64,000 nt of DNA from Clostridiales bacterium (lineage in GTDB: Bacteria > Bacillota > Clostridia > Christensenellales > Aristaeellaceae): NCBI GenBank assembly GCA_015056365.1, contig SVGM01000005.1, positions 1-64,000 of the forward strand, read 5' to 3'. Positions 1 to 64,000 of the stretch are shown piece by piece. Both the position numbers and the translations under genes were made by a program. The notes below the pieces were generated by a model. That model did not search any database and was not told where the DNA came from. It saw only the letters and a program-made list of their open reading frames with translations. Each line of letters begins with the position of its first letter. Within the stretch, counting starts at the first letter, position 1.

Positions 1-23
1 GCAAAAAAGCGTATCAAAACAAG

Positions 24-54
24 AAAAACCCCTCTGGCAAATGCCAAAGGGGTT
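24..54 (-). terminator. Terminator of rplM-rpsI
   Basis: On the minus strand a GC-rich stem (ACCCCTTTGGCA pairing with TGCCAGAGGGGT) is followed by a T-rich run, about 20 nt after the rpsI stop codon. This is a typical intrinsic terminator ending the ribosomal protein operon. Confidence 0.85.
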
Positions 55-74
55 GAACGTACAAACCAGAGAAA

Positions 75-467
75 TCAGCGCTTGCTGAACTGGGGAGCAC
101 GACGGGCGGCCTTCAGACCGTACTTCTTACGTTCCTTCATACGAGGATCGCGGGTGAGGAAGCCAGCCTTCTTGAGGGCTTCGCGCAGGTCGGGGTTAGC
201 CTTCACCAGGGCGCGGCTGATGCCATGACGGATGGCACCGGCCTGTCCGCTCAGGCCACCGCCAACGACGTTGACCAGGATGTCCATGTCGCCGCCGGCC
301 TTGGTGAGTTCCAAGGGCTGACGCACAGTCATCTTGAGGGTTTCCAGACCAAAGTAGTTGTCAAGCTCGCGCTTGTTAACCAGAATCTTACCGTCGCCAG
401 CGACCAGACGGACACGGGCAATAGCCTTCTTACGACGGCCAACGGCATTGTACTCAACTTTCGCCAT
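75..467 (-). CDS. rpsI: 30S ribosomal protein S9
   Basis: This is ribosomal protein S9 of the small subunit head, whose C-terminal tail reaches the P-site tRNA. The 130-residue length is normal for the family. The N-terminus carries the [12 protein letters not shown] signature, the middle has [19 protein letters not shown], and the protein ends in the conserved basic SKR tail. An AAGGAG site precedes the ATG. It lies 21 nt downstream of rplM, the universal L13-S9 pairing, and shares the promoter upstream of rplM. Nothing is unusual. Confidence 0.98.
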
Positions 468-488
468 TTTCTAAACGCTCCTTCCGTC

Positions 489-920
489 TTACTTGATCTC
501 GAGAACTTCGGGCTTCTGGGCGGCGTGCTCGTGCTCGCTGCCGGCATAAACCTTCAGCTTCTTGGCCATCTTGCGACCCAGGGGGCCCTTGGGCAGCATG
601 CCGATGACGGCGTGCTTGATCACAAACTCGGGCTTTTCAGCCATCAGCTTGCGATACACAGTCTCCTTGAGACCGCCGGCATAACCGGTGTGATGGTAGT
701 AGATCTTCTGATCCAGCTTCTTACCGCTGAGCTGAACCTTGTCAGCATTGATAACGATGACATAGTCACCGGTGTCCACGTGAGGGGTATAGATAGGCTT
801 GTTCTTACCGCGCAGGATAGCGGCGACCTGGCTTGCCAGACGGCCCAGGATAACGTCCTGTGCATCCACGACGTACCATTTACGCTGTACATCCGCGGCC
901 TTGGCCATGTAGGTATTCAA
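489..920 (-). CDS. rplM: 50S ribosomal protein L13
   Basis: This is ribosomal protein L13, an early-assembling 23S rRNA binder. The sequence has the family signatures [18 protein letters not shown] near the N-terminus and [15 protein letters not shown] near the C-terminus. I place the start at a TTG (protein [12 protein letters not shown], 143 aa): the AAGGAGG box sits about 8 nt upstream of it, whereas the next ATG is about 19 nt away, and clostridial L13 proteins usually begin M-x-T-Y-M-A-K. The longer ORF in the track runs back through the leader and promoter and is not real. It is cotranscribed with rpsI. Confidence 0.96.
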
Positions 921-1029
921 GGCTGAGTCCTCCTTCAGGGAATCTGTGTAGTGGTGCGGCATTTGATGGTCAGCAAACGCTCGCGAAGTGTCAATAGGAT
1001 TCCGGGGCTGGCGGAGTCTATTGATGCCA
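921..1029 (-). promoter_or_regulatory. Structured 5' leader of rplM-rpsI
   Basis: About 110 nt lie between the predicted transcription start and the rplM start. The first part folds into a stem of CAATAG pairing with CTATTG (plus-strand arms 1018-1023 and 992-997) with an inner TCCG/CGGA helix. A promoter-proximal hairpin is consistent with an autoregulatory L13 leader as known in Bacillota, but I cannot confirm a match to the described L13 leader family. Confidence 0.45.
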
Positions 1030-1035
1030 AAAATC

Positions 1036-1064
1036 ATTTTACCAAAACACACAATCTGTGTCAA
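1036..1064 (-). promoter_or_regulatory. Sigma-A promoter of rplM-rpsI
   Basis: On the minus strand, TTGACA and TAAAAT are separated by exactly 17 nt, about 115 nt upstream of the rplM start. A perfect -35 and near-perfect -10 fit a highly expressed ribosomal operon. Confidence 0.85.
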
Positions 1065-1267
1065 GCAAATTTCCGCTAAAAACCCCTCTTTTTTTTGGAA
1101 GAAAAAAACACGCTGTTAATAGGCAAAAACGATACGGTATCCCTCCAATGGATCTGTGCCGAAAAAACAGCAGGATTTCCCGAAGAATTCATCGAAAGTA
1201 TTGCTTATTGATTACGTTTTTCGGCGGCCTGTGATTCCACAGGCGCGGCTGATCCGGAGGTTTTTTC

Positions 1268-2272
1268 ATGAATCAGCGAGCAGACATGCGCAGCTACCGG
1301 GACGAGCTCAAGGGCATCGCCATCCTGTGGGTGATCTTTTTTCACGCCAGACTGGGGCTGGAATCCACGCCTGTGTATGCCCTGCAGCAGGTGGGATATC
1401 TGGGCGTGGATATGCTGCTGTTCCTGTCCGGTTTTGGGCTGTACCATTCCCTGAACCGACAGCAAACCCTTCGCCAGTATCTGGCTCGGCGTGCCCGGCG
1501 GCTGCTGCCCAGCTTTCTGCCCATATGTCTTTTGTGGAGTATCTTCATGATCCCCCGATTGAATCTCTCCCCGGTGGAAAGCATCCGTACAGCGGCAGGT
1601 AACCTGACCATGCTCAATTTTTTGGCAAGTGTTCCCGCTGAGATCAACTGGTATCTGTCCATGATCCTGGTGACGCTGCTGCTGGCGCCGTTCCTTCACA
1701 GTCTGCTGTCCACCGCCAAAAAACCAATGGCAACATGGGCGCTGCTGGTGCTGGGCTCATGCGCGGTGGGGCTTTGCTACATTGCCCACGATCACCTGAT
1801 GCTGGTATCCAGGCTGCCGATCTTCGTGCTGGGAATGGGATTTGCCATGCCTAAAGGCACCAAGGAACGCCCCAAGACTGCCTTCATTCTCTATCTGCTT
1901 GGTTTTGTGGTAGGCGCTGCGATGCTTTGGCTGTGTTTCATCCGCTACCCCGATTTCCTGCTGGACTATGGCATGTATTGGTATCCCGGGCTGCTGATGG
2001 TTCCGCCCATCTGCGCAGCCATCGGCTTCCTTCTGCGCAAGACTTCCGGCGTCAGTTGGTTATTCGCTCCTCTGCGTCTGATCGGCCGGGCATCCTTCGA
2101 GATTTTCCTGTTCAACACGTGGTTTGAAGTGTACTGCAAAAAAGTAGCTCAGATGACCGCGCCCCTTGACTATCTTCTGTGGATGCTTCTGTCGCTGGCT
2201 ACTGGAATTCTGTGGCATCTGGCGGTCGGCTGGGTTTATTCCAAGTTTTTCTCTACTGAGAGAGAAGGCTGA
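1268..2272 (+). CDS. Acyltransferase family 3 integral membrane protein (OafA/YrhL-like)
   Basis: This is a polytopic membrane acyltransferase of the acyltransferase-3 group, which transfers acetyl or other acyl groups to sugars of cell-wall polymers or exopolysaccharide. The N-terminus has the diagnostic arrangement RDELKGIAILWVIFFHARLGL, with a catalytic-type His at the end of the first membrane helix. About ten hydrophobic segments follow over 334 residues, and a basic RRARRLLPSFLP segment follows the second helix as in the family. CGGAGG precedes the ATG. It stands alone between terminators, so the acceptor is unknown. It lacks an SGNH domain. Confidence 0.85.
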   Translation: MNQRADMRSYRDELKGIAILWVIFFHARLGLESTPVYALQQVGYLGVDMLLFLSGFGLYHSLNRQQTLRQYLARRARRLLPSFLPICLLWSIFMIPRLNLSPVESIRTAAGNLTMLNFLASVPAEINWYLSMILVTLLLAPFLHSLLSTAKKPMATWALLVLGSCAVGLCYIAHDHLMLVSRLPIFVLGMGFAMPKGTKERPKTAFILYLLGFVVGAAMLWLCFIRYPDFLLDYGMYWYPGLLMVPPICAAIGFLLRKTSGVSWLFAPLRLIGRASFEIFLFNTWFEVYCKKVAQMTAPLDYLLWMLLSLATGILWHLAVGWVYSKFFSTEREG

Positions 2273-2364
2273 GGAATGATCTTGATCAGGACGATCAGAT
2301 TCTGATCCGCTGCAACGACGACCTGGTGCCGTATCTGTCAAAAAAGCTACGCCGACCACTTTAG
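2260..2364 (+). pseudogene. Possible C-terminal gene remnant downstream of the acyltransferase
   Basis: A stop-free stretch out of frame with the acyltransferase end reads ...DQDDQILIRCNDDLVPYLSKKLRRPL-stop. It has a protein-like composition, but I see no start codon or ribosome binding site. It may be the tail of a decayed gene. The evidence is only the look of the translation, so this is a weak call. Confidence 0.2.
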
Positions 2365-2420
2365 GCGCTACATTTTGCACCGTTAAAAGGCCTAGCAAAA
2401 CAAGGTACGCACAAAACGAA

Positions 2421-2456
2421 AACCGCCGGGGTGCAATAAAAGCGCCCGGCGGTTTT
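2421..2456. terminator. Bidirectional terminator
   Basis: AACCGCCGGG pairs with CCCGGCGGTT, with A-rich and T-rich flanks. It sits between the plus-strand acyltransferase and the minus-strand deaminase and can serve both. Confidence 0.85.
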
Positions 2457-2511
2457 TGACGCGCTGCAGGATGAAAGCCATGTACAGCAGTGCGCCGCTT
2501 TCCGACTGAAT

Positions 2512-3033
2512 TCACATGTTTTTCTGAGCATTTGCCTTTATTTCATCCATCTCAGCAATCAACTCGCTTAAGGGCCGATATTCACCGCCCCACCACTCGA
2601 ATACATGCATGCCTTCGTCTTCAAGCACCGATTCAATCAGTTGCATTTTGATACCCAATTGTGCAAGCAAACCTTCCCGGTCAATCGGTGCATATTCAAA
2701 AGGAAGCAGTTGACTGAACGCCTTATAGGAAACGCCGCAAACGACTGTCTGAATTCCAAGCGAGGCAATGGCGCCAAGGCACCGTTCACACGGCGCACAG
2801 CTTGTAAACAAAACCGCTTCCTTCAGCAATGCATCAGAATACTTATTGGCGCACTGGTGCACCAGATTAAACTCAGCATGGCCGAAGATGCCGTTCTGGT
2901 AATCGGCAGTATTCTCCGCTTCTTCGATGATTTTACCGTTGTGAACCAGCACAGCGCCAAAGGTATCGTGTCCTTTTTTTCCTGCATTGATCGCCAGCTC
3001 GTAGCATCTCTTGATATATCGTTCGTTATCCAC
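2512..3033 (-). CDS. CMP/dCMP-type zinc nucleoside or base deaminase family protein
   Basis: This is a zinc-dependent hydrolytic deaminase of the cytidine/deoxycytidylate deaminase superfamily. The HAE motif (FGHAEFNLVHQ) supplies one zinc ligand and the proton-shuttling Glu, and SCAPCERCLGA supplies the two Cys ligands. The GTG start gives 173 aa and is chosen because GCGGAGGA sits 7 nt upstream; the ATG in the track has no such site. An extra C-terminal region of about 45 residues (VLEDEGMHVFEWWGGEYRPL) is not part of the core fold. The gene is monocistronic. The substrate (guanine, cytosine, a nucleoside or a tRNA base) cannot be told from sequence. Confidence 0.85.
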   Translation of the reverse strand: MDNERYIKRCYELAINAGKKGHDTFGAVLVHNGKIIEEAENTADYQNGIFGHAEFNLVHQCANKYSDALLKEAVLFTSCAPCERCLGAIASLGIQTVVCGVSYKAFSQLLPFEYAPIDREGLLAQLGIKMQLIESVLEDEGMHVFEWWGGEYRPLSELIAEMDEIKANAQKNM

Positions 3034-3151
3034 GATTGTTCCTCCGCAAACCTTGGTTATCCTAGCAAACAATCCTGACGCAGACCGTGAAAACAGACGT
3101 TTCCGCGACCGTAACGATGCTGCGATGCCCGCCCTGTCGCCGGACGTTTTG

Positions 3152-4000
3152 TTATCTACGGATCATTTGCAGCGCTTCCCAGCTTTCGCCCATGACCTGG
3201 TCCTGCCGAGCGGCACGCGTGGGATCCGGCGAAAAGCCAGCAGCTTCATAGCAGTGCAGCGCTGCGGGGTTGTTGCTGTACACAGACAAATGCAGGCTCC
3301 TGGCCTTCATCCTGTCAAAGGCGTACCGAACCGCGCAGGCGATCATGCGCTTGCCGGCGCCGGCGCCGCGCAGCGCATCGTTCAGCACCACAAAGCCAAA
3401 GCGAACGCCGTTTTCTACATCCTTTTGGGAAAACAGGCTCAAAAAGCCGGCAGGCTGCCCTTCCCATTGCCAAATGAACGTGTGTCCCTGGGGATTGCGT
3501 GCCATAGCGGCGTTCAGCATCCCCGGCTGTAGCGGCCACGAACCAACATGTCCGGCACACCAGCGAAAGTACGTACGCTCGCTGTCGATCCAGCCGAGTA
3601 CAGTCTGCTCGTCCTGCTCGTGGTAGGGGCGCAGGACACCCAGCAATTCCCCGCGACGGGCGGCGGTCAGGCTTTTCAGCGCGCAGTCGTAGCTGTGATA
3701 GAGCATCTGCAGAAGCACCTCGTCCGGAACCGTTCCGTCCATGGTAATGGTGTTGTTGTAGGGCTGCTGCACAGGCGGGCAGTGATAGCCGCGACGCACC
3801 GTGCCAGGATACTGCTGCCGCCAATCCATGCCTTGATTGGGTTCGCACTTGAAGCTGACCCAGCCGGGCATGGGCATAAAGGAAGCAAAGATCCTGCCGT
3901 GCTGACCGATCCGCACACAGATGCTTTCCGGCCCAAAGGGGCTCTCGGCGCACGCGGCGGGAAGCGTCAGGGCTTTTTCCAACAAATCAGAAAGATTCAT
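3152..4000 (-). CDS. Fusion of MmcQ/YjbR-like domain with GNAT acetyltransferase
   Basis: Two domains are visible. Residues 1 to about 118 look like an MmcQ/YjbR (DUF419-type) fold: SPFGPESICVRIGQHGRIFASF, then a WVSFKCEPNQ strand and a C-terminal HSYDCALKSL helix. Residues from about 122 to 282 are a GNAT N-acetyltransferase, with an acetyl-CoA loop in RGAGAGKRMIACAVRYAF and the late motif YSNNPAALHCYEAAGF. The start lies one base after the malic enzyme stop, and the AGAGG site lies inside that gene's end, so translation is probably coupled. The acetyl acceptor is unknown. Confidence 0.82.
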   Translation of the reverse strand: MNLSDLLEKALTLPAACAESPFGPESICVRIGQHGRIFASFMPMPGWVSFKCEPNQGMDWRQQYPGTVRRGYHCPPVQQPYNNTITMDGTVPDEVLLQMLYHSYDCALKSLTAARRGELLGVLRPYHEQDEQTVLGWIDSERTYFRWCAGHVGSWPLQPGMLNAAMARNPQGHTFIWQWEGQPAGFLSLFSQKDVENGVRFGFVVLNDALRGAGAGKRMIACAVRYAFDRMKARSLHLSVYSNNPAALHCYEAAGFSPDPTRAARQDQVMGESWEALQMIRR

Positions 4001-4001
4001 C

Positions 4002-5189
4002 TCAGGCCTCTTTCATCGGAAGACGCGCAACGCCGCTTTCCACAGCTGCCTTGGCAACGGCCTTGGCTACCGTCTTGCCCACCCGGGGATCAAAGGCCTT
4101 AGGCAAGATGTATTCCTCGCTCAGTTCCTCCTCGTACACCAGCGAGGCGATGGCCAGCGACGCCGCCATTTTCATTTCGTCATTGATATCTCGGGCACGT
4201 ACGTCCAGCGCACCGCGGAAGATGCCGGGGAAGGCCAGCACATTGTTGATCTGGTTGGGATAGTCGCTTCTGCCGGTGCCCACCACAGCTGCGCCAGCAG
4301 CCTTGGCTTCCTCGGGCATGATCTCCGGAACCGGATTGGCCATGGGCAGCACAATAGGATTCTCCGCCATGGCAGCGATCATCTCGGGCTTGAGTACGCC
4401 GGGAACGCTGACGCCGATAAACACATCCGCGCCCTTCAGAGCCTCGGCCAGGCCGCCCTTCACCTTGCGCTTATTGGTGACGGCGCACATTTCTTCCTGC
4501 GCGGGGGTCATCTTTTCTCTGCCTTCCACCACGATGCCGTGACGTCCCAGCAGGATCAGATCCCCTACGCCAAAGCGCATCAGATGCTTGGCAATGGCAA
4601 TGCCCGCAGAACCTGCGCCGTTGATCACGCAGGTGATGTCCTCCATCTTTTTGCCCACCAGCTTGAGGGCATTGAGCAGCGCAGCAGCCGTCACGACGGC
4701 AGTACCATGCTGGTCATCATGAAAAACGGGGATATCGCAGATCTCCTTTAGCTTGCGCTCGATCTCGAAGCAGCGCGGCGCGCTGATATCCTCCAGATTA
4801 ATGCCGCCGAAGCTGCCGGAGAGCAGATATACTGTGCGAACGATCTCGTCCACATCCTTGCTCCGGATGCACAGCGGAAATGCGTCTACATCACCGAATT
4901 CCTTAAACAGTACGCACTTTCCCTCCATCACAGGCATGCCTGCCTCGGGGCCGATATCGCCAAGACCCAGCACAGCCGTGCCGTCGGTGACCACAGCCAC
5001 CAGGTTGTGCCTGCGGGTCAGCTCGTAGGATCGGTCAGGATCCGCATGAATCGCCATGCAGGGCTCAGCTACGCCGGGGGTATACGCAAGGGACAACGAT
5101 TTGCTGTCAGTCACAGGTGCACGGGAGACCACCTCGATCTTTCCGGCCCATTCGTAGTGCTTTGCCAACGATTCTGCGCGAATATCCAT
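4002..5189 (-). CDS. NAD(P)-dependent malic enzyme
   Basis: This is a malate dehydrogenase (oxaloacetate-decarboxylating) that makes pyruvate, CO2 and NAD(P)H from malate. At 395 residues it is the short bacterial form without a phosphotransacetylase domain. Motifs are YTPGVAEPC, VVTDGTAVLGLGDIGPEAGMPVMEGK, the metal/substrate site HDDQHGTAVV and the Rossmann loop INGAGSAGIAIAKHL. I start at the second ATG (MDIRAESLAKHYEW) because AAGGAG is 8 nt upstream of it and only 2 nt from the first. It is the first gene of a two-gene operon behind its own sigma-A promoter. Confidence 0.95.
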   Translation of the reverse strand: MDIRAESLAKHYEWAGKIEVVSRAPVTDSKSLSLAYTPGVAEPCMAIHADPDRSYELTRRHNLVAVVTDGTAVLGLGDIGPEAGMPVMEGKCVLFKEFGDVDAFPLCIRSKDVDEIVRTVYLLSGSFGGINLEDISAPRCFEIERKLKEICDIPVFHDDQHGTAVVTAAALLNALKLVGKKMEDITCVINGAGSAGIAIAKHLMRFGVGDLILLGRHGIVVEGREKMTPAQEEMCAVTNKRKVKGGLAEALKGADVFIGVSVPGVLKPEMIAAMAENPIVLPMANPVPEIMPEEAKAAGAAVVGTGRSDYPNQINNVLAFPGIFRGALDVRARDINDEMKMAASLAIASLVYEEELSEEYILPKAFDPRVGKTVAKAVAKAAVESGVARLPMKEA

Positions 5190-5219
5190 TGTCATCGCTC
5201 CTTTTCAAAAGTACGGTCT

Positions 5220-5248
5220 ATTGTAGCATCATTCCCCCGCTTTCGCAA
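5220..5248 (-). promoter_or_regulatory. Sigma-A promoter of the malic enzyme operon
   Basis: TTGCGA and TACAAT are 17 nt apart on the minus strand, 31 nt upstream of the chosen start. It is back-to-back with the MFS promoter on the other strand. Confidence 0.7.
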
Positions 5249-5271
5249 CCGAACAAACACCATTTATACAC

Positions 5272-5299
5272 TTGACAAAAGCTGCCTATCTGCTATCAT
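5272..5299 (+). promoter_or_regulatory. Sigma-A promoter of the MFS transporter
   Basis: TTGACA and TATCAT are 16 nt apart, 30 nt upstream of the MFS start codon. Confidence 0.75.
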
Positions 5300-5329
5300 C
5301 ATCTGGACTACCACAAAGGAGACCGCGTC

Positions 5330-6607
5330 ATGAAATCCATCTTTGCCCGGCTCAGGAAAAACGCTGTGATAGATACCCTGTGCACACTGGAAGGTAACGC
5401 CAAGCCCTGCCTGTATCTGGAGCCCTTGTGGGGCATTCCTTATAACCTGTACACACCTTTTGTTTCGGTATACATGGCGGCACTGGGCATGAGCCCCACG
5501 CAGATCGGCCTGATCTCCACCATTTTTCTGGCTTCTCAGATGGTGTGGGCACTGCTTAGCGGCGTTCTGACGGACAAGCTGGGCCGCCGCCTGTGCACAG
5601 CCATCTTCGACTGCATCAGCTGGTCGGTCCCTGCCCTTTTGTGGATGCTGGCGCAGGATTTCCGGTGGTTTGTTGTCGCAGCGCTGTTCAATGGCGCATG
5701 GCGCGTTACCGAAACCTCCTGGGATCTTCTGATGATTGAGGATGCGCCGGAAAGCAAGCTGGTGCATATGTACACCATCTCCTCTATCGCCGGCCTTCTG
5801 GCGGGCTTCGTTGCACCGCTGGCCTATTTCTTTGTGCAGCGCCTGACCATCGTGCCGGCGGTGCGCATCATCTACGGCTTTACCTTCCTGATGATGACCT
5901 CCAAATTTATTATTCTGTACTTCCTCACCAAAGAAACCTCCGTAGGCAAGCGCCGCATGGCGGAAACCAAAAATGTGGGACTCTTTACCCGCCTGTGGGA
6001 CAGCCGCAAGGTTCTTGTGCGTATGCTCCACTCCCGCCGTATCCTTCTGACGGTGGCGTTCATCGCCTGCTACAGCGGTATCTGCAATATTAACAACGCC
6101 TTCTGGCCGCTGCTGATCACGGAAAAGCTGGGCATCCCCACCGAAAACCTGTCCATTTTCTTCACCTTCAAGACCCTGTTCATGCTGGTATGTTACTTCG
6201 TCATCGCGCCCAAGCTGGACGTGCGTTACTTCCGTTCCCCTGTGGTGCTGGCGTTGGGCCTGCTGATTGCCCAGCAGGTGCTGATGCTGCTCATGCCCAC
6301 TGGCGCCTTCTGGCTGGTGGTGGTGGCGGTCATTCTGGAAGCACTGGCGCTTTCCGTGCTGGGCCCCATGTGCGGTTCCCTGCAGATGATCAATATCGAC
6401 CGAGAGGAACGCGCCAGAATGCTGGGCTTCTTCTACGCCATGTGCATGCTGTTCACCTCGCCTTTGGGTTCCCTGGCTGGCATTGCAGCAGAAGCCGATC
6501 GTGCCAATCCCTTCTGGATGAATCTGGTGCTGACGCTGATCGCCATTACGCTGGCGCTGGTCTTGTGGCGCGAGCGCAGAACGGATCTGCTAGAGGAAGC
6601 AAACTGA
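5330..6607 (+). CDS. Major facilitator superfamily transporter
   Basis: A 425-residue protein with about twelve membrane segments. The first interhelical loop has the MFS motif-A pattern (GVLTDKLGRRLCTAIFD), and the mid-protein basic loop (ETSVGKRRMAETKN) separates the two six-helix halves. AAAGGAG precedes the ATG. It has its own promoter and terminator and is divergent from the malic enzyme, but promoter adjacency does not prove a shared function. Drug, sugar or organic-acid transport are all possible and the substrate cannot be assigned. Confidence 0.88.
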   Translation: MKSIFARLRKNAVIDTLCTLEGNAKPCLYLEPLWGIPYNLYTPFVSVYMAALGMSPTQIGLISTIFLASQMVWALLSGVLTDKLGRRLCTAIFDCISWSVPALLWMLAQDFRWFVVAALFNGAWRVTETSWDLLMIEDAPESKLVHMYTISSIAGLLAGFVAPLAYFFVQRLTIVPAVRIIYGFTFLMMTSKFIILYFLTKETSVGKRRMAETKNVGLFTRLWDSRKVLVRMLHSRRILLTVAFIACYSGICNINNAFWPLLITEKLGIPTENLSIFFTFKTLFMLVCYFVIAPKLDVRYFRSPVVLALGLLIAQQVLMLLMPTGAFWLVVVAVILEALALSVLGPMCGSLQMINIDREERARMLGFFYAMCMLFTSPLGSLAGIAAEADRANPFWMNLVLTLIAITLALVLWRERRTDLLEEAN

Positions 6608-6620
6608 CGCTGCCTCATCA

Positions 6621-6667
6621 AAACACACCCCGGATGGTTTTCCAACGAAAAAGCCATCCGGGGTGTT
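6621..6667. terminator. Bidirectional terminator
   Basis: AAACACaCCCCGGATGG pairs with CCATCCGGGGTGTTT around a 16-nt loop, between converging genes. Confidence 0.8.
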
Positions 6668-6701
6668 TGCTTTGTTGCGTAGCGCAGCAAAGAAGAGAAG
6701 C

Positions 6702-7169
6702 CTATTTGCTGTTTTGATGGATCTGGTTCATCCGTTCGCCTGCCTCGTCCAAAAGGCGATAGATGTAGCTTCGGCTGTAGTGCATGCGCCGGGCGATGAT
6801 ACCGCAGGGGATGCCGTCCAGGATACGTTGGGTGGCCACTGCCCGCAGCAGCCCGGCAGGCAAACGTTCCACCAACGGACGCACCATCTGAAGAATGCTG
6901 TCCCGTTCGCTTTCCAGTTCCTTGATCCCCCAGCGTTCGGCTTCGCTTTCCAGTACGGCGTGTTCGATCCGGCTTGTTTCTACGCCCCGTCCATAGCGCA
7001 CAGGCGTCAGGCGGCTGTTTGCCCGCTGCGCACCCTGCATCAGGTAATGGATACGACCTTTGGCGCGCGTGATGGCGCGATGAATCGCATCCAGGCGTGC
7101 CAGTACTTCCTTGAGGTCGACAAGACCATCGCGGATATAAGAATGAAGACTGTTGTTTTCCTGCGTCAT
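6702..7169 (-). CDS. Orphan helix-turn-helix (sigma region 4-like) protein under SOS-type control
   Basis: This 155-residue protein is helical and charged, with a C-terminal helix-turn-helix (RILDGIPCGIIARRMHYSRSYIYRLLDEA) of the kind seen in sigma-70 region 4 and phage ArpU/DUF1492-like regulators. The middle (EHAVLESEAERWGIKELESERD) is probably a coiled coil. AAGGAG lies 7 nt before the ATG. The promoter is a clean TTGACA-17-TATCAT with a perfect LexA-type palindrome just after it, so it should be induced by DNA damage. No phage genes surround it. It could be a domesticated late-transcription regulator; a specific function is not assignable. Confidence 0.75.
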   Translation of the reverse strand: MTQENNSLHSYIRDGLVDLKEVLARLDAIHRAITRAKGRIHYLMQGAQRANSRLTPVRYGRGVETSRIEHAVLESEAERWGIKELESERDSILQMVRPLVERLPAGLLRAVATQRILDGIPCGIIARRMHYSRSYIYRLLDEAGERMNQIHQNSK

Positions 7170-7267
7170 TGGTGTTCTCCTTTTGTCATCAATCGTTATC
7201 TCTGGCCGGAGAGATGAATGGCCTCACCCTGTCTACGTTTCCGTATCGTACCGGCGTTTTTTGTATG

Positions 7268-7281
7268 CGAACATACGTTCG
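7268..7281. promoter_or_regulatory. LexA (Cheo-type) operator
   Basis: CGAACATACGTTCG is a perfect 14-bp palindrome matching the Bacillota LexA consensus CGAACnnnnGTTCG. It lies immediately downstream of the -10 of the HTH gene promoter (about +6 to +20), a position where bound LexA would block transcription. Confidence 0.85.
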
Positions 7282-7293
7282 CTTTCCAAATTC

Positions 7294-7322
7294 ATGATAT
7301 ACGCACTGGTAAGGATTGTCAA
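7294..7322 (-). promoter_or_regulatory. Sigma-A promoter of the orphan HTH gene
   Basis: TTGACA and TATCAT are separated by 17 nt on the minus strand, leaving a leader of about 120 nt before the ATG that contains the LexA box. Confidence 0.82.
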
Positions 7323-7506
7323 GAGGTAGAAATAGCCCCTTTTTTGTCGTATTTTATCGAAAATCCTTGGTTCATCAGTCCTCTGAACACTTGCACCAAT
7401 CTTTTCTCAAACATTTCTGTCAGTTCCGCTCAAAGCAGCCGGTTGATAACCCTTAAATTCCCTTATTTATGTAGGAAAACAACGTTACTATTCCAGTTAC
7501 AAATGC

Positions 7507-7535
7507 TTGACGGAAATGGAAAACCTATGTAAAAT
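7507..7535 (+). promoter_or_regulatory. Sigma-A promoter of the transglutaminase-pilus operon
   Basis: TTGACG and TAAAAT are 17 nt apart, ending 50 nt upstream of the transglutaminase-like gene. I see no other promoter before the PilT terminator, so it probably drives all seven genes. Confidence 0.75.
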
Positions 7536-7585
7536 AGTAAAAGATGATCGCTTTTATCCTCTGCTGGAATCTGGAGGCGAATATA

Positions 7586-8425
7586 ATGAATGCAACGAAT
7601 GCAACATATTGCAAACGCCAGCGGCAGCTTGCTTTCTTGTTGGCTGTTGTGATGCTTTCATCTTTTATGGCGTGTGCCTTGTATGCTGCAGCGGAGTTGT
7701 TTTTACCCTCAGCGTCGGGTGACGTGGTTTTTGTCAAGGATGAACTTGTTGTGGACGCTAGCCACGCAGATCAGGGATATCTGATGGCAAAGCACGACCC
7801 TGATGACAAACCCCTGAAACTCCGTCTTACCTGTGGTAAAAACTCCATGACCTATGATTTCGAACCCAACGGAGCCTATGATATTTTTCCGCTCCAATTC
7901 GGCAACGGCAGCTACAAGCTGGAAGTGTTCCGCCAGGTGTCAGGCAAGCGCTACACACCTCTTTTGGAACAAACCATCGAGGTAGCGCTTGTCGATGAAA
8001 CACTGCCCTACCTCTACCCCAACCAGTATGTCAACTTCACCTGGGAATCCGAGGCTGTGCTGAAGTCCTACGAACTCTGCTACGGCGCAGATACAGAGAT
8101 GGAAAAATACCAAAGTATCTATCGCTATATGGCCAATCACATGATCTACGACTTTGACAAAGCCCGCAGCGTCAAGCAGGGATATCTTCCTGTGGTAGAT
8201 GACGTTCTGTTCGAGCAGAAGGGCATCTGCTTTGACCTGTCTGCTTTGATGGCGGCCATGCTCAGGGCACAGGGCATTCCTACCCAATTGGTCATTGGCT
8301 ATGCAGATAAGATCTATCATGCCTGGAATATGGTCTATCTGGACGGCCAGTGGATTTTGTGCGACATTACGTCCGATATTATGTGCATGGATGTTGGACG
8401 CTATACCACCGAACGCTTTTATTGA
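7586..8425 (+). CDS. Membrane-anchored transglutaminase-like protease-fold protein
   Basis: A 279-residue protein with one N-terminal membrane anchor (LAFLLAVVMLSSFMACALYAAAELF), an extracytoplasmic beta-rich region, and a C-terminal transglutaminase-like domain. The Cys-His-Asp triad is visible in KGICFDLSALMAAML, YHAWNMVY and WILCDITSD. GGAGG stands 8 nt before the chosen ATG; the earlier ATG in the track lies nearly on the promoter. It opens the pilus-like operon, so it may process or crosslink surface pilins, but that role is inferred from context only. Confidence 0.82.
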   Translation: MNATNATYCKRQRQLAFLLAVVMLSSFMACALYAAAELFLPSASGDVVFVKDELVVDASHADQGYLMAKHDPDDKPLKLRLTCGKNSMTYDFEPNGAYDIFPLQFGNGSYKLEVFRQVSGKRYTPLLEQTIEVALVDETLPYLYPNQYVNFTWESEAVLKSYELCYGADTEMEKYQSIYRYMANHMIYDFDKARSVKQGYLPVVDDVLFEQKGICFDLSALMAAMLRAQGIPTQLVIGYADKIYHAWNMVYLDGQWILCDITSDIMCMDVGRYTTERFY

Positions 8426-8458
8426 GCCGAATCCAAAAATAACAAGGAGGACACCGTC

Positions 8459-9496
8459 ATGAGCCGCAAACTACGTTTAAGCCACGAGGAGCTCTCTGTT
8501 CTGTGCGAACAGATCGCGCTTGTGCTCAGAGCCGGTCTGCCCATCCACGATGGCGTGGAAGCATTGTGCGAGAATTACAAAGGCACACGTTTCGAAAAGA
8601 ACTTTAATGATCTGAGCATCACGGTCATCGAGACCGGCAGCCTGTCCATGGGCTTCAAGAATGCTGAGGTCTTCCCGGATTATCTGATCTCCATGACCGA
8701 GATCGGCGAGAAAACCGGTGAACTGGACGGCATTATGGAAGAACTGTCCCTGTATTATGACCGTGAAGCTGCTAATCGCCGTTCCATCAAGAGCGCGCTG
8801 TTCTATCCCCTTCTGCTGATCATCATGATGGCGCTGCTCATCGGTGTGCTGGTCACGCAGGTGCTGCCCATTTTCGAGAATGTATACGGCAGCTTCGACT
8901 CTGGCTCCAGCGCGGGCTGGATGAACATGGCCGTCACCTTCGGCAAGGTAACGCTGATCGTTGCAGGCGTGCTGATCCTCGTTGTGATCCTCTTCCTGCT
9001 GGCCATCAAGCTGGACAGCAGCCAGCGTCTGCTGCAGTTCCTGCAGAATCTGCTGCCTCCGCTGAAGCGTCTGGAGCAAAAGCTGTCCGCCGCCCGTTTT
9101 GCCTCCACCCTTGGCATGATGCTGCGCAGCGGTTTCCCGCTGGACGAGAGCATGGATCTGGTGGAAAAGCTCTTTACCAACAAACGGCTGCGCCAGCGCG
9201 TGAGTCAGTGCCGCGAAAAGATGGAAGAAGGCGCGTCCTTCCCTGACGCGGTTGGCGAAACCGGCATCTTCGATCCGCTGCACTGTCGTATGATCTCCGT
9301 AGGTTTTCGTGCCGGTCAGACCGACCGGGTCATGAGCAAGCTGGCGGCCCTGTATGACGAGGAAGCCAACACCCAGATCGGACATCTGGTTTCCGTGATC
9401 GAGCCTTCCCTGGTGGCGCTTATGTCCATCATCATCGGCGCGATCCTGCTGTCCGTTATGCTGCCCCTGCTCAGCATTATGAGCAACATCGGCTAA
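8459..9496 (+). CDS. Type II secretion/type IV pilus inner-membrane platform protein (GspF/PilC family)
   Basis: This is the polytopic platform protein that couples the motor ATPase to pilin extrusion or retraction. It has 345 residues and the two characteristic tandem GspF domains, one with ALVLRAGLPIHDGVEAL and ITEIG-type EKTGELD motifs (about 10-135), the other with LMLRSGFPLDESMDLVEKLF and VGFRAGQTDRVMSKLAALYDEEANTQI (about 215-320). Three hydrophobic helices lie at about 115-150, 160-190 and the C-terminus. AAGGAGGA precedes the ATG. It belongs to the single-promoter pilus-like operon. Confidence 0.92.
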   Translation: MSRKLRLSHEELSVLCEQIALVLRAGLPIHDGVEALCENYKGTRFEKNFNDLSITVIETGSLSMGFKNAEVFPDYLISMTEIGEKTGELDGIMEELSLYYDREAANRRSIKSALFYPLLLIIMMALLIGVLVTQVLPIFENVYGSFDSGSSAGWMNMAVTFGKVTLIVAGVLILVVILFLLAIKLDSSQRLLQFLQNLLPPLKRLEQKLSAARFASTLGMMLRSGFPLDESMDLVEKLFTNKRLRQRVSQCREKMEEGASFPDAVGETGIFDPLHCRMISVGFRAGQTDRVMSKLAALYDEEANTQIGHLVSVIEPSLVALMSIIIGAILLSVMLPLLSIMSNIG

Positions 9497-9538
9497 GCTC
9501 ATGCTGACGCCCACCTCATTTGGAAAGGAGGAAAGACC

Positions 9539-9871
9539 GTGTCTGGAACCAAGCAACCTTCTCTGTGGAAAGGCCTTTTGCTCACGGTGCTGGTATTTGC
9601 GCTGCTTTTGAGCGTACTGGTGATCGGTACGTCCAGCGTGAACAACCGCAACGAAAGCCAGCAGATGGCTGAACTGGAAGCTTCCGTGCGCCGTGCTGCC
9701 GTGCTGTGCTATGCCGTTGAAGGCCGTTATCCGGAAAGCGCCGAAGAGCTTCGGCAGAACTACGGCCTTGCCTACGACCAAAACCGTTTCATTGTCCAGA
9801 TCGATGGTTTTGCTTCCAACCTCCTGCCGGATATCCGCATCCTGACCATCGGAGGTGAGGGAGATGAGTAA
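9539..9871 (+). CDS. Pilin-like small membrane protein (GspG-like C-terminal region)
   Basis: A 110-residue protein starting at GTG behind a strong AAAGGAGG. One N-terminal membrane helix (LLLTVLVFALLLSVLVIG) is followed by a helix and a short GspG-like globular region (AAVLCYAVEGRYPESAEELRQNYGLAYD). The YPESAEEL pattern is typical of pseudopilins. The classical prepilin cleavage motif (Gly before a Phe/Met and Glu at +5) is absent, so it may stay membrane anchored or be processed differently. It overlaps the next gene by 8 nt. Confidence 0.7.
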   Translation: MSGTKQPSLWKGLLLTVLVFALLLSVLVIGTSSVNNRNESQQMAELEASVRRAAVLCYAVEGRYPESAEELRQNYGLAYDQNRFIVQIDGFASNLLPDIRILTIGGEGDE

Positions 9872-10370
9872 GAACAAGTCCAGCAACGCCATTACCAACC
9901 ATGCCATCGGCGGTCTGTTTATTTTCTGCCTGATCGCCCTGTTTGCAGTGCTTGCCGTCACCCTGACGCTGACCGGCATGCGTGCCTATCAGAGCGTCAG
10001 CGAGGCTTCCACTGGCAACAGCGAAGCCCAGATCGTACTCAGCTACCTGCTCAACAAAGTCCACACCACGGATAGCTCCGCTGCCGTGACTGTCGTGGAG
10101 GATCAGGACCTGCAGTATCTCTGCCTGACCGAGATCCTCGAAGGCGACCCCTACGAAACACGCATTTACGCCTACGAAGGCTCCATGTGGGAGTATTTCT
10201 GCGAAGCGGACGAACCTTTTGAGCCTCAATACGGCGAATTGCTGGTAGACGTGGAAAAATTGGAGTTCCAGATGGAAACTCCCAGCCTTCTTTTCATTTC
10301 CGTTGCAATGCCTGACGGCGCAAACGAACAGCTGCACGTTGCGCTGCGTTCCCAGGAGGTGCTGCCATGA
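9864..10370 (+). CDS. DUF4860-like pilus-associated membrane protein
   Basis: A 168-residue protein with one N-terminal membrane helix (GGLFIFCLIALFAVLAVTLTLTGM) followed by an extracytoplasmic domain rich in acidic and aromatic residues (ICLTEIL-like LQYLCLTEILEGDPYETRIYAYEGSMWEYF). This matches the layout of DUF4860 proteins found next to clostridial pilus genes. I start at the ATG of MSKNKSS because GGAGGTGAGGGAG ends just before it; the track used an in-frame GTG. It overlaps both neighbours. No prepilin peptidase motif is visible. Confidence 0.7.
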   Translation: MSKNKSSNAITNHAIGGLFIFCLIALFAVLAVTLTLTGMRAYQSVSEASTGNSEAQIVLSYLLNKVHTTDSSAAVTVVEDQDLQYLCLTEILEGDPYETRIYAYEGSMWEYFCEADEPFEPQYGELLVDVEKLEFQMETPSLLFISVAMPDGANEQLHVALRSQEVLP

Positions 10371-10768
10371 AACGCTATCAGGGGAACATTCTGCTGATCG
10401 AACTGCTGATCGTCATTCTGTTTTTCTCCCTCTCTCAGGTGCTGATGGTGCGGGTATTTGCCTCCGCCCATCAAAAGTCTCAGGATAGCGGCATGCTTCG
10501 CCACGCCCTGCTTGCCTGCGAGAACGTAGCGGAACAGCTCAGCGTCAGCGAGGAGCCGGATACGGTGCTTCTCCGCCTTGGCTTCAATGGTCAGGATGGC
10601 CAGTATCTGTACTGCCATGAAAAAGGCTTCGATGTCTATGTGACCTGCCAGCGGCAGGATCAGCCCGGCGGCGAACTTCTCTCCTCCACCATCACTGCCC
10701 AAAAGGATGACGATGTGATCCTGACCCTTCCGGTTTCCTTCTATGTACAAAAGGAGGGAACGGTATGA
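10367..10768 (+). CDS. Divergent prepilin-like protein
   Basis: 133 residues. The N-terminus MKRYQGNILLIELLIVILFFSL resembles a type IV prepilin (short basic leader, Gly, hydrophobic helix with Glu), but Glu falls at +6 after the Gly rather than +5. The rest (residues 30-133) is a small extracytoplasmic domain with two Cys residues in the first half. Its ATGA overlap with the preceding gene indicates coupling. A minor pilin role is probable by position; the sequence evidence is the N-terminal helix only. Confidence 0.65.
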   Translation: MKRYQGNILLIELLIVILFFSLSQVLMVRVFASAHQKSQDSGMLRHALLACENVAEQLSVSEEPDTVLLRLGFNGQDGQYLYCHEKGFDVYVTCQRQDQPGGELLSSTITAQKDDDVILTLPVSFYVQKEGTV

Positions 10769-11229
10769 AAAAGCAAGATTCTCAACAGCGTGTTGGCGTG
10801 GGCGTATCGTCTGTGCTGATGATCCTGGTTGTGCTGGCCATGACGGCGCTTTCGCTGCTCGCTCTGGGCAGCGCCCGTTCCAACGAAAGCATGACCAGCC
10901 GCAACGCCACCGTGAGCGCGGCTTATTATGTGGCAGCGGATCAGGTGCAGCGCCAGCTTGCTGATATTGACGCAACCATTCTGCAGGGACAGGCGGAATC
11001 TGCTGACCTGTTCTGGTTTGAAATGCAGGGGTTGGACGAGGTCACCTGGACCGAGGAGGAAGTCGGCATTACCTTCCGTTTTTCTGTGGATACCGGCGAG
11101 GGACATACCATCGCTGTGACCGGTGTATTGACCGGAGAGGCTTTTCCCCGGTACAAGCTCACCGAACACCGGTTGATCAACAACGACGACCTGCAGGAAG
11201 ATACTTATCTTGTGTTGATGGGAGAGTAA
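10765..11229 (+). CDS. Pilus-associated membrane protein, PilX/GspK-like by position
   Basis: 154 residues with one N-terminal membrane helix (VSSVLMILVVLAMTALSLLALGSA), then NESMTSRNATVSAAYYVAADQVQRQL, a helix continuing outward as in PilX/GspK-type minor pilins (the Ser/Asn-rich turn then the AAYY helix). The C-terminal half is beta-rich. The classical cleavage Gly-x4-Glu is missing. It overlaps the previous gene by four bases and lies three bases before the ATPase gene. Confidence 0.65.
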   Translation: MKKQDSQQRVGVGVSSVLMILVVLAMTALSLLALGSARSNESMTSRNATVSAAYYVAADQVQRQLADIDATILQGQAESADLFWFEMQGLDEVTWTEEEVGITFRFSVDTGEGHTIAVTGVLTGEAFPRYKLTEHRLINNDDLQEDTYLVLMGE

Positions 11230-11232
11230 CGA

Positions 11233-12303
11233 ATGGAAGGTTTTGAAACGCTGGAGTATATCCTGAAAGAAACGCTGCTCAAAGGCGGCTCGGATATCTA
11301 TATCATCCCCGGTTCCCCGGTAACCACCAAGGTAAACGAAAAGTTCATCGCTTTAACCGAGGAAAAGCAAGGTACTGCCAACTGCACAAGCCTGATCGAA
11401 AAGATTTATCAGCTGGCAGGCAATCGGGACATCAACCGGCTGGCCGCTGAAGGCGACGATGACTTTTCCTTTGGTCTGGCGCACGTAGGCCGTTTCCGCT
11501 GCAATGCGTTCAAGCAAAGAGGCACCTTTGCCGCCGTCTTGCGCGCCGTGCCCTTTGAACTGCCCAACCCGGCCAATCTGGGCATTCCCAAGGCGGTCAT
11601 GGATCTGAGTTCCCGCCGCCACGGCATGGTGCTGGTCACCGGCCCCGCAGGCAGCGGTAAGAGCACCACGCTCAGCTGTATCATAGACCGCATCAACAAC
11701 GAAGCAGATGCTCACATCATCACACTGGAAGACCCCATTGAGTTCATTCATCCCCACAAGCGCTGCATCGTCACCCAGCGTGAAATCATGAACGACACGC
11801 AGACGTTTGCCCACGCGCTGCGCAGTGCCCTTCGTCAGGCGCCAGACGTGATCCTGCTGGGCGAAATGCGCGACTATGAGACCATTCAGACGGCGCTGAC
11901 CGCCGCCGAAACCGGTCACCTGCTGCTGTCCACTTTGCACACCGTAGGTGCCAGCAAAACCATTGACCGTATCGTGGACTCTTTCCCTGCTTCCCAGCAG
12001 GCGCAGGTTCGCATGCAGCTTTCGCTGGTGCTCAAAGCCGTGGTCAGCCAGCAGCTGATCCCCTCCGTCAACGGTGGTCTGGTCGCCGCCTTTGAAGTCA
12101 TGCTGGTGGACAACGCCATCGCCAACATGATCCGCGAAGGCAAGGTCCACCAGATGGACAACGTCATTTACGCCGGCGCCGCCCAGGGCATGACCACCAT
12201 GGACAATGACATTCTGCGGCTGTACCGTGCCGGTACCATCTCCAAGGAGAACGCGCTGATGTACGCCATCAACCAGGAACTGATGGCAAAGAAACTGAAC
12301 TAA
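11233..12303 (+). CDS. PilT-type hexameric secretion ATPase
   Basis: A 356-residue GspE/PilT-superfamily ATPase. It has an N-terminal domain (1 to about 100), Walker A GPAGSGKST, the Asp box TLEDPIEFIH, Walker B VILLGEMRD, a His box HLLLSTLHT and a C-terminal AAETGHLL...SQQLIPSVNGG region. The GEMRD and SQQL(I)P motifs are those of PilT rather than the longer PilB/GspE, and the length is PilT-like. It is the only motor ATPase in the operon, so it may power both directions of movement or partner with a distant PilB. Confidence 0.9.
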   Translation: MEGFETLEYILKETLLKGGSDIYIIPGSPVTTKVNEKFIALTEEKQGTANCTSLIEKIYQLAGNRDINRLAAEGDDDFSFGLAHVGRFRCNAFKQRGTFAAVLRAVPFELPNPANLGIPKAVMDLSSRRHGMVLVTGPAGSGKSTTLSCIIDRINNEADAHIITLEDPIEFIHPHKRCIVTQREIMNDTQTFAHALRSALRQAPDVILLGEMRDYETIQTALTAAETGHLLLSTLHTVGASKTIDRIVDSFPASQQAQVRMQLSLVLKAVVSQQLIPSVNGGLVAAFEVMLVDNAIANMIREGKVHQMDNVIYAGAAQGMTTMDNDILRLYRAGTISKENALMYAINQELMAKKLN

Positions 12304-12343
12304 ACGCAAAAAAGACCGCCAGGTGGTCGTTCATAAAACAGTG

Positions 12344-12387
12344 CAAGTCGTGACAGCATGCAATGCTGTCACGGCTTGCTTTTCTTT
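12344..12387 (+). terminator. Terminator of the pilus-like operon
   Basis: CAAGtCGTGACAGCAT pairs with ATGCTGTCACGgCTTG and is followed by CTTTTCTTT, 40 nt after the PilT stop. Confidence 0.82.
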
Positions 12388-12438
12388 GTGCTCCATGATA
12401 ATATCGCGAAGAATGTTGAAGTGATTGGGGGAGATTTT

Positions 12439-12984
12439 TTGACAAAAAATGACAATGCACATTCTGTCAGACTGGTTGAAAGCATAAGACGAAATGCAGG
12501 AAACGATGAAGCCAACAATTTTGAAGAAAAACTCCCACTGGCAAAAACTGCTGGTCTTGAGAAAAAATTCGAATGGGCGAAGAATGCTTGTGAATATCTT
12601 GAAGATCATTTTGACACCGAAACCGTGATAAGTATCAGGAAAGAATGTAGATGTAATGATGGCAAGTCAATCGCAAAAAAGATTTTGAAATATTTGAGTA
12701 AAGCAAATAGCATTAAACAGTTTGTAGAGACTTTTAATGCACATGAAACCTTTGCAATTCTGGAATACATATCAGAAAATAAGCTTTTATTCTGTTATCC
12801 TCAATGCTATTGCGCTTGTATAAAAAGAGTGCCGGCGGAAGTTTCAAAAACTTGGTGTTATTGTACATTGGGAAATGCGGAAGGAATTTTTCGAGAAGTC
12901 TTTAAGAGGGATGATATAAGAGTTACATTGCTTAAAAGCATAAAGACAGGTGGAGAGAAATGCGTGATCGAGGTGGAATGGTAA
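12439..12984 (+). CDS. AT-rich cysteine-containing orphan protein (DUF6144-like?)
   Basis: A 181-residue soluble protein from a TTG start, with GGGGGAG 5 nt upstream; the track's start lies inside the terminator. Cys residues cluster in ECRCNDG near the middle and in CYPQCYCACIKRVP and WCYCTLG in the last third, ending in KTGGEKCVIEVEW. The arrangement reminds me of DUF6144-type clostridial proteins, where a Cys-rich segment precedes such an ending, but I cannot verify this. Its A+T content is clearly higher than all neighbours, suggesting recent acquisition. A metal or heme role is possible but unproven. Confidence 0.7.
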   Translation: MTKNDNAHSVRLVESIRRNAGNDEANNFEEKLPLAKTAGLEKKFEWAKNACEYLEDHFDTETVISIRKECRCNDGKSIAKKILKYLSKANSIKQFVETFNAHETFAILEYISENKLLFCYPQCYCACIKRVPAEVSKTWCYCTLGNAEGIFREVFKRDDIRVTLLKSIKTGGEKCVIEVEW

Positions 12985-13063
12985 ATCAACAGATGATGAT
13001 TTTGTCTGCCGTATCGCTTTCATAACAGCGCACTTCCATACATAACTTCCACCATGTAGTGCA

Positions 13064-13095
13064 AAACGCCGTACTGCTTCAGCAGTACGGCGTTT
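13064..13095. terminator. Bidirectional terminator
   Basis: AAACGCCGTACTGCT pairs with AGCAGTACGGCGTTT, a near-perfect 15-bp stem with a 2-nt centre, between the orphan gene and the converging kinase operon. Confidence 0.82.
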
Positions 13096-13184
13096 ACTGT
13101 TTTACGAGCGCCACTCTACGCGGTCCTTTTATGGGAAATACGGTTCGAATAAGCATTACACGGACAGAAACTTATCGCACCATA

Positions 13185-14132
13185 TCAGGCTTTGCCCGTG
13201 CCCAGCCTGCCGGGGTGCTTCATGAACCGGCTCAACCCATTCAGCGGCTCCTCTCCGGTCTCCGGCCAGGTTGGCTGGGGGGTGAGGGTTTCGCTGAGCA
13301 CCCGGACCACCTCCGCATCATCCGGACGGCTGGCAGGATCGGCGCTGAGCATACGCTGGATCATCTGCCGCAGCTCACGGGGCAGGCCGCCCGACAAAAC
13401 CGGCGTTTCTCCGTCCAGCACAGTTTCGTAAAGGTAGTGGTATTTGGCCGCATCAAATCCAGGCAATTCTCCCGTCCAGATGCGGTGGATCATTGCGCCG
13501 AATGCAAAGGTGTCCAGCGCCGTGGTCATCTCCACAGGCTGTCCGGTCATCCGCAGGAAAGCCTCCGGGGACAGATACACCGGATCGCCCTCCAAACCGC
13601 TTCCCTCTGGCGGAGGATCATCCACCAGAAAGCCGCTGTCCAGATCGATCAGACGTACCAGATAATCCATGCCGGCAGGCGCCAGCAGTACGTGTTCCGG
13701 TTTCAAATCCGCATGGACGATCCCTTGCAGATGCAGTCGCTGCAGGCACAGCGCCAGATCAAGCAGCACCTGTCTTTTCTGTTTTTCGGAAAGGCCGTCC
13801 GTATTCTCCCCTGTCCGGGTGGTGGATACCTCCTCGCTGGCAGCATAATAATGCCCTTCGCAGCGAAAAAAGTCCAGCACCGGCACCAGCGTATCCCCGA
13901 TCACGCAGCTCATGGCGGAATAGAGGCGCTGTTTGCGGCGTTCAAAACGTTTGCAGCGTTCCTTTTGCTTTTTCTGTATGGGCGTATCCGTTGCCGCCGG
14001 ATACACGGGAGAAAGAAACTGCTTGAGAAAAAAACGTTCCGTGCCCCTCATGGCAATACACCAGCGGGCGCTGCCGCTGCCCGCCGTTCTCATCTTTGTC
14101 AGCAGGCTATATTCGCCAATCCTGTCCGTCAT
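13185..14132 (-). CDS. Protein Ser/Thr kinase of the VWA/PP2C-linked (TerY-P-like) type
   Basis: A 315-residue soluble eukaryotic-like kinase domain without a membrane helix. Visible elements are the Lys of subdomain II (FFLKQF), a catalytic loop VHADLKPEHVLL (HxD present, but His replaces the usual Asn), a metal loop LIDLDSGF in place of DFG, and YLSPEAFL as the P+1 region. A long basic segment follows the Lys (PIQKKQKERCKRFERRKQR). The ATG chosen (MTDRIGEYSLL) has GGAGG 9 nt upstream and overlaps the PP2C end by 26 nt. It is last in a VWA-PP2C-kinase operon. Confidence 0.85.
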   Translation of the reverse strand: MTDRIGEYSLLTKMRTAGSGSARWCIAMRGTERFFLKQFLSPVYPAATDTPIQKKQKERCKRFERRKQRLYSAMSCVIGDTLVPVLDFFRCEGHYYAASEEVSTTRTGENTDGLSEKQKRQVLLDLALCLQRLHLQGIVHADLKPEHVLLAPAGMDYLVRLIDLDSGFLVDDPPPEGSGLEGDPVYLSPEAFLRMTGQPVEMTTALDTFAFGAMIHRIWTGELPGFDAAKYHYLYETVLDGETPVLSGGLPRELRQMIQRMLSADPASRPDDAEVVRVLSETLTPQPTWPETGEEPLNGLSRFMKHPGRLGTGKA

Positions 14133-15093
14133 GTTCCGTTTCCTCCATGCGGTTGTAGTCCTTGGCATATGCAAGCCAATAGCCTCTCACAGCTTCATGA
14201 TCCCGCTTTTTGCGTCTAACGGGCGTAATGAAAGCCCGCTTGAGCCGTTCGTGTCGAGGGGCGAAGTACTGCTTCATGGCGTCGTAATGATCAAAGCCAT
14301 AAGGGCAGCAAAGCAGGGTAGCGTCGTCCTGAACAACGCTGCGCAGCTGTGTCTCTACGCGTTTCTGCCAACGAGCTGAATCCTTTGCGCGCTGCATAGC
14401 GTCAAGCAGCAGCATCTCCAGCTCCATGGGGTTGGCGATGGCGCTGTATACGCCGTCTGTGGCGCAAATCAGCATCCCCTGCTTTGCCAGCGGAAAACGC
14501 CGCATATGCAGTTGCACAGGCTTATCCGCACTGAGGAAGTTGCTCAGGGGAAGATCCAGATACAGGCTGTCAAATGCGTCATGTTCGCCGCGCACGTCGT
14601 CCACGGTATGCTGATGCAGACCGTTTTCATCAAGGGTATAACCCCGGCTGTCCCCTGCCCAGATCATGCAGCAGGCAGGATGCTGCCCCTGTGCCTCTGC
14701 CATGGCAGCGCAAAGAGTGGTGGGCAATACGCGCTGCATGCTGCCCACGATGCGCACACCGGCATCTTCGCAGTACTTTTTGGCAAAGCTGGACAGAACT
14801 TCCTGAAAGTCCTGCTGGAGTTCTTCCAGCATCTGTTGACCCTGCGCCGCCGTTACCGGAACCTGCATCCTCTCCTCGGCCCAGTTTTGCATTGTACGTG
14901 CTGCCAAACGCGACGCCAGATACGCGCCTGTCCGGCCGTCGAGGGATTCATAGCGTCTGCTGCCCAGCCCGCCGCAGCCATCCGTAACGCACAGCAGGGT
15001 TCCGCCGGCCAATTCGCACATAGCAAAGCTGTCCTCCCCCTGCTCGGAGACGACAGCACATTGCACCACAATAGCTTCACCCAGCAGCGTCAA
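14107..15093 (-). CDS. PP2C-family protein phosphatase
   Basis: A 328-residue PPM/PP2C phosphatase. The metal-binding acidic residues are visible in EDSFAMCELAGGTLLCVTDGCGGLGS, WAGDSRGYTL, CATDGVYSAI and VVQDDATLLCC, in the correct order. A C-terminal extension of about 70 residues (RHERLKRAFITPVRRKKRDHEAVRGYW) is basic and outside the catalytic fold. I prefer a TTG start 5 nt after GGGAGG; a nearby downstream GTG is a weaker alternative and the track's ATG lies deep in the VWA gene. It presumably reverses phosphorylation by the adjacent kinase. Confidence 0.85.
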   Translation of the reverse strand: MTLLGEAIVVQCAVVSEQGEDSFAMCELAGGTLLCVTDGCGGLGSRRYESLDGRTGAYLASRLAARTMQNWAEERMQVPVTAAQGQQMLEELQQDFQEVLSSFAKKYCEDAGVRIVGSMQRVLPTTLCAAMAEAQGQHPACCMIWAGDSRGYTLDENGLHQHTVDDVRGEHDAFDSLYLDLPLSNFLSADKPVQLHMRRFPLAKQGMLICATDGVYSAIANPMELEMLLLDAMQRAKDSARWQKRVETQLRSVVQDDATLLCCPYGFDHYDAMKQYFAPRHERLKRAFITPVRRKKRDHEAVRGYWLAYAKDYNRMEETEHDGQDWRI

Positions 15094-15121
15094 CGCCTCC
15101 TCCCTGTGGGCGCATCCGCGC

Positions 15122-15802
15122 TCAGATGGTGTTGCATACAGCGTCCAACACCTGACGATACTCCACTTCCAGCAAGCCTTCGCTGACCGTCTGCACATGG
15201 ATCACCTGACCCCACTCGGAGGAAATGCGGCTCCATTCCGGCGCGTCGGGCGCAAAGATCAACAGACGCTTGGCGTTTTCATCCATACCTCCGCCCAGCT
15301 GCTCATCTTCCCACCAAAGGCTCAATTCATCAAAATCCTTGGCCATGCCTTCTGGATACCAGGGCGCGATCTTGCCGTGACCCAGCTCATGCGTGGGCGC
15401 GTCGGACCACACCACTATGATATGGCGTTTTTTGACGCCTTCCCGGGTCCAATCGCTGCGAATGGCATAGCCAAGCGCTTCCAGACCGTCTTCAGGAATG
15501 TCGCCGCCGCCCTTTGCTTCAATACCTGCCACACACTCCTGGAACATCTGCGCCTGCCCGGGCAACACAAAAAAGTCGCTGCTGAGCATCGCTTCTTCAC
15601 CGTCATTGATATAATCACGGAACGCAATCACGCGCACACGAAGCTTATCGATGGTCTTATGCTTTTTTTCCATTTCTGCTGCGATATCCCGGTAGAGATT
15701 CAGCGCATTTGTCTTGACAAAATCCAGCACATGGCGCATGCTTCCCGTAGCATCGATACAAAAAACCATATCCACATGATAGGTCAGTTGATAGTTCTGC
15801 AT
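15122..15802 (-). CDS. VWA (MIDAS) domain protein, TerY-like
   Basis: A 226-residue single von Willebrand factor A domain without signal peptide. The metal-ion-dependent adhesion site is intact: DMVFCIDATGSM at the N-terminus (DxTxS variant), the Thr-equivalent in the GGGDIPEDGLEAL loop, and VVWSDAPTHELGHG. AAAGGGG lies 7 nt before the chosen ATG. It heads an operon with a PP2C phosphatase and a kinase, the composition described for TerY-P triads of tellurite/stress systems. No TerC/TerD genes are in this window. Confidence 0.85.
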   Translation of the reverse strand: MQNYQLTYHVDMVFCIDATGSMRHVLDFVKTNALNLYRDIAAEMEKKHKTIDKLRVRVIAFRDYINDGEEAMLSSDFFVLPGQAQMFQECVAGIEAKGGGDIPEDGLEALGYAIRSDWTREGVKKRHIIVVWSDAPTHELGHGKIAPWYPEGMAKDFDELSLWWEDEQLGGGMDENAKRLLIFAPDAPEWSRISSEWGQVIHVQTVSEGLLEVEYRQVLDAVCNTI

Positions 15803-15890
15803 TTTTTTGCCCCTTTCTGGCACCTTTCTTTAGTAAAGATTCTGCGTGAAAGATATGGATTCCTGCCGAAACGGGAAGGAATTGTTACCC

Positions 15891-15920
15891 TTGACAGCGA
15901 AATGAATAATGATGTGATTT
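15891..15920 (+). promoter_or_regulatory. Possible promoter of the membrane/disordered-tail gene
   Basis: TTGACA is followed after 18 nt by TGATTT, 23 nt upstream of the next start codon. The -10 is poor, so this is tentative. Confidence 0.35.
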
Positions 15921-15942
15921 AGCACACGGGAGTGAAGCATCC

Positions 15943-16974
15943 ATGAAAAAAAGAAAACTCCTAAGCAATATACTCATTGGAATTGGCTGTGTAGCGCTGT
16001 TCATTTCGCTTGCTGCATTTCTTCTGCCGCGGATCGACAACGAACAGTTGCGTCTTGTGCTTTCCTCTTTCGAGACCCCGTCCAGCAATCCCGTCATTCA
16101 AACGATGAACGATGGTATGCTCTTCGCCATGGAAAACTGCTATCCCCTGATGCTTATCAGTTCAATGGTCTCCCTACTGGGTATTCTGCTCAGTTTGGGC
16201 GCCAACAGCACCGAACCGCAACAACCTGCTGCCAAGCGCCGAACTTCTTCGCAACGGGTACGTAACGCCTCTGCGCTGCCTGTCATACCATCCAAGAAAA
16301 ATCCCTTTGCTTCACTACCCATGCAAACCGCGCCCCGTCCGGCGAATGCTACCCCAACGGAAAACAACCCCTTTATCCGCTATACGCCGGTCGAGCGCAA
16401 CAAATCGGAAGCAACACCTGCCGGTAGCAATCTTTCCTTCAAAGAAAGGGAGGATCATTCCTTCGCCGCCCGCCATTTTTTCGCTCCGGAAGAAGTACCC
16501 AAAACGATCCAGTCTCCCGAATTCGACAACTCCCTTTCGGCTGCAAACATTATTCCCGACAGCAATGCAGAGATTCCGCAAGACGATCTTTTCATCGCCT
16601 ATCGTAGAAAACCCGCGACTTCTGCACAGCCGGAAGCGCCTGCGGTGTTCGAACCGGCAGAAGACGACCTGTCTTTTTCCGCCATTCCAGCGTCTGCTGC
16701 ACGTCTTGCCCATACGCATGCAGTTGAGCAGCCAAACGCCCCCGCACCTGAAGCTGCAGAACAGCCCGTCAGCTCCAGGCCAGTCATCCGCTCCACCTTC
16801 CGCAAAACATACGAAGATCAACCCATATCCGACGTCCCTGACGAAGCAGCACAAACGCCTGTGCCCGTTGTTTCAGAGCCATTCTCCGAAACAGCGTTCC
16901 TTTCCGTTCAGCCCGCTGCTTCCGACACTCAGCCAGTGGTTCGCATCAAGAGTACCATGGGGCGCAGACGGTGA
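15943..16974 (+). CDS. Two-helix membrane protein with long disordered Pro/Ala/Ser tail
   Basis: I do not recognise a family. Residues about 7-27 (ILIGIGCVALFISLAAFLL) and 60-85 (LMLISSMVSLLGILLSLGA) are membrane helices, separated by a short loop. The remaining 255 residues are low-complexity and rich in Pro, Ala, Glu, Ser and Thr, with an early basic RRTSSQRVRN patch and recurring ENNPF/KKNPF-type and VIRSTFRKT/VVRIKSTMG segments. GGGAG precedes the ATG. It is divergent from the VWA-PP2C-kinase operon; the Ser/Thr-rich tail would make it a candidate substrate, which is inference. Confidence 0.75.
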   Translation: MKKRKLLSNILIGIGCVALFISLAAFLLPRIDNEQLRLVLSSFETPSSNPVIQTMNDGMLFAMENCYPLMLISSMVSLLGILLSLGANSTEPQQPAAKRRTSSQRVRNASALPVIPSKKNPFASLPMQTAPRPANATPTENNPFIRYTPVERNKSEATPAGSNLSFKEREDHSFAARHFFAPEEVPKTIQSPEFDNSLSAANIIPDSNAEIPQDDLFIAYRRKPATSAQPEAPAVFEPAEDDLSFSAIPASAARLAHTHAVEQPNAPAPEAAEQPVSSRPVIRSTFRKTYEDQPISDVPDEAAQTPVPVVSEPFSETAFLSVQPAASDTQPVVRIKSTMGRRR

Positions 16975-16982
16975 AAAATGGA

Positions 16983-17010
16983 TTGACAAACGTATATTTT
17001 GTGGTAGCAT
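16983..17010 (+). promoter_or_regulatory. Promoter of the transketolase operon
   Basis: TTGACA and TAGCAT are 16 nt apart, about 40 nt upstream of the transketolase N-terminal subunit start. Confidence 0.7.
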
Positions 17011-17050
17011 AAGGTTTGGTAAGAACGTTTCAGAATGGAGGACTTTGCAA

Positions 17051-17860
17051 ATGGATGCTTCAATTCGTTCCACCTGCACCCAAGTGCGCCGTGATATCAT
17101 CAATATGACGGCGGATGCGGGCTGCGGCCATCCCGGCGGCTCCCTCTCCATCGTGGAGGCGCTGGTTGCCCTGTACTTCGATGTGATGAACATCGATCCC
17201 CAGAACCCCAAGGCTGAAAACCGCGACCGCTTCGTGCTGTCCAAGGGTCATGCCGCCCCCGCTCTCTATGCGGTTCTGGGCGAGCGCGGCTTCTTTGACA
17301 CCGCCGAGTTCAAGCAGTTCCGTCAGCTGGACAGCATTCTGCAGGGTCACCCCGATATGAAGCGCTGCCCTGGCGTGGATGCTTCCACCGGTTCCCTCGG
17401 TCAGGGCATCTCTATCGCCACTGGCATGGCTCTGGGCGCCAAGGCTCAGGGCAAGGATTTCCAGGTTTACACCATGATCGGCGACGGCGAGTCTCAGGAA
17501 GGCCTCGTCTGGGAAGCCTGCATGGCAGCCGCTCACTACAAGCTGGACAACCTGACCGTCCTGTTTGACCACAATGGTCTGCAGATCGACGGCTCCAACG
17601 ACGAAGTCATGAGCCTGGGCGATGTGTCCGCCAAGTTCGCCGCTTTCGGCATGGACGTGGTGGAAGTGGCCGACGGCAACGACTACGATCAGGTTCTGGC
17701 CGCCCTCAAGCAGCCCCACAAGCCCGGCATGCCCAAGCTGATCCACCTGCACACCGTCAAGGGCAAGGGCGTCAGCTTCATGGAAAATGACGCTGGCTGG
17801 CACGGCAAGGCTCCCAACCAGGAGCAGCGCGAAAAGGCCCTCAAAGAGCTGGAGGTGTAA
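17051..17860 (+). CDS. Transketolase, N-terminal (thiamine-PP binding) subunit
   Basis: This is the N-terminal half of a split transketolase, which transfers two-carbon units in the non-oxidative pentose phosphate pathway. At 269 residues it has the thiamine-diphosphate motif GDGESQEGLVWEACMAAAHYKLDNL and the active-site segments GHPGGSLS, SKGHAAPALYA and GSLGQGIS. The start is the ATG after AATGGAGG; the much longer ORF in the track extends upstream through an unrelated open frame overlapping the previous gene. Codon use is strongly biased, as expected for high expression. It overlaps the C-terminal subunit gene by one base. Confidence 0.95.
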   Translation: MDASIRSTCTQVRRDIINMTADAGCGHPGGSLSIVEALVALYFDVMNIDPQNPKAENRDRFVLSKGHAAPALYAVLGERGFFDTAEFKQFRQLDSILQGHPDMKRCPGVDASTGSLGQGISIATGMALGAKAQGKDFQVYTMIGDGESQEGLVWEACMAAAHYKLDNLTVLFDHNGLQIDGSNDEVMSLGDVSAKFAAFGMDVVEVADGNDYDQVLAALKQPHKPGMPKLIHLHTVKGKGVSFMENDAGWHGKAPNQEQREKALKELEV

Positions 17861-18783
17861 TGAGCATGGAAAAGAAAGCTACCCGAGTCGCTTATGGCGA
17901 GTATATTGCCAAGCTGGGCGATACCAATGACAAGCTGGTGGTGCTCGACGCCGACCTGGCCGGCGCTACCATGACCCAGTACTTCAAGAAGGCCCATCCC
18001 GAACGGTTCTTTGACTGCGGCATCGCCGAGGCCAACATGGTCGACCTGGCCGCCGGTATGTCCACCACCGGTCTGGTTCCCTTCTGCAGCACCTTCGCCG
18101 TGTTCGCCGGCCGCTGCCTGGACCAGATCCGCAATACCGTTTGCTATCCCAAGATGAACGTGAAGTTTGCCTTCACTCATGCCGGCATCACGCTGGGCGA
18201 AGACGGCGGCAGCCATCAGGCGCTGGAAGATATCGCCCTCATGCGCTCCATGCCCAACATGACCGTGTTCATCCCCTGCGACGCCAAGGAAACCGAGCGC
18301 TGCATCGACGCCGCCGTGGAAATCAACGGCCCCGTCTACATCCGTCTGGCCCGTCTGCCCTCCCCCATCTTCGAGATGGATATGCCCTTCATCCCCGGCA
18401 AGCTGAACGTGCTGCGCGACGGCGCTGACGAGCTGCTGCTGTGCTGCGGCGTGATGGTCAGCGAGTGCATGGAAGCCGCCGAGCTGCTGGCTGCCCAGGG
18501 CAAGAACGTTTGCGTGGTCAACTGCCACACCCTCAAGCCCTTCGACGAGGAAGGCCTGCGTGAACTGGCCAAGACCCACAAGAACATCTACACCGTGGAA
18601 GAGCACAATGTCATCGGCGGTCTGGGCGATGCTGCCGCAGCCGCGCTGGTGAACATGGACGGCGTGAAGCTGACCAAGCTGGGCATGCAGGATGTGTTCG
18701 GCGAGAGCGGCAAGCCTGCCGACCTGCTGCGCAAGTACAAGCTGGACGCTCAGGGTATTGCCGATACCGTCATGGGCAAGTAA
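17860..18783 (+). CDS. Transketolase, C-terminal subunit
   Basis: The partner of the preceding gene, 307 residues, with the pyrimidine-binding and C-terminal domains of transketolase. Visible motifs are FFDCGIAEANMVDLAAGMSTTGLVPF (with the catalytic Glu), FTHAGITLGEDGGSHQALEDIALMRSMPNM and VYIRLARLP. The start is TAATG-coupled to the N-terminal subunit stop; a second ATG six bases later (MEKKATRV) has more usual spacing from GGAGG and may be the true start. A terminator follows directly, so this is a two-gene operon. Confidence 0.95.
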   Translation: MSMEKKATRVAYGEYIAKLGDTNDKLVVLDADLAGATMTQYFKKAHPERFFDCGIAEANMVDLAAGMSTTGLVPFCSTFAVFAGRCLDQIRNTVCYPKMNVKFAFTHAGITLGEDGGSHQALEDIALMRSMPNMTVFIPCDAKETERCIDAAVEINGPVYIRLARLPSPIFEMDMPFIPGKLNVLRDGADELLLCCGVMVSECMEAAELLAAQGKNVCVVNCHTLKPFDEEGLRELAKTHKNIYTVEEHNVIGGLGDAAAAALVNMDGVKLTKLGMQDVFGESGKPADLLRKYKLDAQGIADTVMGK

Positions 18784-18797
18784 GCAACCATTCTTCA

Positions 18798-18828
18798 GGG
18801 GAACGAGCGACTCGTTCCCCTGTTTTTT
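18798..18828 (+). terminator. Terminator of the transketolase operon
   Basis: GGGGAACGAG pairs with CTCGTTCCCC around a 3-nt loop, followed by TGTTTTTTG. Confidence 0.9.
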
Positions 18829-18843
18829 GTTCATAGACGAAAA

Positions 18844-18874
18844 CAGCCCCCGGACAATGACTGTCCGGGGGCTG
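18844..18874 (-). terminator. Terminator of the SH3/FN3 repeat protein gene
   Basis: CAGCCCCCGGACA pairs with TGTCCGGGGGCTG; on the minus strand it is followed by TTTTCG, 11 nt after the stop codon. Confidence 0.82.
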
Positions 18875-18884
18875 TGATGGTTTC

Positions 18885-21752
18885 TTAGTAGGTGAAACTG
18901 GCTACGCTGCCATCCAGATAGGTGGTGCCATCGCCCACGGCGTACACCTCATAGGTGTCGCCGCTGTTGGGCTGGTTCACGAAGGTATAGCTGGCAGAAC
19001 TACAGCTGTACCAGGTGCCGGAACCGTTGGTTTGGCGGAAACGATAGCCGCTGGCATGATCCACAGACGTCCAGGTAATGGTCCACGCGCCGCCCGCCTC
19101 GGAAACGCCGATGAAAGCGGGGGTACCCAGCGTCACAGGGGTAACAACGGGTTCCGTGTAGCTCAGGCTGGCCACGGCGCTATCGGTGTAGTTCACGCCA
19201 TCGCCCACTGCGTACACCTGATATTCGCCCGTTACAGGCTTGTTCTGGAAGGTGTAACTAGCAGAGCTGCAATCATGCCAACCGCTGCCGCCCACCTGCT
19301 GGAAGCGGTAACTGGAAGCGCCGGACACAGTGTTCCAGGTTGCAGTCCAGACGCCGCCGCTTTCCTGAATGCTCAGGCCGGTGGGTGCGTCGAGCTCCAT
19401 GGCAGGCACGGGAGCCGGAGGCGTTACGGGCGCGGTGTAGTCATAGCTGAATACGTCGCTGTTTTCGTAGCTGGTGCCATTGCCCACTGCGTACACCTGA
19501 TAGGTAGCCGTTTCAGGCTTGTTGACGAAGGTGTAGCTGCTGCCGGTGCAGTCATGCCAACCACTGCCGCCCACCTGCTGGAAGCGATAGCCGGATGCAT
19601 TCACGACCGCATCCCAGTTGGCGGTCCACACACCATTGTTCTCCACAATGGTCATGGTGGTGGGAGCGCCCAGCTTCACAGGCACATTGTACACGTACTC
19701 AGCCACGTCGCTGTCGTCATAGGCAACGCCATCGCCCAGAGCGTACACCTGATAGGTAGCCGCGATGGGCTTGTTCTGGAAGGTGTAGCTGGTGCCGGTG
19801 CACTGGTGCCAGCCGGTGGCGGTGCTGCTGACTTCGCGGAACATATAGCCGGAAGCGTTGTCCACAGCAGACCAGGAAATGATCCAGCTGGAATCGGCCT
19901 GCTGGCTGATGCCGGTAATGGTGGGCTTGCTCAGCTTAACAGCATTCTCAGCGGCCGTCTTGGGGAACACAGCGGTCACGGTGGCGGTGCTGCCGTCTGT
20001 GCCGACGATGCAGCTGACGCTGCCGCTGTTGCTGCCGACGACCTTGAAGGAGTTGGCAGTCAAGCCGGTAAAGGTGTAGTTTGCCTTGGCCGCGAGGCTG
20101 ATGGTGGCGGTATAGGCAGTATTGGCCGCAAACTTGCCGTCCGTCAGCGCGGGACTCCAGGTGACCGTACCGGTATACTGATCGTTATCCGTGGTAGCGA
20201 CCACGGCAGCCGCATCCTTCACAGGAGCCGTCACACCGGCGATATCCGTCAGGCTGACCTTGGCCTTGCCGATGGTAATGGTGAATTCTCTTGTGGCAGC
20301 GACACCCATGCCATTGCTGACCTGAGCCGTAAATGTCTTGCTGCCGCTTTCAGAAGGAATACCAGTGATCTCGCCGTTCTGGCTCATGGACAGACCCACG
20401 GGCAGAGCACCGTTGATAATGGTCCATTTCAGGGTACCGCCGCCGGTGGCGTTCAGCTGAGCGGTGTAGGCGGTCTGATAAGCGCCGCTGGCCAGCGTGG
20501 TGGTGGTGATCACAGGAGCTTCCTGCGCCTTGACCGGGCTGGTGGTCACGCTCTTGATTCCGCTGAAGGGATACTTGCCCTCAACCGTCAGGGTGATGGT
20601 CTTGCCGGCGTCGGCAGCTTCCACCACATAGGCGGAGGCGTTGCTCTTCTGCACGCCGTCAACGGACCAGAAATAGTTCACCGTGGCGCTGGCAGGGGTA
20701 ATGGTGGCCTTGAGCGTATCACCCACATAGGGTGCATTGCCGTTGAGTTCCACCTTCTCCAGAACGCCGGTCTTGACGACCTTGGCAGTGGTGGTGCTGT
20801 AGGCGCTTCCCTTGTAGCTGCCCGCGCCGGTCACCTTCAGACGGATGGTGGCGCCCACGTCCGCGTCGGTCACCAGATAGGCAGCAGAGGTGCCCTTCAC
20901 CGTCTCGGTGCCGCCTTCGGGGGTTACCAGCCACTCATAGGTGACAGTCGCCGTGGAGGGCGTGACGCTCTGCACAGCGAGCACGTTGCCCACAACGGGA
21001 TTGGTGTTGTTGATGGTAACGCCGTTGACGTTGTAATTGTTGTTGTAGATGAGGAACTCATTCATCATATAGCCGCAGCGGCTACCAACCTGAATATAGT
21101 CCCACACAGCGCCCTTGGAGATAATCTTGACCTGGGTGCCTACGCTGTAGACGCCGATCTTGCTGTATCCCTTACCGGGGCCGGAGCGGAGGCGCACGCC
21201 GTAGCCGTTGCTGCTCCAGATGGTAGCGTCGCCCACATAGCTGATGGTTCCGCCGGAACCGCCGGCGCCGTTGCCGGAGAGGAACTGGCTCATCATATAG
21301 CCGACGTAGCCTTCAATGCTGATCTTGCACCAGTTCTTGCCGCTTTCCAAAATGGTGGCAGGAGTGCCGACGGGGAACTTGTTGATCACGCGGTAGTTGG
21401 TGCCGGGACCGACGCGCAGGCGGACGCCATAGCCGTTATGGCTGATGACGATCGCATTGCCGGTGCCGGGGGTGCCGCTGGGCGTACCGCTGCCAAGGGT
21501 CAGGTAGTCACCGTACATATAACCGGTATTGCCATCCGAAAGACGGACGTGGTACCAGTTGCCGGTCTTGCCCAGCACCTCAACAACCGTGCCGGTATAG
21601 TAGCTTGCGAGGGTTTGTGCGTCAAAGGAAGCATAGCTTCTCAAGCGAAGCCAGCCGCCTCTTACCGTGGCATATTGCGCAGCCATGGAGCTAACGGGCA
21701 AAAGCGCCAGAAGCAGCACCAGAGCCATCATTGCCGCTAACCATCGTTTCAT
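18885..21752 (-). CDS. Secreted SH3b, Ig-like and FN3-like repeat protein
   Basis: A 955-residue secreted protein. A signal peptide (MKRWLAAMMALVLLLALLPVSSMAA) is followed by three bacterial SH3 domains (about 25-245: each with a G-V/W-R-L-R and GYM-x-x-x-FL core), two Ig-like repeats (about 255-430, VTPSTATVTYEW and ITPASATVNYFW), a putative-Ig/cadherin-like domain (about 435-520, GLSMSQNGEITGIP), a beta domain to about 610, and four FN3-like repeats to the end. There is no LPxTG, choline-binding or catalytic domain, so attachment is probably through SH3 binding to peptidoglycan. GGAGG precedes the chosen ATG; the track start lies in the promoter. Confidence 0.85.
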   Translation of the reverse strand: MKRWLAAMMALVLLLALLPVSSMAAQYATVRGGWLRLRSYASFDAQTLASYYTGTVVEVLGKTGNWYHVRLSDGNTGYMYGDYLTLGSGTPSGTPGTGNAIVISHNGYGVRLRVGPGTNYRVINKFPVGTPATILESGKNWCKISIEGYVGYMMSQFLSGNGAGGSGGTISYVGDATIWSSNGYGVRLRSGPGKGYSKIGVYSVGTQVKIISKGAVWDYIQVGSRCGYMMNEFLIYNNNYNVNGVTINNTNPVVGNVLAVQSVTPSTATVTYEWLVTPEGGTETVKGTSAAYLVTDADVGATIRLKVTGAGSYKGSAYSTTTAKVVKTGVLEKVELNGNAPYVGDTLKATITPASATVNYFWSVDGVQKSNASAYVVEAADAGKTITLTVEGKYPFSGIKSVTTSPVKAQEAPVITTTTLASGAYQTAYTAQLNATGGGTLKWTIINGALPVGLSMSQNGEITGIPSESGSKTFTAQVSNGMGVAATREFTITIGKAKVSLTDIAGVTAPVKDAAAVVATTDNDQYTGTVTWSPALTDGKFAANTAYTATISLAAKANYTFTGLTANSFKVVGSNSGSVSCIVGTDGSTATVTAVFPKTAAENAVKLSKPTITGISQQADSSWIISWSAVDNASGYMFREVSSTATGWHQCTGTSYTFQNKPIAATYQVYALGDGVAYDDSDVAEYVYNVPVKLGAPTTMTIVENNGVWTANWDAVVNASGYRFQQVGGSGWHDCTGSSYTFVNKPETATYQVYAVGNGTSYENSDVFSYDYTAPVTPPAPVPAMELDAPTGLSIQESGGVWTATWNTVSGASSYRFQQVGGSGWHDCSSASYTFQNKPVTGEYQVYAVGDGVNYTDSAVASLSYTEPVVTPVTLGTPAFIGVSEAGGAWTITWTSVDHASGYRFRQTNGSGTWYSCSSASYTFVNQPNSGDTYEVYAVGDGTTYLDGSVASFTY
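18888..19938 (-). repeat. Four tandem FN3-like repeats of 83-92 residues within the SH3 protein
   Basis: Four units share the core pattern W-x(2)-x-W-x(3)-x-x-A-S-x-Y-x-F-R/Q-x-V/T...W-H/Y-x-C-(T/S)...SYTF-x-N-x-P...YxVYA(V/L)G(D/N)G. The second and third units are nearly identical over YRFQQVGGSGWHDC, pointing to recent duplication. Each unit keeps one Cys and the aromatic residues. They occupy the C-terminal third of the protein. Confidence 0.9.
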
Positions 21753-21844
21753 AGTGGATTTACCTCCATTTTCCCGTGCTTGCACAGGGGATATTACGCC
21801 TATAGGACGATTGACTGTTGTGTTTTCTTCCCAGAGCATGATTA

Positions 21845-21873
21845 ATTGTACATTTTTTGCGAAGCTTTGTAAA
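21845..21873 (-). promoter_or_regulatory. Sigma-A promoter of the SH3/FN3 protein
   Basis: TTTACA and TACAAT are 17 nt apart on the minus strand, 92 nt before the start codon. Confidence 0.75.
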
Positions 21874-21971
21874 GCTACCATATCTATGGCTTTCAGACGT
21901 TTTCAGGTACAAGAAGACCCAAACTGGAAAAACGTACATTCATTTTTTCACCCACACATTTTGACGAAATG

Positions 21972-21996
21972 AAAAAAGCCGCCCGAAAGCGGCTTA
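21972..21996 (-). terminator. Terminator of the Hsp70-module gene cluster
   Basis: On the minus strand AGCCGC pairs with GCGGCT around a short loop and is followed by TTTTTTC, just past the zinc-ribbon gene stop. Confidence 0.78.
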
Positions 21997-22001
21997 TGGG
22001 A

Positions 22002-22448
22002 TTATCCCTTCTGTGTAAAGCTGGTATGGCAACGGCTGCAGGTGACAGTCACTACGCCGCTGCCCCGCTTGAGGCGCAGCCAGGCCTTGCAGCCCGGGCA
22101 CTTGAAGTACTTGTACACCTTGCGGTTCTTGAAGCGGTTGATCGCCTGCGTCCGCTTTTTCTTCTGCCGTTCCATAAAGGTGACGTAGCGGCGGTTCTCC
22201 TCACGGCGCTTCTCCAGGTTGCGGGAAAACATCCGGAAAATCGCAATCACATACGCAGCAAAACCGGCCAGATTCAGCAAAAGGCCAATCAGCGGAAAGA
22301 TGACGCCCACCTGAACGCCGCCAAGGATCGAGCCCAGCAGATAGCACGCCAGACCCGTCCACAGCAGCGCCATTCCCAACTGGTCGGCGCCGTTTCGGCC
22401 ATTCATAAAGGAGCGAAGCGTCTGCTTGATTTTCTCCCAAAAAGACAT
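22002..22448 (-). CDS. Membrane protein with C-terminal zinc ribbon
   Basis: A 148-residue protein. Two membrane helices (about 20-37 ALLWTGLACYLLGSI and 45-65 IFPLIGLLLNLAGFAAYVIAIF) are followed by a basic helix (RREENRRYVTFMERQKKKRTQ) and a C-terminal zinc ribbon with two CxxC knuckles (KCPGCKAWLRL and VTCSRCHTSF). The start MSFWEKIKQTL has GGAG 11 nt upstream and lies after the J-protein stop; the longer track ORF overlaps that gene. It is last in the DnaK-DUF5685-DnaJ cluster and may be part of that module. Confidence 0.8.
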   Translation of the reverse strand: MSFWEKIKQTLRSFMNGRNGADQLGMALLWTGLACYLLGSILGGVQVGVIFPLIGLLLNLAGFAAYVIAIFRMFSRNLEKRREENRRYVTFMERQKKKRTQAINRFKNRKVYKYFKCPGCKAWLRLKRGSGVVTVTCSRCHTSFTQKG

Positions 22449-22468
22449 TTGTTTCTCTCTCCTTTCAA

Positions 22469-23260
22469 TCAGCAAAAGCCATAATAGCCACGAGAACAGC
22501 AGCAGTTGCACAGCGTGTTGAGAAGGCAGCAGGTCAAGCAAGGATTGGAGCAGCACAGAGAAGCAAAACCGCCCATGCTGTCGCTTCGGCTACCGTAGGC
22601 ACGTCCGCCGGCGCTCATCTGCGCCAGCAGCTCCCGGTACGCGGTTTCATCCGGCGCCATATTGGCGGCGGTACGCGCATCGTTCATGGCTGCAATCCGG
22701 TTGCCCAGCCCCATATTGGCCCTGGCGCTCCAGTAGTACCAGGCTGCCTTACGCTGGTCGATCCCCTTGAGTGTTTGTAGCGCTTCGCCATATCGGCCGG
22801 CCAACACCTGCTGCTCTACGTTCTTGAAGATGGGATCATTCTCATAATACGAAGTGGTCTGGTATTGCCGGCTGCTGCTTCCAAACAGATCACCGAAATC
22901 AAAGCCGAAACCGCCAAAGTCATAACCTCGGTTGCCGTACCCCCCCTGAGAACCATAACCGCCCTGTGAGCCGTAGCCGCCATAGCTGCCCTGAGAGCCA
23001 TAGCCGCCGTAGCTTCCATAGCTGCCGTAGCCGCTGCTGCCAGTGGAGCCATAGGACGAGCCGCCATATCCGCCGGGCTGCCCCTTGTGCTTGATCAGAT
23101 AGGTATAGGCGTCATTGACTTCTTTCATTTTCCGCTCGGCCTCGGCGCTGCCGCCGTTGAGGTCCGGGTGATATTTCTTGGCCAGCCTGCGGTAGGCGGC
23201 CTTAATCTCGTCATCCGTAGCGCCGGGCGATAGACCCAGCACCTCATAGGGGTCTCTCAT
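22469..23260 (-). CDS. J-domain co-chaperone with Gly/Tyr-rich linker and Cys-rich tail
   Basis: 263 residues. The N-terminal J domain (1-65, [31 protein letters not shown] with intact HPD) would stimulate an Hsp70 ATPase. Residues about 62-115 are a low-complexity tract of [12 protein letters not shown]-like units, then [14 protein letters not shown]-like helical region follows (about 145-215), and the last 40 residues are strikingly Cys-rich ([30 protein letters not shown]). There is no zinc-finger or C-terminal substrate-binding region of classical DnaJ. It overlaps the DUF5685 gene by four bases. Confidence 0.88.
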
Positions 23261-24117
23261 TGCATCCCCTTCCCTTCCCTGACAACGGCAGGCTTGTCCT
23301 TCTCCCGCCGCTTCTTAAGTGCATGATAGCGCATCCAGCAACCACCATACAGGATATTGCGCAAAATGTCCATATCCTTCACCAACGGAAGCGTTTCAAA
23401 CGCCTCAGTACACTCGGCGATGAGCATCATCAGGCTTTGATGGACAAAGGCTTCGTAGTCCTCGTTTTGATGATATCCAGTCAGCGGATTATATCGCTTT
23501 TTGCGCAAATCCGCCGGCAGATCCTCGTAAGCGTCCATCAGATAAATGAACCTGCCCATGCACTCCCCTACCTTGGCAAGGGTATCCGCCCAGTAGTCAT
23601 CCCGATAACGGTAGATAACACCCAGCATCTGTGCCGTCAGATTGGCCGCGCCGTCCAGGGTGGCTTCCTGCATTTCCACCTGCCGGATTTCGCTGAGGCA
23701 GTTCTCCAGCTGGCCGCATTTTTCCGGGTAACGGCTCTTGACCTGTTGATAGGCTTTCTCCAGCAGCGCAGCTTCTCCGCGTCCCAGCAAGCTTCGGTCA
23801 TCCTGCCAGTTATCCAGGCACTTGTGATAGCTCAGGGCTATGTTCATATCCGCACAATAGTCCGCTATTTCGTTGCACACGTAGGCGTGCGGTTTCAGCG
23901 GATGCAGGGCGCAACGTTCCTGAGCGCTTTCCTCGCCGGGCTCGTAGAGGGAGTTGAGCAGCAGAAACAAAAACGTCAGGTCATAGCTGAGGGTGAGGCG
24001 GCTCAGGCTGCCATAGCGCCGCCCAAGGGTACGGCACAGCCCGCAATAACAGGCGCGATATCTGTCCCGCCCTTCCTGACTCAACCCCTCCGGCGCAATG
24101 GTCACATAGCCAAACAT
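23257..24117 (-). CDS. DUF5685 family protein
   Basis: A 286-residue protein of the family found beside Hsp70 and J-protein genes in Clostridia. It starts [36 protein letters not shown], with the Cys triad CYCGLC, and continues mostly helical with a Tyr/Trp-rich core and a conserved late [13 protein letters not shown] further [19 protein letters not shown] segment holds acidic residues that recall all-helical prenyl-synthase-like folds, but I do not claim such activity. The gene lies 21 nt downstream of the Hsp70 gene and overlaps dnaJ by four bases, implying co-expression. Function is unknown. Confidence 0.8.
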
Positions 24118-24138
24118 CTCTCAGCCGCCTTCTTCCAA

Positions 24139-25908
24139 TCAATTGCCACCGTGAATGTCCGCATCCATAGCGCCGTCCTCAGCATCCACGGTATCCGCAT
24201 CCACAAAGCGTCCACAGGCAGTCAGCGCCTCTGTCAGCTGGTCGCAGGCGCCCTTCAACTCCCGGTCGTTCTTGCCGTCCATAGCGCGCTTTACCCGCTC
24301 CCGCAGCTGCTCGATACGGGCCTTGTCCGCAGCGTTCAGCTTCTTCTGGGCGTTCTTCGCCTGATACATCAATTCTTCGGCGTGGTTCATCATTTCGGCG
24401 CGCTGCTTGCGCTGGGCATCTTCCTGGGCATAGCGCTCCGCATCCCGCACAGCGCGGTCGATCTCGTCGGAGGACATATTGGAGCTTTGGGTCAGGGTGA
24501 TCTCCTGATGCTTGCCTGTGCCCAGATCCTTGGCAGAGACATTGACGATGCCATTGGCGTCGATGGAGAATGTCACCTCGATCTGAGGGATACCCCGGAG
24601 GGCACGGCGAATGCCGCTGAGGCGGAAACGCCCAAGGGTCTTGTTGCAGCTGGCGATCTCCCGCTCGCCCTGCAGCACGTGGATATCCACCGATGTCTGG
24701 AAATTGGCTGCGGTGGTGAATACCTGGCTGCGCTGGCAGGGCAGGATGGTGTTGCGCTCAATGATCCTGCTGAACACATCGCCCATGGTTTCGATACCCA
24801 GCGACAAAGGCGTCACGTCCACCAACAAAAGGCCCTTGACCTCGCCCTGCAAAACGCCGCCCTGCAGCGCCGCGCCCAGCGCCACGCATTCGTCCGGGTT
24901 GATATCCTTGCTGGGTTCCTTGCCGGTAAGCCGCTTTACCGCCGCCTGCACCGCAGGGATGCGGGTAGAACCGCCCACCAGCAACACGCGGCTCAGTTCC
25001 GTGGGGCGCAGACCGGCGTCGCTGAGCGCCTGTTCCACCGGCCCGACGGTGGCGTTAACCAAATGCGCCGTAAGCTCGTCAAACTTGGCGCGGGTCAGGG
25101 TCATCTCCAGATGCCGGGCGCCGTTCTGGTCAGAGTACAGGAACGGAAGGCTGATCATGGTGCTCAGTGCGGCGCTCAATTCGATCTTCGCCTTTTCCGC
25201 AGCCTCACGGATGCGTCCCATGGCGGCGGCGTCGCTGGTCAGGTCGATCTTTTCCTGGCGGCGGAAGCTTTCCGCCAGATAGCTGACGATACAGTTATCA
25301 AAGTCATCGCCGCCCAGGCGATTGTTGCCGGCGGTAGCCAGCACTTCGATCACGTCGTTGTTGATATCCAGCACAGATACGTCAAAGGTACCTCCGCCCA
25401 GATCGAACACCATGATCTTCTGCGCGCCGCCCTTGTCCATTCCATACGCCATAGCGGCGGCGGTGGGCTCATTGATGATACGCAGCACATTCAAACCGGC
25501 GATCCGGCCAGCGTCCTTGGTGGCCTGGCGCTGACTGTCGCTAAAATAGGCTGGCACCGTAATAACTGCATCGGTGACGCTCTCCCCCAGATAGGCCTCC
25601 GCATCGGTTTTCAGCTTCTGCAGAATCATCGCGGAAATCTCCTGAGGTGTATAATTCCTGCCATCAATCTTGGTGCGGTTATCCGTGCCCATCTCGCGCT
25701 TGATGGAAAAAACGGTGCGGGCGCTGTTGGTAATGGCCTGTCTCCTGGCCGCGCTGCCAACGATGCGTTCTCCGTCTTTGGTAAATGCCACGACCGACGG
25801 CGTAGTACGTCCACCCTCCGAGTTGGGGATCACCACAGCCTCGCCGTTTTCCAAAAATGCGACACAAGAATTGGTGGTACCAAGATCAATTCCAATGGTT
25901 TTTCCCAT
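24139..25908 (-). CDS. Hsp70 (DnaK-like) chaperone, accessory paralogue
   Basis: A 589-residue Hsp70 with an intact ATPase domain ([50 protein letters not shown]) and a substrate-binding domain ([27 protein letters not shown], with the ARQ-like [10 protein letters not shown] segment). Typical DnaK is 610-640 residues; here the lid region is short and acidic, ending [21 protein letters not shown] rather than the usual EEVKD-like tail. AGGAGG lies before the chosen ATG. It is not next to grpE or hrcA, and no CIRCE element is seen. It heads an operon with DUF5685, a J-protein and a zinc-ribbon membrane protein. Confidence 0.92.
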
Positions 25909-25956
25909 AAAATGCCTCCTGTTGCCCCTAAAAAACATCACCGGGGCTTACTGAAT

Positions 25957-25986
25957 ATCATAACCAATTGAAGTAGACAATGTAAA
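25957..25986 (-). promoter_or_regulatory. Probable sigma-A promoter of the Hsp70 module
   Basis: TTTACA and TATGAT are 18 nt apart on the minus strand, 49 nt before the start codon. No CIRCE or other heat-shock operator is visible around it. Confidence 0.55.
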
Positions 25987-26098
25987 GCATAAGTATGACA
26001 AAACCGTAAATTTTCCTCCCCTGACCTGCATTTTGAGCATATTCCTCTCTGCGTATGCGCAAAATGACTCCATGATACATCCTACACGGGAGGATCAT

Positions 26099-26677
26099 AT
26101 GAATCTTTACCTGATCAGCCTGCTGATTTATTCACTGATGATTCTGCCCATCAAGGTTTCCTTTCGCGTCAGGCTTGGGCGAAGGCCCGGCTATTGGGTA
26201 CGCTTTCAGGCAATGGGGCTGCCGTTTTTACGCCGCCGCAAGGATGACGATACCATGGAAGAGCATCCCATCAATGAAGCGGAGGTATCTGCCGGGCTCA
26301 ACAGGGACAGTCTGCTGATTTTCCGGGCGCTGCTATCCCCCCATGTGCGCCGCCGCCTCAGACGACTTTGCGATATCCGTCTTCTCACCCTCTACGCCCA
26401 CATTTCCTGTCAGGACGCAAGCCATACGGCGCTTCTCTACGGCAGCCTCAGAACGGCAGTTCAACTGGTGGAGAGACTGAACCATCGTCCGCTTCCAGCA
26501 CAGATACATCTGCGCGCAGACTATCAGGCGCTGGGTTCGGAAGTGCTGCTCAGAGGTATAGTAAGCCTTCGGCTGGGTAGCCTAATCCCGGCAACCGCCG
26601 TATGGCTTTCGCAGCTCAGACGCATGCGGGCCATCCAGGAACCATCAAAGGAGGAAAACTATGCAGCATCCCATTGA
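26099..26677 (+). CDS. DUF2953 domain protein
   Basis: A 192-residue protein starting with a membrane helix (MNLYLISLLIYSLMILPIKVSF) and ending in a basic/amphipathic tail, in keeping with DUF2953 proteins that sit directly upstream of ytfJ in spore formers. GGGAGG precedes the chosen ATG; the track's earlier start is poor. It overlaps ytfJ by 17 bases. A forespore-membrane role is inferred from the ytfJ pairing only. A GCATATT with partial sigma-E-like spacing lies upstream but is not convincing as a promoter. Confidence 0.8.
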   Translation: MNLYLISLLIYSLMILPIKVSFRVRLGRRPGYWVRFQAMGLPFLRRRKDDDTMEEHPINEAEVSAGLNRDSLLIFRALLSPHVRRRLRRLCDIRLLTLYAHISCQDASHTALLYGSLRTAVQLVERLNHRPLPAQIHLRADYQALGSEVLLRGIVSLRLGSLIPATAVWLSQLRRMRAIQEPSKEENYAASH

Positions 26678-27104
26678 CAGCATGATGCAAACCACCATGG
26701 AAAGCATTCGCGGCATGGTGGACGTAAACACCGTAGTGGGCTCGCCGGTGTCCGGCGCCAAGGGCGCTACCATTATCCCCATTTCAAAGGTCAGCTTCGG
26801 CTTTATTGCCGGCGGCGGCGAATACGCCAGCGGCGACGGCAGAACGCGGGTTGTGCCGGAGGATACGATGCCTTTTGCCGGCGGCACCGGTGCGGGTGTA
26901 TCTGTTCAGCCGGTTGGCTTTCTCGTGGTCAACGAGGATGGCGTGAAAATGCTGCCTGCCCAAACAAGCGGCGCCGTCGAACGGGTGGTGGAGCTGCTGC
27001 CGCAGCTGATCGAAGACCTGGTGGAAAAGGAACGGAAACCCAAGAAGATGCTGAAAACCGACTTCGAAACCTTCGCATTTGAGGAGGAGCCGCCCAGGTC
27101 ATGA
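26661..27104 (+). CDS. ytfJ: Sporulation protein YtfJ (GerW family)
   Basis: A 147-residue protein of the GerW/YtfJ family that accompanies spore germination functions. The conserved core MESIRGMVDVNTVVGSPVSGAKGATIIPISKVSFGFIAGGGEY and the GGGTGAGVSVQPVGFLVV block are intact. AAAGGAGG precedes the ATG. It overlaps DUF2953 upstream and the D,D-carboxypeptidase downstream (ATGA-type), so the three are likely one transcript with a spore-cortex role. Family membership is clear; the biochemical activity of the family is not. Confidence 0.92.
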   Translation: MQHPIDSMMQTTMESIRGMVDVNTVVGSPVSGAKGATIIPISKVSFGFIAGGGEYASGDGRTRVVPEDTMPFAGGTGAGVSVQPVGFLVVNEDGVKMLPAQTSGAVERVVELLPQLIEDLVEKERKPKKMLKTDFETFAFEEEPPRS

Positions 27105-28270
27105 AAAAGAAAACTTGGTCGTTTCGCAGGCTGGTGGTGGTCCTGTGCTGCACGGTGCTGTCCATGCTGGGCAGCCATGCTGACGCGGAAGACCGGCAGC
27201 CGGACACCGGCATTACCACCTCCGCCAAAGCCGCCGTTCTGATTGAACGTTCCACCGGTACCATTCTCCTTCGCTCCAACGAAGCTCTCCCTCTTCCTAT
27301 GGCGTCCACCACCAAAGTGATGACAGCGCTTCTGGCGCTGGAGAAGGGCAACCTGGACGATGTGGTCACCGTGGGCCGCAACGCCTACGGCGTACCCGGC
27401 ACCAGCATCTATCTTTCCCAGGGCGAACAGATCACCCTGCGCAATCTGCTCTACGGACTGCTGATGGCCAGTGGCAACGACGCGGCTGTCGCCATAGCAG
27501 AACACATTGGCGGCGATGTGGATACCTTCTGCCGCATGATGACGGAGCGCGCAGCCCAGTTAGGCTGCACAGATACGGTTTTTGTCAATCCCCATGGCCT
27601 GCCCGCAGATGGTCACCATACCACCGCCTATGACCTCGCCCTAATTGCCCGGGAAGCCATGAATCATCCTCTGTTCCGGGAAATCGTCTCCACCCGCCGC
27701 GCCTCCATTCCCTGGGAGGGGCGCAGCTATCATCGGATTCTTAACAACAAGAACCGCCTTCTCAGCGATTATGACGGCGCCTTTGGCATCAAGACCGGCT
27801 ACACCAAGGCAGCAGGGCGCTGCCTGGTATTCGGCGCCAGGAGGGGCGATTTTGAAGTGATCGGCGTTGTGCTGTGCTGCGGAAATTGGTTCGAGGAAGC
27901 TGCCCGGATCATGGATCTGGGCTTTGAGCGATATGATTTCTTCACCGCGTTCTCCCCGGGTGAAACCGTTCGCGCCCTGCCGGTGGAAAACGGCATTCAG
28001 GAGACCGTTTCCATTCGCACGTCTGGATTATTGGGCGCACCAGTGGTCAAAGGCTGTCTTCCGTCGCTGGAGTATGATCTGCCTTCCACCGTGCCCGCCG
28101 AATTGCCTGTGGGTGAGGAAATCGGGCAGGCAAGAATCGTGCTGGATGACCAGATCCTCTCCAGCGTTCCACTTGTGGTCAGCGAAACCATCGGCAAGCG
28201 GGACTACGGCTACGAACTGGAGCGTTTCCTCAGACTGTGGCCCATTGTGCCGGAAGAAATGGCACAATAA
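27101..28270 (+). CDS. D-alanyl-D-alanine carboxypeptidase (S11; DacF/DacB-like)
   Basis: A penicillin-binding peptidase that trims the terminal D-Ala of peptidoglycan stem peptides. A signal peptide (about 1-27) is followed by the SxxK motif PMASTTKVMTALLALE, the SxN motif ASGNDAAVAIAEH and the KTG motif IKTGYTKAAGRCLVFGA. At 389 residues it matches the sporulation-associated group with a C-terminal beta domain (about 280-389). The start overlaps ytfJ by four bases. The company of ytfJ and DUF2953 points to spore-cortex modification. A short terminator follows. Confidence 0.93.
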   Translation: MKKKTWSFRRLVVVLCCTVLSMLGSHADAEDRQPDTGITTSAKAAVLIERSTGTILLRSNEALPLPMASTTKVMTALLALEKGNLDDVVTVGRNAYGVPGTSIYLSQGEQITLRNLLYGLLMASGNDAAVAIAEHIGGDVDTFCRMMTERAAQLGCTDTVFVNPHGLPADGHHTTAYDLALIAREAMNHPLFREIVSTRRASIPWEGRSYHRILNNKNRLLSDYDGAFGIKTGYTKAAGRCLVFGARRGDFEVIGVVLCCGNWFEEAARIMDLGFERYDFFTAFSPGETVRALPVENGIQETVSIRTSGLLGAPVVKGCLPSLEYDLPSTVPAELPVGEEIGQARIVLDDQILSSVPLVVSETIGKRDYGYELERFLRLWPIVPEEMAQ

Positions 28271-28309
28271 AAAACGGACTGCTGCATTTCGATACAGCAG
28301 TCCGTTTTT
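28271..28309. terminator. Bidirectional terminator
   Basis: AAAACGGACTGCTG pairs with CAGCAGTCCGTTTT around a 10-nt loop, between converging genes. Confidence 0.88.
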
Positions 28310-28321
28310 GCACGGGCATCC

Positions 28322-29311
28322 TCAATCGAACGGATAGCAAACGCCCCACTCTTGGCGAAGCTGATCCATCACCTTCATGATGTGGATCGTCTGTGCGTGC
28401 GGCATCTCCGGGCACTCCAGCGCGCCATTCTCCAGCGCACGGATACAAGCCTCCACCTCGTACTCATAGCCCGTGATCTGCTCCGGCACAGGAATCATCC
28501 GGCTGGGCGTGGGATCAAGGGCGTTTTCATACAGGCTGATAACCTGAGGATTGTTCACATTGTCCACCTTCAGGCAGCCTTTGGTGCCGTAGATGACACA
28601 GTTTCGGTCGGTGTTGCAGGCGGAGGTGGAGAGCAGCTGAGCCATACGGCCGTCCCGGTAGTACAGGGTGATGCTGTTGTGCGCGTCCACGCCGCTCTCC
28701 ATCAGCGTGGCGCTGCTTTCCATACGGACTACGTCGTCGCCGAAGTGCATGGACGCAAAATTCAGCGTGTACACCCCCAGATCCAACAGCGAACCGCCAG
28801 CCAGCTCCGGCTTGTAAATCCGCTCGTTGCCGGCGATGGGATAACCCAGATTGGCCGTAAGCACCCTAGGCTCGCCGATGGCGCCGGAAGCGATCAGCTC
28901 ATCGATCATCCGGCGGGAAGGCATATAGCGCGTCCAGATGGCTTCGGTGACCATCACGCCCTTTTCCTCAGCCAGTTTCAACACTTCTTGCGCCTGACGG
29001 GCATTGCCGGTAAAGGCTTTTTCGCACAGCACCGCACGGCCGTGCTCAATGCACATGCGCATATGCTCCCCATGGTGTGAATGCGGCGTCGCCACATACA
29101 CCAGCTGCACCTGATCATCCGCCAGCATGGCCTCATAGGAGCCATACGCCTTTTCGAACCCTTCTTCCTTCGCAAACGCTTCCGCGCGTTCAGCGTCGCG
29201 CGACGCTACGGCATACAAGCAAACCGACCTGTCGCGCGCGGCCATTCCGCGCAGGGTTTGCGCCATTTTGCGGGCAATGCTGCCTGCACCCAGAATCGCT
29301 ACATTGATCAT
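28322..29311 (-). CDS. Gfo/Idh/MocA family NAD(P)-dependent oxidoreductase
   Basis: A 329-residue dehydrogenase with an N-terminal Rossmann domain (INVAILGAGSIARKMAQTL) and the family's EKAFTGNARQAQE motif (the usual EKP is EKA here) followed by GVMVTEAIWTRYMPSRR in the C-terminal substrate domain. These enzymes oxidise or reduce sugar and cyclitol hydroxyls or ketones. The gene stands alone between the carboxypeptidase terminator and the tRNA-Leu, behind AAGGAGGA. The substrate is not assignable; the sequence is closest in layout to dihydrodiol/1,5-anhydro-fructose-type members. Confidence 0.9.
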   Translation of the reverse strand: MINVAILGAGSIARKMAQTLRGMAARDRSVCLYAVASRDAERAEAFAKEEGFEKAYGSYEAMLADDQVQLVYVATPHSHHGEHMRMCIEHGRAVLCEKAFTGNARQAQEVLKLAEEKGVMVTEAIWTRYMPSRRMIDELIASGAIGEPRVLTANLGYPIAGNERIYKPELAGGSLLDLGVYTLNFASMHFGDDVVRMESSATLMESGVDAHNSITLYYRDGRMAQLLSTSACNTDRNCVIYGTKGCLKVDNVNNPQVISLYENALDPTPSRMIPVPEQITGYEYEVEACIRALENGALECPEMPHAQTIHIMKVMDQLRQEWGVCYPFD

Positions 29312-29530
29312 AGAACTTCCTCCTTCGACCTGCTGAGAACAGCTGCACGGTGCTGTACTTCTGCGGATTTCCCCTTATATGTGCTAACGTTTCTTCTCTG
29401 CCAATCCTTCTATTGCTGTTGTCCCAGTATATCATACCGTCGTTTCCGCTGCAAGCAGCCCTCCTTTTCCCCATAGGACAGGCGCACCTCAATGCGAGAA
29501 AAAAAGCCTTCGTTTCCCCGGAAAAAAGCA

Positions 29531-29560
29531 TTGACAACCCCTCGCCTTCTCATGTATAAT
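29531..29560 (+). promoter_or_regulatory. Sigma-A promoter of tRNA-Leu
   Basis: TTGACA and a perfect TATAAT separated by 18 nt, 26 nt before the mature tRNA 5' end. Confidence 0.85.
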
Positions 29561-29586
29561 ATTCGATGTTGTCAGCAAGGCAGCAT

Positions 29587-29671
29587 GCGATCGTGGCGGA
29601 ATTGGCATACGCGCACGTTTGAGGGGCGTGTTCTTAACCGAGTACGGGTTCAAGTCCCGTCGATCGCACCA
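29587..29671 (+). tRNA. tRNA-Leu (anticodon GAG)
   Basis: The acceptor arms GCGATCG and CGATCGC pair fully, the D arm is GCGGAATTGGCATACGC, the anticodon stem is CACGT/GCGTG with loop TTGAGGG (anticodon GAG), and the T arm is ACGGGTTCAAGTCCCGT. The CCA end is encoded. The variable region is longer than in class I tRNAs, consistent with Leu. Confidence 0.97.
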
Positions 29672-29709
29672 AAAAGCGACATCTTTCCACAGAAGATGTC
29701 GCTTTTTTT
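29672..29709 (+). terminator. Terminator of tRNA-Leu
   Basis: AAAAGCGACATCTT pairs with AAGATGTCGCTTTT followed by TTT, starting right at the CCA end. Confidence 0.88.
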
Positions 29710-29873
29710 GTGGTTCAAACCACGATTCGTTGAGCGCGTTCTATCCGACCTACGCCGTTCTATTGATTTCAAGGGTAACACGCCATCATTAGCAATCAAA
29801 GTCGCTAAGCCAACAGGGATGGTGCGTCCCCCCTATCGGATGTCCCAGCATAAAGGCGGCGCGATCTCCTTGA
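29710..29873. other. 164-nt gap between tRNA-Leu and MATE gene
   Basis: I see no gene, promoter or repeat here. A partly open frame on the plus strand is not convincing, and no integrase or attachment-site duplication of the tRNA 3' end was noticed. Confidence 0.5.
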
Positions 29874-31244
29874 TCATCGGCCAGCTGATTGTTCTCCAAT
29901 AGCATCAAGCGACTGCTGGATACCTACCGTCCTGCGAATGAGTACGATATATGCAACCACATTGAGCAATAAAGCACCAAACCATGCGACGCCTTCTGCG
30001 TATGCGGTAGCGCGAAATCCGATGTTTGTCATCATAAGCACGATAACAGGAATGCGTAACGCCATCTCCAGAATACCGGAACACATGGGAATCAAAGGAT
30101 ACCCCATACCTTGTACAGTGCTGCGAAAAACGAACAGCAGGTTCAGGAGCAACAATGGGATTGCACATATCCGCAGAAATTCGGCTGTCAAAGAGATCGT
30201 TTCGGATTCATTCAGCATTACCCCTGCAAGCTGATGAGGTATAAGAAGCATCACACTTCCGACTACAAGCCAGGAAACAAATCCAATCAAAATGCCCGCC
30301 CGAACCCCTTCGCGGATTCGCTGAATGCTTCCTGCACCTTTGTTTTGGCTAACAAATGCTGAAAGAGAGAATCCCGCAGTCAAAGAGGGAAGCATGACCA
30401 AATTCAGAACCTTGCTGCAAACGGAATAGGCTGATGTAAAGACTGCGCCCAATGCGTTTACATATCCTTGGACAACCATGCAACCGACGGCTGTAACAGC
30501 GTTCATGCACGCCGCAGGGATACCGTTATTCATCAGATTTTGATCCACCGAACGATCCTTGGCGAAATCATCACGCCCAAGGCAGAGCAAGTCGTTTTTG
30601 CGTAGCTTGTAACAACAAACAAGAACAGATACAGTCTGTGAGAAAACGGTTGCGAAAGCCGCTCCTCCCACGCCTGTACGAAAGCCGAAAATCAACAGAC
30701 AATCCAGCATGATGTTGATGACAGAAGAGATCATGATGGCTTTGAATGGCGTGCTGCTGTCTCCAAGCGCACGAAGTATACAGGAGCATAGATTATATGC
30801 AGCAGTAACCATCAGCCCGCCAAAGAAAATATACCCATACAGCAAGCTGTCCCTCATAAGAGATGGAGAAGTTTGCATTGAAATCAGCAGAGGTTTGAGA
30901 AAAATCAGAGATATCAGTGTTAATGCTGCTGTGCTCGTGCCGCAAAGCTTGATGGAATGGGCAATGTTTTTCCGAAGCATTTGGTAATCGCCAGCGCCAA
31001 AACGCTGGGCGATATTAACGGAAAATCCATTGGTAATCCCCATCAGGAATCCCGTGATCAGCAACATCAAGGATGACAGATTTCCCACCGAGCCAAGCGC
31101 CTGATCGCCGAGTCCCTTACCAACAATCATGGTATCAACAAAAGTATAGGCTTGCTGCAAAGTATTGGTAAGCAGCATCGGGAAAAAGAAACCCATCAGT
31201 CGGGCAGCCACTCGCCCCTTGGTCAGATCGCATGTTTCTTGCAT
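29874..31244 (-). CDS. MATE family efflux transporter
   Basis: A 456-residue multidrug and toxin extrusion family protein with twelve predicted helices in two homologous halves (MGFFFPMLLTNTLQQAYTFVDTMIVGKGLG in the first; FSLSAFVSQNKGAGSIQRIREGVRAG in the second). It exports organic cations or drugs using a Na+ or H+ gradient. GGAGGC precedes the ATG. It is divergent from an AraC-type regulator with only 81 nt between start codons, the usual layout for local control of an exporter. A TATAAT sits in this gap on the minus strand but its -35 is weak. Confidence 0.92.
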   Translation of the reverse strand: MQETCDLTKGRVAARLMGFFFPMLLTNTLQQAYTFVDTMIVGKGLGDQALGSVGNLSSLMLLITGFLMGITNGFSVNIAQRFGAGDYQMLRKNIAHSIKLCGTSTAALTLISLIFLKPLLISMQTSPSLMRDSLLYGYIFFGGLMVTAAYNLCSCILRALGDSSTPFKAIMISSVINIMLDCLLIFGFRTGVGGAAFATVFSQTVSVLVCCYKLRKNDLLCLGRDDFAKDRSVDQNLMNNGIPAACMNAVTAVGCMVVQGYVNALGAVFTSAYSVCSKVLNLVMLPSLTAGFSLSAFVSQNKGAGSIQRIREGVRAGILIGFVSWLVVGSVMLLIPHQLAGVMLNESETISLTAEFLRICAIPLLLLNLLFVFRSTVQGMGYPLIPMCSGILEMALRIPVIVLMMTNIGFRATAYAEGVAWFGALLLNVVAYIVLIRRTVGIQQSLDAIGEQSAGR

Positions 31245-31325
31245 TGAGATCGCCTCCGAAGGCAGTGTACAAAACCGCTCCGACCCATTATATCAAAACA
31301 GTTGCTTTTATCATAAAAATATGAC

Positions 31326-32111
31326 ATGATGCAATGGGTGATGATGATGCACGTGCGAAACGAACTGAACCTTCGACTATATGAGCAGAAAATGGACGGC
31401 GATACACTGCCGCATTACAGAGATGAATACGTGCGCTATCATGCAATTCAGCATGGCGATACAAATACGGCAGCGCAGCTAATAGAGAATGGAACACTAC
31501 AGCTGTGTGAAAATGCGCGCCTTCTTTCGGAAAATACCGTAACAAACATATGCTATCATTTTGTCATTGAGGCATCGACCCTGGCAAGGGTATGTATGGA
31601 GAATGGCTTGAGCCATGACGAGGCGTATACGATTTTGGATATCTACATTCGGAAACTTGACAGAGCCACGACCGCAGAAGCGGTCGACCAGCTCTACAAG
31701 CAAATGTGCCTGGACTATACCGAAAGAATGGGTGAAATCCGAAAGCAATCCGCCAGATCGCGCCATGTAAGAAAATGTATCGACTACATATATGAAAATC
31801 TTGGCGGAGATTTATCCATGAAGGTACTGGCAGGTGTAACAGAATTGAATCCCAGTTACTTGTCCCGATTATTTACAAAAGAGATAGGGTGTCCAATCAA
31901 ACAGTTCATTTTGGCAGCCAAAGTCGATACAGCGCAGTATCTGCTCAAGCACTCGGAACTGTCCTATTCAAGGCTCGCTGTCTCTTTGGGCTTTTCCTCG
32001 CAAAGCGCGTTTATTGCTGTCTTCAAAAGATTTGCGCATATGACGCCAAAGGCTTATCGGGAACGCTATTCCTTACATGGCGCCAGGGACAATCAAAAAC
32101 TGCTCTGTTAG
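31326..32111 (+). CDS. AraC/XylS family transcriptional regulator
   Basis: 261 residues. The C-terminal ~100 residues are a classical AraC double helix-turn-helix (RKCIDYIYENLGGDLSMKVLAGVTELNPSYLSRLFTKEIG and LSYSRLAVSLGFSSQSAFIAVFKRF-x(3)-TPKAYRERY). The N-terminal ~150 residues are a helical sensor-like region without a cupin motif. The start is uncertain: several ATGs (1, 6, 7 and 8) precede a good open frame and none has a strong ribosome binding site. It is divergent from the MATE exporter gene, which it probably regulates. Confidence 0.88.
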   Translation: MMQWVMMMHVRNELNLRLYEQKMDGDTLPHYRDEYVRYHAIQHGDTNTAAQLIENGTLQLCENARLLSENTVTNICYHFVIEASTLARVCMENGLSHDEAYTILDIYIRKLDRATTAEAVDQLYKQMCLDYTERMGEIRKQSARSRHVRKCIDYIYENLGGDLSMKVLAGVTELNPSYLSRLFTKEIGCPIKQFILAAKVDTAQYLLKHSELSYSRLAVSLGFSSQSAFIAVFKRFAHMTPKAYRERYSLHGARDNQKLLC

Positions 32112-32177
32112 ACGGTTTCCTGTATGTCATACAGGTGCAAAGCATGGTCAAACGCTACCGTTAGATTTCAGATGGAC

Positions 32178-32219
32178 AAAAAGCAGCACGATGTCCTTTC
32201 GATTATCGTGCTGCTTTTT
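32178..32219. terminator. Bidirectional terminator
   Basis: AAAAAGCAGCACGAT pairs with ATCGTGCTGCTTTTT around a 12-nt loop, between the converging AraC and zinc-transport genes. Confidence 0.88.
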
Positions 32220-32262
32220 CAATTGTCTGTATTCTATTTTGTCCTGCCATCAAACAGTCTGC

Positions 32263-33084
32263 TTATCCACGCTCCCGCAGCCGTCCAGCAAACCAGAACA
32301 ACAGAAAAGCCGCCGCATTGGCCACCACTACGCTGGCACCTGTGGGCGTATCCAGCAGGTAGGAGGCGCACAGACCAAGCATGAAGCAGCACACCGATAC
32401 CAGTGCCGCGCAGATGGTCACGCTGCGGAAACTGCGGCAAACCCGCATCGCCGTAAGGGCCGGGAAGATGATCAGACTGGAGATAAGCATAGCGCCCATC
32501 ACCCGCATACCCAGCACAATGGTCAGCGCCGTCAGGCAAGCCAGCAGCAGGTGATACGCCTCTGCCTTTTCGCCGGTAGCGCGGGCAAATGTCTCGTCAA
32601 ACGTTACAGCAAAAATCTTCCGGTAATAGATGCCGAACAAGATCAGCACCACAACTGCCAGCCCTGCGCTCAGCCAAACGTCCTCGCCGGTCATGGCCAG
32701 CACGCTGCCAAAAAGATAGTTGTTCACATCGCCGGTGGTGCCGTTGCTCAGGGACAGAACAATCACACCTACTGCCAGCGCTCCCGCAGAGATCATGGCG
32801 ATCACCGCATCGCCCTTGAGCCTGGCACGGCTGGAAAGACGCAGCAGCAAAACCGCCGAGAGCATCACCACGGGAATGGAGACCACCATGGGAGCAAGCC
32901 CCAGCGCCGAGGCTACCGCCAACGCGCCAAAGCCCACATGGCTGAGGCCATCGCCGATCATGGAGTAGCGTTTGAGCACCAGGCTCACGCCCAGAAGCGC
33001 CGCGCAGAGGGACACCAGCAGACCCACCACAGCAGCACGCACCATGAAATGATAACTGAACATCTTTGCAAGCATCTCAAACAT
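32263..33084 (-). CDS. znuB: Zinc ABC transporter permease
   Basis: A 273-residue inner-membrane permease of the metal ABC-3 family with about eight helices; it forms the zinc pathway with the ATPase and solute-binding protein upstream. Family features are SLVLKRYSMIGDGLSHVGFGALAVA near the N-terminus and RVMGAMLISSLIIFPALTA in the second half. The chosen ATG (MFEMLAKMFSYHFM) follows GGGAGG and overlaps the ATPase gene by 8 nt. It is the last gene of the Fur-znuA-znuC-znuB operon. Confidence 0.92.
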   Translation of the reverse strand: MFEMLAKMFSYHFMVRAAVVGLLVSLCAALLGVSLVLKRYSMIGDGLSHVGFGALAVASALGLAPMVVSIPVVMLSAVLLLRLSSRARLKGDAVIAMISAGALAVGVIVLSLSNGTTGDVNNYLFGSVLAMTGEDVWLSAGLAVVVLILFGIYYRKIFAVTFDETFARATGEKAEAYHLLLACLTALTIVLGMRVMGAMLISSLIIFPALTAMRVCRSFRSVTICAALVSVCCFMLGLCASYLLDTPTGASVVVANAAAFLLFWFAGRLRERG

Positions 33085-33772
33085 GGCAGCATCCTCCCGC
33101 AAAAGACGCGCCCAGCTCAGAATGGCGGTATTCCTCCGGTGTGCCCAAAAAACTGCCACCATGGGAGAGGTGCAAAATCTGATCTGCTTCCTGCAGAGCC
33201 GCCTGAACGTCGTGGGAGATCATCACCACGGTGAGCCCGCGCGTCTCGTGCAGCATACGGATGACATCGTACATTTCACGGGTCACCAAGGGATCCAGAC
33301 CGGCCACCGGCTCATCCAAAAGAAGCAGAGACGTGGTGGCGCACAATGCGCGCGCCAGCAGTACGCGCTGCTGTTGACCGCCGGAAAGCCTGGCAAAGCT
33401 CCGTTTTACCAGATGATCCATCCCCATAAGTTTGAGCTGTTCCTCCGTTTTCTGGCGGCGCGCAGCCGTCATCCACAGGCCATGGCATCCGGACGATGCC
33501 ACTTCCCATACGGACGCAGGAAAATCAGACTGCAGCTCCACACGCTGGGGCAGATAGCCGATCTCGTTCTGACGAAGGCCATCCCCAAAGGTCACCTTGC
33601 CGCTTACCGGCTTAAGCAGACCCAAAAGGCCCTTGACCAGCGTGGATTTGCCGGAGCCATTCTCTCCCACAATGCAGAGATACTGTCCTTTTTCGATCTG
33701 TAAATTCAGATTCTCAACCACCGGCATCCCTTCATAAGCAAAGGTTGCCTGGTCGCAAGTAATCAAAGCCAT
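33077..33772 (-). CDS. znuC: Zinc ABC transporter ATPase
   Basis: A 231-residue ATP-binding protein with Walker A GENGSGKST, Q-loop YLPQRVE, signature LSGGQQQR and Walker B LLLLDEPVAGLD. It hydrolyses ATP to drive ZnuB. AGGAGG is 10 nt before the chosen ATG; the track start lies inside znuA. It overlaps znuA by 10 nt and znuB by 8 nt, so the genes are translationally coupled. The C-terminus ends SFAGGCCHV. Confidence 0.93.
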   Translation of the reverse strand: MALITCDQATFAYEGMPVVENLNLQIEKGQYLCIVGENGSGKSTLVKGLLGLLKPVSGKVTFGDGLRQNEIGYLPQRVELQSDFPASVWEVASSGCHGLWMTAARRQKTEEQLKLMGMDHLVKRSFARLSGGQQQRVLLARALCATTSLLLLDEPVAGLDPLVTREMYDVIRMLHETRGLTVVMISHDVQAALQEADQILHLSHGGSFLGTPEEYRHSELGASFAGGCCHV

Positions 33773-34740
33773 CCGTTCAAAGCCTCCTTCAAGGCATCTA
33801 CGTTGTTCCACATCAGGCTGACGTAGGTGGTTCCGTTTTCGATCTCCTGAGCGGACACCGTGTGGCAGCTGTGGAACAGCAGCGTTGTGGCGCCTGTTTC
33901 CTCTGCGAGGATCCGGGCAGTTTTCTGACTGGAATATTCGATATAGAACACCACCGGAATCTGCTCCCTGCGCACGGTATCCACCAGGGAGATCACCGTG
34001 CGGACGCTGGGTTCGCTGTCCTCACTGCAGCCGGGAAAGGCAGCGTCGTAGCAAAGACCGTATTCCGCCGCAAAATACCGAAGAGGAAAACGGTCGCCGA
34101 AAATCACCAGCGTACGCTGCCCCTCTGCCACCACCTGCCGGAATGCCTGATCGACCAGGGAGATCTGGCCGATATACCGTACGGCATTGTCCCAAAACAC
34201 CGTCTCCGCCTCCGGTCGGAGGGAGGACAGCTTGTCCGCCACTGCCTCAACGATGGCCATGGCGTTACGGGGCGACGTCCATACATGCTCGTCCATTTCG
34301 TCCGAATGCTCATGATCGTGATGAGCGTGGTCGTGGTTGTGAACCGGCTCCATGTTGGCGCTGTGTTCCTCCTCCAGCACCGTCACCACATCCATCATCC
34401 GAAGCGTGCAGGGCGCATCCTCGCCCATGGACGTTAGGATCCGTTCAATCCAATCGTCGCTTTCGCCGCCCGTGTAAATAAACAGATCCGCATTTTGGAT
34501 CATCAGCAGATCCCTTGGGGACGGCTCGTAGCTGTGGCTGTCGCTCCCTGCGGGAATCAGCATGGTGACCTGTGCCTCTTCCCCCGCCACCTGACGGGCA
34601 AAGTCAAAGCCCGGAAACACAGTCGCCACGATCTGTAGCGGCTCATCGGCGACGGCTCCGCCAGGCAGTATGCATACTGCCAGCATCCATGCGGCAAGTA
34701 CGCCAAGCAGACGCTTTCTGATACTTTCTCTCCGTCTCAT
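33763..34740 (-). CDS. znuA: Zinc-binding lipoprotein/solute-binding protein ZnuA
   Basis: The extracytoplasmic zinc receptor, 325 residues. A signal peptide (VLAAWMLAVCILPGGAVA) is followed by a cluster A-1 metal-binding protein: HSYEPSPRD, the His/Asp-rich loop HNHDHAHHDHEHSDEMDEH (about 135-155), HVWTSPRNA and GDRFPLRYFAAEYGL. The His loop is typical of zinc rather than manganese receptors. Possible lipobox Cys (AVCILPGG) is present. The ATG chosen overlaps the Fur-family gene by four bases. Confidence 0.92.
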   Translation of the reverse strand: MRRRESIRKRLLGVLAAWMLAVCILPGGAVADEPLQIVATVFPGFDFARQVAGEEAQVTMLIPAGSDSHSYEPSPRDLLMIQNADLFIYTGGESDDWIERILTSMGEDAPCTLRMMDVVTVLEEEHSANMEPVHNHDHAHHDHEHSDEMDEHVWTSPRNAMAIVEAVADKLSSLRPEAETVFWDNAVRYIGQISLVDQAFRQVVAEGQRTLVIFGDRFPLRYFAAEYGLCYDAAFPGCSEDSEPSVRTVISLVDTVRREQIPVVFYIEYSSQKTARILAEETGATTLLFHSCHTVSAQEIENGTTYVSLMWNNVDALKEALNGWL

Positions 34741-35159
34741 TCCGCCGTTTCCTTCTCCCTGTGTGCGCAGTCGTTGCACAGCCCGCACAGCATGGTACGG
34801 GCCTCGTCCAGTACAAAGCCGTGGTGAGCCTGAATATGTTTGGCGAAGTGCTCCACATCACCGCAGTGCAGATGCTCCAGCGCGCCGCATTGGACGCAGC
34901 GGATATGGAGATGGCTTTCCCGGCAGGGATTGAACTGATACTGTGCCGCCTCGCCGGGCAATTCCGGCGCATAGCGACGCAGCACGCCTGCCTCGCACAA
35001 CCGGGTAATGGTGCGGTAGACGGTGGTTTTTCCCACGTCCATTCCTGCATCCAGCAACAGACGATAGGTCTCATCAGCAGTCAGGCAGGCCTCTGCTCGG
35101 CGCTCAAACAGCGCTGCCACGGCTTCCTGCTGTCTGGTCTGATAATTTCCACGCTGCAT
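34737..35159 (-). CDS. zur: Fur-family metalloregulator, probably Zur
   Basis: A 140-residue Fur-family repressor: winged helix with DVGKTTVYRTITRLCEAGVLRRY, HLHIRCVQCGALEHL (first CxxC), and a second CGLCNDC (C-terminal structural zinc). GGAGG is 7 nt before the chosen ATG. It heads the znuA-znuC-znuB operon and has a 7-1-7 palindrome just downstream of its own promoter, so zinc-dependent autorepression is likely. Zur is inferred from the partners; Fur or PerR cannot be excluded by sequence alone. Confidence 0.88.
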   Translation of the reverse strand: MQRGNYQTRQQEAVAALFERRAEACLTADETYRLLLDAGMDVGKTTVYRTITRLCEAGVLRRYAPELPGEAAQYQFNPCRESHLHIRCVQCGALEHLHCGDVEHFAKHIQAHHGFVLDEARTMLCGLCNDCAHREKETAE

Positions 35160-35182
35160 ACCCTTGCCTCCCCCTCGTTGTT

Positions 35183-35197
35183 TGAAAACGGTTTTCA
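35183..35197. promoter_or_regulatory. Fur-family 7-1-7 operator of the zinc operon
   Basis: TGAAAACGGTTTTCA is a perfect 7-1-7 inverted repeat, the geometry of Fur/Zur/PerR boxes. It lies 14 nt downstream of the -10, between the transcription start and the ribosome binding site. Confidence 0.8.
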
Positions 35198-35210
35198 TTT
35201 TCAGATTGGT

Positions 35211-35239
35211 AGTATACACAGCCTTTGGTGAGATGTCAA
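35211..35239 (-). promoter_or_regulatory. Sigma-A promoter of the zur-znuACB operon
   Basis: TTGACA and TATACT separated by 17 nt on the minus strand, 52 nt before the start codon. Confidence 0.88.
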
Positions 35240-35291
35240 GAAAAACGCGCCAACAACCAAAAAATCGACAAGACGGGGCAAACGCCGCCAG

Positions 35292-35330
35292 AAAAAAGGC
35301 CCCTGACTTCCTTTGCAGAAAGTAAGGGGC
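35292..35330 (-). terminator. Terminator of the ATP-grasp gene
   Basis: On the minus strand GCCCCTTACTT pairs imperfectly with GGAAGTcAGGGGC and is followed by TTTTTTC. Confidence 0.75.
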
Positions 35331-35337
35331 GCTGGCA

Positions 35338-36540
35338 TCAAGCTACGTTTTCACACCACAGGGCATCGGCGCAGAACGCGTCCATTTCTTCTTTTGTTTC
35401 AAAGACCGCGACGTACATCTGGTTTGCCATCAATCCGGTCAATTCCTCCGGTACCCGCTGTACCATGCGAAGATTTTCCCGATATTTTCGCATCAGGCGC
35501 TCATGGCTGATGATAAATCGCTTGCCATCCCTGCGGCCGACAAACGCGCAGTATCCGCGCTGCTGTGCGCACCGCTGGCTTTCTCCGAAGGCGATCATAT
35601 CCGCCCAGATTTTGTACACGTCCGTACCGTTGGCAAAGTTGATCATATCCAGCCAATAGCCACCAGCCGTTCCCATGGTGGCTTCCAATGCTACCAGCTT
35701 CCCTTTTTTGCCAAGGCCTGGATGATCCTGGGTCAGGCGGAAAAACGCCAGATGAACGAACCGACTGCGAATGCCGATGTGCTTCACAGCGGCTCTTCCG
35801 GCTTCCCGGGTATCGCCGGGCAGTTCTCCGTGGGCGTAATAGATCGCGTTATCCTTTTCCTTGGCGGTCATCATCCCCGTAAACGGCGTTACGTTGCCTG
35901 TTTCGAAGATAGGCTCGCCACTGGCATCGATGACGGCGTCGTAGGAAACCAGCTCGCCGTGCACCAGCTCCTCCAAAAGGTACTTTTCCTCCGGCTCTCT
36001 GCTTTCAAGGAACGCCTTCAATTCTTCATCGTTATGCAGTTTCCGGGTATCGTCTGACCGCATTCCACAGTCTGCCTTCACCACCACCGGATAACCCACC
36101 TCACGGATAAAAGCCGCACAATGCTTGAAATCATCGACCATGTGCCAGCGGGCGACCTGTATACCCGCCTGCTGAAAAATCTCCTTCACGCCGGATTTAC
36201 TGCGGATGCGTGCCACTTCCTCCTCCTGAAGGCCGCTGGTGATGCAGTACGCCGTGCGCAGTCTGGCGTCACGTTCCGCATAGTCGTCATTATTGCTTTC
36301 CAGCCAGTCGATGGTGCCGTAGCGATGAATGAAGTACGCCACAGCCCGGTACACTTCTTCGTAGTTCTCCAGCGACTCCACGCGATAGTATTCGTGGAGG
36401 CTCTCCTTCAGTTCCTGTCTCAGACTGTCGTAGGGGGCATCACCGATCCCCAGTACCCGCAGCCCATTTTGCTTCAACTCGTAGCAGAAATGCCAGTAGT
36501 TCGCCGGATGATTCGGCGAAAGGAACACAACGTTCTTCAT
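35338..36540 (-). CDS. ATP-grasp carboxylate-amine ligase-like protein
   Basis: A 400-residue ATP-grasp enzyme that would join a carboxylate to an amine or thiol through an acyl phosphate. The N-terminal domain begins MKNVVFLSPNHPANYWHFCYEL; the ATP-grasp core has VVVKADCGMRSDDTRKLHNDEEL, a glutamate-rich loop EEKYLLEELVHGELVSYDAVID and KLVALEATMGTAGGYWLDMINFANGTDVY with the metal-binding Glu/Asn. I start at residue 33 of the track ORF because a promoter (TTGTAT-17-GATAAT) overlaps the upstream part. The gene is monocistronic; substrates are unknown. Confidence 0.85.
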   Translation of the reverse strand: MKNVVFLSPNHPANYWHFCYELKQNGLRVLGIGDAPYDSLRQELKESLHEYYRVESLENYEEVYRAVAYFIHRYGTIDWLESNNDDYAERDARLRTAYCITSGLQEEEVARIRSKSGVKEIFQQAGIQVARWHMVDDFKHCAAFIREVGYPVVVKADCGMRSDDTRKLHNDEELKAFLESREPEEKYLLEELVHGELVSYDAVIDASGEPIFETGNVTPFTGMMTAKEKDNAIYYAHGELPGDTREAGRAAVKHIGIRSRFVHLAFFRLTQDHPGLGKKGKLVALEATMGTAGGYWLDMINFANGTDVYKIWADMIAFGESQRCAQQRGYCAFVGRRDGKRFIISHERLMRKYRENLRMVQRVPEELTGLMANQMYVAVFETKEEMDAFCADALWCENVA

Positions 36541-36600
36541 TCCAACAAACATCTCCCTTCTGTTGATGCTCTGAAAGCCCATACCGCTTTCAGCATACTC

Positions 36601-36629
36601 ATTATCGCGCGTTTTGCCTTTGGATACAA
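36601..36629 (-). promoter_or_regulatory. Promoter of the ATP-grasp gene
   Basis: TTGTAT and GATAAT are 17 nt apart on the minus strand, about 60 nt before the chosen start. A 24-codon ORF with CLICANNGLNGDC overlaps it upstream, but has no independent support. Confidence 0.6.
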
Positions 36630-36758
36630 TCGCCATTCAGGCCATTGTTAGCACAAATCAGGCATCTATTCATCATTTCTGCACATCCTCCCAAAAGCAC
36701 TTTGCCATACCTAAGCAGGGAATAACGTCCCGGTTCAAAAACAACGCCAGAAACGCAT

Positions 36759-36793
36759 AACCCCCGGTGCACTATTGCCGTGCACCGGGGGTT
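36759..36793 (-). terminator. Hairpin downstream of the APH-like kinase gene
   Basis: AACCCCCGGTGCAC pairs perfectly with GTGCACCGGGGGTT around a 7-nt loop, 58 nt past the stop codon on the minus strand. The following T-run is poor, so termination is likely but not certain. Confidence 0.65.
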
Positions 36794-36850
36794 GATTATT
36801 GCGCAGGCACCGATCCAGCGGAATCCTGTCTGCCATCTTTCCTTTTTCGA

Positions 36851-37957
36851 TTAGCAATTGCCTGCGGCACATTCCCGTACAATCTGTTCCATCTCATCCA
36901 TTCTGGCAAGCATGTCCTTGGCCAGGGCGATCTGGCAACGGGTACGTACCAGATTGTGCTCGGGATAAAGAATCTTAAAATACGGGTTGCCCTGAATATA
37001 ATCATCCATGAACCGTACGGCCAGCTCAGCCGTCATCACAAAGCTGGAAAGAGCCAGCGTGTCGAGTTCTTCCGGCAGCAGCGTGGACGCAGTATGCTTC
37101 AGGAAGCCTTCCGCAAACGCCCGAAACACTTCCAGGTTGAGCCCGACTTTTTCGATCTCGGGGCAATCCTCCGCCACATCATTGGCTGCAAAACGGATGG
37201 CGTCGCCAAAATCATATCCGACCAAGCCGGGCATAACCGTATCCAGATCGATGACCACGATGGCTTCTTTGGTATCGCCGTCAAAGAGCACATTGTTGAT
37301 CTTCGTGTCGTTGTGGGTCACCCGCAGAGGGAGTTTTCCCTGCCGGTGCATGTCGATCAGCCTGCAGGCGGTATCTTCAACCGAAAAGATCCAGTCCAGC
37401 TCCTCCCTCACCTCTGCCACCTTGCCGCAGGGATCGGCTTCGACCACGGCGCGCAGCTTATCGTAGCGCTGACGGGTGTTATGGAAGCCAGGAATTGTCT
37501 CATGCAGCAGGGACGCATCAAAATCCGACAGCAGCATCTGGAACTCACCGAAAGCGAGCCCTGCGTTGCGTACCACTTCCAGATCATCACAGACGCTGTA
37601 ATTAACGGAGGGAATATAATTAAACAAGCGCCAGAAGCCGTCTTCTCCGACAAAATAGGTCTTTCTCTCCCTGGTGTGGTGAAAATGCAAAGCCGTTTTC
37701 TTCGGACTTTTCTGGTGCAGATATTCGGTGACATAGTCGATATTTTCCATCACCTTTACCGGTTCCTTGAACGCATAGGTGTTCACGTCCTGGACAATGT
37801 AGGACTTTGGCTTGCCATCGTCGCGAATAAAGTTGACTTTGTAGGTACGATTGATATTGCCTACTTTGATCTCTTCGTAAGACTGAAAAGTACCTTTGAT
37901 CCGGAACACTTTACATACCCGCGCCAGTTTTGCGTTCATGTCTTGAGAATGATTCAT
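36851..37957 (-). CDS. APH/NahK-like phosphotransferase
   Basis: A 368-residue protein of the aminoglycoside phosphotransferase/choline kinase fold, the clan that includes N-acetylhexosamine 1-kinase. The Brenner-type catalytic loop is VTHNDTKINNVLFDGDT and the metal-binding segment VVIDLDTVMPGLVGYDFGDAIRF, both complete. The N-terminal lobe has a Gly-containing GNINRTYKV loop. GAGG precedes the ATG. It stands alone, bounded by hairpins. A sugar 1-kinase role fits the EPS genes further upstream, but the acceptor is not established. Confidence 0.85.
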   Translation of the reverse strand: MNHSQDMNAKLARVCKVFRIKGTFQSYEEIKVGNINRTYKVNFIRDDGKPKSYIVQDVNTYAFKEPVKVMENIDYVTEYLHQKSPKKTALHFHHTRERKTYFVGEDGFWRLFNYIPSVNYSVCDDLEVVRNAGLAFGEFQMLLSDFDASLLHETIPGFHNTRQRYDKLRAVVEADPCGKVAEVREELDWIFSVEDTACRLIDMHRQGKLPLRVTHNDTKINNVLFDGDTKEAIVVIDLDTVMPGLVGYDFGDAIRFAANDVAEDCPEIEKVGLNLEVFRAFAEGFLKHTASTLLPEELDTLALSSFVMTAELAVRFMDDYIQGNPYFKILYPEHNLVRTRCQIALAKDMLARMDEMEQIVRECAAGNC

Positions 37958-38070
37958 TGAAATAACCTCGCTATTCTAAATCGAGTCTGCCTCGATACCA
38001 TTTGCATACAAAACGACTGTTACAGCCAACCCCAAAACTGCTTGGAAACACGCTGCCAGCTCCAAAGCAG

Positions 38071-38102
38071 GCAACGGCACACACCGGAGCGTGTACCGTT
38101 GC
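38071..38102 (-). terminator. Hairpin downstream of the LCP gene
   Basis: GCAACGG(T)ACAC pairs with GTGTG(C)CCGTTGC on the minus strand about 70 nt after the LCP stop. There is no strong T-run. Confidence 0.5.
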
Positions 38103-38168
38103 TTGTTTGTTCCTTGTTTACCGGTTCGATCGCTGTACTTTTACGTCGCCCCGTCAAGCTTCCAAAAA

Positions 38169-39482
38169 TCACTGCCAATTCATCTGGTATTCATTAATGC
38201 TGGGATCCTTGTACCAGTAGTCGATACCATGGAGCAGTTTTCCGGCTTCGGGATACGCCAGCAGATCGGCAGCACGATTCGCAGACTCCAGCAACGTTCT
38301 GCGGCTGGACACCATTACATTCTGGTCCTCTTTCGTCATGGAATCCGCAGCGGTTTCAAAAGCCAGAATCGCCTGATTGCGATCATTGGTCAGCTGAGTT
38401 ACGGCATCCTGCTGCTCCTGCGTCAGCTGGGGCAGGGTGGCTGCATAGTCCAACACTTCTCTTGCCACTGCAATGTATTGTGCGGAGCGCATGCCCTCTT
38501 CCATGAGCCAATCCGTATACTGATAGCTGACATACGGAATCTCTTCCACTTCAATGCCGTACACTTCCCGGATCACTTCGATCCGGTTCGCCTGATCAGT
38601 GAAGGTGAAGTTCCAGCCCTGCAATGCCGTACGATATTCGCCGGTAATGACGTGCGATCCAATAGAATCGGCGTTCTTGACTTTGTTGAGCAGGTTAAGC
38701 ACCTTGGCGAGACTCATATCGGTAAAGAAATTAATCTCTCCGCTGGTGGCATAATCCCAGCCGCTCTTGATGAGGCCGGAATTGCTCTTGACCTTTTCAA
38801 AGATGGCGGTCATCATTCTGCGCTGGCGTCCCGTACGGCCGATATCGTTACCTTCCACCGTGGCGTTCTTCCTGGCGCGAAGATAGTCGGTAATACCCAC
38901 GCCGTCCAGATGCTGCATGCCCTTGTAATAATTTCTGTCGCTGTGACCGGTGTAGTTCATATCCACTTCGATATCCACACCACCGATAAAGTCACCCAGC
39001 GCGATCATAGCGGCCATATCCACCGCGCAATAGTGATCAATGGGAATACCGCCCAGCAGCCAGCTGGCAGCGTTACAAATTCGTTCGAAACCTTCGCCAA
39101 CCGTGTCAGCACAGTTGAAAGCGGCATTCAGCTTGTAAATACCGCGAACGCCGGGAACATATGTCACCGTATCACGGGGCAGAGAAATCAAGTTCACCTC
39201 GCTGGTGGTCATGTTGATCGATACCACCATAACGGCGTCGGTATGGCAATCTTCAAGCGTCTTCTTGAAATAGCTACCGCTTCCCAGATAACCCTGAAAA
39301 CCAAAGTCCACGCCAAGCAAAAGAATATTGGTATAACGCTGCGGCGTTTTTGCAACCGGAGTATCATGCGGATCAATGAGAGGGTTTCGGGAAACAGTTT
39401 CAGATACTGCGCTAGTCATCTGACCAAACACGCACATAACGAGAAGCAGAATTGCAACACTTCGACAAATGATCTGTTTCAT
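38169..39482 (-). CDS. LytR-CpsA-Psr (LCP) family protein
   Basis: A 437-residue membrane-anchored phosphotransferase that attaches polyisoprenyl-linked polymers to peptidoglycan. The N-terminus has one membrane helix (AILLLVMCVFGQMTSAVS), then the LCP domain with NILLLGVDFGFQG, HTDAVMVVSINMTTSEVNLISLPRDT, FGSGIY-like VRGIYKLNAAF and EGNDIGRTGRQRRMM carrying conserved Arg residues. A C-terminal region of about 110 residues (VLDYAATLPQLTQEQQDAVTQL) is outside the fold and helical. AAGGAG is 6 nt before the chosen ATG. It is the last gene of the EPS control operon. Confidence 0.9.
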   Translation of the reverse strand: MKQIICRSVAILLLVMCVFGQMTSAVSETVSRNPLIDPHDTPVAKTPQRYTNILLLGVDFGFQGYLGSGSYFKKTLEDCHTDAVMVVSINMTTSEVNLISLPRDTVTYVPGVRGIYKLNAAFNCADTVGEGFERICNAASWLLGGIPIDHYCAVDMAAMIALGDFIGGVDIEVDMNYTGHSDRNYYKGMQHLDGVGITDYLRARKNATVEGNDIGRTGRQRRMMTAIFEKVKSNSGLIKSGWDYATSGEINFFTDMSLAKVLNLLNKVKNADSIGSHVITGEYRTALQGWNFTFTDQANRIEVIREVYGIEVEEIPYVSYQYTDWLMEEGMRSAQYIAVAREVLDYAATLPQLTQEQQDAVTQLTNDRNQAILAFETAADSMTKEDQNVMVSSRRTLLESANRAADLLAYPEAGKLLHGIDYWYKDPSINEYQMNWQ

Positions 39483-39502
39483 TTCTTTCTCCTTATCTGA
39501 TT

Positions 39503-40234
39503 TCACAGCTGGATGTTAAGCGCGGACATAATCTGACCCTGATTTCGCCACGTCAGCAGATCCGCTTTTTCTCTTCCATAGTGCTTTTCCAAAAACGCAT
39601 AGGCTGCCTGTAGGCATACGGGTCTGGTAGAAGTGTTGTGAGCGTCTGTCGCAACAAAATCTACGACGTCCTCCTCCAGCAGCCTGCGGATAAAACGATT
39701 ACCAATCCCGTTGGAATGCAGCACCGTCTGTGCATTCATCTGGATCAGAGCGTTCAGATGCTTTAGTTCCTCAATCAGCTCCCACTTGCCGTAAAGGCAA
39801 TGGTAGCGCTCCACATGCGCCAGAATGGGTCGATATCCGCCGTTTGCAAGCTCGCGAAGCGCCTTGAGCATCTCATCAATCTTCACCGACGGAAAAAACT
39901 CCACCAAAACATAACTGCTCATGGCCATTGTTGGAACTTTCCTGGTGTCCAGCTTTTGCAGGGCACTGGGAGTGTAGAAGATCTCTGCGCCAGGTAGCAG
40001 GCGCAGCTTCCATTTTTTCTGCCAGGCAAACTGATTGATTGCATTCAGCTTATCCAGGTATCCATCGTAGTCGAAATGAGCCCTTCCAGGCGTGGCGTGG
40101 GGGGTGGCGAAGATCCGTTCGATGCCCTGATTCTCCGCCTCCACCAGCATTGCCTCAGTTTCTTCCCAGTTTCTCGGGCCGTCATCAACGCCGTAAATCA
40201 GGTGCTGATGAATATCGACCAACCCATGGGTCAT
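39503..40234 (-). CDS. PHP-family tyrosine phosphatase (CpsB/YwqE-type)
   Basis: A 243-residue metal-dependent protein-tyrosine phosphatase that dephosphorylates BY-kinases. The PHP metal ligands are visible in DIHQHLIYGVDDGPRNW, ATPHATPGRAHFDY, LPGAEIFY, LAHVERYHCLY and VATDAHNTSTRP; the first motif has a Gln/Leu-Ile-Tyr variation from the usual DxHSHILPGVDDG. It lies 21 nt before the LCP gene and overlaps the BY-kinase gene by four bases, so it is translated with its expected substrate. Confidence 0.9.
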   Translation of the reverse strand: MTHGLVDIHQHLIYGVDDGPRNWEETEAMLVEAENQGIERIFATPHATPGRAHFDYDGYLDKLNAINQFAWQKKWKLRLLPGAEIFYTPSALQKLDTRKVPTMAMSSYVLVEFFPSVKIDEMLKALRELANGGYRPILAHVERYHCLYGKWELIEELKHLNALIQMNAQTVLHSNGIGNRFIRRLLEEDVVDFVATDAHNTSTRPVCLQAAYAFLEKHYGREKADLLTWRNQGQIMSALNIQL

Positions 40235-41001
40235 TTCGCCTTGACTCCTCTCTTCTTCCCTTTTTCCTTGGTCTTGGTTTCCTCGCTGTCAGAAGAGCGG
40301 CGGTAGTAATTCTTGGATTCATACGCAGCATACATGGAACGGTGATAGTACCTGCTGCTGCTGCGATCCATCTGTACCTTGTTCAGCACAGCGCCGATCA
40401 TGGGGCAGCCGGACTTTTCGATCTGCTTCTTGGCATTGGCGACTTCCTGCTTTGTGACCAAGTTCGAAGAAACAACCAGAATCGCGCCGTCGCAGGACTT
40501 TGCCACAACAGCAGCGTCAACGATCGCGCCGACAGGAGGCGTATCGACGATCACGTAGTCCACCTTGGAGGAAAGCTGGTCCAGCAGCTCTTCAAAGCGC
40601 CAATTATTCAGCAGCTGCATGGAGTTGACCACGTCATGGCCGACAGGAATCACATATGCACCAGGGACATCCGTTGCGCAGACCACGTCATCCAGACTGA
40701 TCTCGCGGGACAGATAGTGGGCAAGGCCCTGGGTGTTGGCAGGCAGATGAATACCATACTTGCTGGCCAAAACAGAACGGCGCAGGTCGCCGTCGATCAG
40801 CACCACCGCGTAGCCCATGCTGGCCAGGGTGTGCATAATACCCATGGAAATAAAGGTCTTGCCTTCGTGCTCACGGCAGCTGGTCACCAGAATACGCCTT
40901 ACGCTGTCGCCAGCGAAAACGATATTGGTGCACAGAGTATTCATTGCCTCTTTTGTTGCATAATCAAGTTCAGGAAAATTCTCGATCTTTATACGCTTCA
41001 T
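40231..41001 (-). CDS. BY-kinase (CpsD/CapB-type tyrosine kinase)
   Basis: A 256-residue cytoplasmic bacterial tyrosine kinase with the Walker A region VTSCREHEGKTFISMGI, Walker A' VVLIDGDLRRSVLA and Walker B VDYVIVDTPPVGAIVDA. The C-terminus carries a Tyr cluster RYYHRSMYAAYESKNYYRR, the autophosphorylation tail typical of EPS kinases, then a Lys-rich end. It needs the CpsC/Wzz partner encoded just upstream for activation. ATGA overlap with both neighbours indicates coupling. Confidence 0.9.
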   Translation of the reverse strand: MKRIKIENFPELDYATKEAMNTLCTNIVFAGDSVRRILVTSCREHEGKTFISMGIMHTLASMGYAVVLIDGDLRRSVLASKYGIHLPANTQGLAHYLSREISLDDVVCATDVPGAYVIPVGHDVVNSMQLLNNWRFEELLDQLSSKVDYVIVDTPPVGAIVDAAVVAKSCDGAILVVSSNLVTKQEVANAKKQIEKSGCPMIGAVLNKVQMDRSSSRYYHRSMYAAYESKNYYRRSSDSEETKTKEKGKKRGVKAK

Positions 41002-41780
41002 ACGGCATCATCCTTTCCCGGCAGAGCCGCTGCTGCTTGTTCAGCTTCATTGGCCTGCTTCATGGCAAACACAGGCACTTCCGCAAGAATGGGAAGTCCG
41101 GTCAGTTTGGTAATGTCTTCGCCGGTCTTCACCTTATCATCCAGCAGGAATCTGATAATCAGAATACCGCAGGCAAGGATCGTGCCCGCCAATGCGCCAA
41201 GGATGGCGTTTCTGGAGGTGCTTGGACCAACAGGCCGCTCCGGCTCAAGGGCAACAGAAAGCTCGGTAGGCTTATCGGTAACCATGACGTCTGCCACGTA
41301 CTGGCTGGCGACCCTCAGATATTCATTCGCGATCAGTGCGGCCTCCGCAGGATCGCCGCATCTCACCGTAATGTGCAGAATTCGGGTACCGGAAGGATTG
41401 CTGAGGTTCAGCATCTTCTGCATATCCTTGTACGCATAAGGAAGGTTCAGGTTTTGAATGACCGCATTGGTCACCTCGTGGGTCTTGAAAACCTCCAGAT
41501 AGTCCGACGCCAGATAGGTACCCAGCTGCAAGTCGGAAAGATTCACAACCGAATCGCTGGAGCTGAGAACGTACATCTTAGCCGTCGCTTCATAGGTAGG
41601 CTTCATAAACAGCTTCGTATAGCCGCCAACAAGCACCGCACCGATCAGAAAGCATACGAAAACAAGCTTCCAGTGATCGAGGATATGGTAAAAAAGCTCA
41701 AGCAGATCGATTTCCGCTTCGTCACGTTCTGCCGGTACAATCTGCTGCTGTACGCTCAATTCCTTTGGTGTCTGTTCCAT
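40998..41780 (-). CDS. Wzz/CpsC-type polysaccharide co-polymerase and kinase activator
   Basis: A 260-residue inner-membrane protein with a short cytoplasmic N-terminus, a membrane helix at about 36-56 (LVFVCFLIGAVLVGGYTKLF), an extracytoplasmic region with MYVLSSSDSVVNLSDLQLG and a second helix at about 175-195 (LAGTILACGILIIRFLL), then a short cytoplasmic tail. Such proteins activate the adjacent BY-kinase and control chain length. A pair of short Pro-rich/charged segments precede the last helix (PERPVGPSTSRN). It is first in the operon behind a 210-nt leader. Confidence 0.87.
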   Translation of the reverse strand: MEQTPKELSVQQQIVPAERDEAEIDLLELFYHILDHWKLVFVCFLIGAVLVGGYTKLFMKPTYEATAKMYVLSSSDSVVNLSDLQLGTYLASDYLEVFKTHEVTNAVIQNLNLPYAYKDMQKMLNLSNPSGTRILHITVRCGDPAEAALIANEYLRVASQYVADVMVTDKPTELSVALEPERPVGPSTSRNAILGALAGTILACGILIIRFLLDDKVKTGEDITKLTGLPILAEVPVFAMKQANEAEQAAAALPGKDDAV

Positions 41781-41912
41781 CGTTTACCCTCCTGTAGCTG
41801 ATGAATGTCTCCGACGATCATGTCATTGCAAGGCGCTGACATCAATTTCGCAAGGGCAGCTGTTCTTCGTCTGAAGGCAATCGCCGCATGATGATTCAGA
41901 GTGGCTGATCTG

Positions 41913-41942
41913 TTTGAAAATCGCTGTTTCTTGATTTTCAAA
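41913..41942 (-). promoter_or_regulatory. Perfect 10-bp hairpin in the EPS-operon leader
   Basis: TTTGAAAATC and GATTTTCAAA are perfect inverted arms around a 10-nt loop, inside the approximately 210-nt leader upstream of the Wzz gene. It has no T-run, so it is more likely an RNA or operator element than a terminator. The bound factor or ligand is unknown. Confidence 0.55.
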
Positions 41943-41997
41943 AGGCGTTCTTGCATCTGCCGTTTGGCAGAAATCCCCTCAGAATACATTCCATTTT

Positions 41998-42026
41998 ATT
42001 ATATTATTCATCACCGCATTAGTCAA
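41998..42026 (-). promoter_or_regulatory. Sigma-A promoter of the EPS control operon
   Basis: TTGACT and a perfect TATAAT separated by 17 nt on the minus strand. The transcription start falls about 210 nt before the Wzz start codon. A 74-codon open frame crosses this promoter but has no support. Confidence 0.88.
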
Positions 42027-42214
42027 TATCATCTGGCGGTTAGAAACATCTGATTCGTTGTAAACACATGTAAATTCCTTGGGCACTTTCCCGGCATCAT
42101 CCGTCAAAACCAATCTCATTGCCAAAAAACAACCCATTTCCACTACAAAGGAACACAAGAGCAAAACTTCTGTTTTCCTTTTGTATACACCAGCGCTTCC
42201 CAAATCTTACCCCC

Positions 42215-42243
42215 GCATAACTCCCCCTGAAAATCCCATACTA
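42215..42243 (+). promoter_or_regulatory. Sigma-G-like promoter of spoVT
   Basis: GCATA and CATACTA are separated by 17 nt, ending 70 nt before the spoVT start. These match the forespore sigma-G/F pattern rather than sigma-A, and spoVT is sigma-G controlled in Bacillus subtilis. Confidence 0.65.
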
Positions 42244-42313
42244 CCCTTGCAAAGACAAACGGCGGAGCAAAGCAGACAGATAAGCGCGCACGCCGACAAG
42301 GAGGCAGAAAGCA

Positions 42314-42868
42314 ATGCGAGCAACGGGGATCGTGCGCAGGATTGACGAACTGGGACGTGTGGTAATCCCAAAGGAGATCCGGCGTACGCTGCGGATCCGG
42401 GAGGGCGACCCTCTGGAAATTTACACAGATCGGGATGGCGAGGTCATCCTGAAAAAATACTCCCCCATCGGCGAAATGTCCAACTTCGCCAAAGATTATA
42501 CGGAATCCATTTTTCGTTCCATGGGACATATCGCCTGCATCGTGGACAGAGACCAGGTGGTGGCAGCCAGCGGCGTGAGCAAAAAAGAGCTTAACGACAA
42601 GCCCATCAGCCCGGAGCTGGAAAACGCAATTGCCAACCGCCAGACCGTAGCCATCAACCGGGCAGGCGGCGGCAAAATCGTGGCAGTGACCAACGAAGAG
42701 GACATCACCGGCTACACGGCGCAGGTGGTTTCCCCCATCATTGCCGACGGCGAAGCCATTGGTGCTGTGCTGCTGCTGAGCAAGGAGGCGGGCACCCGCA
42801 TGGGCGACGCGGAGATGAAAGTGGCCGAAACCGCCGCCGGCATCGTGGGCCGTCAGATGGAACAATAA
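42314..42868 (+). CDS. spoVT: Stage V sporulation regulator SpoVT
   Basis: A 184-residue forespore transcription factor with an N-terminal AbrB-type swapped-hairpin DNA-binding domain (MRATGIVRRIDELGRVVIPKEIRRTLRIREGDPLEIY) and a C-terminal GAF-like domain (about 55-184, SPIGEMSNFAKDYTESIFRSMGHIACIVDRDQVVAASG). Length and sequence match the family. AAGGAGG stands before the ATG. The promoter is sigma-G-like. It adjusts late forespore gene expression, including spoVA-class genes, and spoVB follows downstream on the same strand. Confidence 0.96.
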   Translation: MRATGIVRRIDELGRVVIPKEIRRTLRIREGDPLEIYTDRDGEVILKKYSPIGEMSNFAKDYTESIFRSMGHIACIVDRDQVVAASGVSKKELNDKPISPELENAIANRQTVAINRAGGGKIVAVTNEEDITGYTAQVVSPIIADGEAIGAVLLLSKEAGTRMGDAEMKVAETAAGIVGRQMEQ

Positions 42869-42888
42869 CCTTACGCAACCTCATAGCC

Positions 42889-42917
42889 TTGCGAAACTGC
42901 AGCAATGCGCATATAAT
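42889..42917 (+). promoter_or_regulatory. Sigma-A promoter upstream of spoVB
   Basis: TTGCGA and a perfect TATAAT are 17 nt apart. The -10 lies inside the loop of the spoVT terminator hairpin, an unusual overlap. Confidence 0.65.
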
Positions 42918-42936
42918 AGCATTGCTGTGGTTTTTT
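42901..42936 (+). terminator. Terminator of spoVT
   Basis: AGCAATGC pairs with GCATTGCT around a 10-nt AT-rich loop and is followed by GTGGTTTTTT. Confidence 0.7.
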
Positions 42937-42976
42937 ATATCGCAAAGAAAAGCACAGCGGTTACGGAGGGAAGAAT

Positions 42977-44569
42977 TTGAGCAACACACAGAAATCCATC
43001 GTCAGCGGTATGACGGTGCTCAGTCTGGTAGGCGTGATCTGCAAGATCGTAGGCGCACTGTACCGCATTCCGCTGGCATGGCTCATTGGCGACGAGGGCA
43101 TGGGCACCTATCAGCTGGTGTTTCCTACCTATAACATGCTCTTGACCATTTCCTCGGCTGGCCTTCCTGTTGCCATCAGCCGCATGGTCAGTTATTCTCT
43201 GGCAAAGGACGACCCCAGAAGCGCTAAGCGGATCTTCCGGGTAGCGCTGTGTCTGCTGACCGCGCTGGGATTCATCGCCATGCTGCTGATGATCGTCATG
43301 AGTCCTACTCTGGCGCAGCGTTCCGGCGATCTGTCCACCCAGCCCGGCTTTGTGGCCATTGCGCCTGCCCTGCTGCTGGTATGCGTCATGTCCGCGCTGC
43401 GTGGATTCATGCAGGGACAGCAGAACATGGTGCCCACGGCCATCTCTCAGCTGATTGAGCAGGTGGGCAAGGTCTTTGTGGCGCTTCCTCTTGCCTGGCT
43501 GGGCAGCCGGGTTTCCATCGCCTATGCTGCCGCTGGCGTGCTGCTGGGTACGTCGCTTGCGGAAGCTGCAGCGCTTTTGTACATGGTGATCGTGTACCAT
43601 CGCAAGAAAGCAACGTTTGCGGCGCTGCCTCAAAGTGACGAATCCGAAAACCTGCCGGCAAAATCGCTGCTTCGCCGCCTGCTTTCCCTGAGCATTCCCA
43701 TCACGCTGGGCGCCTGTATTGTGCCGATTGCGTCCTTCATCGACAGCGGCCTTCTGCTGAACCGGCTGGTGGTGGCAGGCATCCCCCGCAACGAGGCGCT
43801 GGGGCTCTACGGTCGCTATTCCGGCTACGTGCTGACACTGATCAACGTGCCCACTGCATTGGCTACTGCCATCGCCATGAGCCTGGTTCCCTCGATTTCC
43901 GGTGCCATGGCCCGCGGAGACGGCAAAGGCATGCGCCATCAAAGCGCACTGGGTCTCAGGCTCTCTTTTGTGGTGGGTCTGCCTTGTTCCATCGGCATGA
44001 GCATGCTCAGCAAGCAGTTGCTGGATCTGGTCTATCATTTCGACACCCCGGAAGCGCTGCAAGTAACCGCCAATCTGCTGAGCATCTCCAGTCTCACCAT
44101 TGTGCTGTTCACGGTGGTGCAGTCCACCAGCGGCATTCTGCAGGGGCTTCGCAAGCAGCGCATTCCCATGTATACGCTGATGCTCGGCGTTGCGGTCAAG
44201 ATTTTCTTGAATTACACGCTCATCGGCACCCCCAGCATCCACATCTACGGCGCCCCGATCGCCTCCCTGGCCTGCTACACCCTGAGCATGGTTCCTAACC
44301 TTTTCTACGTGCGTAAATACACCGGCATGAAGCTGGATCTATGGAACATCGCGGGAAAACCTGCGCTGGCTACCGCCGTGATGGCGCTGGTGCTGTTTGG
44401 CAGCATGAAGCTTCTGCCCACGAATGGCTTCTGGGCGCTGATCCAGGTATGTATCGGCGCCGCAGCCTATGCGGGGGCTGCGCTGATGACCGGCGCGGTT
44501 TCTCGGGACGATCTTGCCCCCATCCTGCGCCGTTTTGGGCGTAAGGGTTCACCTAAGAAGGAGGATTAA
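42977..44569 (+). CDS. Stage V sporulation protein B-like polysaccharide/lipid flippase
   Basis: A 530-residue polytopic protein of the SpoVB/MurJ-like MVF/MOP flippase group with about fourteen helices. The start IVSGMTVLSLVGVICKIVGALYRIPLAWLIGDEGMGTYQLVFPTYNMLLTISSAGLPVAISRMVS is diagnostic. The TTG start has GGAGGGAAG upstream. It is implicated in peptidoglycan-precursor flipping for the spore cortex. It overlaps no gene but lies two bases from the MazG start, so the two are cotranscribed. A general cell-wall flippase role in vegetative cells is possible because the promoter is sigma-A-like. Confidence 0.9.
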   Translation: MSNTQKSIVSGMTVLSLVGVICKIVGALYRIPLAWLIGDEGMGTYQLVFPTYNMLLTISSAGLPVAISRMVSYSLAKDDPRSAKRIFRVALCLLTALGFIAMLLMIVMSPTLAQRSGDLSTQPGFVAIAPALLLVCVMSALRGFMQGQQNMVPTAISQLIEQVGKVFVALPLAWLGSRVSIAYAAAGVLLGTSLAEAAALLYMVIVYHRKKATFAALPQSDESENLPAKSLLRRLLSLSIPITLGACIVPIASFIDSGLLLNRLVVAGIPRNEALGLYGRYSGYVLTLINVPTALATAIAMSLVPSISGAMARGDGKGMRHQSALGLRLSFVVGLPCSIGMSMLSKQLLDLVYHFDTPEALQVTANLLSISSLTIVLFTVVQSTSGILQGLRKQRIPMYTLMLGVAVKIFLNYTLIGTPSIHIYGAPIASLACYTLSMVPNLFYVRKYTGMKLDLWNIAGKPALATAVMALVLFGSMKLLPTNGFWALIQVCIGAAAYAGAALMTGAVSRDDLAPILRRFGRKGSPKKED

Positions 44570-44570
44570 C

Positions 44571-46022
44571 ATGAATCGCCTTACCATCGTTACGCTGGGC
44601 ACCGGCGGAGAGGCCTTCCTTACCCGCGGCGTGGAACACGCGCTGAGGAGTGCGAAGCGGCTGGTGCTGCGCACGGGCAGACATCCCATGACCGCCTTTC
44701 TCCAGCAGGAAAACATCACCTACGAAACGCTGGACGCGCTCTACGACGCCAGCGAAGATTTTGACGCCTTCAACTGCGACGCAGCCAAAAAGCTGATCCA
44801 GATGTGTGAAGAGACTCCCGTTTGCTATGCCGTCAGCGATGCAGCCTTTGACACCACCGTTGCCGCGGTACGCGCACAGCTGCCCGGAAGCGCAGACGTG
44901 ACCGTCCTGCCCGGCGTCAGCCATGCATCCCGCTGCCTTGCCATGGTGGAAGCCGCGACGCCCTCAGTGCGTCTGTATGCGGCCAGTGAGTTGGACAAAG
45001 CGCCGCATTCTCCTGAGGAAGCGCTGCTGGTAACGGAGCTGTTCAGCCGGACCTGCGCCGGGGACTGCAAGCTGAAGCTGATGGAGCTGCTGCCCGAGGA
45101 TATCTGCATTCAGTTGATTACCGGCGATGAGGCCACTGGCGAGCTTACCTGCCGGGAAATCCCGCTGTATGAGCTGGATCGGCAGCCCGGCTACGACCAT
45201 CTGACCGCCGCCTATGTGCCCGGCGTGCCCATGCTCAACCGCAGCCGTTACAACATGAACGATCTGGTACAGGTGGTGACTCGTCTGCGTGCGCCGGACG
45301 GCTGCCCCTGGGACCGGGAGCAGACTCACGAAAGCATTCTGCCGGATCTGCTGGAGGAAAGCTACGAGTATATCCAGGCCGTGCGGGAAGAGGATATCGA
45401 CCATATGTACGACGAGCTGGGCGACGTGCTTCTGCAGGTCGCCATGCAATCCGAGATTGCGCATGAACACGGCGAGTTTGATATTCTGGACGTGACCAGC
45501 GCCATTTGCGGCAAGATGATCGAACGGCACCCCCATGTGTTCGGGCAGGTCAAAGCGGACACCTCCGAGCAGGTGCTGGAAAACTGGGAGGCCCTCAAGC
45601 GCCAGCAGCGCGGACTCCATTCCCACGCCGACGCTATGGCCAACGTCTCCACCGGTCTCTCTCCCCTGCTGCGCGCCAGTAAAGTACAGAAAAAAGCCGC
45701 CAAGGTGGGCTTCGATTTCGACAATGCTCAGGATGCGCTGAAGAAGGTGTATGAGGAAGCCGACGAAGTCAAGGAGAACCTGGAGAGCGGAAAGGACCCG
45801 GAAGAAGAAATCGGCGATCTCTTTTTCTCCGTGGTCAACGTTTGCAGACTATGCGGCAAAAACCCCGATATTGCGTTGTTTTCCGCGGTTGAGAAATTTA
45901 TCTCTCGTTTCCGCGACATGGAAAATGCAGTGAAAAACGCAGGAAAATGCGTTGAGGACTTGACTTTATCAGAAATGGATGTATACTGGGATGCAGGAAA
46001 ACAAAATAAACAAAGGCTTTGA
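44571..46022 (+). CDS. mazG: MazG-family NTP pyrophosphohydrolase with N-terminal tetrapyrrole-methylase-like domain
   Basis: A 483-residue YabN-type protein. Residues 1 to about 220 are a SAM-dependent tetrapyrrole-methylase-like domain (LTIVTLGTGGEAFLTRGV, DVTVLPGVSHASRC). Residues about 230-330 are a MazG domain (CPWDREQTHESILPDLLEESYEYIQAVREEDIDHMYDELGDVLLQVA) and a second, weaker MazG unit follows (KKVYEEADEVKENLESGKDPEEEIGDLFFSVVNVCRL). It removes noncanonical NTPs or affects ppGpp levels. The start has AAGGAGG upstream. Confidence 0.94.
   Translation: MNRLTIVTLGTGGEAFLTRGVEHALRSAKRLVLRTGRHPMTAFLQQENITYETLDALYDASEDFDAFNCDAAKKLIQMCEETPVCYAVSDAAFDTTVAAVRAQLPGSADVTVLPGVSHASRCLAMVEAATPSVRLYAASELDKAPHSPEEALLVTELFSRTCAGDCKLKLMELLPEDICIQLITGDEATGELTCREIPLYELDRQPGYDHLTAAYVPGVPMLNRSRYNMNDLVQVVTRLRAPDGCPWDREQTHESILPDLLEESYEYIQAVREEDIDHMYDELGDVLLQVAMQSEIAHEHGEFDILDVTSAICGKMIERHPHVFGQVKADTSEQVLENWEALKRQQRGLHSHADAMANVSTGLSPLLRASKVQKKAAKVGFDFDNAQDALKKVYEEADEVKENLESGKDPEEEIGDLFFSVVNVCRLCGKNPDIALFSAVEKFISRFRDMENAVKNAGKCVEDLTLSEMDVYWDAGKQNKQRL
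45960..45987 (+). promoter_or_regulatory. Promoter of the HU gene within the end of mazG
   Basis: TTGACT and TATACT are 16 nt apart, inside the last codons of mazG and about 120 nt before the HU start. Confidence 0.6.
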
Positions 46023-46110
46023 TTAAAAAAACCTTTGTTTCCTTGCTTTCCGTCGAGTTTCTTTACAGTCCATGCTCTGCATGGCGATAACAAAAGGAGG
46101 TACAACTGTT

Positions 46111-46386
46111 ATGAACAAAGCTGAATTGACCGCCGCCATCGTTAAGAAGACTGGTTTCACCAAGAAGGACGCCGAAAAGGCTCTGGCCGCCGTGACCGAA
46201 GTGGTTACCGAGGCTCTGACCGCTGGCGAAAAGGTTCAGATCGTTGGCTTCGGTGGCTTCGAAGTCCGCAATCGTCCCGCCCGTGTTGCCCGCAACCCCC
46301 GCACTGGCGAGCAGATCAAGATCGCTGCTTCCAAGGCTCCCGTTTTCAAGGCTGGCAAGGCCCTGAAGGAGAGCGTCAACAAGTAA
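46111..46386 (+). CDS. hup: DNA-binding protein HU
   Basis: A 91-residue histone-like protein that bends DNA. The signature GFGGFEVRNRPARVARNPRTGEQIKI is fully conserved and the N-terminus MNKAELTAAIVKKTGFTKKDAEKAL is typical. AAAGGAGG is upstream of the ATG; the track's longer ORF includes the promoter leader. Codon bias is strong, as expected. mazG-hup adjacency is common in Bacillota. A terminator follows. Confidence 0.97.
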   Translation: MNKAELTAAIVKKTGFTKKDAEKALAAVTEVVTEALTAGEKVQIVGFGGFEVRNRPARVARNPRTGEQIKIAASKAPVFKAGKALKESVNK

Positions 46387-46415
46387 GTTGACCAGTTGCC
46401 GCATGGCGGCATACA

Positions 46416-46457
46416 AAGAAATCGTCGTGGTTTTTTACCGCGGCGATTTCTTTTTTC
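46416..46457 (+). terminator. Terminator of the HU gene
   Basis: AGAAATCGtCGtGG pairs with CCGCGGCGATTTCT and is followed by TTTTTTC, 30 nt after the HU stop. Confidence 0.82.
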
Positions 46458-46472
46458 TTTCCACGCAGAGTC

Positions 46473-46498
46473 ACTTTTATGGCCGGGCTGCATAAGAT
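46473..46498 (+). promoter_or_regulatory. Candidate mother-cell (sigma-K/E-like) promoter before the spoVM pair
   Basis: AC and CATAAGAT are 16 nt apart, matching the AC-16-CATAnnnT layout of mother-cell promoters, 22 nt before the next start codon. SpoVM is a mother-cell protein, so the match is sensible; it could also arise by chance. Confidence 0.4.
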
Positions 46499-46520
46499 GC
46501 AATGAGCGAGGTGACGCCCC

Positions 46521-46712
46521 ATGCCGTATCCATACGAAAAAAGCTACCCGTGCCGCAGCAAATGGCTGTACGTGGCTGGGTACGGACTGCTGATCGCAGG
46601 CATTTTTCTTTTGTTTTGCTGTATTCCGCTGTGGGCATGGTTGGCGCTGCTGGGGGTTCTGCTGATGGCGGCAGGATTTGTGCTGCTTGGAATCAGCCAT
46701 GCTTGGAGGTGA
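46521..46712 (+). CDS. Small membrane protein (63 aa) upstream of spoVM
   Basis: A 63-residue protein with a short polar N-terminus (MPYPYEKSYPCRSKW) and two closely spaced membrane helices (VAGYGLLIAGIFLLFCC and ALLGVLLMAAGFVLLGI). GAGGTGA precedes the ATG. I do not recognise a family. Its stop codon overlaps the ribosome binding site of the 26-codon spoVM that follows, which implies co-expression in the mother cell. It could be a lipid- or SpoVM-interacting membrane component; that is inference. Confidence 0.65.
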   Translation: MPYPYEKSYPCRSKWLYVAGYGLLIAGIFLLFCCIPLWAWLALLGVLLMAAGFVLLGISHAWR

Positions 46713-46716
46713 ACGC

Positions 46717-46797
46717 ATGTCCGTCAAAATGATCTGCATTCGTGCGCCACGGTTCCTCAGCGGCTTTCTGAAACTTTTTGCAAAGAAGCAAAAATAG
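46717..46797 (+). CDS. spoVM: SpoVM-like amphipathic spore morphogenesis peptide (26 aa)
   Basis: An ORF too short for the supplied track. GGAGG lies 7 nt before the ATG. The 26-residue product has the SpoVM pattern M-x-(V)-K-M-I-x-I-R-x-P-R-F-L-S-G-F-x-x-x, with a basic, amphipathic C-terminal half (FLKLFAKKQK), and the same length as the B. subtilis peptide. SpoVM marks the convex surface of the forespore and helps recruit SpoIVA. It sits right behind a mother-cell-like promoter and a small membrane protein, a good context. No BLAST was run; the call rests on length, motif and context. Confidence 0.8.
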   Translation: MSVKMICIRAPRFLSGFLKLFAKKQK

Positions 46798-46810
46798 CAT
46801 GATCCTTTTC

Positions 46811-46858
46811 AAAGTGCAAAAGGGCAGCAACCTGCTTGCCGCCTTTTTGCACTTTTTT
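46811..46858. terminator. Bidirectional terminator between spoVM and spoVAE
   Basis: AAGTGCAAAA(A)GGC pairs with GCC(T)TTTTGCACTT with a T-rich tail on each strand. It can end both the spoVM transcript and the converging spoVA operon. Confidence 0.8.
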
Positions 46859-46887
46859 GTGTTCGTTCCGCGAAAAAATGCTTTTGG

Positions 46888-47259
46888 TTATTTTGCCTTG
46901 GGTTTACAGATAAAGGCCACCAGCGTTCCGAAGAACACCGCTGCCGCGATACCGCCAGCCGTGGCTGTCAGGCCGCCGGTAAAAGCGCCCAGCCACCCCT
47001 TTTCCTGCACCGCATGAATGACGCCTTGGCTCAGGGAATGACCAAAGCCGGTCAAGGGCACCGTAGCGCCAGCTCCAGCGAATTCCACCAGCGGAGCATA
47101 CAGCCCAACCGCACTGAGCACCACACCCGCAAGAATAAAAATGACCAGAATTCTTGCTGGTGTCAGTTTGGTCAGCAAGCAAAGCAGTTCGCCAATGCAG
47201 CAGATCGCGCCGCCAACCAGAAACACCTTCAGATACATCCACAGCCAGCTCCAGATCAT
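46888..47259 (-). CDS. spoVAE: Stage V sporulation protein AE
   Basis: A 123-residue membrane protein of the SpoVAEb type with about four helices (MYLKVFLVGGAICCIGELLCLLTKLTPARILVIFILAGVVLSAVGLY, then PLVEFAGAGATVPLTGFGHSLSQGVI). The GAGATVPLTGFG motif is diagnostic of SpoVAC/AE subunits. SpoVA proteins form the dipicolinate channel used in spore formation and germination. AAAGGA at the end of spoVAD precedes the chosen ATG; the gap is four bases. It is the last gene of the AC-AD-AE operon. Confidence 0.93.
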   Translation of the reverse strand: MIWSWLWMYLKVFLVGGAICCIGELLCLLTKLTPARILVIFILAGVVLSAVGLYAPLVEFAGAGATVPLTGFGHSLSQGVIHAVQEKGWLGAFTGGLTATAGGIAAAVFFGTLVAFICKPKAK

Positions 47260-47263
47260 CAGC

Positions 47264-48298
47264 TCATTCCTTTCTTTTCGGGCTTTCCAGAACCACAGCA
47301 TGCGCAATACCAGGGATGCTTTCGCCCTGCTGGCTGCTGGTCAGGCTCATCAGTGCGCCGGTGGACATAAAAATGATCCGTTCCAGCTCACCGCTTTCCA
47401 GGCGGGGCAGCAAATGAGCATTCAGCACCGTAGCGCTGCATCCGCAGCCGCTGCCGCCAGCGTGGGTGTCCTGCGCGTCATCGTAGATCATCAGGCCGCA
47501 GTCCCGGTATTTGTCCTGCGGAAGCGGCATTCGCTGCTCCCGCATCAACTGCATCAGCAGATCATGTCCCACCTGTCCCAGGTCGCCGGTCACGATCAGG
47601 TCATAATCCGCCGGGGTGGTGTGCGTATCATCAAACAGCGAAAGCAGTGTGTCTGCGGCTGCCGGAGCCATTGCCGCACCCATATTATTGGCGTCCGTCA
47701 CCCCCAGATCCACCACCCGGCCCATACACACCTGACTCAGCCGCGCCATGGGCGGTTTCCTGGGCGACAGGCTGAGCACAGTGGCTCCTGCGCCCGTAAC
47801 GGTCCACTGCGCCGTGGGGGTACGCTGATTTCCGAATTCCAGAGGAAAACGATACTGACGCTCTGCCGTACAAAAGTGGCTGCTGGCAGCGCAAACCACC
47901 TGGCTGGCGTGCTCGCCGTCCAATAGCATCGCGCCCAGAGACAGGCTCTCGCTCATGGTGGAGCAGGCGCCGTAGAGACCGATGAAGGGAATCCCCAATT
48001 CTCGTGCCGAGAAGGATGCGGTGATGATCTGGTTGAGCAGATCGCCGCCCAGAAGAAACTGGATCTCGCTCTCCTTCATCCCCGCTTTTTCAATGGCCTT
48101 GCGAATAGCGTCCAAATAAAGCTGTTTCTCTGCTTGTTCAAAGCTTTGCTGACCATATAGCTCATCCTGGGTCACAAAATCAAAGCTTTCCCCCAGCGGG
48201 CCTTCCCCTTCTTTTTTGCCCACATAGGCCGCGCCAGCGCACAGGGCCGGCCTCAGCGGAAGGGCAATCGTTTGTTGTCCAATTCGTTTCAGCGCCAT
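47264..48298 (-). CDS. spoVAD: Stage V sporulation protein AD
   Basis: A 344-residue soluble thiolase-fold protein that binds dipicolinic acid in the SpoVA channel complex. The conserved N-terminus (ALCAGAAYVGKKEGEGPLGESFD), the GLYGACSTMSESL Cys-containing segment and the GGSGCGCSATVLNAHLLPRL block are all present. GGGAGG precedes the ATG and lies in the end of spoVAC. The Cys and His-like residues suggest the non-catalytic thiolase fold described for the family. Confidence 0.95.
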   Translation of the reverse strand: MALKRIGQQTIALPLRPALCAGAAYVGKKEGEGPLGESFDFVTQDELYGQQSFEQAEKQLYLDAIRKAIEKAGMKESEIQFLLGGDLLNQIITASFSARELGIPFIGLYGACSTMSESLSLGAMLLDGEHASQVVCAASSHFCTAERQYRFPLEFGNQRTPTAQWTVTGAGATVLSLSPRKPPMARLSQVCMGRVVDLGVTDANNMGAAMAPAAADTLLSLFDDTHTTPADYDLIVTGDLGQVGHDLLMQLMREQRMPLPQDKYRDCGLMIYDDAQDTHAGGSGCGCSATVLNAHLLPRLESGELERIIFMSTGALMSLTSSQQGESIPGIAHAVVLESPKRKE

Positions 48299-48313
48299 AT
48301 TCAGCCTCCCGTA

Positions 48314-48772
48314 TCAATGAAAAAGAATGGCGTAGATCAATCCCACCAGCACCGAGGCGCCGATCCCGTAAACCAGCACCGGGCCCGCTATGGTAAACAG
48401 CTTTGCGCCAAGACCCAGCACCAGGCCCTCGCGGCGAAACTCCAGCGCAGGCGACACCATGGCATTGGCAAATCCGCTGATGGGCACAAAAGAACCTGCG
48501 CCGGCATATTTTCCGATCTTGTCAAAAACGCCGATACCCGTCAGCAAAGCCGTCAGGAACACCAGAACGATCGCCGCCAGACTGTATCCGTCCGTAGTGG
48601 ACAGTTTCAGAAATGCAACGCCGGCGTCTGCAATCGCTTGCCCCAGCACACAGATCAGGCCGCCCACCCAAAAGGCGCGGAGCAGACCGCTGCCCAGTTT
48701 GCTGGGCGGCGAAAGTTTTTCTGTCAGGTAATTGTAATGCTGCGGGTCAGTGTGAATACGTTGTCGATTCAC
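48314..48772 (-). CDS. spoVAC: Stage V sporulation protein AC
   Basis: A 152-residue membrane protein with about four helices, and the mechanosensitive-channel-like subunit of the SpoVA complex. The motif PPSKLGSGLLRAFWVGGLICVLGQAIADAG and FDKIGKYAGAGSFVPISGFANAMVSPALEF are typical. I prefer a GTG start (VNRQRIHTDPQHY) 8 nt after AAAGGGGG; an ATG eight codons upstream (MNRKGEK) is a weaker alternative with GGGGG upstream. It is preceded by a 60-codon ORF that it overlaps. Confidence 0.94.
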   Translation of the reverse strand: MNRQRIHTDPQHYNYLTEKLSPPSKLGSGLLRAFWVGGLICVLGQAIADAGVAFLKLSTTDGYSLAAIVLVFLTALLTGIGVFDKIGKYAGAGSFVPISGFANAMVSPALEFRREGLVLGLGAKLFTIAGPVLVYGIGASVLVGLIYAILFH

Positions 48773-48929
48773 CGTTTTTTCCCCCTTTCGGTTCATGACA
48801 TACCCCCATGGCGGCGGCCGGTCTCTCCTGATGACCGGTACAAGCGGTTTTCAAATAGATCTCCCTCTCCCCTGGGGAGGGATGGTATTCCAGGTCCGCA
48901 GGCATCAGCTGCTGACGCGCATTGTCCAT
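48747..48929 (-). CDS. Small ORF (60 aa) leading the spoVA operon
   Basis: A 60-codon ORF (MDNARQQLMPADLEYHPSPGER...) starts 32 nt after the sigma-G-like -10 and has AAGGAAGG 8 nt before its chosen ATG, so it is the first translatable reading frame of the spoVA transcript. It overlaps the spoVAC start by 26 nt. No signal peptide or membrane helix is present; two Cys fall in the middle and near the end. I do not recognise a family, and it might only serve to couple translation to spoVAC. Confidence 0.45.
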   Translation of the reverse strand: MDNARQQLMPADLEYHPSPGEREIYLKTACTGHQERPAAAMGVCHEPKGGKNGESTTYSH

Positions 48930-48960
48930 CGCCATCGCCTTCCTTTCTCTGAGACGTAGT

Positions 48961-48991
48961 CAGTATGCCTTCAGGCCGGGAAAACTATGCA
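48961..48991 (-). promoter_or_regulatory. Sigma-G-like promoter of the spoVA operon
   Basis: On the minus strand TGCATA and CATACTG are 18 nt apart, closely matching the forespore consensus and the spoVT promoter in this window (GCATA-17-CATACTA). It fits known sigma-G control of spoVA. Confidence 0.68.
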
Positions 48992-49060
48992 GCTGCAGCG
49001 GCGCTGCTGGATGCGTCGCTTTTTTACGGAAGGATTTGCACAAAAAAGTTCCTCTTTGTC

Positions 49061-49089
49061 TTGACAACAAAGCCTGCGTTGGCTATACT
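49061..49089 (+). promoter_or_regulatory. Sigma-A promoter of rpmH-rnpA
   Basis: TTGACA and TATACT are 17 nt apart, 86 nt before the rpmH start. Confidence 0.88.
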
Positions 49090-49174
49090 AATGTGGTTGC
49101 TTTGTGGTATTCTGCGCGTTGCGTCTGCACACGCGCAACGCCATACATACTGTCATTAACAAGGAGTGTTCGCG

Positions 49175-49309
49175 ATGTTCCGTACTTACCAGCCCAAGAA
49201 GCGTCAGCGCAGCAAGGTGCATGGCTTCCGTGCCCGCATGTCCACCAAGAATGGCCGCCGTGTGTTGGCCGCCCGTCGCCGTCGTGGCCGTAAGGTGCTC
49301 AGCGCCTGA
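49175..49309 (+). CDS. rpmH: 50S ribosomal protein L34
   Basis: A 44-residue protein ([22 protein letters not shown]...RKVLSA) with the invariant L34 pattern including the [21 protein letters not shown] and [18 protein letters not shown] blocks. It is too short for the supplied track. AAGGAG precedes the ATG. It begins the rpmH-rnpA-yidD-yidC-jag order typical near the origin, but no dnaA box or dnaA gene is upstream here: the spoVA operon occupies that side. Confidence 0.97.
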
Positions 49310-49439
49310 TTTGGCTCGGTTGGCAGGATATGCAGAAGAAAATCGCAAAAGCCCGCCCCATTTCTAGCTATCGGGTGAAGTGGGTACGGGCTTTTACGAT
49401 ATATGGCGGTACATCCGCCAGAAAGGACGATGGCACAGC

Positions 49440-49778
49440 GTGCAAAGACAGCATCGATTGGGCGCAAACCGGCAGTTTACCTATGTGTACCGCCGTGGAA
49501 AACGCGCCTCCTGCCGTGACCTGACACTGCTGTACGTCCGCAACAACCAAAAAAAAGTCGGTTTTTCCGTAAGCAAAAAGGTAGGCATTGCCGTGGTGCG
49601 CAACCGTACCAAGCGTCGCCTGCGCGAATGTGTACGCCCGCTTCTGCCCAGTATGCGGAACGGTCTGTATGTGTTTATCGCGCGCCCTTGTGCTGCGGAG
49701 CGTACTGTTGCGGAATTGGGTAAGCAAGTCGCTTCCCTTTTGAAAAAGCTGGAATCCCAGCCCAAGCGTAAGCCATGA
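49440..49778 (+). CDS. rnpA: Ribonuclease P protein component
   Basis: A 112-residue basic protein, the protein subunit of RNase P that matures tRNA 5' ends. The RNR motif appears as [19 protein letters not shown], with the preceding [12 protein letters not shown] helix. I use a GTG start ([20 protein letters not shown]); AGGA is 12 nt away, which is long. An ATG in another frame with a better Shine-Dalgarno opens only a short ORF, so the start of rnpA is poorly defined. Gene order after rpmH is standard. Confidence 0.92.
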
Positions 49779-50014
49779 AAAACGTTCTGCTATCCATCAT
49801 CCGCTTTTACCAACGGCACATCAGCCCCCATACGCCGCCCAGTTGCCGTTTTCAGCCCACGTGTTCCGAGTATGCCAAGGTTGCCATTGAGCGCTACGGC
49901 GCCTTGCGCGGCAGCTGGCTGGCGCTGAAACGCATCCTCCGCTGCAATCCGTTTTGCAAAGGCGGCTATGATCCGGTGCCGGAGGACGCTTCCACATCAT
50001 TAAGGAGGGAATAA
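49775..50014 (+). CDS. yidD: Membrane insertion efficiency factor YidD
   Basis: A 79-residue protein with the family signature [36 protein letters not shown] and the later [17 protein letters not shown]. Cys residues at the conserved positions are kept. It overlaps rnpA by four bases, as usual, and lies 6 bases before yidC. It assists YidC-dependent membrane protein insertion. Confidence 0.96.
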
Positions 50015-50020
50015 AGCCCG

Positions 50021-51001
50021 ATGACTGACTTTTTGGCCAATATCATTCTTGGTATCAACAGCCTGGTTCACAACTACGGCTGGTCAATGGTCATTTTCAC
50101 CATTCTGATCAAACTGCTGATTTCTCCGCTGGATTACAAGAGCCGCAAGGGCATGCGCCGCACCACGGCGATCCAGCCTGAAATGGCCAAGCTGCAAAAG
50201 AAATATGCCAACGACAAGGACAAGCTTAACCAGAAGATGGCCGAGCTGTATCGCAAGGAGGGCGTCAACCCCATGAGCGGCTGTCTGCCCCTGCTGATCT
50301 CCATGCCGTTGCTTTTCATCATGTTCGCCGCCATGCGTTCCGTTGCCAATACCGAACTGGCCAAGCAGGCCATCAATCTGCTGGTTGGCGGCGTACAGAC
50401 CAACGAAACCTGGCTGTGGATCAAGAACATCTGGATGCCCGACAGCCCCTTCTATGGCGTAATCGTCGACCAGAACAACCTGCGGATGATCCCCGCTGAC
50501 ATCTGGGCCAAAGTATTCGCTACCCTGACGCCTGAAACCGTCTCCAGCCTGGCCGCACTGGGCGTTGACGCCAGCAACATTTCTGGCACGACCCTCTTCC
50601 CCCTGCTCCAGCAGACCCAGGCCTACGCTGCTGAAACCATGCTGTGGCCCGTGCTGCCCAAGATGAACCTGCTGCTGACGCAGCTGGACATTTACGCAAA
50701 ACCCAATGGCTGGTTTATCCTGCCCATTCTCGCCTGCGTCACGCAGCTGCTGATGACCGCTACCCAGCCCCAGCAGCCCCAGGCGGAAGGCCAGCAGGGC
50801 ACCGGCAAGTTCATGAAATACTTCTTCCCGATTTTCTCGCTGTTCATCTGCTCCAGCTACAATGCCGCTTTCGCCCTGTACTGGGTCGTGTCCAACGTTT
50901 TTGCCTGGGTGGAAAGCCTTGTATTCAACCTGATGTTTGAGGCGCAGGATCGAGCTGCCAGAACGGGCAAGGGTGTCAAAGAGGAGGACAGCATCAAATG
51001 A
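50021..51001 (+). CDS. yidC: Membrane protein insertase YidC/OxaA/SpoIIIJ
   Basis: A 326-residue Oxa1-family insertase. The core ILIKLLISPLDYKSRKGMRRTTAIQPEMAKLQKKYANDKDKLNQKMAELYRKEGVNPMSGCLPLLISMPLLFIMFAAMR is diagnostic. No cleavable lipoprotein signal is present; the N-terminus is an uncleaved helix (FLANIILGINSLVHNYGWSMVIF). Five helices are seen. The mid-loop (residues about 110-200) is longer than in most Bacillota. GGAGG precedes the ATG. It overlaps jag by four bases. Confidence 0.95.
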   Translation: MTDFLANIILGINSLVHNYGWSMVIFTILIKLLISPLDYKSRKGMRRTTAIQPEMAKLQKKYANDKDKLNQKMAELYRKEGVNPMSGCLPLLISMPLLFIMFAAMRSVANTELAKQAINLLVGGVQTNETWLWIKNIWMPDSPFYGVIVDQNNLRMIPADIWAKVFATLTPETVSSLAALGVDASNISGTTLFPLLQQTQAYAAETMLWPVLPKMNLLLTQLDIYAKPNGWFILPILACVTQLLMTATQPQQPQAEGQQGTGKFMKYFFPIFSLFICSSYNAAFALYWVVSNVFAWVESLVFNLMFEAQDRAARTGKGVKEEDSIK

Positions 51002-51864
51002 AATCCGTTGAATCCAAAGCTAAGACGATGGAGGAAGCCATCTCTCTGGGTCTGGAAAAGCTGGGCGTCAGCTTCGAAGACGTTCGCATCGACATTCTGG
51101 ACGAAGGCAGCAAGGGCTTCCTGGGCATCATCGGTGCCAAGCCTGTGACGGTTCGTCTCACTGTGAAGGACGATTTTGAGGAAACTGACGTCCTCAAGGC
51201 CGTTGGTCTGACTCAGGATCTGGAACCCGCCAAGGAAACCGTGAAGCAGAAGGCTGAAAAGGCCAAGAGCAAGGTGAAGGGCGAAGCGAAAAACGCCAAG
51301 CCCGCCAAGAGCGAAAACGCCCCCAAGAAGGCTGAAAAGCCCGCCGAACCCGCTCCCAAGAAGGAAAAAGCTCAGTCTGCCGCGCAGGAGACTGTCAAGC
51401 CCGTTGCCTCTGATGACGGTGCCGACGCCCGTGCTGTGGAGTTCCTGGCCAATGTGACCAAGCTGATGGGCGTTGAAGTGACCATCAACCCCCGGCGCGA
51501 TGAAGAGGGCAACCTGCGTGTGGACATGCACGGCGATACTCTGGGCATCCTCATTGGCCGCCGCGGCGAGACCCTGGACGCTCTGCAGTATCTGACCAGC
51601 CTCTACGTCAACCGTGGTCAGGAAAACTACGTGCGTGTCACCCTTGATACGGAAAACTACCGCGCTAAGCGTGAAGAAGCCCTGACCCGCCTGGCCAACC
51701 GCATGGCCAACCGCGCCGTGAAGACCGGCCGCAAGGTGGTCATGGAGCCCATGAATCCCTACGAGCGCCGCATCCTGCACAGCGCGCTGCAGGGTAACGA
51801 CGCTGTCACCACCCACAGCGAGGGCGACGAGCCCAACCGTCACGTGGTGATCACCCTTAAGTGA
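50998..51864 (+). CDS. jag: RNA-binding protein Jag/KhpB (SpoIIIJ-associated)
   Basis: A 288-residue protein with the three-part Jag layout: a Jag-N domain (1-55, SIDILDEGSKGFLGIIGAKPVTVRL-like), a Lys/Ala/Glu-rich linker (about 80-140), a KH domain containing the IGRRGETLDALQYLTSLYVN block (about 150-225) and an R3H domain (LTRLANRMANRAVKTGRKVVMEPMNPYERRILHSALQ...SEGDEPNRHVVI). It binds RNA and accompanies YidC in Bacillota. It overlaps yidC by four bases. Confidence 0.95.
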   Translation: MKSVESKAKTMEEAISLGLEKLGVSFEDVRIDILDEGSKGFLGIIGAKPVTVRLTVKDDFEETDVLKAVGLTQDLEPAKETVKQKAEKAKSKVKGEAKNAKPAKSENAPKKAEKPAEPAPKKEKAQSAAQETVKPVASDDGADARAVEFLANVTKLMGVEVTINPRRDEEGNLRVDMHGDTLGILIGRRGETLDALQYLTSLYVNRGQENYVRVTLDTENYRAKREEALTRLANRMANRAVKTGRKVVMEPMNPYERRILHSALQGNDAVTTHSEGDEPNRHVVITLK

Positions 51865-51870
51865 TTTTTC

Positions 51871-51906
51871 AACAGTCAGCAGTTCTTTCTGCTGGCTGTT
51901 TTTTGT
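51871..51906 (+). terminator. Terminator of the rpmH-jag operon
   Basis: AACAGTCAGCAG pairs with CTGCTGgCTGTT and is followed by TTTTTTG directly after the jag stop. Confidence 0.88.
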
Positions 51907-51982
51907 TTCGTCCATTCCCCTATTTACACAACGCTTTCTCTGAAACCCAGCTCAGAAAAACTGACATGAAGAAACAAAGTAC

Positions 51983-52150
51983 TCAGTACTGCAGCCGCTG
52001 ACCACGCTTGTTGTGCTGATTGTCATCTCCGGGGTTGATCTGACCTGTTTTGTTCACGACAGGGTTCTCCTGAGGCCAGCACGACAGCCGAATATGCCGG
52101 TTCATATTCATCGTGCGGACGGCATAACCTGCCCCATCCGCACTTTTCAT
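51983..52150 (-). CDS. Small ORF (55 aa), divergent from the DUF368 gene
   Basis: A 55-codon ORF with GGAG 8 nt before the ATG, oriented away from the DUF368 gene. The product (MKSADGAGYAVRTMNMNRHIRLSCWPQENPVVNKTG...) is Asn/Gln- and His-rich at its C-terminus, with one Cys and no membrane helix. It looks protein-like and fills the intergenic gap, but I found no convincing promoter or relative. It might be spurious. Confidence 0.4.
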   Translation of the reverse strand: MKSADGAGYAVRTMNMNRHIRLSCWPQENPVVNKTGQINPGDDNQHNKRGQRLQY

Positions 52151-52163
52151 GGGAGGATCTCCA

Positions 52164-52988
52164 ATGAGTTCGTTTGTCTTTCGATTGCTGGCTGGTTTTC
52201 TCATCGGTGTAGGCTGTATCCTGCCAGGGGTCAGCGGCGGAGTGATGGCTGTTTCCTTCGGTCTCTACCGTCCTATGCTCGACGCTGCCACTGGCTTTTT
52301 CCGTGACATACGAAAACATGCTGTTTTTTTGTTTCCGTTGGTTGTAGGCGGCGGGCTGGGCGTGCTGATCTGCGCGGGCGGCCTGGATTATGCTATGAGC
52401 CACTGGGAAGACGCCATGTTGTTTCTCTTCGTGGGACTGATTCTGGGCAATTTTCCGGATCTGTTCAAAAACGCGCTGTCTTCTGATCCTTTTCGTCCCC
52501 GATTTCTGTTGGCTTTACTGCCTGGGGCAGTGCTCCTGCTGGCGATGGCAGCAGCCGGCACAGCCCTCCAGCGGGATCAGCTGGTATGGTACGAGCTGCT
52601 GCTTGCCGGTGGACTGTATGCACTGGGCACGGTATTTCCTGGGCTGTCCGCGTCCTTTCTGCTGATCCAGCTGGGATGGTATCAGCCTTGTCTGACCTTA
52701 TTCTCTACCCTTCCCCTGCCCCAGTTCGCACTGTTTGGCACAGGTTTTGTACTGACCATCCTGGCAACGCTCAATGGCGTGAAGTGGCTTTTTGATCACT
52801 ACCACGGCTATGCTTCCTTCGGGGTGATCGGACTGCTGCTGGCATCCGTTCTGCCTGCCATCCCCATTCCGAAGGAGGACGCAAGCTTCTGGATCGATCT
52901 ACTGATGCTGGTGATGGGCACGGTGATTTCCCTTTCCATGAGCAGGCTCAGTCAGCACATCGGCGAAGAAAACAGAAAAAAGACGTGA
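52164..52988 (+). CDS. DUF368 membrane protein
   Basis: A 274-residue integral membrane protein of the DUF368 family with about eight helices. The family's GVGCILPGVSGGVMAVSFGLYRPMLD motif near the N-terminus and the later repeat-like ALGTVFPGLSASFLLIQLGWYQPCL are visible, suggesting two homologous halves. Members have been linked to undecaprenyl-phosphate recycling as lipid carrier flippases, which would fit the wall genes in this window. GGGAGG is 7 nt before the chosen ATG. Confidence 0.87.
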   Translation: MSSFVFRLLAGFLIGVGCILPGVSGGVMAVSFGLYRPMLDAATGFFRDIRKHAVFLFPLVVGGGLGVLICAGGLDYAMSHWEDAMLFLFVGLILGNFPDLFKNALSSDPFRPRFLLALLPGAVLLLAMAAAGTALQRDQLVWYELLLAGGLYALGTVFPGLSASFLLIQLGWYQPCLTLFSTLPLPQFALFGTGFVLTILATLNGVKWLFDHYHGYASFGVIGLLLASVLPAIPIPKEDASFWIDLLMLVMGTVISLSMSRLSQHIGEENRKKT

Positions 52989-53016
52989 ACTGCCGCTGCA
53001 GGTCACGTCTTTTTTG
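52976..53016. terminator. Bidirectional terminator
   Basis: AAAAAAGACGTGA pairs with TCACGTCTTTTTT around the loop, between converging genes. Confidence 0.85.
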
Positions 53017-53018
53017 AT

Positions 53019-56000
53019 TCAGTTGAAGAACAATGCGCGGATATCCTCTTCGCTCAGGCTGCTCAGGGCTGTTTCGCCCGCAATGACCACCCTGTCAAAG
53101 ATGGCGCGCTTGCGCTTGCTCAGGTCGGTCACCTTCTCCTCAATGGTGCCCTGAGCGATCAGCTTAAACACGTTCACATCGTGCGTCTGACCGATGCGGT
53201 GTGCGCGATCCGTCGCCTGATCCTCTGCTGCGGGATTCCACCACGGATCGTAATGGATCACCAGATCCGCGCCGGTTAAGTTCAGTCCCGTGCCGCCTGC
53301 CTTGAGGGAAATCAGGAACACGTCGCCCTCACCGCCATTAAAGCGGTCGCAAAGTTGCTGACGCATCTCCGGTTTGGTATCACCGTCCAGGTACAGTGCC
53401 TGAACGCCCTCTCTGGCCAGCCGCTTTTTGATGATCTGCAGCATCCCCACAAACTGGGAAAACACCAGCATGCGCCTGCCGGAAGCGATGGCGTTATGCA
53501 CTGTCTGAACCAACAGTTCCAGCTTGCCGCTGGTACCCTCGTAATTGTCCAGGAACAGCCTGGGATGGCAGCATACCTGCCGCAGCTTGAGAAGCACGCT
53601 GAGCACCTGCATCCGTGCCCGGGGCAGAGAACCATCTTCCAGCGCCTGTCCGACATGCTCGCGCAGGGAGAACAGCAGGCTGTTGTACACCCGCTCTTGC
53701 TCCGGCGGCATGGCTGCGTAGAGGTACTGCTCGTGCTTTTTGGGCAGGTCGGCAAGCACTTCGCTCTTGAGGCGGCGCATCAGGAAGGGACGAATCCTCT
53801 CCCGAAGTTCCTCTGCGCGTTCGCCGCCGCCATAACGGCGCAGGAAGGAACCCTGCGTACCCAAATAACCCGGCAGGACGAAATCGAAAATGGACCACAG
53901 TTCACCGGTATGGTTCTCCATGGGCGTACCGGTCAGAGCGATGCGCACCTCGGCATCCAGTTCCTTGGCAGCGATCGCGCCCCGGCTCTGCGCGTTCTTG
54001 ACGGACTGTGCCTCGTCCAGCACGGCAAACCGCAGCGGGATATCCCTAAGGAACTCGATGTCCCGACGAAGCAGCGGATAGCTGATCAGCAGCACATCCA
54101 CATCGTCCGCTTCCTTCACCTCCGCGATCACGCGCCGACGTTCCTCCCGCTGGCCCGTGATAACCCGAACAATCAGGCTGTCGTCAAAGCGTTTCAATTC
54201 TGCCAGCCAATGATAGGTCAGCGATGTGGGGGTAACGATGATATTCTTTTTCACGCCGTCCTTGCGCTTGGATGCGGACAAGGCGGCTATCACCTGCAGC
54301 GTCTTGCCAAGACCCATTTCGTCCGCCAGAATGCCGCCCATATGGGTTTCATACAAGGACAACAGCCATCCGCTGCCGCGCTGCTGATAAGGCGCAAGCT
54401 TCTTACGCAATTTGGAGGGCATAAAACTCAGGTCGCTCTGCTGCGCAAGGGCGTCAATGGCGTGCTCTGCCTCCGCATCGGCTTCCGTTTTCGCGCCTGC
54501 CATACGCAGCATGCTCACCATGTATCCTGCACGGTAAGCGCCGAAGCTCAGCTCCCGTGCGTCATCCTGAGCGCCCGGATCATCCAGCGATGCAGCATCC
54601 AAAAGCTCCTGCACCACCGGCGCCAGGCCCATCATGTCGCGCACATCCAAAAACTCGCCGGTTTTCAAGCGCACATACTGCTGCCGCTGGGCAACCGCTT
54701 TGAGAATGGGTAGCAGTTCCGGCGCTGCCTCTCCGCTTTCCTCCAGCAGGGAAAATACCAGCCGGCCGCCGCGCATCCGGAAAGAGGCCTTCGCAGAAAA
54801 ACGGCGAGGCTTGACCCGTTCAAATGCCTGAGAGGCGTACACTTCGCAGTGCTTACTCAGTTCAGTGACGCCCTGGGTGCAGAATTTCAGAATATCCTGG
54901 GTACGGCGCAGCAGGATCCTGCCACCGCGCACCACAAAACCAGCGTCAGAAAACATATCCAGCAGCGCGCTCTCGGCACGGCCATCCCGAAGGAGCAGAC
55001 GATTGTCCTGCTGTTGCTCTAATGCAGTCTCCTCTTCACCCTCTGGCGCTCCAAAGGGATGGATGATCGCCTTTCCGTAATGGAATTCCACCCGGGCGAC
55101 CACATAGCTGCCCATCAAATCCAAATACACCACGGGATGGAAGGGCTCGATGATCAAGCGGGCGCGAAGCTCCGGTGAGGTGACCACCGTACCAATCGCC
55201 GAAAGCGTAGGCAGCAGCATGGCCAGCGCATCCTCTGCTTCACGGGCGGGATAGCAGAACCGCATGCCTTCGCTGAGCAGTAGGCTGCACAGACGTGCCT
55301 GCACCCCATGCAAATGAATAATACAGTCTTCGCCCAGAACATAGCGTCCATCCGGCGTGATCAACCGCAGTTGTTCCGTTCCCTCCACCGTAACGCTGAC
55401 CTCGCCCTGCGCCATAGAAACTGTAAAACACAGTGGCAGTTCTACCCTGCGGATGCCCTTCTGGGTCACCTTTCGGTCGCTGAAAATCATGATAAACTCG
55501 TGGTTTTCCAAGTAGCGGAAGACACTGAGCAAAAACGCGCCGCTCAGCAGGATAAAGCGTCCGTCCGTTGGCAGCGTCGCCGTGACGGGCTCCGTCGCAC
55601 CGAAACGGTGGCGGTCTTCCCATTGTTCCATCGTTTCTGCCTTCAGCGGCACAAAACCCATCAACAGCGCGATAAGGCGCTCATCCTCCTTGGAAAAGCG
55701 CATGGTGGCAGGATTATAGGTGAATTTCTCGGACAGTTTCAGCGGCGCGCCTACCTTGTAGCAGGTGAGCAAATCAGCTATGCTGCGCACCACGTACTGC
55801 CGCTCCTGGCCGGCAGACAGGCCAAGGCCAATCCGCCCATCCTCATAGATGCGCAGATTCGCCACCAGGCGAATGTTTTCCACGCCCGGAGCAGCCAGAT
55901 TCATCAGGCTCATCACCCGCTGACCCAGTTCCATTTCGCCCTCATGGACAAAATGTTCCAGTCTGCCGTCGCTCTCCGCCATCAGCAGCGCGGCTACCAG

Positions 56001-56204
56001 GTGTTCACAACCGCCTGCTTTGCCGCAACTGCATTGCGCCTCTCCCCGGTGGTCAAAGCTGACCACACAATGAGGTGTTCCGCCCACGTCGTAGCACAGC
56101 CTGTCCCCATTGCGAACAGACGCCGCCACAAGGCCGCGACGATACAGCTTTTCCCCCAGCTCAAAAACCTCAGTATCTGCCCGAAGCGCATCGATGGAAT
56201 ACAT
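53019..56204 (-). CDS. SNF2-family DNA helicase/translocase with N-terminal SWIM zinc finger
   Basis: A 1061-residue Swi2/Snf2 ATPase. A SWIM-type zinc finger (QCSCGKAGGCEHLVAALL, CxC-x(n)-CxH) lies at about 75-95, a long middle region at about 100-580 has no recognised motif, and the helicase core at about 600-1050 has GILADEMGLGKTLQVIAAL, VLDEAQSVKN (DEAQ box), ALTGTPMENHTGELWSIFDF, SLKAGGTGLNLTGADLVIHYDPWWNPAAEDQATDRAHRIGQ. It follows GGGAGG. It has no adjacent methyltransferase or nuclease, so it is not obviously a phage-defence module and may act as a chromatin/RNAP remodeller like RapA-type enzymes. Confidence 0.92.
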   Translation of the reverse strand: MYSIDALRADTEVFELGEKLYRRGLVAASVRNGDRLCYDVGGTPHCVVSFDHRGEAQCSCGKAGGCEHLVAALLMAESDGRLEHFVHEGEMELGQRVMSLMNLAAPGVENIRLVANLRIYEDGRIGLGLSAGQERQYVVRSIADLLTCYKVGAPLKLSEKFTYNPATMRFSKEDERLIALLMGFVPLKAETMEQWEDRHRFGATEPVTATLPTDGRFILLSGAFLLSVFRYLENHEFIMIFSDRKVTQKGIRRVELPLCFTVSMAQGEVSVTVEGTEQLRLITPDGRYVLGEDCIIHLHGVQARLCSLLLSEGMRFCYPAREAEDALAMLLPTLSAIGTVVTSPELRARLIIEPFHPVVYLDLMGSYVVARVEFHYGKAIIHPFGAPEGEEETALEQQQDNRLLLRDGRAESALLDMFSDAGFVVRGGRILLRRTQDILKFCTQGVTELSKHCEVYASQAFERVKPRRFSAKASFRMRGGRLVFSLLEESGEAAPELLPILKAVAQRQQYVRLKTGEFLDVRDMMGLAPVVQELLDAASLDDPGAQDDARELSFGAYRAGYMVSMLRMAGAKTEADAEAEHAIDALAQQSDLSFMPSKLRKKLAPYQQRGSGWLLSLYETHMGGILADEMGLGKTLQVIAALSASKRKDGVKKNIIVTPTSLTYHWLAELKRFDDSLIVRVITGQREERRRVIAEVKEADDVDVLLISYPLLRRDIEFLRDIPLRFAVLDEAQSVKNAQSRGAIAAKELDAEVRIALTGTPMENHTGELWSIFDFVLPGYLGTQGSFLRRYGGGERAEELRERIRPFLMRRLKSEVLADLPKKHEQYLYAAMPPEQERVYNSLLFSLREHVGQALEDGSLPRARMQVLSVLLKLRQVCCHPRLFLDNYEGTSGKLELLVQTVHNAIASGRRMLVFSQFVGMLQIIKKRLAREGVQALYLDGDTKPEMRQQLCDRFNGGEGDVFLISLKAGGTGLNLTGADLVIHYDPWWNPAAEDQATDRAHRIGQTHDVNVFKLIAQGTIEEKVTDLSKRKRAIFDRVVIAGETALSSLSEEDIRALFFN

Positions 56205-56329
56205 ACGGATCCTCCCGTAAAAACCTTAGTCTGTATAACTTCTGCTTTCTTCGTTCGCTTTCCTGCTCTCTTTCCAAATTTGTCCAAGAAAAAAAGGCGT
56301 ATTTTCCCCACCCATTGTGGCATACTACC

Positions 56330-56420
56330 ATCGAAACGGTGATCAGGCAAACGGCCGAAAGAAACGCGCAATAGGCGTTTTGGACGCAAAGCGCCGGGTT
56401 CTATGCGGGGCGCATAGAAT
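56330..56420 (+). ncRNA. Candidate c-di-GMP-I (GEMM-I)-like riboswitch element
   Basis: The plus strand carries GGCAAAC and, 29 nt later, GGACGCAAAGC followed by gccGGGTTCTA, resembling the conserved core of c-di-GMP-I riboswitches. A perfect TTCTATGCG/CGCATAGAA hairpin follows. Between the blocks AAACGC/GCGTTT can pair with a GCAA-containing loop, but the tetraloop and receptor details differ from the canonical fold. No plus-strand gene lies downstream, so it may be a decayed or orphan copy. Confidence 0.35.
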
Positions 56421-56659
56421 TGTGGAAGATGTGAGATGTAGAGCAGATAGAGCGTGTTGATTTCCTCAAGCATCGTTGCTGCCGAGAAGACGCAGAGCTT
56501 TCGATGGTCGCCGCTTCAACAGGGAGCTGCAATCCATAGGCGGAGTCTCTTCCCAAAGTATCGCGCATCGGGGAAGTTGAAGGCAAGCGGAACTTTTTCC
56601 GCGCCGGGACCGTCATGGTGCAGCTCCCTCTTTGCTGGAATCGTTTCAATATCCAAAGT
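56421..56659. other. Non-coding stretch between the SNF2 and ABC genes
   Basis: No convincing gene is seen on either strand; the open frames are poor and lack ribosome binding sites. CATACTA at 56321-56327 upstream of it is -10-like, but I see no transcript product. Confidence 0.5.
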
Positions 56660-56697
56660 AATCATCCCGGCTGAGAAAAACCTCTGCCGGGATGATT
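56660..56697 (-). terminator. Terminator hairpin of the ABC exporter operon
   Basis: AATCATCCCGGC pairs with GCCGGGATGATT around a 14-nt loop, 44 nt past the ABC stop codon on the minus strand. The T-run is weak. Confidence 0.7.
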
Positions 56698-56740
56698 GTG
56701 TGTACCATATCATTTTTGAGCCTGTGGCAATCCCATTTCA

Positions 56741-58561
56741 TCAAGCGTTCCCAGAGAGCAGGGCGCCGGTGGCTTCGTCTTCGTACTGACGGGTATACAG
56801 ATTGAAATAATGGCCCTTCTGCCTAAGCAGTTCTTCGTGGTTGCCCTGTTCGATGATCTTGCCGTCCCTAACCACAAGGATCAGGTCGGCATTACGAATC
56901 GTAGAGAGGCGGTGGGCCACCACCAGCGAGGTGCGCCCGTTGATGATGGTGTCGATCGCGGACTGAATCTTCTGCTCGGTAATGGTGTCCACTGAAGCCG
57001 TGGCCTCGTCCAGCACCAGAATACGGGGATCGGCCAGAATGGCTCTGGCAAAGGAGATCAACTGCTTTTCGCCGGTGGAGAGCAGATCGCCGCCCTCACC
57101 CACGTCGCTGTCCAGCCCATGTTCCAGATGGGCGATCACATTATCGGCAGACACCAGTTTCAGCGCCCGGTCGATTTCCTCCTCTGTGGCGTTGGGATTG
57201 CCGTAGAGCAGGTTTTCCCGGATGGTGCCGGAGAACAGGTGAGGCGTTTGCAGCACGTAACCGATAGCGCTGTGCAGCCATAGCTGAGAACGTTCCCGAG
57301 CGTCCCGGCCATCGATGAGCACCTGACCGTCGGTGGGTTCAAAGAAGCGGCACACCAGATTGATCAGCGTGGACTTGCCTGCGCCTGTCTCGCCTACGAT
57401 GGCGATGTTGGAGCCAAAGGGGATCTTCAGATTGAAGTGCTCCAGCACATATTCATCGCCGTCAGGATACTTGAAGCTGACGTCCTTGAATTCGATATCG
57501 CCCTTGATCTCCTCCCAGTTTTCCCGCTTGGGCTCGAAGGAGTCGCCGTACTTCTCGATCACCTCAGGGGTGTCGGTCACGTCGGATTTGGTTTCGATCA
57601 GGCGCATCAGACGCTCGATGTTCACCTGGGTGGTGATCACGTCGGAGATGGCGTCGATCAGCCAGCGAACAGGCTCCATCATGCCCTGTGCGTAGGACAT
57701 GAACATAGAGAAGGTGCCCACTTCCTCAGCAGCCAGATAGCCGCCCTGCCACAGCACGATGGCCAGCGCCATGGAAGAGGCTAGGTTCATCGTCGCAGCG
57801 AACAGACCGCGCAGGTGGGCTGCCTTCACCGACTTTTTGCGCATGGCGGAGGTATCCTCCACGAAGTCATGCTGAATCTTATCCTCAATGACCAGCGACT
57901 TGATGGTTTTGGCGCCGGTGATGCCTTCGTTGAAGTTGGAGGTGATCTTGGAGTTGATCTCACGCACTTCCCGATTGATCCGGATCAGCTTTTTCTGGAA
58001 TACGGAGAAGAGAATCACGATCAGGGGCAAAATGGTGATGACCAGCAGCGCCAGACGGGTGTTGAGCACCAGCATGACGGCTACTGCGCCGATCAGGTAG
58101 CTCAGATGCCACACGCTGTCCATCATGGTCCAGCTAACCAAGGAACCGATGCGGGAGGTGTCGCTCATCACGCGGGCATGGATATAGCCTACGCTGTTCT
58201 GGTTAAAGTAGGAAAAAGACAGGGTTTGCAGATGTTCAAAGGCCGCATTGCGCAGATCTCGGTTCATGCTCACCTCCACGCGCATGGCATTGGATGCGGA
58301 GGAGAAAAAGGCTGTCGCAGAGACCAGGATGGCCGCCACATAGGCGAGGATGAACCAGGGCAGACCGCTGAGCGTTCCTTTGGTAATGTACTCATTGAGC
58401 GCATAGCCCTGAAACTGGGGCAGCAGGATGTCCACCACCGTGCTGACCAGACCGCAGATCACCATAAAGATCAATGTGCCGCGGTATTTTTTCATAAACG
58501 GCAGCAGTTTGCCGATGCCGAAAAACGGCAGGGAGGTTGTTTTTTCGTTCTGATTGTTCAT
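56741..58561 (-). CDS. ABC exporter half-transporter (canonical NBD), heterodimer subunit
   Basis: A 606-residue type IV ABC exporter subunit: six helices in about 1-310, then a nucleotide-binding domain with Walker A GETGAGKSTL, Q-loop VLQTPHLF, signature LLSTGEKQL (STGEK in place of SGGQ) and Walker B ILVLDEATASVD with the catalytic Glu. GGAGG is 9 nt before the ATG. It overlaps the preceding ABC gene by one base. Together the two form a BmrCD/LmrCD/TM287-288-like heterodimer exporting drugs or lipids. The substrate is unknown. Confidence 0.9.
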   Translation of the reverse strand: MNNQNEKTTSLPFFGIGKLLPFMKKYRGTLIFMVICGLVSTVVDILLPQFQGYALNEYITKGTLSGLPWFILAYVAAILVSATAFFSSASNAMRVEVSMNRDLRNAAFEHLQTLSFSYFNQNSVGYIHARVMSDTSRIGSLVSWTMMDSVWHLSYLIGAVAVMLVLNTRLALLVITILPLIVILFSVFQKKLIRINREVREINSKITSNFNEGITGAKTIKSLVIEDKIQHDFVEDTSAMRKKSVKAAHLRGLFAATMNLASSMALAIVLWQGGYLAAEEVGTFSMFMSYAQGMMEPVRWLIDAISDVITTQVNIERLMRLIETKSDVTDTPEVIEKYGDSFEPKRENWEEIKGDIEFKDVSFKYPDGDEYVLEHFNLKIPFGSNIAIVGETGAGKSTLINLVCRFFEPTDGQVLIDGRDARERSQLWLHSAIGYVLQTPHLFSGTIRENLLYGNPNATEEEIDRALKLVSADNVIAHLEHGLDSDVGEGGDLLSTGEKQLISFARAILADPRILVLDEATASVDTITEQKIQSAIDTIINGRTSLVVAHRLSTIRNADLILVVRDGKIIEQGNHEELLRQKGHYFNLYTRQYEDEATGALLSGNA

Positions 58562-60402
58562 TACTGTGCCACCTCCTTCATGGAGGGAGACTGAATCTCA
58601 TAGATGCGTTGGTAGATGCCGCCGGCGGACTTCAGCTCATCGTGTGTTCCCATCTCGGCGATCCGACCCCGATCCAGCACGATGATCTGATCGGCCTTGC
58701 TAAGGGTGGTGATGCGGTGGGAAATGAGAATGATGCTGGCGCTGCCGAACCGCTGCTCCATGGCTTTGCGGATCTTGGCGTCTGTCTCGGTGTCCACGGC
58801 GGACAGAGAATCGTCAAAGATCATGATAGGGGTATGCTGGGTTAGCATACGGGCAATGGCCGCGCGCTGCTTCTGACCGCCGGACAGCGTCACGCCGCGC
58901 TCGCCCACGAAGGTATCATAGCCCTTGGTAAAGCCCTCAATGGCTTCGTCCAGGCAGGCTGCCTTTGCCGCCTCCCGGATGTCGCTGAGGGTCAGGCCAT
59001 CATCCGTGATGCCGATGTTGTCCTTGAGGCTGCGGGAGAACAGGAACGGCTCCTGTAATACCATGCCGATATGGCTGCGCAGGTGTTCTGCCTTCATATC
59101 CGCGATATCTACACCGCCGATGGTGATGCGCCCATTCTCCGCAGGAAGGTCGTACATCCGGTCAAGCAACAGCATCATGGTAGACTTACCGCTGCCTGTG
59201 CCACCCAGAATGCCCAGCGTGGTGCCTGCCTTCATGGTGAAGTTGATATCGTGCAGGATATGGGGGCTGTTTTCATAGGCAAAGTTCACATGCTCAAAGG
59301 TGATATCACCGGTGAGGTCAGGCGTGACAGCTTCGGGCTTGTCTTCTTCCGCGGGAGATTCCATGATGTAGCGGATACGGTCGATGGCAACGCCCGCCTT
59401 GCTCATCTCGGAGATCATGCGACCCAGCTGACGGATGGGCCAGACCAGCAGACCGTTATAGGACAGGAAAGCAATGTAAGAACCAGCAGTCATGCTACCG
59501 CGCACGCACATCACCGCGCCGAAGATAACCACCAGCATTACCTGCAGACCGCTGAGCACGTCCGAAGACGCCCAGAAGGTACTCATCAGGCGGCCCAGTT
59601 TGACCCACAAGCCGGTGTATTCTTCATTATGGTTCTCGAAGCGGTCCTTTTCGTAGCGCTCCCGACCAAAGGCGCGCACCACGCGCACGCCGGTCAGGTT
59701 CTCCTGCGCCATGGCGCTGAGCTTGCCCTCGCTCTCATCGCAGGCCTGGAAGCCCTTGTGAAGCCGGTTGTGGAACAGCACGGAATAGAGAATGATCACC
59801 GGCATGGGTGCCAGCGCGATCAGCGTCAGGGATACGTTCATGCCCATCATGAAGATCATCGACAGTGCCAGCAGGATCAGAATGCGCATCATCTGTGTCA
59901 TCTGCTCGGAAACGAAGTTCCGGGTGGTGTCGATATCCGACGTGCAGCGCTGGATGATATCGCCGGTACGGTTCTGCATATGCCAGCTGAAGGGCAGATG
60001 CTCAATGTGAGAAAACAGGCTGTCGCGCATGGTCTTGACCAGCGTTTCGGTGGCCATGGTGTTGCTCAGGCGGAACGCATACTGCGCCAACACCTTCACA
60101 AGTGCCACCACTGCCACGGCGGCGGCCATGATCCACAGACGATCCCGCAGATAGGTAAAGCCGCCGATTCGGTTCACCAGCGCCATGATCCAGTCTGCGT
60201 AGGTGGTATCCGTGGTACCTACCACGTTATCCACCGCCATACGAACGATCTGCGGCGTAAGCATATCCATCAGCGCAGCCAGCGCCGTGGTGAGCATGCT
60301 CACCACAAACAAGCCCTTGCTGCCTTTGAGAAAGCGCCACAACAGCGCCGCTTTTCTCTGAAGCGGGCTTTTTTCCTGATGAAGTTTTTCTTTGTGTTGC
60401 AT
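58561..60402 (-). CDS. ABC exporter half-transporter (degenerate NBD), heterodimer subunit
   Basis: A 613-residue partner subunit with six helices in about 1-320 and a nucleotide-binding domain with Walker A GGTGSGKSTM, signature VTLSGGQKQRAAIAR and Walker B MIFDDSLSAVDTETD, in which Asp replaces the catalytic Glu. That change defines the degenerate site in heterodimeric exporters of the BmrCD/TM287-288 class. AAGGAAG precedes the ATG. It overlaps the second subunit gene by one base, so the two are made together. Confidence 0.9.
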   Translation of the reverse strand: MQHKEKLHQEKSPLQRKAALLWRFLKGSKGLFVVSMLTTALAALMDMLTPQIVRMAVDNVVGTTDTTYADWIMALVNRIGGFTYLRDRLWIMAAAVAVVALVKVLAQYAFRLSNTMATETLVKTMRDSLFSHIEHLPFSWHMQNRTGDIIQRCTSDIDTTRNFVSEQMTQMMRILILLALSMIFMMGMNVSLTLIALAPMPVIILYSVLFHNRLHKGFQACDESEGKLSAMAQENLTGVRVVRAFGRERYEKDRFENHNEEYTGLWVKLGRLMSTFWASSDVLSGLQVMLVVIFGAVMCVRGSMTAGSYIAFLSYNGLLVWPIRQLGRMISEMSKAGVAIDRIRYIMESPAEEDKPEAVTPDLTGDITFEHVNFAYENSPHILHDINFTMKAGTTLGILGGTGSGKSTMMLLLDRMYDLPAENGRITIGGVDIADMKAEHLRSHIGMVLQEPFLFSRSLKDNIGITDDGLTLSDIREAAKAACLDEAIEGFTKGYDTFVGERGVTLSGGQKQRAAIARMLTQHTPIMIFDDSLSAVDTETDAKIRKAMEQRFGSASIILISHRITTLSKADQIIVLDRGRIAEMGTHDELKSAGGIYQRIYEIQSPSMKEVAQ

Positions 60403-60499
60403 ATTGATTTCTTCCTTTTTCAGTGCCCCTGCGGCGCCGCTGGGGCGGCAGGGAGATGTTCAGTCATTCTGTTTGCTAAAAGTGCGAGGGTTGGAGTTG

Positions 60500-61555
60500 T
60501 TACTGAAGCGTTACCTGCATCATCACAGGATTGTGGTCGCTGTTGAGAAAATTCAGGTCGATGGTTTCCACATGATTCACTTTCAGATTCTCCGAAATAA
60601 TGAAGCCGTCAATGACGTAAAACTGCGTGGTCGCACGGTCGCCGGAGTAAGGCTTGCTCAGGCTGCGACAGGTGGGATGGCTGGCGTCGAACACATAGCG
60701 CAGCCCATCCGGAAGCTCGCTGAGCTGACCGGGCTGCCAGCCATCGGGTTCCACCACAGGCATGGTTACCTCGGGAAATGTCTGGTTAAAGTCGCCGCCG
60801 GCGATCACATAATTGCCTGCTTCGCACTCGGCGTTCATGATCTCCAGCAGCTGCCGGGTTTGGGCCAATTTCCCTTCGCCATCGTCGTAGGCTTCCAGGT
60901 GGAAGTTGATGATGACCAGTTCCTTGCCATCCTCCCCGACAGGCACCCGCTCCACCAACAGGCAACGCTTCAGATTGGCAGCGCGAACAGGCCAGGAGAA
61001 GGGTACGGGCAGGCTTACACGGGTCGCTTCGGTCACGTTCAGTTCCGTCAGCGTCACCACGCCGCTGGTCACCTTGCCGATGGGCGGCAGCGGAAACGGC
61101 ACAAACTCACACTTGTAGTTATACGCCATAGCAGCATTCAGCGCCAGACCACGGCGGTAGTAGTCCATTTGGTTGATGTGGAAAGTACGTGCCGAATCCT
61201 CATCCACTTCCTGTAGCAGATAGATCTGCGCGTTGCGGGTATCCAGTGCGCCCAGAATCGCCGCCATATTATCACGGACAACTTCCTCGCTCTTGGGGTT
61301 GACGCCCTTGCCGCCGTCCATCACAAAGTCCTGATCGCGGTCCAGCCCAGCATAGCCGGTATTGAAGGTAACAACGGTAAGCATATCGCCCACCTGAAGG
61401 GGGTCTCTCAATGCCGCCTGCGTCACCGTGAGGGTCTCGGTGTCGGCGGGCTGATATTCGGTCAGGCTGAGGTACGCGACCAGACCGATCGCTGCCGCAA
61501 GAACCAAAGCGATAAGACAAAGCAACAGTTTCATCAGGTTTTTCAGCAGTTTCAC
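60500..61555 (-). CDS. Membrane-anchored endonuclease/exonuclease/phosphatase (EEP) family protein
   Basis: A 351-residue EEP-family protein with an N-terminal membrane helix (LLLCLIALVLAAAIGLVAYLSL) and a periplasmic-side catalytic domain. The metal- and phosphate-binding motifs are LTVVTFNTGYAG, LLQEVDEDSARTFH (catalytic Glu), VIAGGDFNQTFPE and NSDHNPVMMQV (DHNP). The GTG start has AAAGGAGG upstream. It may hydrolyse phospholipid head groups, nucleotides or a cell-surface phosphodiester; a nuclease role is less likely given the membrane anchor. It follows rodA by 38 nt in the same direction. Confidence 0.85.
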   Translation of the reverse strand: MKLLKNLMKLLLCLIALVLAAAIGLVAYLSLTEYQPADTETLTVTQAALRDPLQVGDMLTVVTFNTGYAGLDRDQDFVMDGGKGVNPKSEEVVRDNMAAILGALDTRNAQIYLLQEVDEDSARTFHINQMDYYRRGLALNAAMAYNYKCEFVPFPLPPIGKVTSGVVTLTELNVTEATRVSLPVPFSWPVRAANLKRCLLVERVPVGEDGKELVIINFHLEAYDDGEGKLAQTRQLLEIMNAECEAGNYVIAGGDFNQTFPEVTMPVVEPDGWQPGQLSELPDGLRYVFDASHPTCRSLSKPYSGDRATTQFYVIDGFIISENLKVNHVETIDLNFLNSDHNPVMMQVTLQ

Positions 61556-61593
61556 GGTCGTATCCTCCTTTGTGTCGTTTCCTTTTGCAGTGG

Positions 61594-62802
61594 TTACGTT
61601 TTCTTCTGGAAATAGCGTCCCTTAATCCTGGTCTGCGGATTCACAGAAGGAATATTGGCCATGCTTCGGTTGCGGACCATATTCAGCACCAGACCGATAC
61701 CGATCATGTTGGTGACCAGGTTGCTGCCGCCGTAGCTCAAAAACGGCAGCGGAATACCGGTAACCGGCATCAGGCCGATGGTCATGGCGACATTCTCGAA
61801 TACATGGAACAGCATCATTGCCATTACGCCGATGATATTCAGCTGACCAAAGCGGCTCATGGTAAAGCGCGCCAGATACAGCATACGCAGGATGATGCAC
61901 AGATAGCCCAGCACCACCAGCGAACAGCCAATGAAACCAAAGGCTTCGCCGATACTGGAGAAGATAAAGTCCGTCCAGTCCTCAGGAACGTAATCCAGCT
62001 GACTGAAACTGCCCTGAACGAACGTGCCTACGCCGCTCAGACCGCCTGATCCGATGGCGATTTTGGACTGGGTCACCTGATAGCTGGCGCCTTCATCCAC
62101 CAGAGAGGGATCGAAGAAGCTCAAAATACGCTCCACTCGGTAGTTATCGCCGCCGGAAGAAACCGCCAGGCCGTACATCAGCGCAATCGCAACAGCGCCG
62201 GCGCCTACGATGCCCAGCAGCACCTTCATGCGTACACCGCCGAAGAAGAGCATCAGGCCGAACACGAACACCATAACGATAACCGAGCCCATTTCGCCCT
62301 GCAGAAGGGTTAGCATCCACGGGATGCCCACCAGCGCCGCAATGCGGGGGTAATCCCTGAGCTTTCCCAGGGGATCATCGTTGCTCTCAAGGTATTTGGC
62401 TGTGGTGACGATACACGCCAGCTTCACAAACTCGGAGGGCTGCAGCGTATAGCCCCAGATAATATCGATCCAAGCCTTAACACCGGCAGCTTCACCGGCA
62501 AGGGCGACCACCAGCAGGCCGCAGGCGCCTACGTACACCAACATGGTGTAGCGGCGGATCCATTCATGGGGCAGATATGCAATGGTACCAACTACAACAG
62601 GCGCAATCAGAAGAAAAATGAACTGGCGCATGCCGTAGTAGGAGGATACGACGTAGTTCAGCAGCGAGTCCTCCACCGCCGAAGAGGTGGAAAAGGTGGC
62701 AACGGACACGCTGATCACGCCGAATATTGCCATGGCAAACACCAGTGCGATCAACACCCAGTCCATGTGCGCACGCCCGTGCCAGGATTCATGTGCCTTC
62801 AT
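61594..62802 (-). CDS. rodA: Rod-shape/cell-division SEDS glycosyltransferase RodA
   Basis: A 402-residue SEDS-family peptidoglycan glycosyltransferase with about ten helices. It polymerises lipid II with a class B penicillin-binding protein. Visible SEDS hallmarks are GVKAWIDIIWGYTLQPSEFVKLACIVTTAKYL, SSIGEAFGFIGCSLVVLGYLCIILR and VTGIPLPFLSYGGSNLVTNMIGIGLVLN. The ribosome binding site AGGAGG is 13 nt from the ATG, rather far. minD and a partial PBP2 lie upstream, so RodA is likely the elongasome partner. Confidence 0.95.
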   Translation of the reverse strand: MKAHESWHGRAHMDWVLIALVFAMAIFGVISVSVATFSTSSAVEDSLLNYVVSSYYGMRQFIFLLIAPVVVGTIAYLPHEWIRRYTMLVYVGACGLLVVALAGEAAGVKAWIDIIWGYTLQPSEFVKLACIVTTAKYLESNDDPLGKLRDYPRIAALVGIPWMLTLLQGEMGSVIVMVFVFGLMLFFGGVRMKVLLGIVGAGAVAIALMYGLAVSSGGDNYRVERILSFFDPSLVDEGASYQVTQSKIAIGSGGLSGVGTFVQGSFSQLDYVPEDWTDFIFSSIGEAFGFIGCSLVVLGYLCIILRMLYLARFTMSRFGQLNIIGVMAMMLFHVFENVAMTIGLMPVTGIPLPFLSYGGSNLVTNMIGIGLVLNMVRNRSMANIPSVNPQTRIKGRYFQKKT

Positions 62803-62821
62803 TGCTTAGCGGTTTCCTCCT

Positions 62822-63592
62822 TTATTTGCGTGAGAACCATCTGAACCTTTTCTTCATCTCCGGCATGGGCACGTATTCGCCCACAAAACGCCGGCAGATC
62901 CTGTCGATGGCCTCTCTGGCGGGACAGTTCACATCCATAAAGTTCTCGTGACGGCCCAGAGCGCTGATCACGGCGGTATCCTCCGGAACATAGCCGAGGA
63001 GCGGTACATCCAGCGTATTTGCCACCGTCTGCGGACTGTACATCTCGCCGCTGGCCACCAGCGACGGCACCACCCGGTTGACCACCAGCATGGGCCGCGG
63101 CTTATGCTTTTCGTCCAAGAGCGCCAATACCCGTTCGGCGTCCCGCATGGATACGTCGTCCGGCGTGGTCACCAGAATGCTGTAATCGCTGGCCGGAAGC
63201 AGATTGCGCACGCCGCGTTCCACCCCTGCCGGGGCGTCGGCAAACACATACGCCGCCTTTTTCTTCAGCTTTTTGACGACCTCCTGGTAAGCATCTGCAT
63301 TCAGATCCCGGGAGGAGGCGTTCTGTGCCGCAGGCAGCAGGGTCAGGTTTTCATACTGGCCGTGCTGGAGCAGCGCGTACTTCAGCTTGCAGTCCTGCCG
63401 TGCCACATCCAGCACATCAAACACTACATTGTTTTCCATGCCCAGCATCAGATCCAGATCTCTCAGACCGATATCCGCATCCATGCAGCAACACTTCAGT
63501 CCGCGCCTTGCCAGCGCAATGCCTAATGAAGCCGTGAGCATGGTCTTGCCCACGCCGCCCTTGCCGGAGAGAATCAGCCAGGATTGACTCAT
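62822..63592 (-). CDS. minD: Septum site-determining ATPase MinD
   Basis: A 256-residue ParA/MinD-type ATPase with the deviant Walker A GKGGVGKTMLTASLGI, Walker A' LKCCCMDADIGLRDLDLMLG and the Walker B-like FADAPAGVERGVRNLL. The C-terminus (EMKKRFRWFSRK) is an amphipathic, basic tail of the membrane-targeting kind. AAAGGAG precedes the ATG. minD is normally with minC (and minE); neither is present here and it sits between PBP2 and rodA, so upstream minC/mreBCD may lie outside the window. Confidence 0.93.
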   Translation of the reverse strand: MSQSWLILSGKGGVGKTMLTASLGIALARRGLKCCCMDADIGLRDLDLMLGMENNVVFDVLDVARQDCKLKYALLQHGQYENLTLLPAAQNASSRDLNADAYQEVVKKLKKKAAYVFADAPAGVERGVRNLLPASDYSILVTTPDDVSMRDAERVLALLDEKHKPRPMLVVNRVVPSLVASGEMYSPQTVANTLDVPLLGYVPEDTAVISALGRHENFMDVNCPAREAIDRICRRFVGEYVPMPEMKKRFRWFSRK

Positions 63593-63613
63593 TGGTATTG
63601 CTCCTTTCCGCGA

Positions 63614-64000
63614 TTACGGCGCAAGCATGTTGCCCGCCGGGAAGATGGGATCGGTGGTTCGAAGGGTCTTCTGGTCCATGTACCAGCCTACGAATTCGCG
63701 GGCGGCCATGCTGGCCTCACCGCCGGAAAATCCGCTGGGGATAAAGACGACAACGGCGATCTCCGGCTTCTCCTTGGGCGCCAGCATAACGAACCATGCG
63801 TTGTTTTCCAGGTCGATGGTGGTAACCTCGGCCGTTCCTGTTTTCGCGCATACGTCGTTTCGATAGGGCCAGCTGCGGAAGTACTTGGCAGCGGTACCGC
63901 TCTCGTCCACAACGCCCTCCATGCCGGCAAGGATATAGCCCAGGTATTCTTCCACGCGCCTACGTTCATCCTCGCTCGCCGCGCCGAAATCATGCATCAG
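63614..64000 (-). CDS. Penicillin-binding protein 2-type transpeptidase (partial, 5' end outside window)
   Basis: The C-terminal ~128 residues of a class B penicillin-binding protein. The KTGTAEV motif and the following LENNAWFVMLAPKEKPEIAVVVFIPSG segment are those of the transpeptidase domain, close to PBP2/MrdA. The rest of the protein lies beyond the window end, so the reading frame is open at 64000. It is followed by minD and rodA, its likely SEDS partner. I give no symbol because the N-terminus is not visible. Confidence 0.85.
   Translation of the reverse strand: MMHDFGAASEDERRRVEEYLGYILAGMEGVVDESGTAAKYFRSWPYRNDVCAKTGTAEVTTIDLENNAWFVMLAPKEKPEIAVVVFIPSGFSGGEASMAAREFVGWYMDQKTLRTTDPIFPAGNMLAP

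Follow-up and report, generated by a model that had tools for sequence, protein, structure and literature searches.

The window analysed here is a 64,000-nucleotide stretch of DNA from a Clostridiales genome. Positions 7507–12387 of its + strand hold seven open reading frames (ORFs) in the order TG-F-p1-p2-p3-p4-T, hereafter the cassette:

7507–7535, +: promoter-like site, TTGACG-17-TAAAAT (10/12 consensus matches)
7586–8425, +: TG, transglutaminase-like enzyme, predicted to be exported and membrane-anchored, 279 aa, Cys-His-Asp triad (PF01841, E 9e-21; PF04473, E 1e-8)
8459–9496, +: F, GspF/PilC-type platform protein, 345 aa, two T2SSF repeats (PF00482, E 2e-47, two stretches)
9539–9871, +: p1, pilin-like, 110 aa, GTG start, CYAxEGxYP motif, without class III cleavage site (alignment, AF2 model, profile match to a pilin of locus L107)
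9864–10370, +: p2, DUF4860, GspJ-like minor pilin homologue, 168 aa, without cleavage site (PF16152, E 4e-20)
10367–10768, +: p3, pilin-like, 133 aa, Glu5 kept, Asn at −1 (alignment)
10765–11229, +: p4, GspK/PilX-like, 154 aa, without Glu5 (alignment; profile match to the PilX-like gene of a canonical operon, 49 bits)
11233–12303, +: T, PilT-type ATPase, 356 aa, Walker A/B and AIRNLIRE-type motif intact (TIGR01420, 414.5 bits)
12343–12387, +: intrinsic terminator, 17-pair hairpin followed by a T-rich tail (hairpin search)

This is the seven-gene unit of the original prediction: seven ORFs lie on the + strand, TG, F, p2 and T have family matches and, as claimed, the operon opens with a membrane-bound transglutaminase-like enzyme (Transglut_core match). 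A promoter-like site and a hairpin with its T run (12343–12379) can be located, but promoter-like and terminator-like sites overall are no more numerous in the region searched than in shuffled sequences. Among these sites, the 17-pair hairpin stands well above all others in strength. The start of TG is placed at the ATG at 7586, with a GGAGG at 7573; a second in-frame ATG lies further upstream at 7544. Overlaps of a few bases at the p1/p2, p2/p3 and p3/p4 junctions resemble, at the level of sequence, those of a translationally coupled operon.

Domain searches place T in the T2SSE family. It passes the PilT/PilU model TIGR01420 (cut-off 319.1), matches PilT of PDB 2ewv with E 9e-96, and remains below the cut-offs of the ComGA model (125.7 bits; cut-off 300) and the TadA-family model (44 bits; cut-off 373). 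Its Walker and AIRNLIRE-type motifs are conserved in relatives. F does not reach the cut-off of the GspF equivalog (200.7; cut-off 424) and also matches ComGB (E 2e-35). The Cys-His-Asp core that TG shares with the Transglut_core family is conserved among 118 relatives (C 99%, H 100%, and D 99%), and the catalytic residues of both T and TG are intact across relatives.

The pilin-like proteins depart from the canonical form. As originally predicted, Gly-x4-Glu is absent from p1, p2, p3, and p4 of the window, and one of them has Glu at +6: p3 reads G6-N-I-L-L-I-E12 and, aligned by this Glu, has Asn at position −1. Glu5 of p3 is invariant (133/133 sequences). Position −1 of p3 is Gly in 19 and Asn in 84 of the 133, with Asn in the window's relatives; in other lineages it varies freely (S, R, K, V, P, and T). 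Deep-branching cassettes (f32 and f90) retain the class III signal as canonical G↓FTLIE. A strict link between Gly at −1 of p3 and the A24 prepilin peptidase was considered and rejected because three f32 drafts with canonical p3 (G119, G227, and G319) have no A24 match; genomes with canonical p3 are mostly, not always, A24-positive, so the association is only a trend.

AF2 models of p1 (pLDDT 86.7; a 55-residue N-terminal helix and a small hairpin) and p2 (pLDDT 89.8) are confident and have the pilin-type architecture of a long N-terminal helix and head, but their structure matches to PDB pilins are weak (E-values of 0.02–0.8), those of p2 being to the pseudopilins XcpW, EpsJ, and TTHA1219. 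Profiles of p1 and p2 run against the sequences of solved structures yielded no useful match. In an ordinary clostridial pil operon (L107 of genome G422), each of the p1–p4 profiles has its best match in a different pilin, none of them PilA, and the four matched genes follow the cassette order; p1 scores 43 bits against its non-PilA match and 26 bits against PilA. In another twelve stretches that hold canonical loci, orthology of p1–p4 is only partial, and one-to-one mapping is seen in L107 only. By sequence, p1–p4 are homologous to type IV pilins yet without a prepilin cleavage motif. They look like minor-pilin homologues, which suggests that an obvious major pilin is also missing. We found no paper on DUF4860 in the open-access literature, and the cassette gives this family a likely role.

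The genome that includes the window (2.60 Mb, 88% complete) was searched for the remaining parts of a pilus. The original prediction held that PilB/GspE, prepilin peptidase, and a platform partner are missing and proposed a genome search for prepilin peptidase and PilB. This search of the window's genome found neither: there is no detectable A24 prepilin peptidase, no PilB/GspE/ComGA-type extension ATPase, no N_methyl prepilin, and no GspF/T2SSF gene besides F. Other than T, the sole T2SSE-type match above cut-off is SpoIIIAA-like; it first resembled TadA/VirB11, an assignment rejected since it is most like SpoIIIAA (255.8 bits, slightly below the cut-off of 281.3). According to a 2023 review, every type IV filament system has four components: pilins, a prepilin peptidase, an extension ATPase, and a platform (PMC10191384). 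Of these, F supplies the platform, no A24 peptidase or extension ATPase was found in the window's genome, and p1–p4 of the window lack the class III pilin signal.

The cassette is widespread. Its gene order, which the original prediction proposed to follow across Clostridia, recurs in more than 100 other loci spread over at least 13 clostridial families, excluding chance. Beyond the first 15 and 19 loci, the exact order is present in 75 of 100 further loci, and most of the remainder are truncated by contig ends or lack TG. Many gut and rumen Clostridia are among the carriers. In a tree, cassette PilTs form a single clade, with basal branches associated with canonical G↓FTLIE and a large derived clade without that motif. 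Across cassette genes, dN/dS is 0.07–0.30 where computable, which by this measure is purifying selection. On the evidence of sequence alone, one PilT-type ATPase, one GspF-type platform, p1–p4, and an exported TG are inherited as a unit in many Clostridia. GGDEF genes lie within 400 bp of the cassette in 30 of 134 cases, and we infer that c-di-GMP enzymes probably control it in some relatives; neither the window nor any of ten relatives has an Rfam match to a c-di-GMP riboswitch.

Co-occurrence with the peptidase differs among lineages. Within the window's order, an A24 peptidase is present in 1 of 17 cassette-bearing genomes, and that one carries an ordinary type IV pilus locus as well; among cassette genomes without such a separate locus the count is 0/16 (window's own included), versus 1/1 with it. 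The closed genome G178 has the cassette and a single T2SSE ATPase, which is the cassette PilT, and searches of it found no A24 and no PilB-type ATPase. In the window's lineage, by sequence, the cassette sits in genomes that have neither prepilin peptidase nor PilB. Family-wide, A24 is present in 21 of 131 genomes, mostly of genus g16. Outside the window's order it is present in 39 of 46 cassette genomes, so that only some of the clade gives direct evidence of peptidase independence. Most cassette genomes examined are drafts.

The closest known systems share some features with the cassette and differ in others. It shares PilT and PilC/GspF homologues with the type IVa pilus of the clostridial pil operon, and p1–p4 match four L107 pilins with order retained, but it lacks PilB, PilMNO, PilD, a separate PilA, and class III cleavage sites and has TG in addition. 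Like the Com pilus (ComGA–ComGG, ComC), it has one ATPase, one platform, several small pilins, and no PilMNO; it differs in its PilT-type motor, non-canonical pilins, TG, and absence of a peptidase. It has no ComGA-type ATPase, T matching PilT best, and no ComC peptidase, with no A24 found in the window's genome; one survey reported Com operons from Bacillales and Lactobacillales only (PMC3244431). The pilin set recalls the GspI/J/K-like tip subunits of the type II secretion pseudopilus (GspH-I-J-K tip and GspF), with which the idea of a short pseudopilus is shared, but GspE and peptidase are absent and the motor is PilT. As to Tad pili, T is not a TadA/CpaF ATPase by score, and the SpoIIIAA-like protein is the only other ATPase of this kind above the cut-off in the window's genome; where Tad systems have a TadB/TadC platform pair, this genome has only one T2SSF gene. 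In archaeal type IV pili, transglutaminase-family peptidases (arCOG02164, arCOG09555, and arCOG03450) are strongly linked to the pilus locus, their role unknown (PMC4858521). A surface transglutaminase-like enzyme tied to a pilus locus is common to both; the archaea differ in possessing A24-type prepilin peptidases and in lacking PilT (PMC4858521).

The missing peptidase, extension motor, and obvious main pilin suggest a machine of pilus descent whose pilins function uncut. We favor, at a probability of roughly 0.55, a derivative of type IV filaments in which only minor-pilin homologues, PilT, and the platform are left and which probably forms a short pseudopilus anchored in the membrane; its function is inferred, with no experiment. 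Under this model, p1–p4 would remain uncleaved in the membrane and assemble, via the conserved Glu5 of p3 and the GspF platform, into a short heteromeric pseudopilus equivalent to a pilus tip or priming complex minus the shaft. PilT, as only motor, would push or pull the complex in ATP-driven cycles, and the complex and TG may present or work on a substrate at the cell wall. The strict gene order, separate PilT clade, and series from canonical to non-canonical pilins support the predicted distinct machine with a single PilT-type motor.

An unlikely but possible reading is that the cassette makes a real surface pilus, with p1 as major subunit, p2–p4 as tip, and PilT powering both extension and retraction. 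Of the pilin genes, p1 comes first and is the smallest, and its model has a short head on a long helix. Single bidirectional motors exist, as CpaF alone in Tad pili, with PilT helping in MSHA pili (PMC11300603, PMC9815625), and in the Com pilus an ATPase and a platform can suffice at the membrane (PMC10191384). Against this, uncleaved p1 retains its leader and has no Glu5, it is closer to a non-PilA pilin than to PilA of L107, and neither the window's genome nor G178 has a detectable extension-type ATPase. The weaker match to PilA nevertheless means that p1 could still be the major subunit, a point against the pseudopilus.

It is quite improbable that the cassette is a machine for DNA uptake that does in Clostridia what the Com pilus does elsewhere. 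The make-up is similar (one ATPase, one platform, and four to five pilins), F matches ComGB, p2 resembles TTHA1219, and ComEC is found in most of these genomes. However, the motor is of PilT rather than ComGA type, and G044 (98% complete) has the cassette with no ComEC or ComEA match. ComEC occurs with or without the cassette and is therefore uninformative on DNA uptake; co-occurrence of ComEC/ComEA was rejected as a discriminator because it does not separate carriers from noncarriers.

We give still less credence to a normally processed pilus in which an unrelated protease has replaced the peptidase. Asn at −1 of p3 in the window's relatives could be its new recognition site, but that position is freely variable in other lineages, the cassette encodes no other protease, and TG is expected to act extracellularly, whereas the leader sits inside. 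Ordinary type IV pilus parts with the remaining genes elsewhere, the unusual pilus with remote genes that the original prediction allowed, are scarcely tenable: although G031 carries a full pilus locus besides the cassette, that locus has its own PilT and GspF, and the idea is contradicted in the window's lineage, where the window's genome has no detectable PilB, A24, N_methyl pilins, or second platform and closed G178 likewise no such ATPase or A24.

We found no description of a prepilin-peptidase-free type IV system of such make-up in the open-access literature. Either a full pilus locus elsewhere or prior description as a known pilus type would have refuted the original prediction, and neither was encountered within the available genome copy and open literature. 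Surveys keyed on PilB (PMC3244431) or on the major pilin (PMC6668835) are expected to miss the cassette. Whether it represents a widespread machine of Clostridia that permanently lacks prepilin peptidase, extension ATPase, and major pilin, with a lone PilT driving a piston of uncleaved minor-pilin homologues paired with an extracellular TG, is in our estimate evenly balanced. Two of the four "universal" type IV filament components (PMC10191384) are missing from whole genomes that carry the cassette, including a closed one, yet selection has retained its motor, platform, Glu5, and gene order. It would demonstrate that a working relative of these filaments can do without pilin cleavage and without a PilB-type motor, and it makes testable what PilT can do alone.

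Seven plus-strand genes in the window form a compact operon for a pilus-like system (hereafter the cassette), in which the pilin genes overlap or sit close together:

7507-7535, +, promoter-like site upstream of TG
7586-8425, +, TG, transglutaminase-like enzyme (transglutaminase core; DUF553 also matched)
8459-9496, +, F, GspF-like platform protein (T2SSF, two repeats)
9539-9871, +, p1, pilin-like
9864-10370, +, p2, pilin-like (DUF4860)
10367-10768, +, p3, pilin-like
10765-11229, +, p4, pilin-like
11233-12303, +, T, PilT ATPase by curated score; nearest solved structures are PilTs
12343-12379, +, strong terminator downstream of T

Immediately 3' of the cassette is a DUF6144 ORF (12358-12984, +), which probably starts later than listed because position 12358 falls within the terminator hairpin. 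Farther on, two adjoining minus-strand ORFs (13185-15198) resemble a Ser/Thr protein kinase and a PP2C-type phosphatase, judging by translations only.

The seven-gene unit that the original prediction had read from one stretch of DNA recurs across Clostridia. A PilT search of 60 relatives yielded 15 neighborhoods with identical genes in identical order (some truncated by contig ends, some with one pilin under detection), where identity to the window falls as low as 54% for PilT and 28% for F. DUF4860 was matched in 50 of 392 Clostridia genomes versus none of 14 controls, and 19 of 20 loci retrieved hold the cassette; the other, L107 of genome G422, holds a type IV pilus operon of the ordinary kind. 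The order is exact in 75 of 100 further loci, 80 of them from named public genomes, and the remaining 25 mostly reflect contig-end cuts, a missing TG, or ambiguity from overlapping ORFs. Cassettes occur in at least 13 families of the sample (f1, f6, f10, f27, f32, f48, f72, f78, f82, f86, f90, f92, and f95); named carriers are chiefly metagenome-assembled genomes from ruminant and other guts, plus Caproiciproducens galactitolivorans YR-4. Genome G344 has three DUF4860 loci (L092, L129, and one on contig C88), two of which read as cassettes, and genome G331 has two DUF4860 matches.

The prepilin peptidase that the original prediction did not see beside the operon is also missing genome-wide: no Peptidase_A24 (A24) was found in the window's genome (2.60 Mb, 87.9% complete) by a search positive in 12 of 14 reference genomes. 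Neither an N_methyl prepilin nor a T2SSF gene besides F was found there (same searches positive in 8 and 13 of 14 references, respectively). Only one further T2SSE gene besides T exceeds the cut-off, and it is closest to SpoIIIAA (255.8 bits, slightly below the model cut-off of 281.3). A24 turned up in just one of the 16 other cassette-bearing genomes from the window's family and order: G031, whose match (C65:6279-6605) shares a contig with a separate pilus locus containing PilB. Across the whole family, A24 is present in 21 of 131 genomes, 15 of them from genus g16. In G178, a genome of the same order in one contig (2,969,292 bp, 100% complete), A24 was not found and the sole T2SSE gene is the cassette PilT; nor was A24 found in G439, another one-contig cassette genome. 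Class-wide, 39 of 46 cassette genomes have A24, many also with PilB-like or Tad-like ATPases, and the direct argument for peptidase independence therefore covers the window's lineage.

Across 133 p3 proteins, the equivalent of the conserved pilin Glu5 is invariant. The position preceding the cleavage site (-1) holds Asn in 84 proteins and Gly in 19; the others have Ser, Arg, Lys, or another residue there. The canonical motif, G|F[TS]L[IV]E, is confined to families f32 (L099, L102, and L110-L117, without an adjacent TG) and f90 (L105 and L118, with TG downstream of T). In a tree rooted on canonical clostridial PilTs (quick search, SH-aLRT only), all cassette PilTs form one clade (support 99), and those of f32 and f90 branch outside a large motif-less clade (support 100). 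Judged from sequence, the cassettes look like stages in the loss of the cleavage site from a normal pilus set, and the f32 and f90 cassettes are possibly ancestral forms.

The L107 operon, with genes assigned from sequences and the PilMNO-like trio by place and kind, comprises PilB, PilT, PilC, PilA, two pilins, the trio, two more pilins, and a PilD-like gene. Profiles of p1, p2, p3, and p4 find their best matches in its four separate pilins, in the same order (43, 37, 47, and 49 bits); PilA is matched less strongly (26 bits for p1, 30 for p3). On these matches, the cassette resembles a pilus operon without PilB, PilA, PilMNO, and PilD, an inference drawn from this single locus; in other canonical operons, matches of p1-p4 are only partial. 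AlphaFold2 models of p1 and p2 (pLDDT 86.7 and 89.8) have a small head on a long N-terminal helix. Foldseek pairs the p2 model with GspJ-type pseudopilins and TTHA1219 at high probability but weak E-values, and structural matches of p1 are even weaker.

Against four close relatives, dN/dS is 0.08-0.30 for six genes; for TG it could be computed in only one of the four comparisons (0.07), because saturation of synonymous sites ruled out the other three. The PilT Walker A Lys and the Arg of the AIRNLIRE-type motif are 100% conserved, and the TG catalytic Cys, His, and Asp are conserved in 99%, 100%, and 99%; a lipobox-like motif occurs in 10 of 121 TG proteins. GGDEF diguanylate cyclase genes lie within 400 bp of 30 of 134 cassettes, with few farther off, on both sides and in both orientations in several families (e.g., L167:3665-4912, L095, L105, and L119). 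This suggests control by c-di-GMP, with the genome-wide background rate of such adjacency undetermined. Also without background rates, BTAD/SARP-type regulators adjoin 19 cassettes (L150:6710-7933, which carries a weak GGDEF-like stretch, and 18 other loci) and Hpt proteins adjoin nine. No GGDEF, BTAD, or Hpt gene was seen among ORFs flanking the window's own cassette. G439 has THF and ZMP/ZTP riboswitches close to its cassette (L106:10941-11041 and 2368-2446), which probably have nothing to do with it.

The cassette's parts list, linkage, conservation, and absence of partners are observed, and a mechanism can be inferred. Uncleaved pilins would retain hydrophilic leaders and should not easily exit the membrane into a long shaft. 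With pilins that appear uncleaved and only minor-pilin homologues among them, the simplest machine would be a short pseudopilus that stays anchored in the membrane and is moved by PilT via F. Glu5 of p3 would touch a neighboring subunit or F, and TG, external and anchored, may act on wall peptides or surface proteins by crosslinking or cutting them. In archaea, transglutaminase-family enzymes are linked to type IV pili, in an unknown role (PMC4858521).

Neither a mention of DUF4860 nor a description of this system was found in the literature searched, which excluded most preprints and subscription papers. Four core proteins are stated to be present in every type IV filament (PMC10191384); in contrast to that set, the window's system has no prepilin peptidase, extension ATPase, or class III signal. 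As all three fail, it is not classed as a type IV pilus, Com pilus, T2SS, or Tad system. Its ancestry nonetheless lies in the type IV pilus lineage, and it probably operates like part of a type IV pilus.
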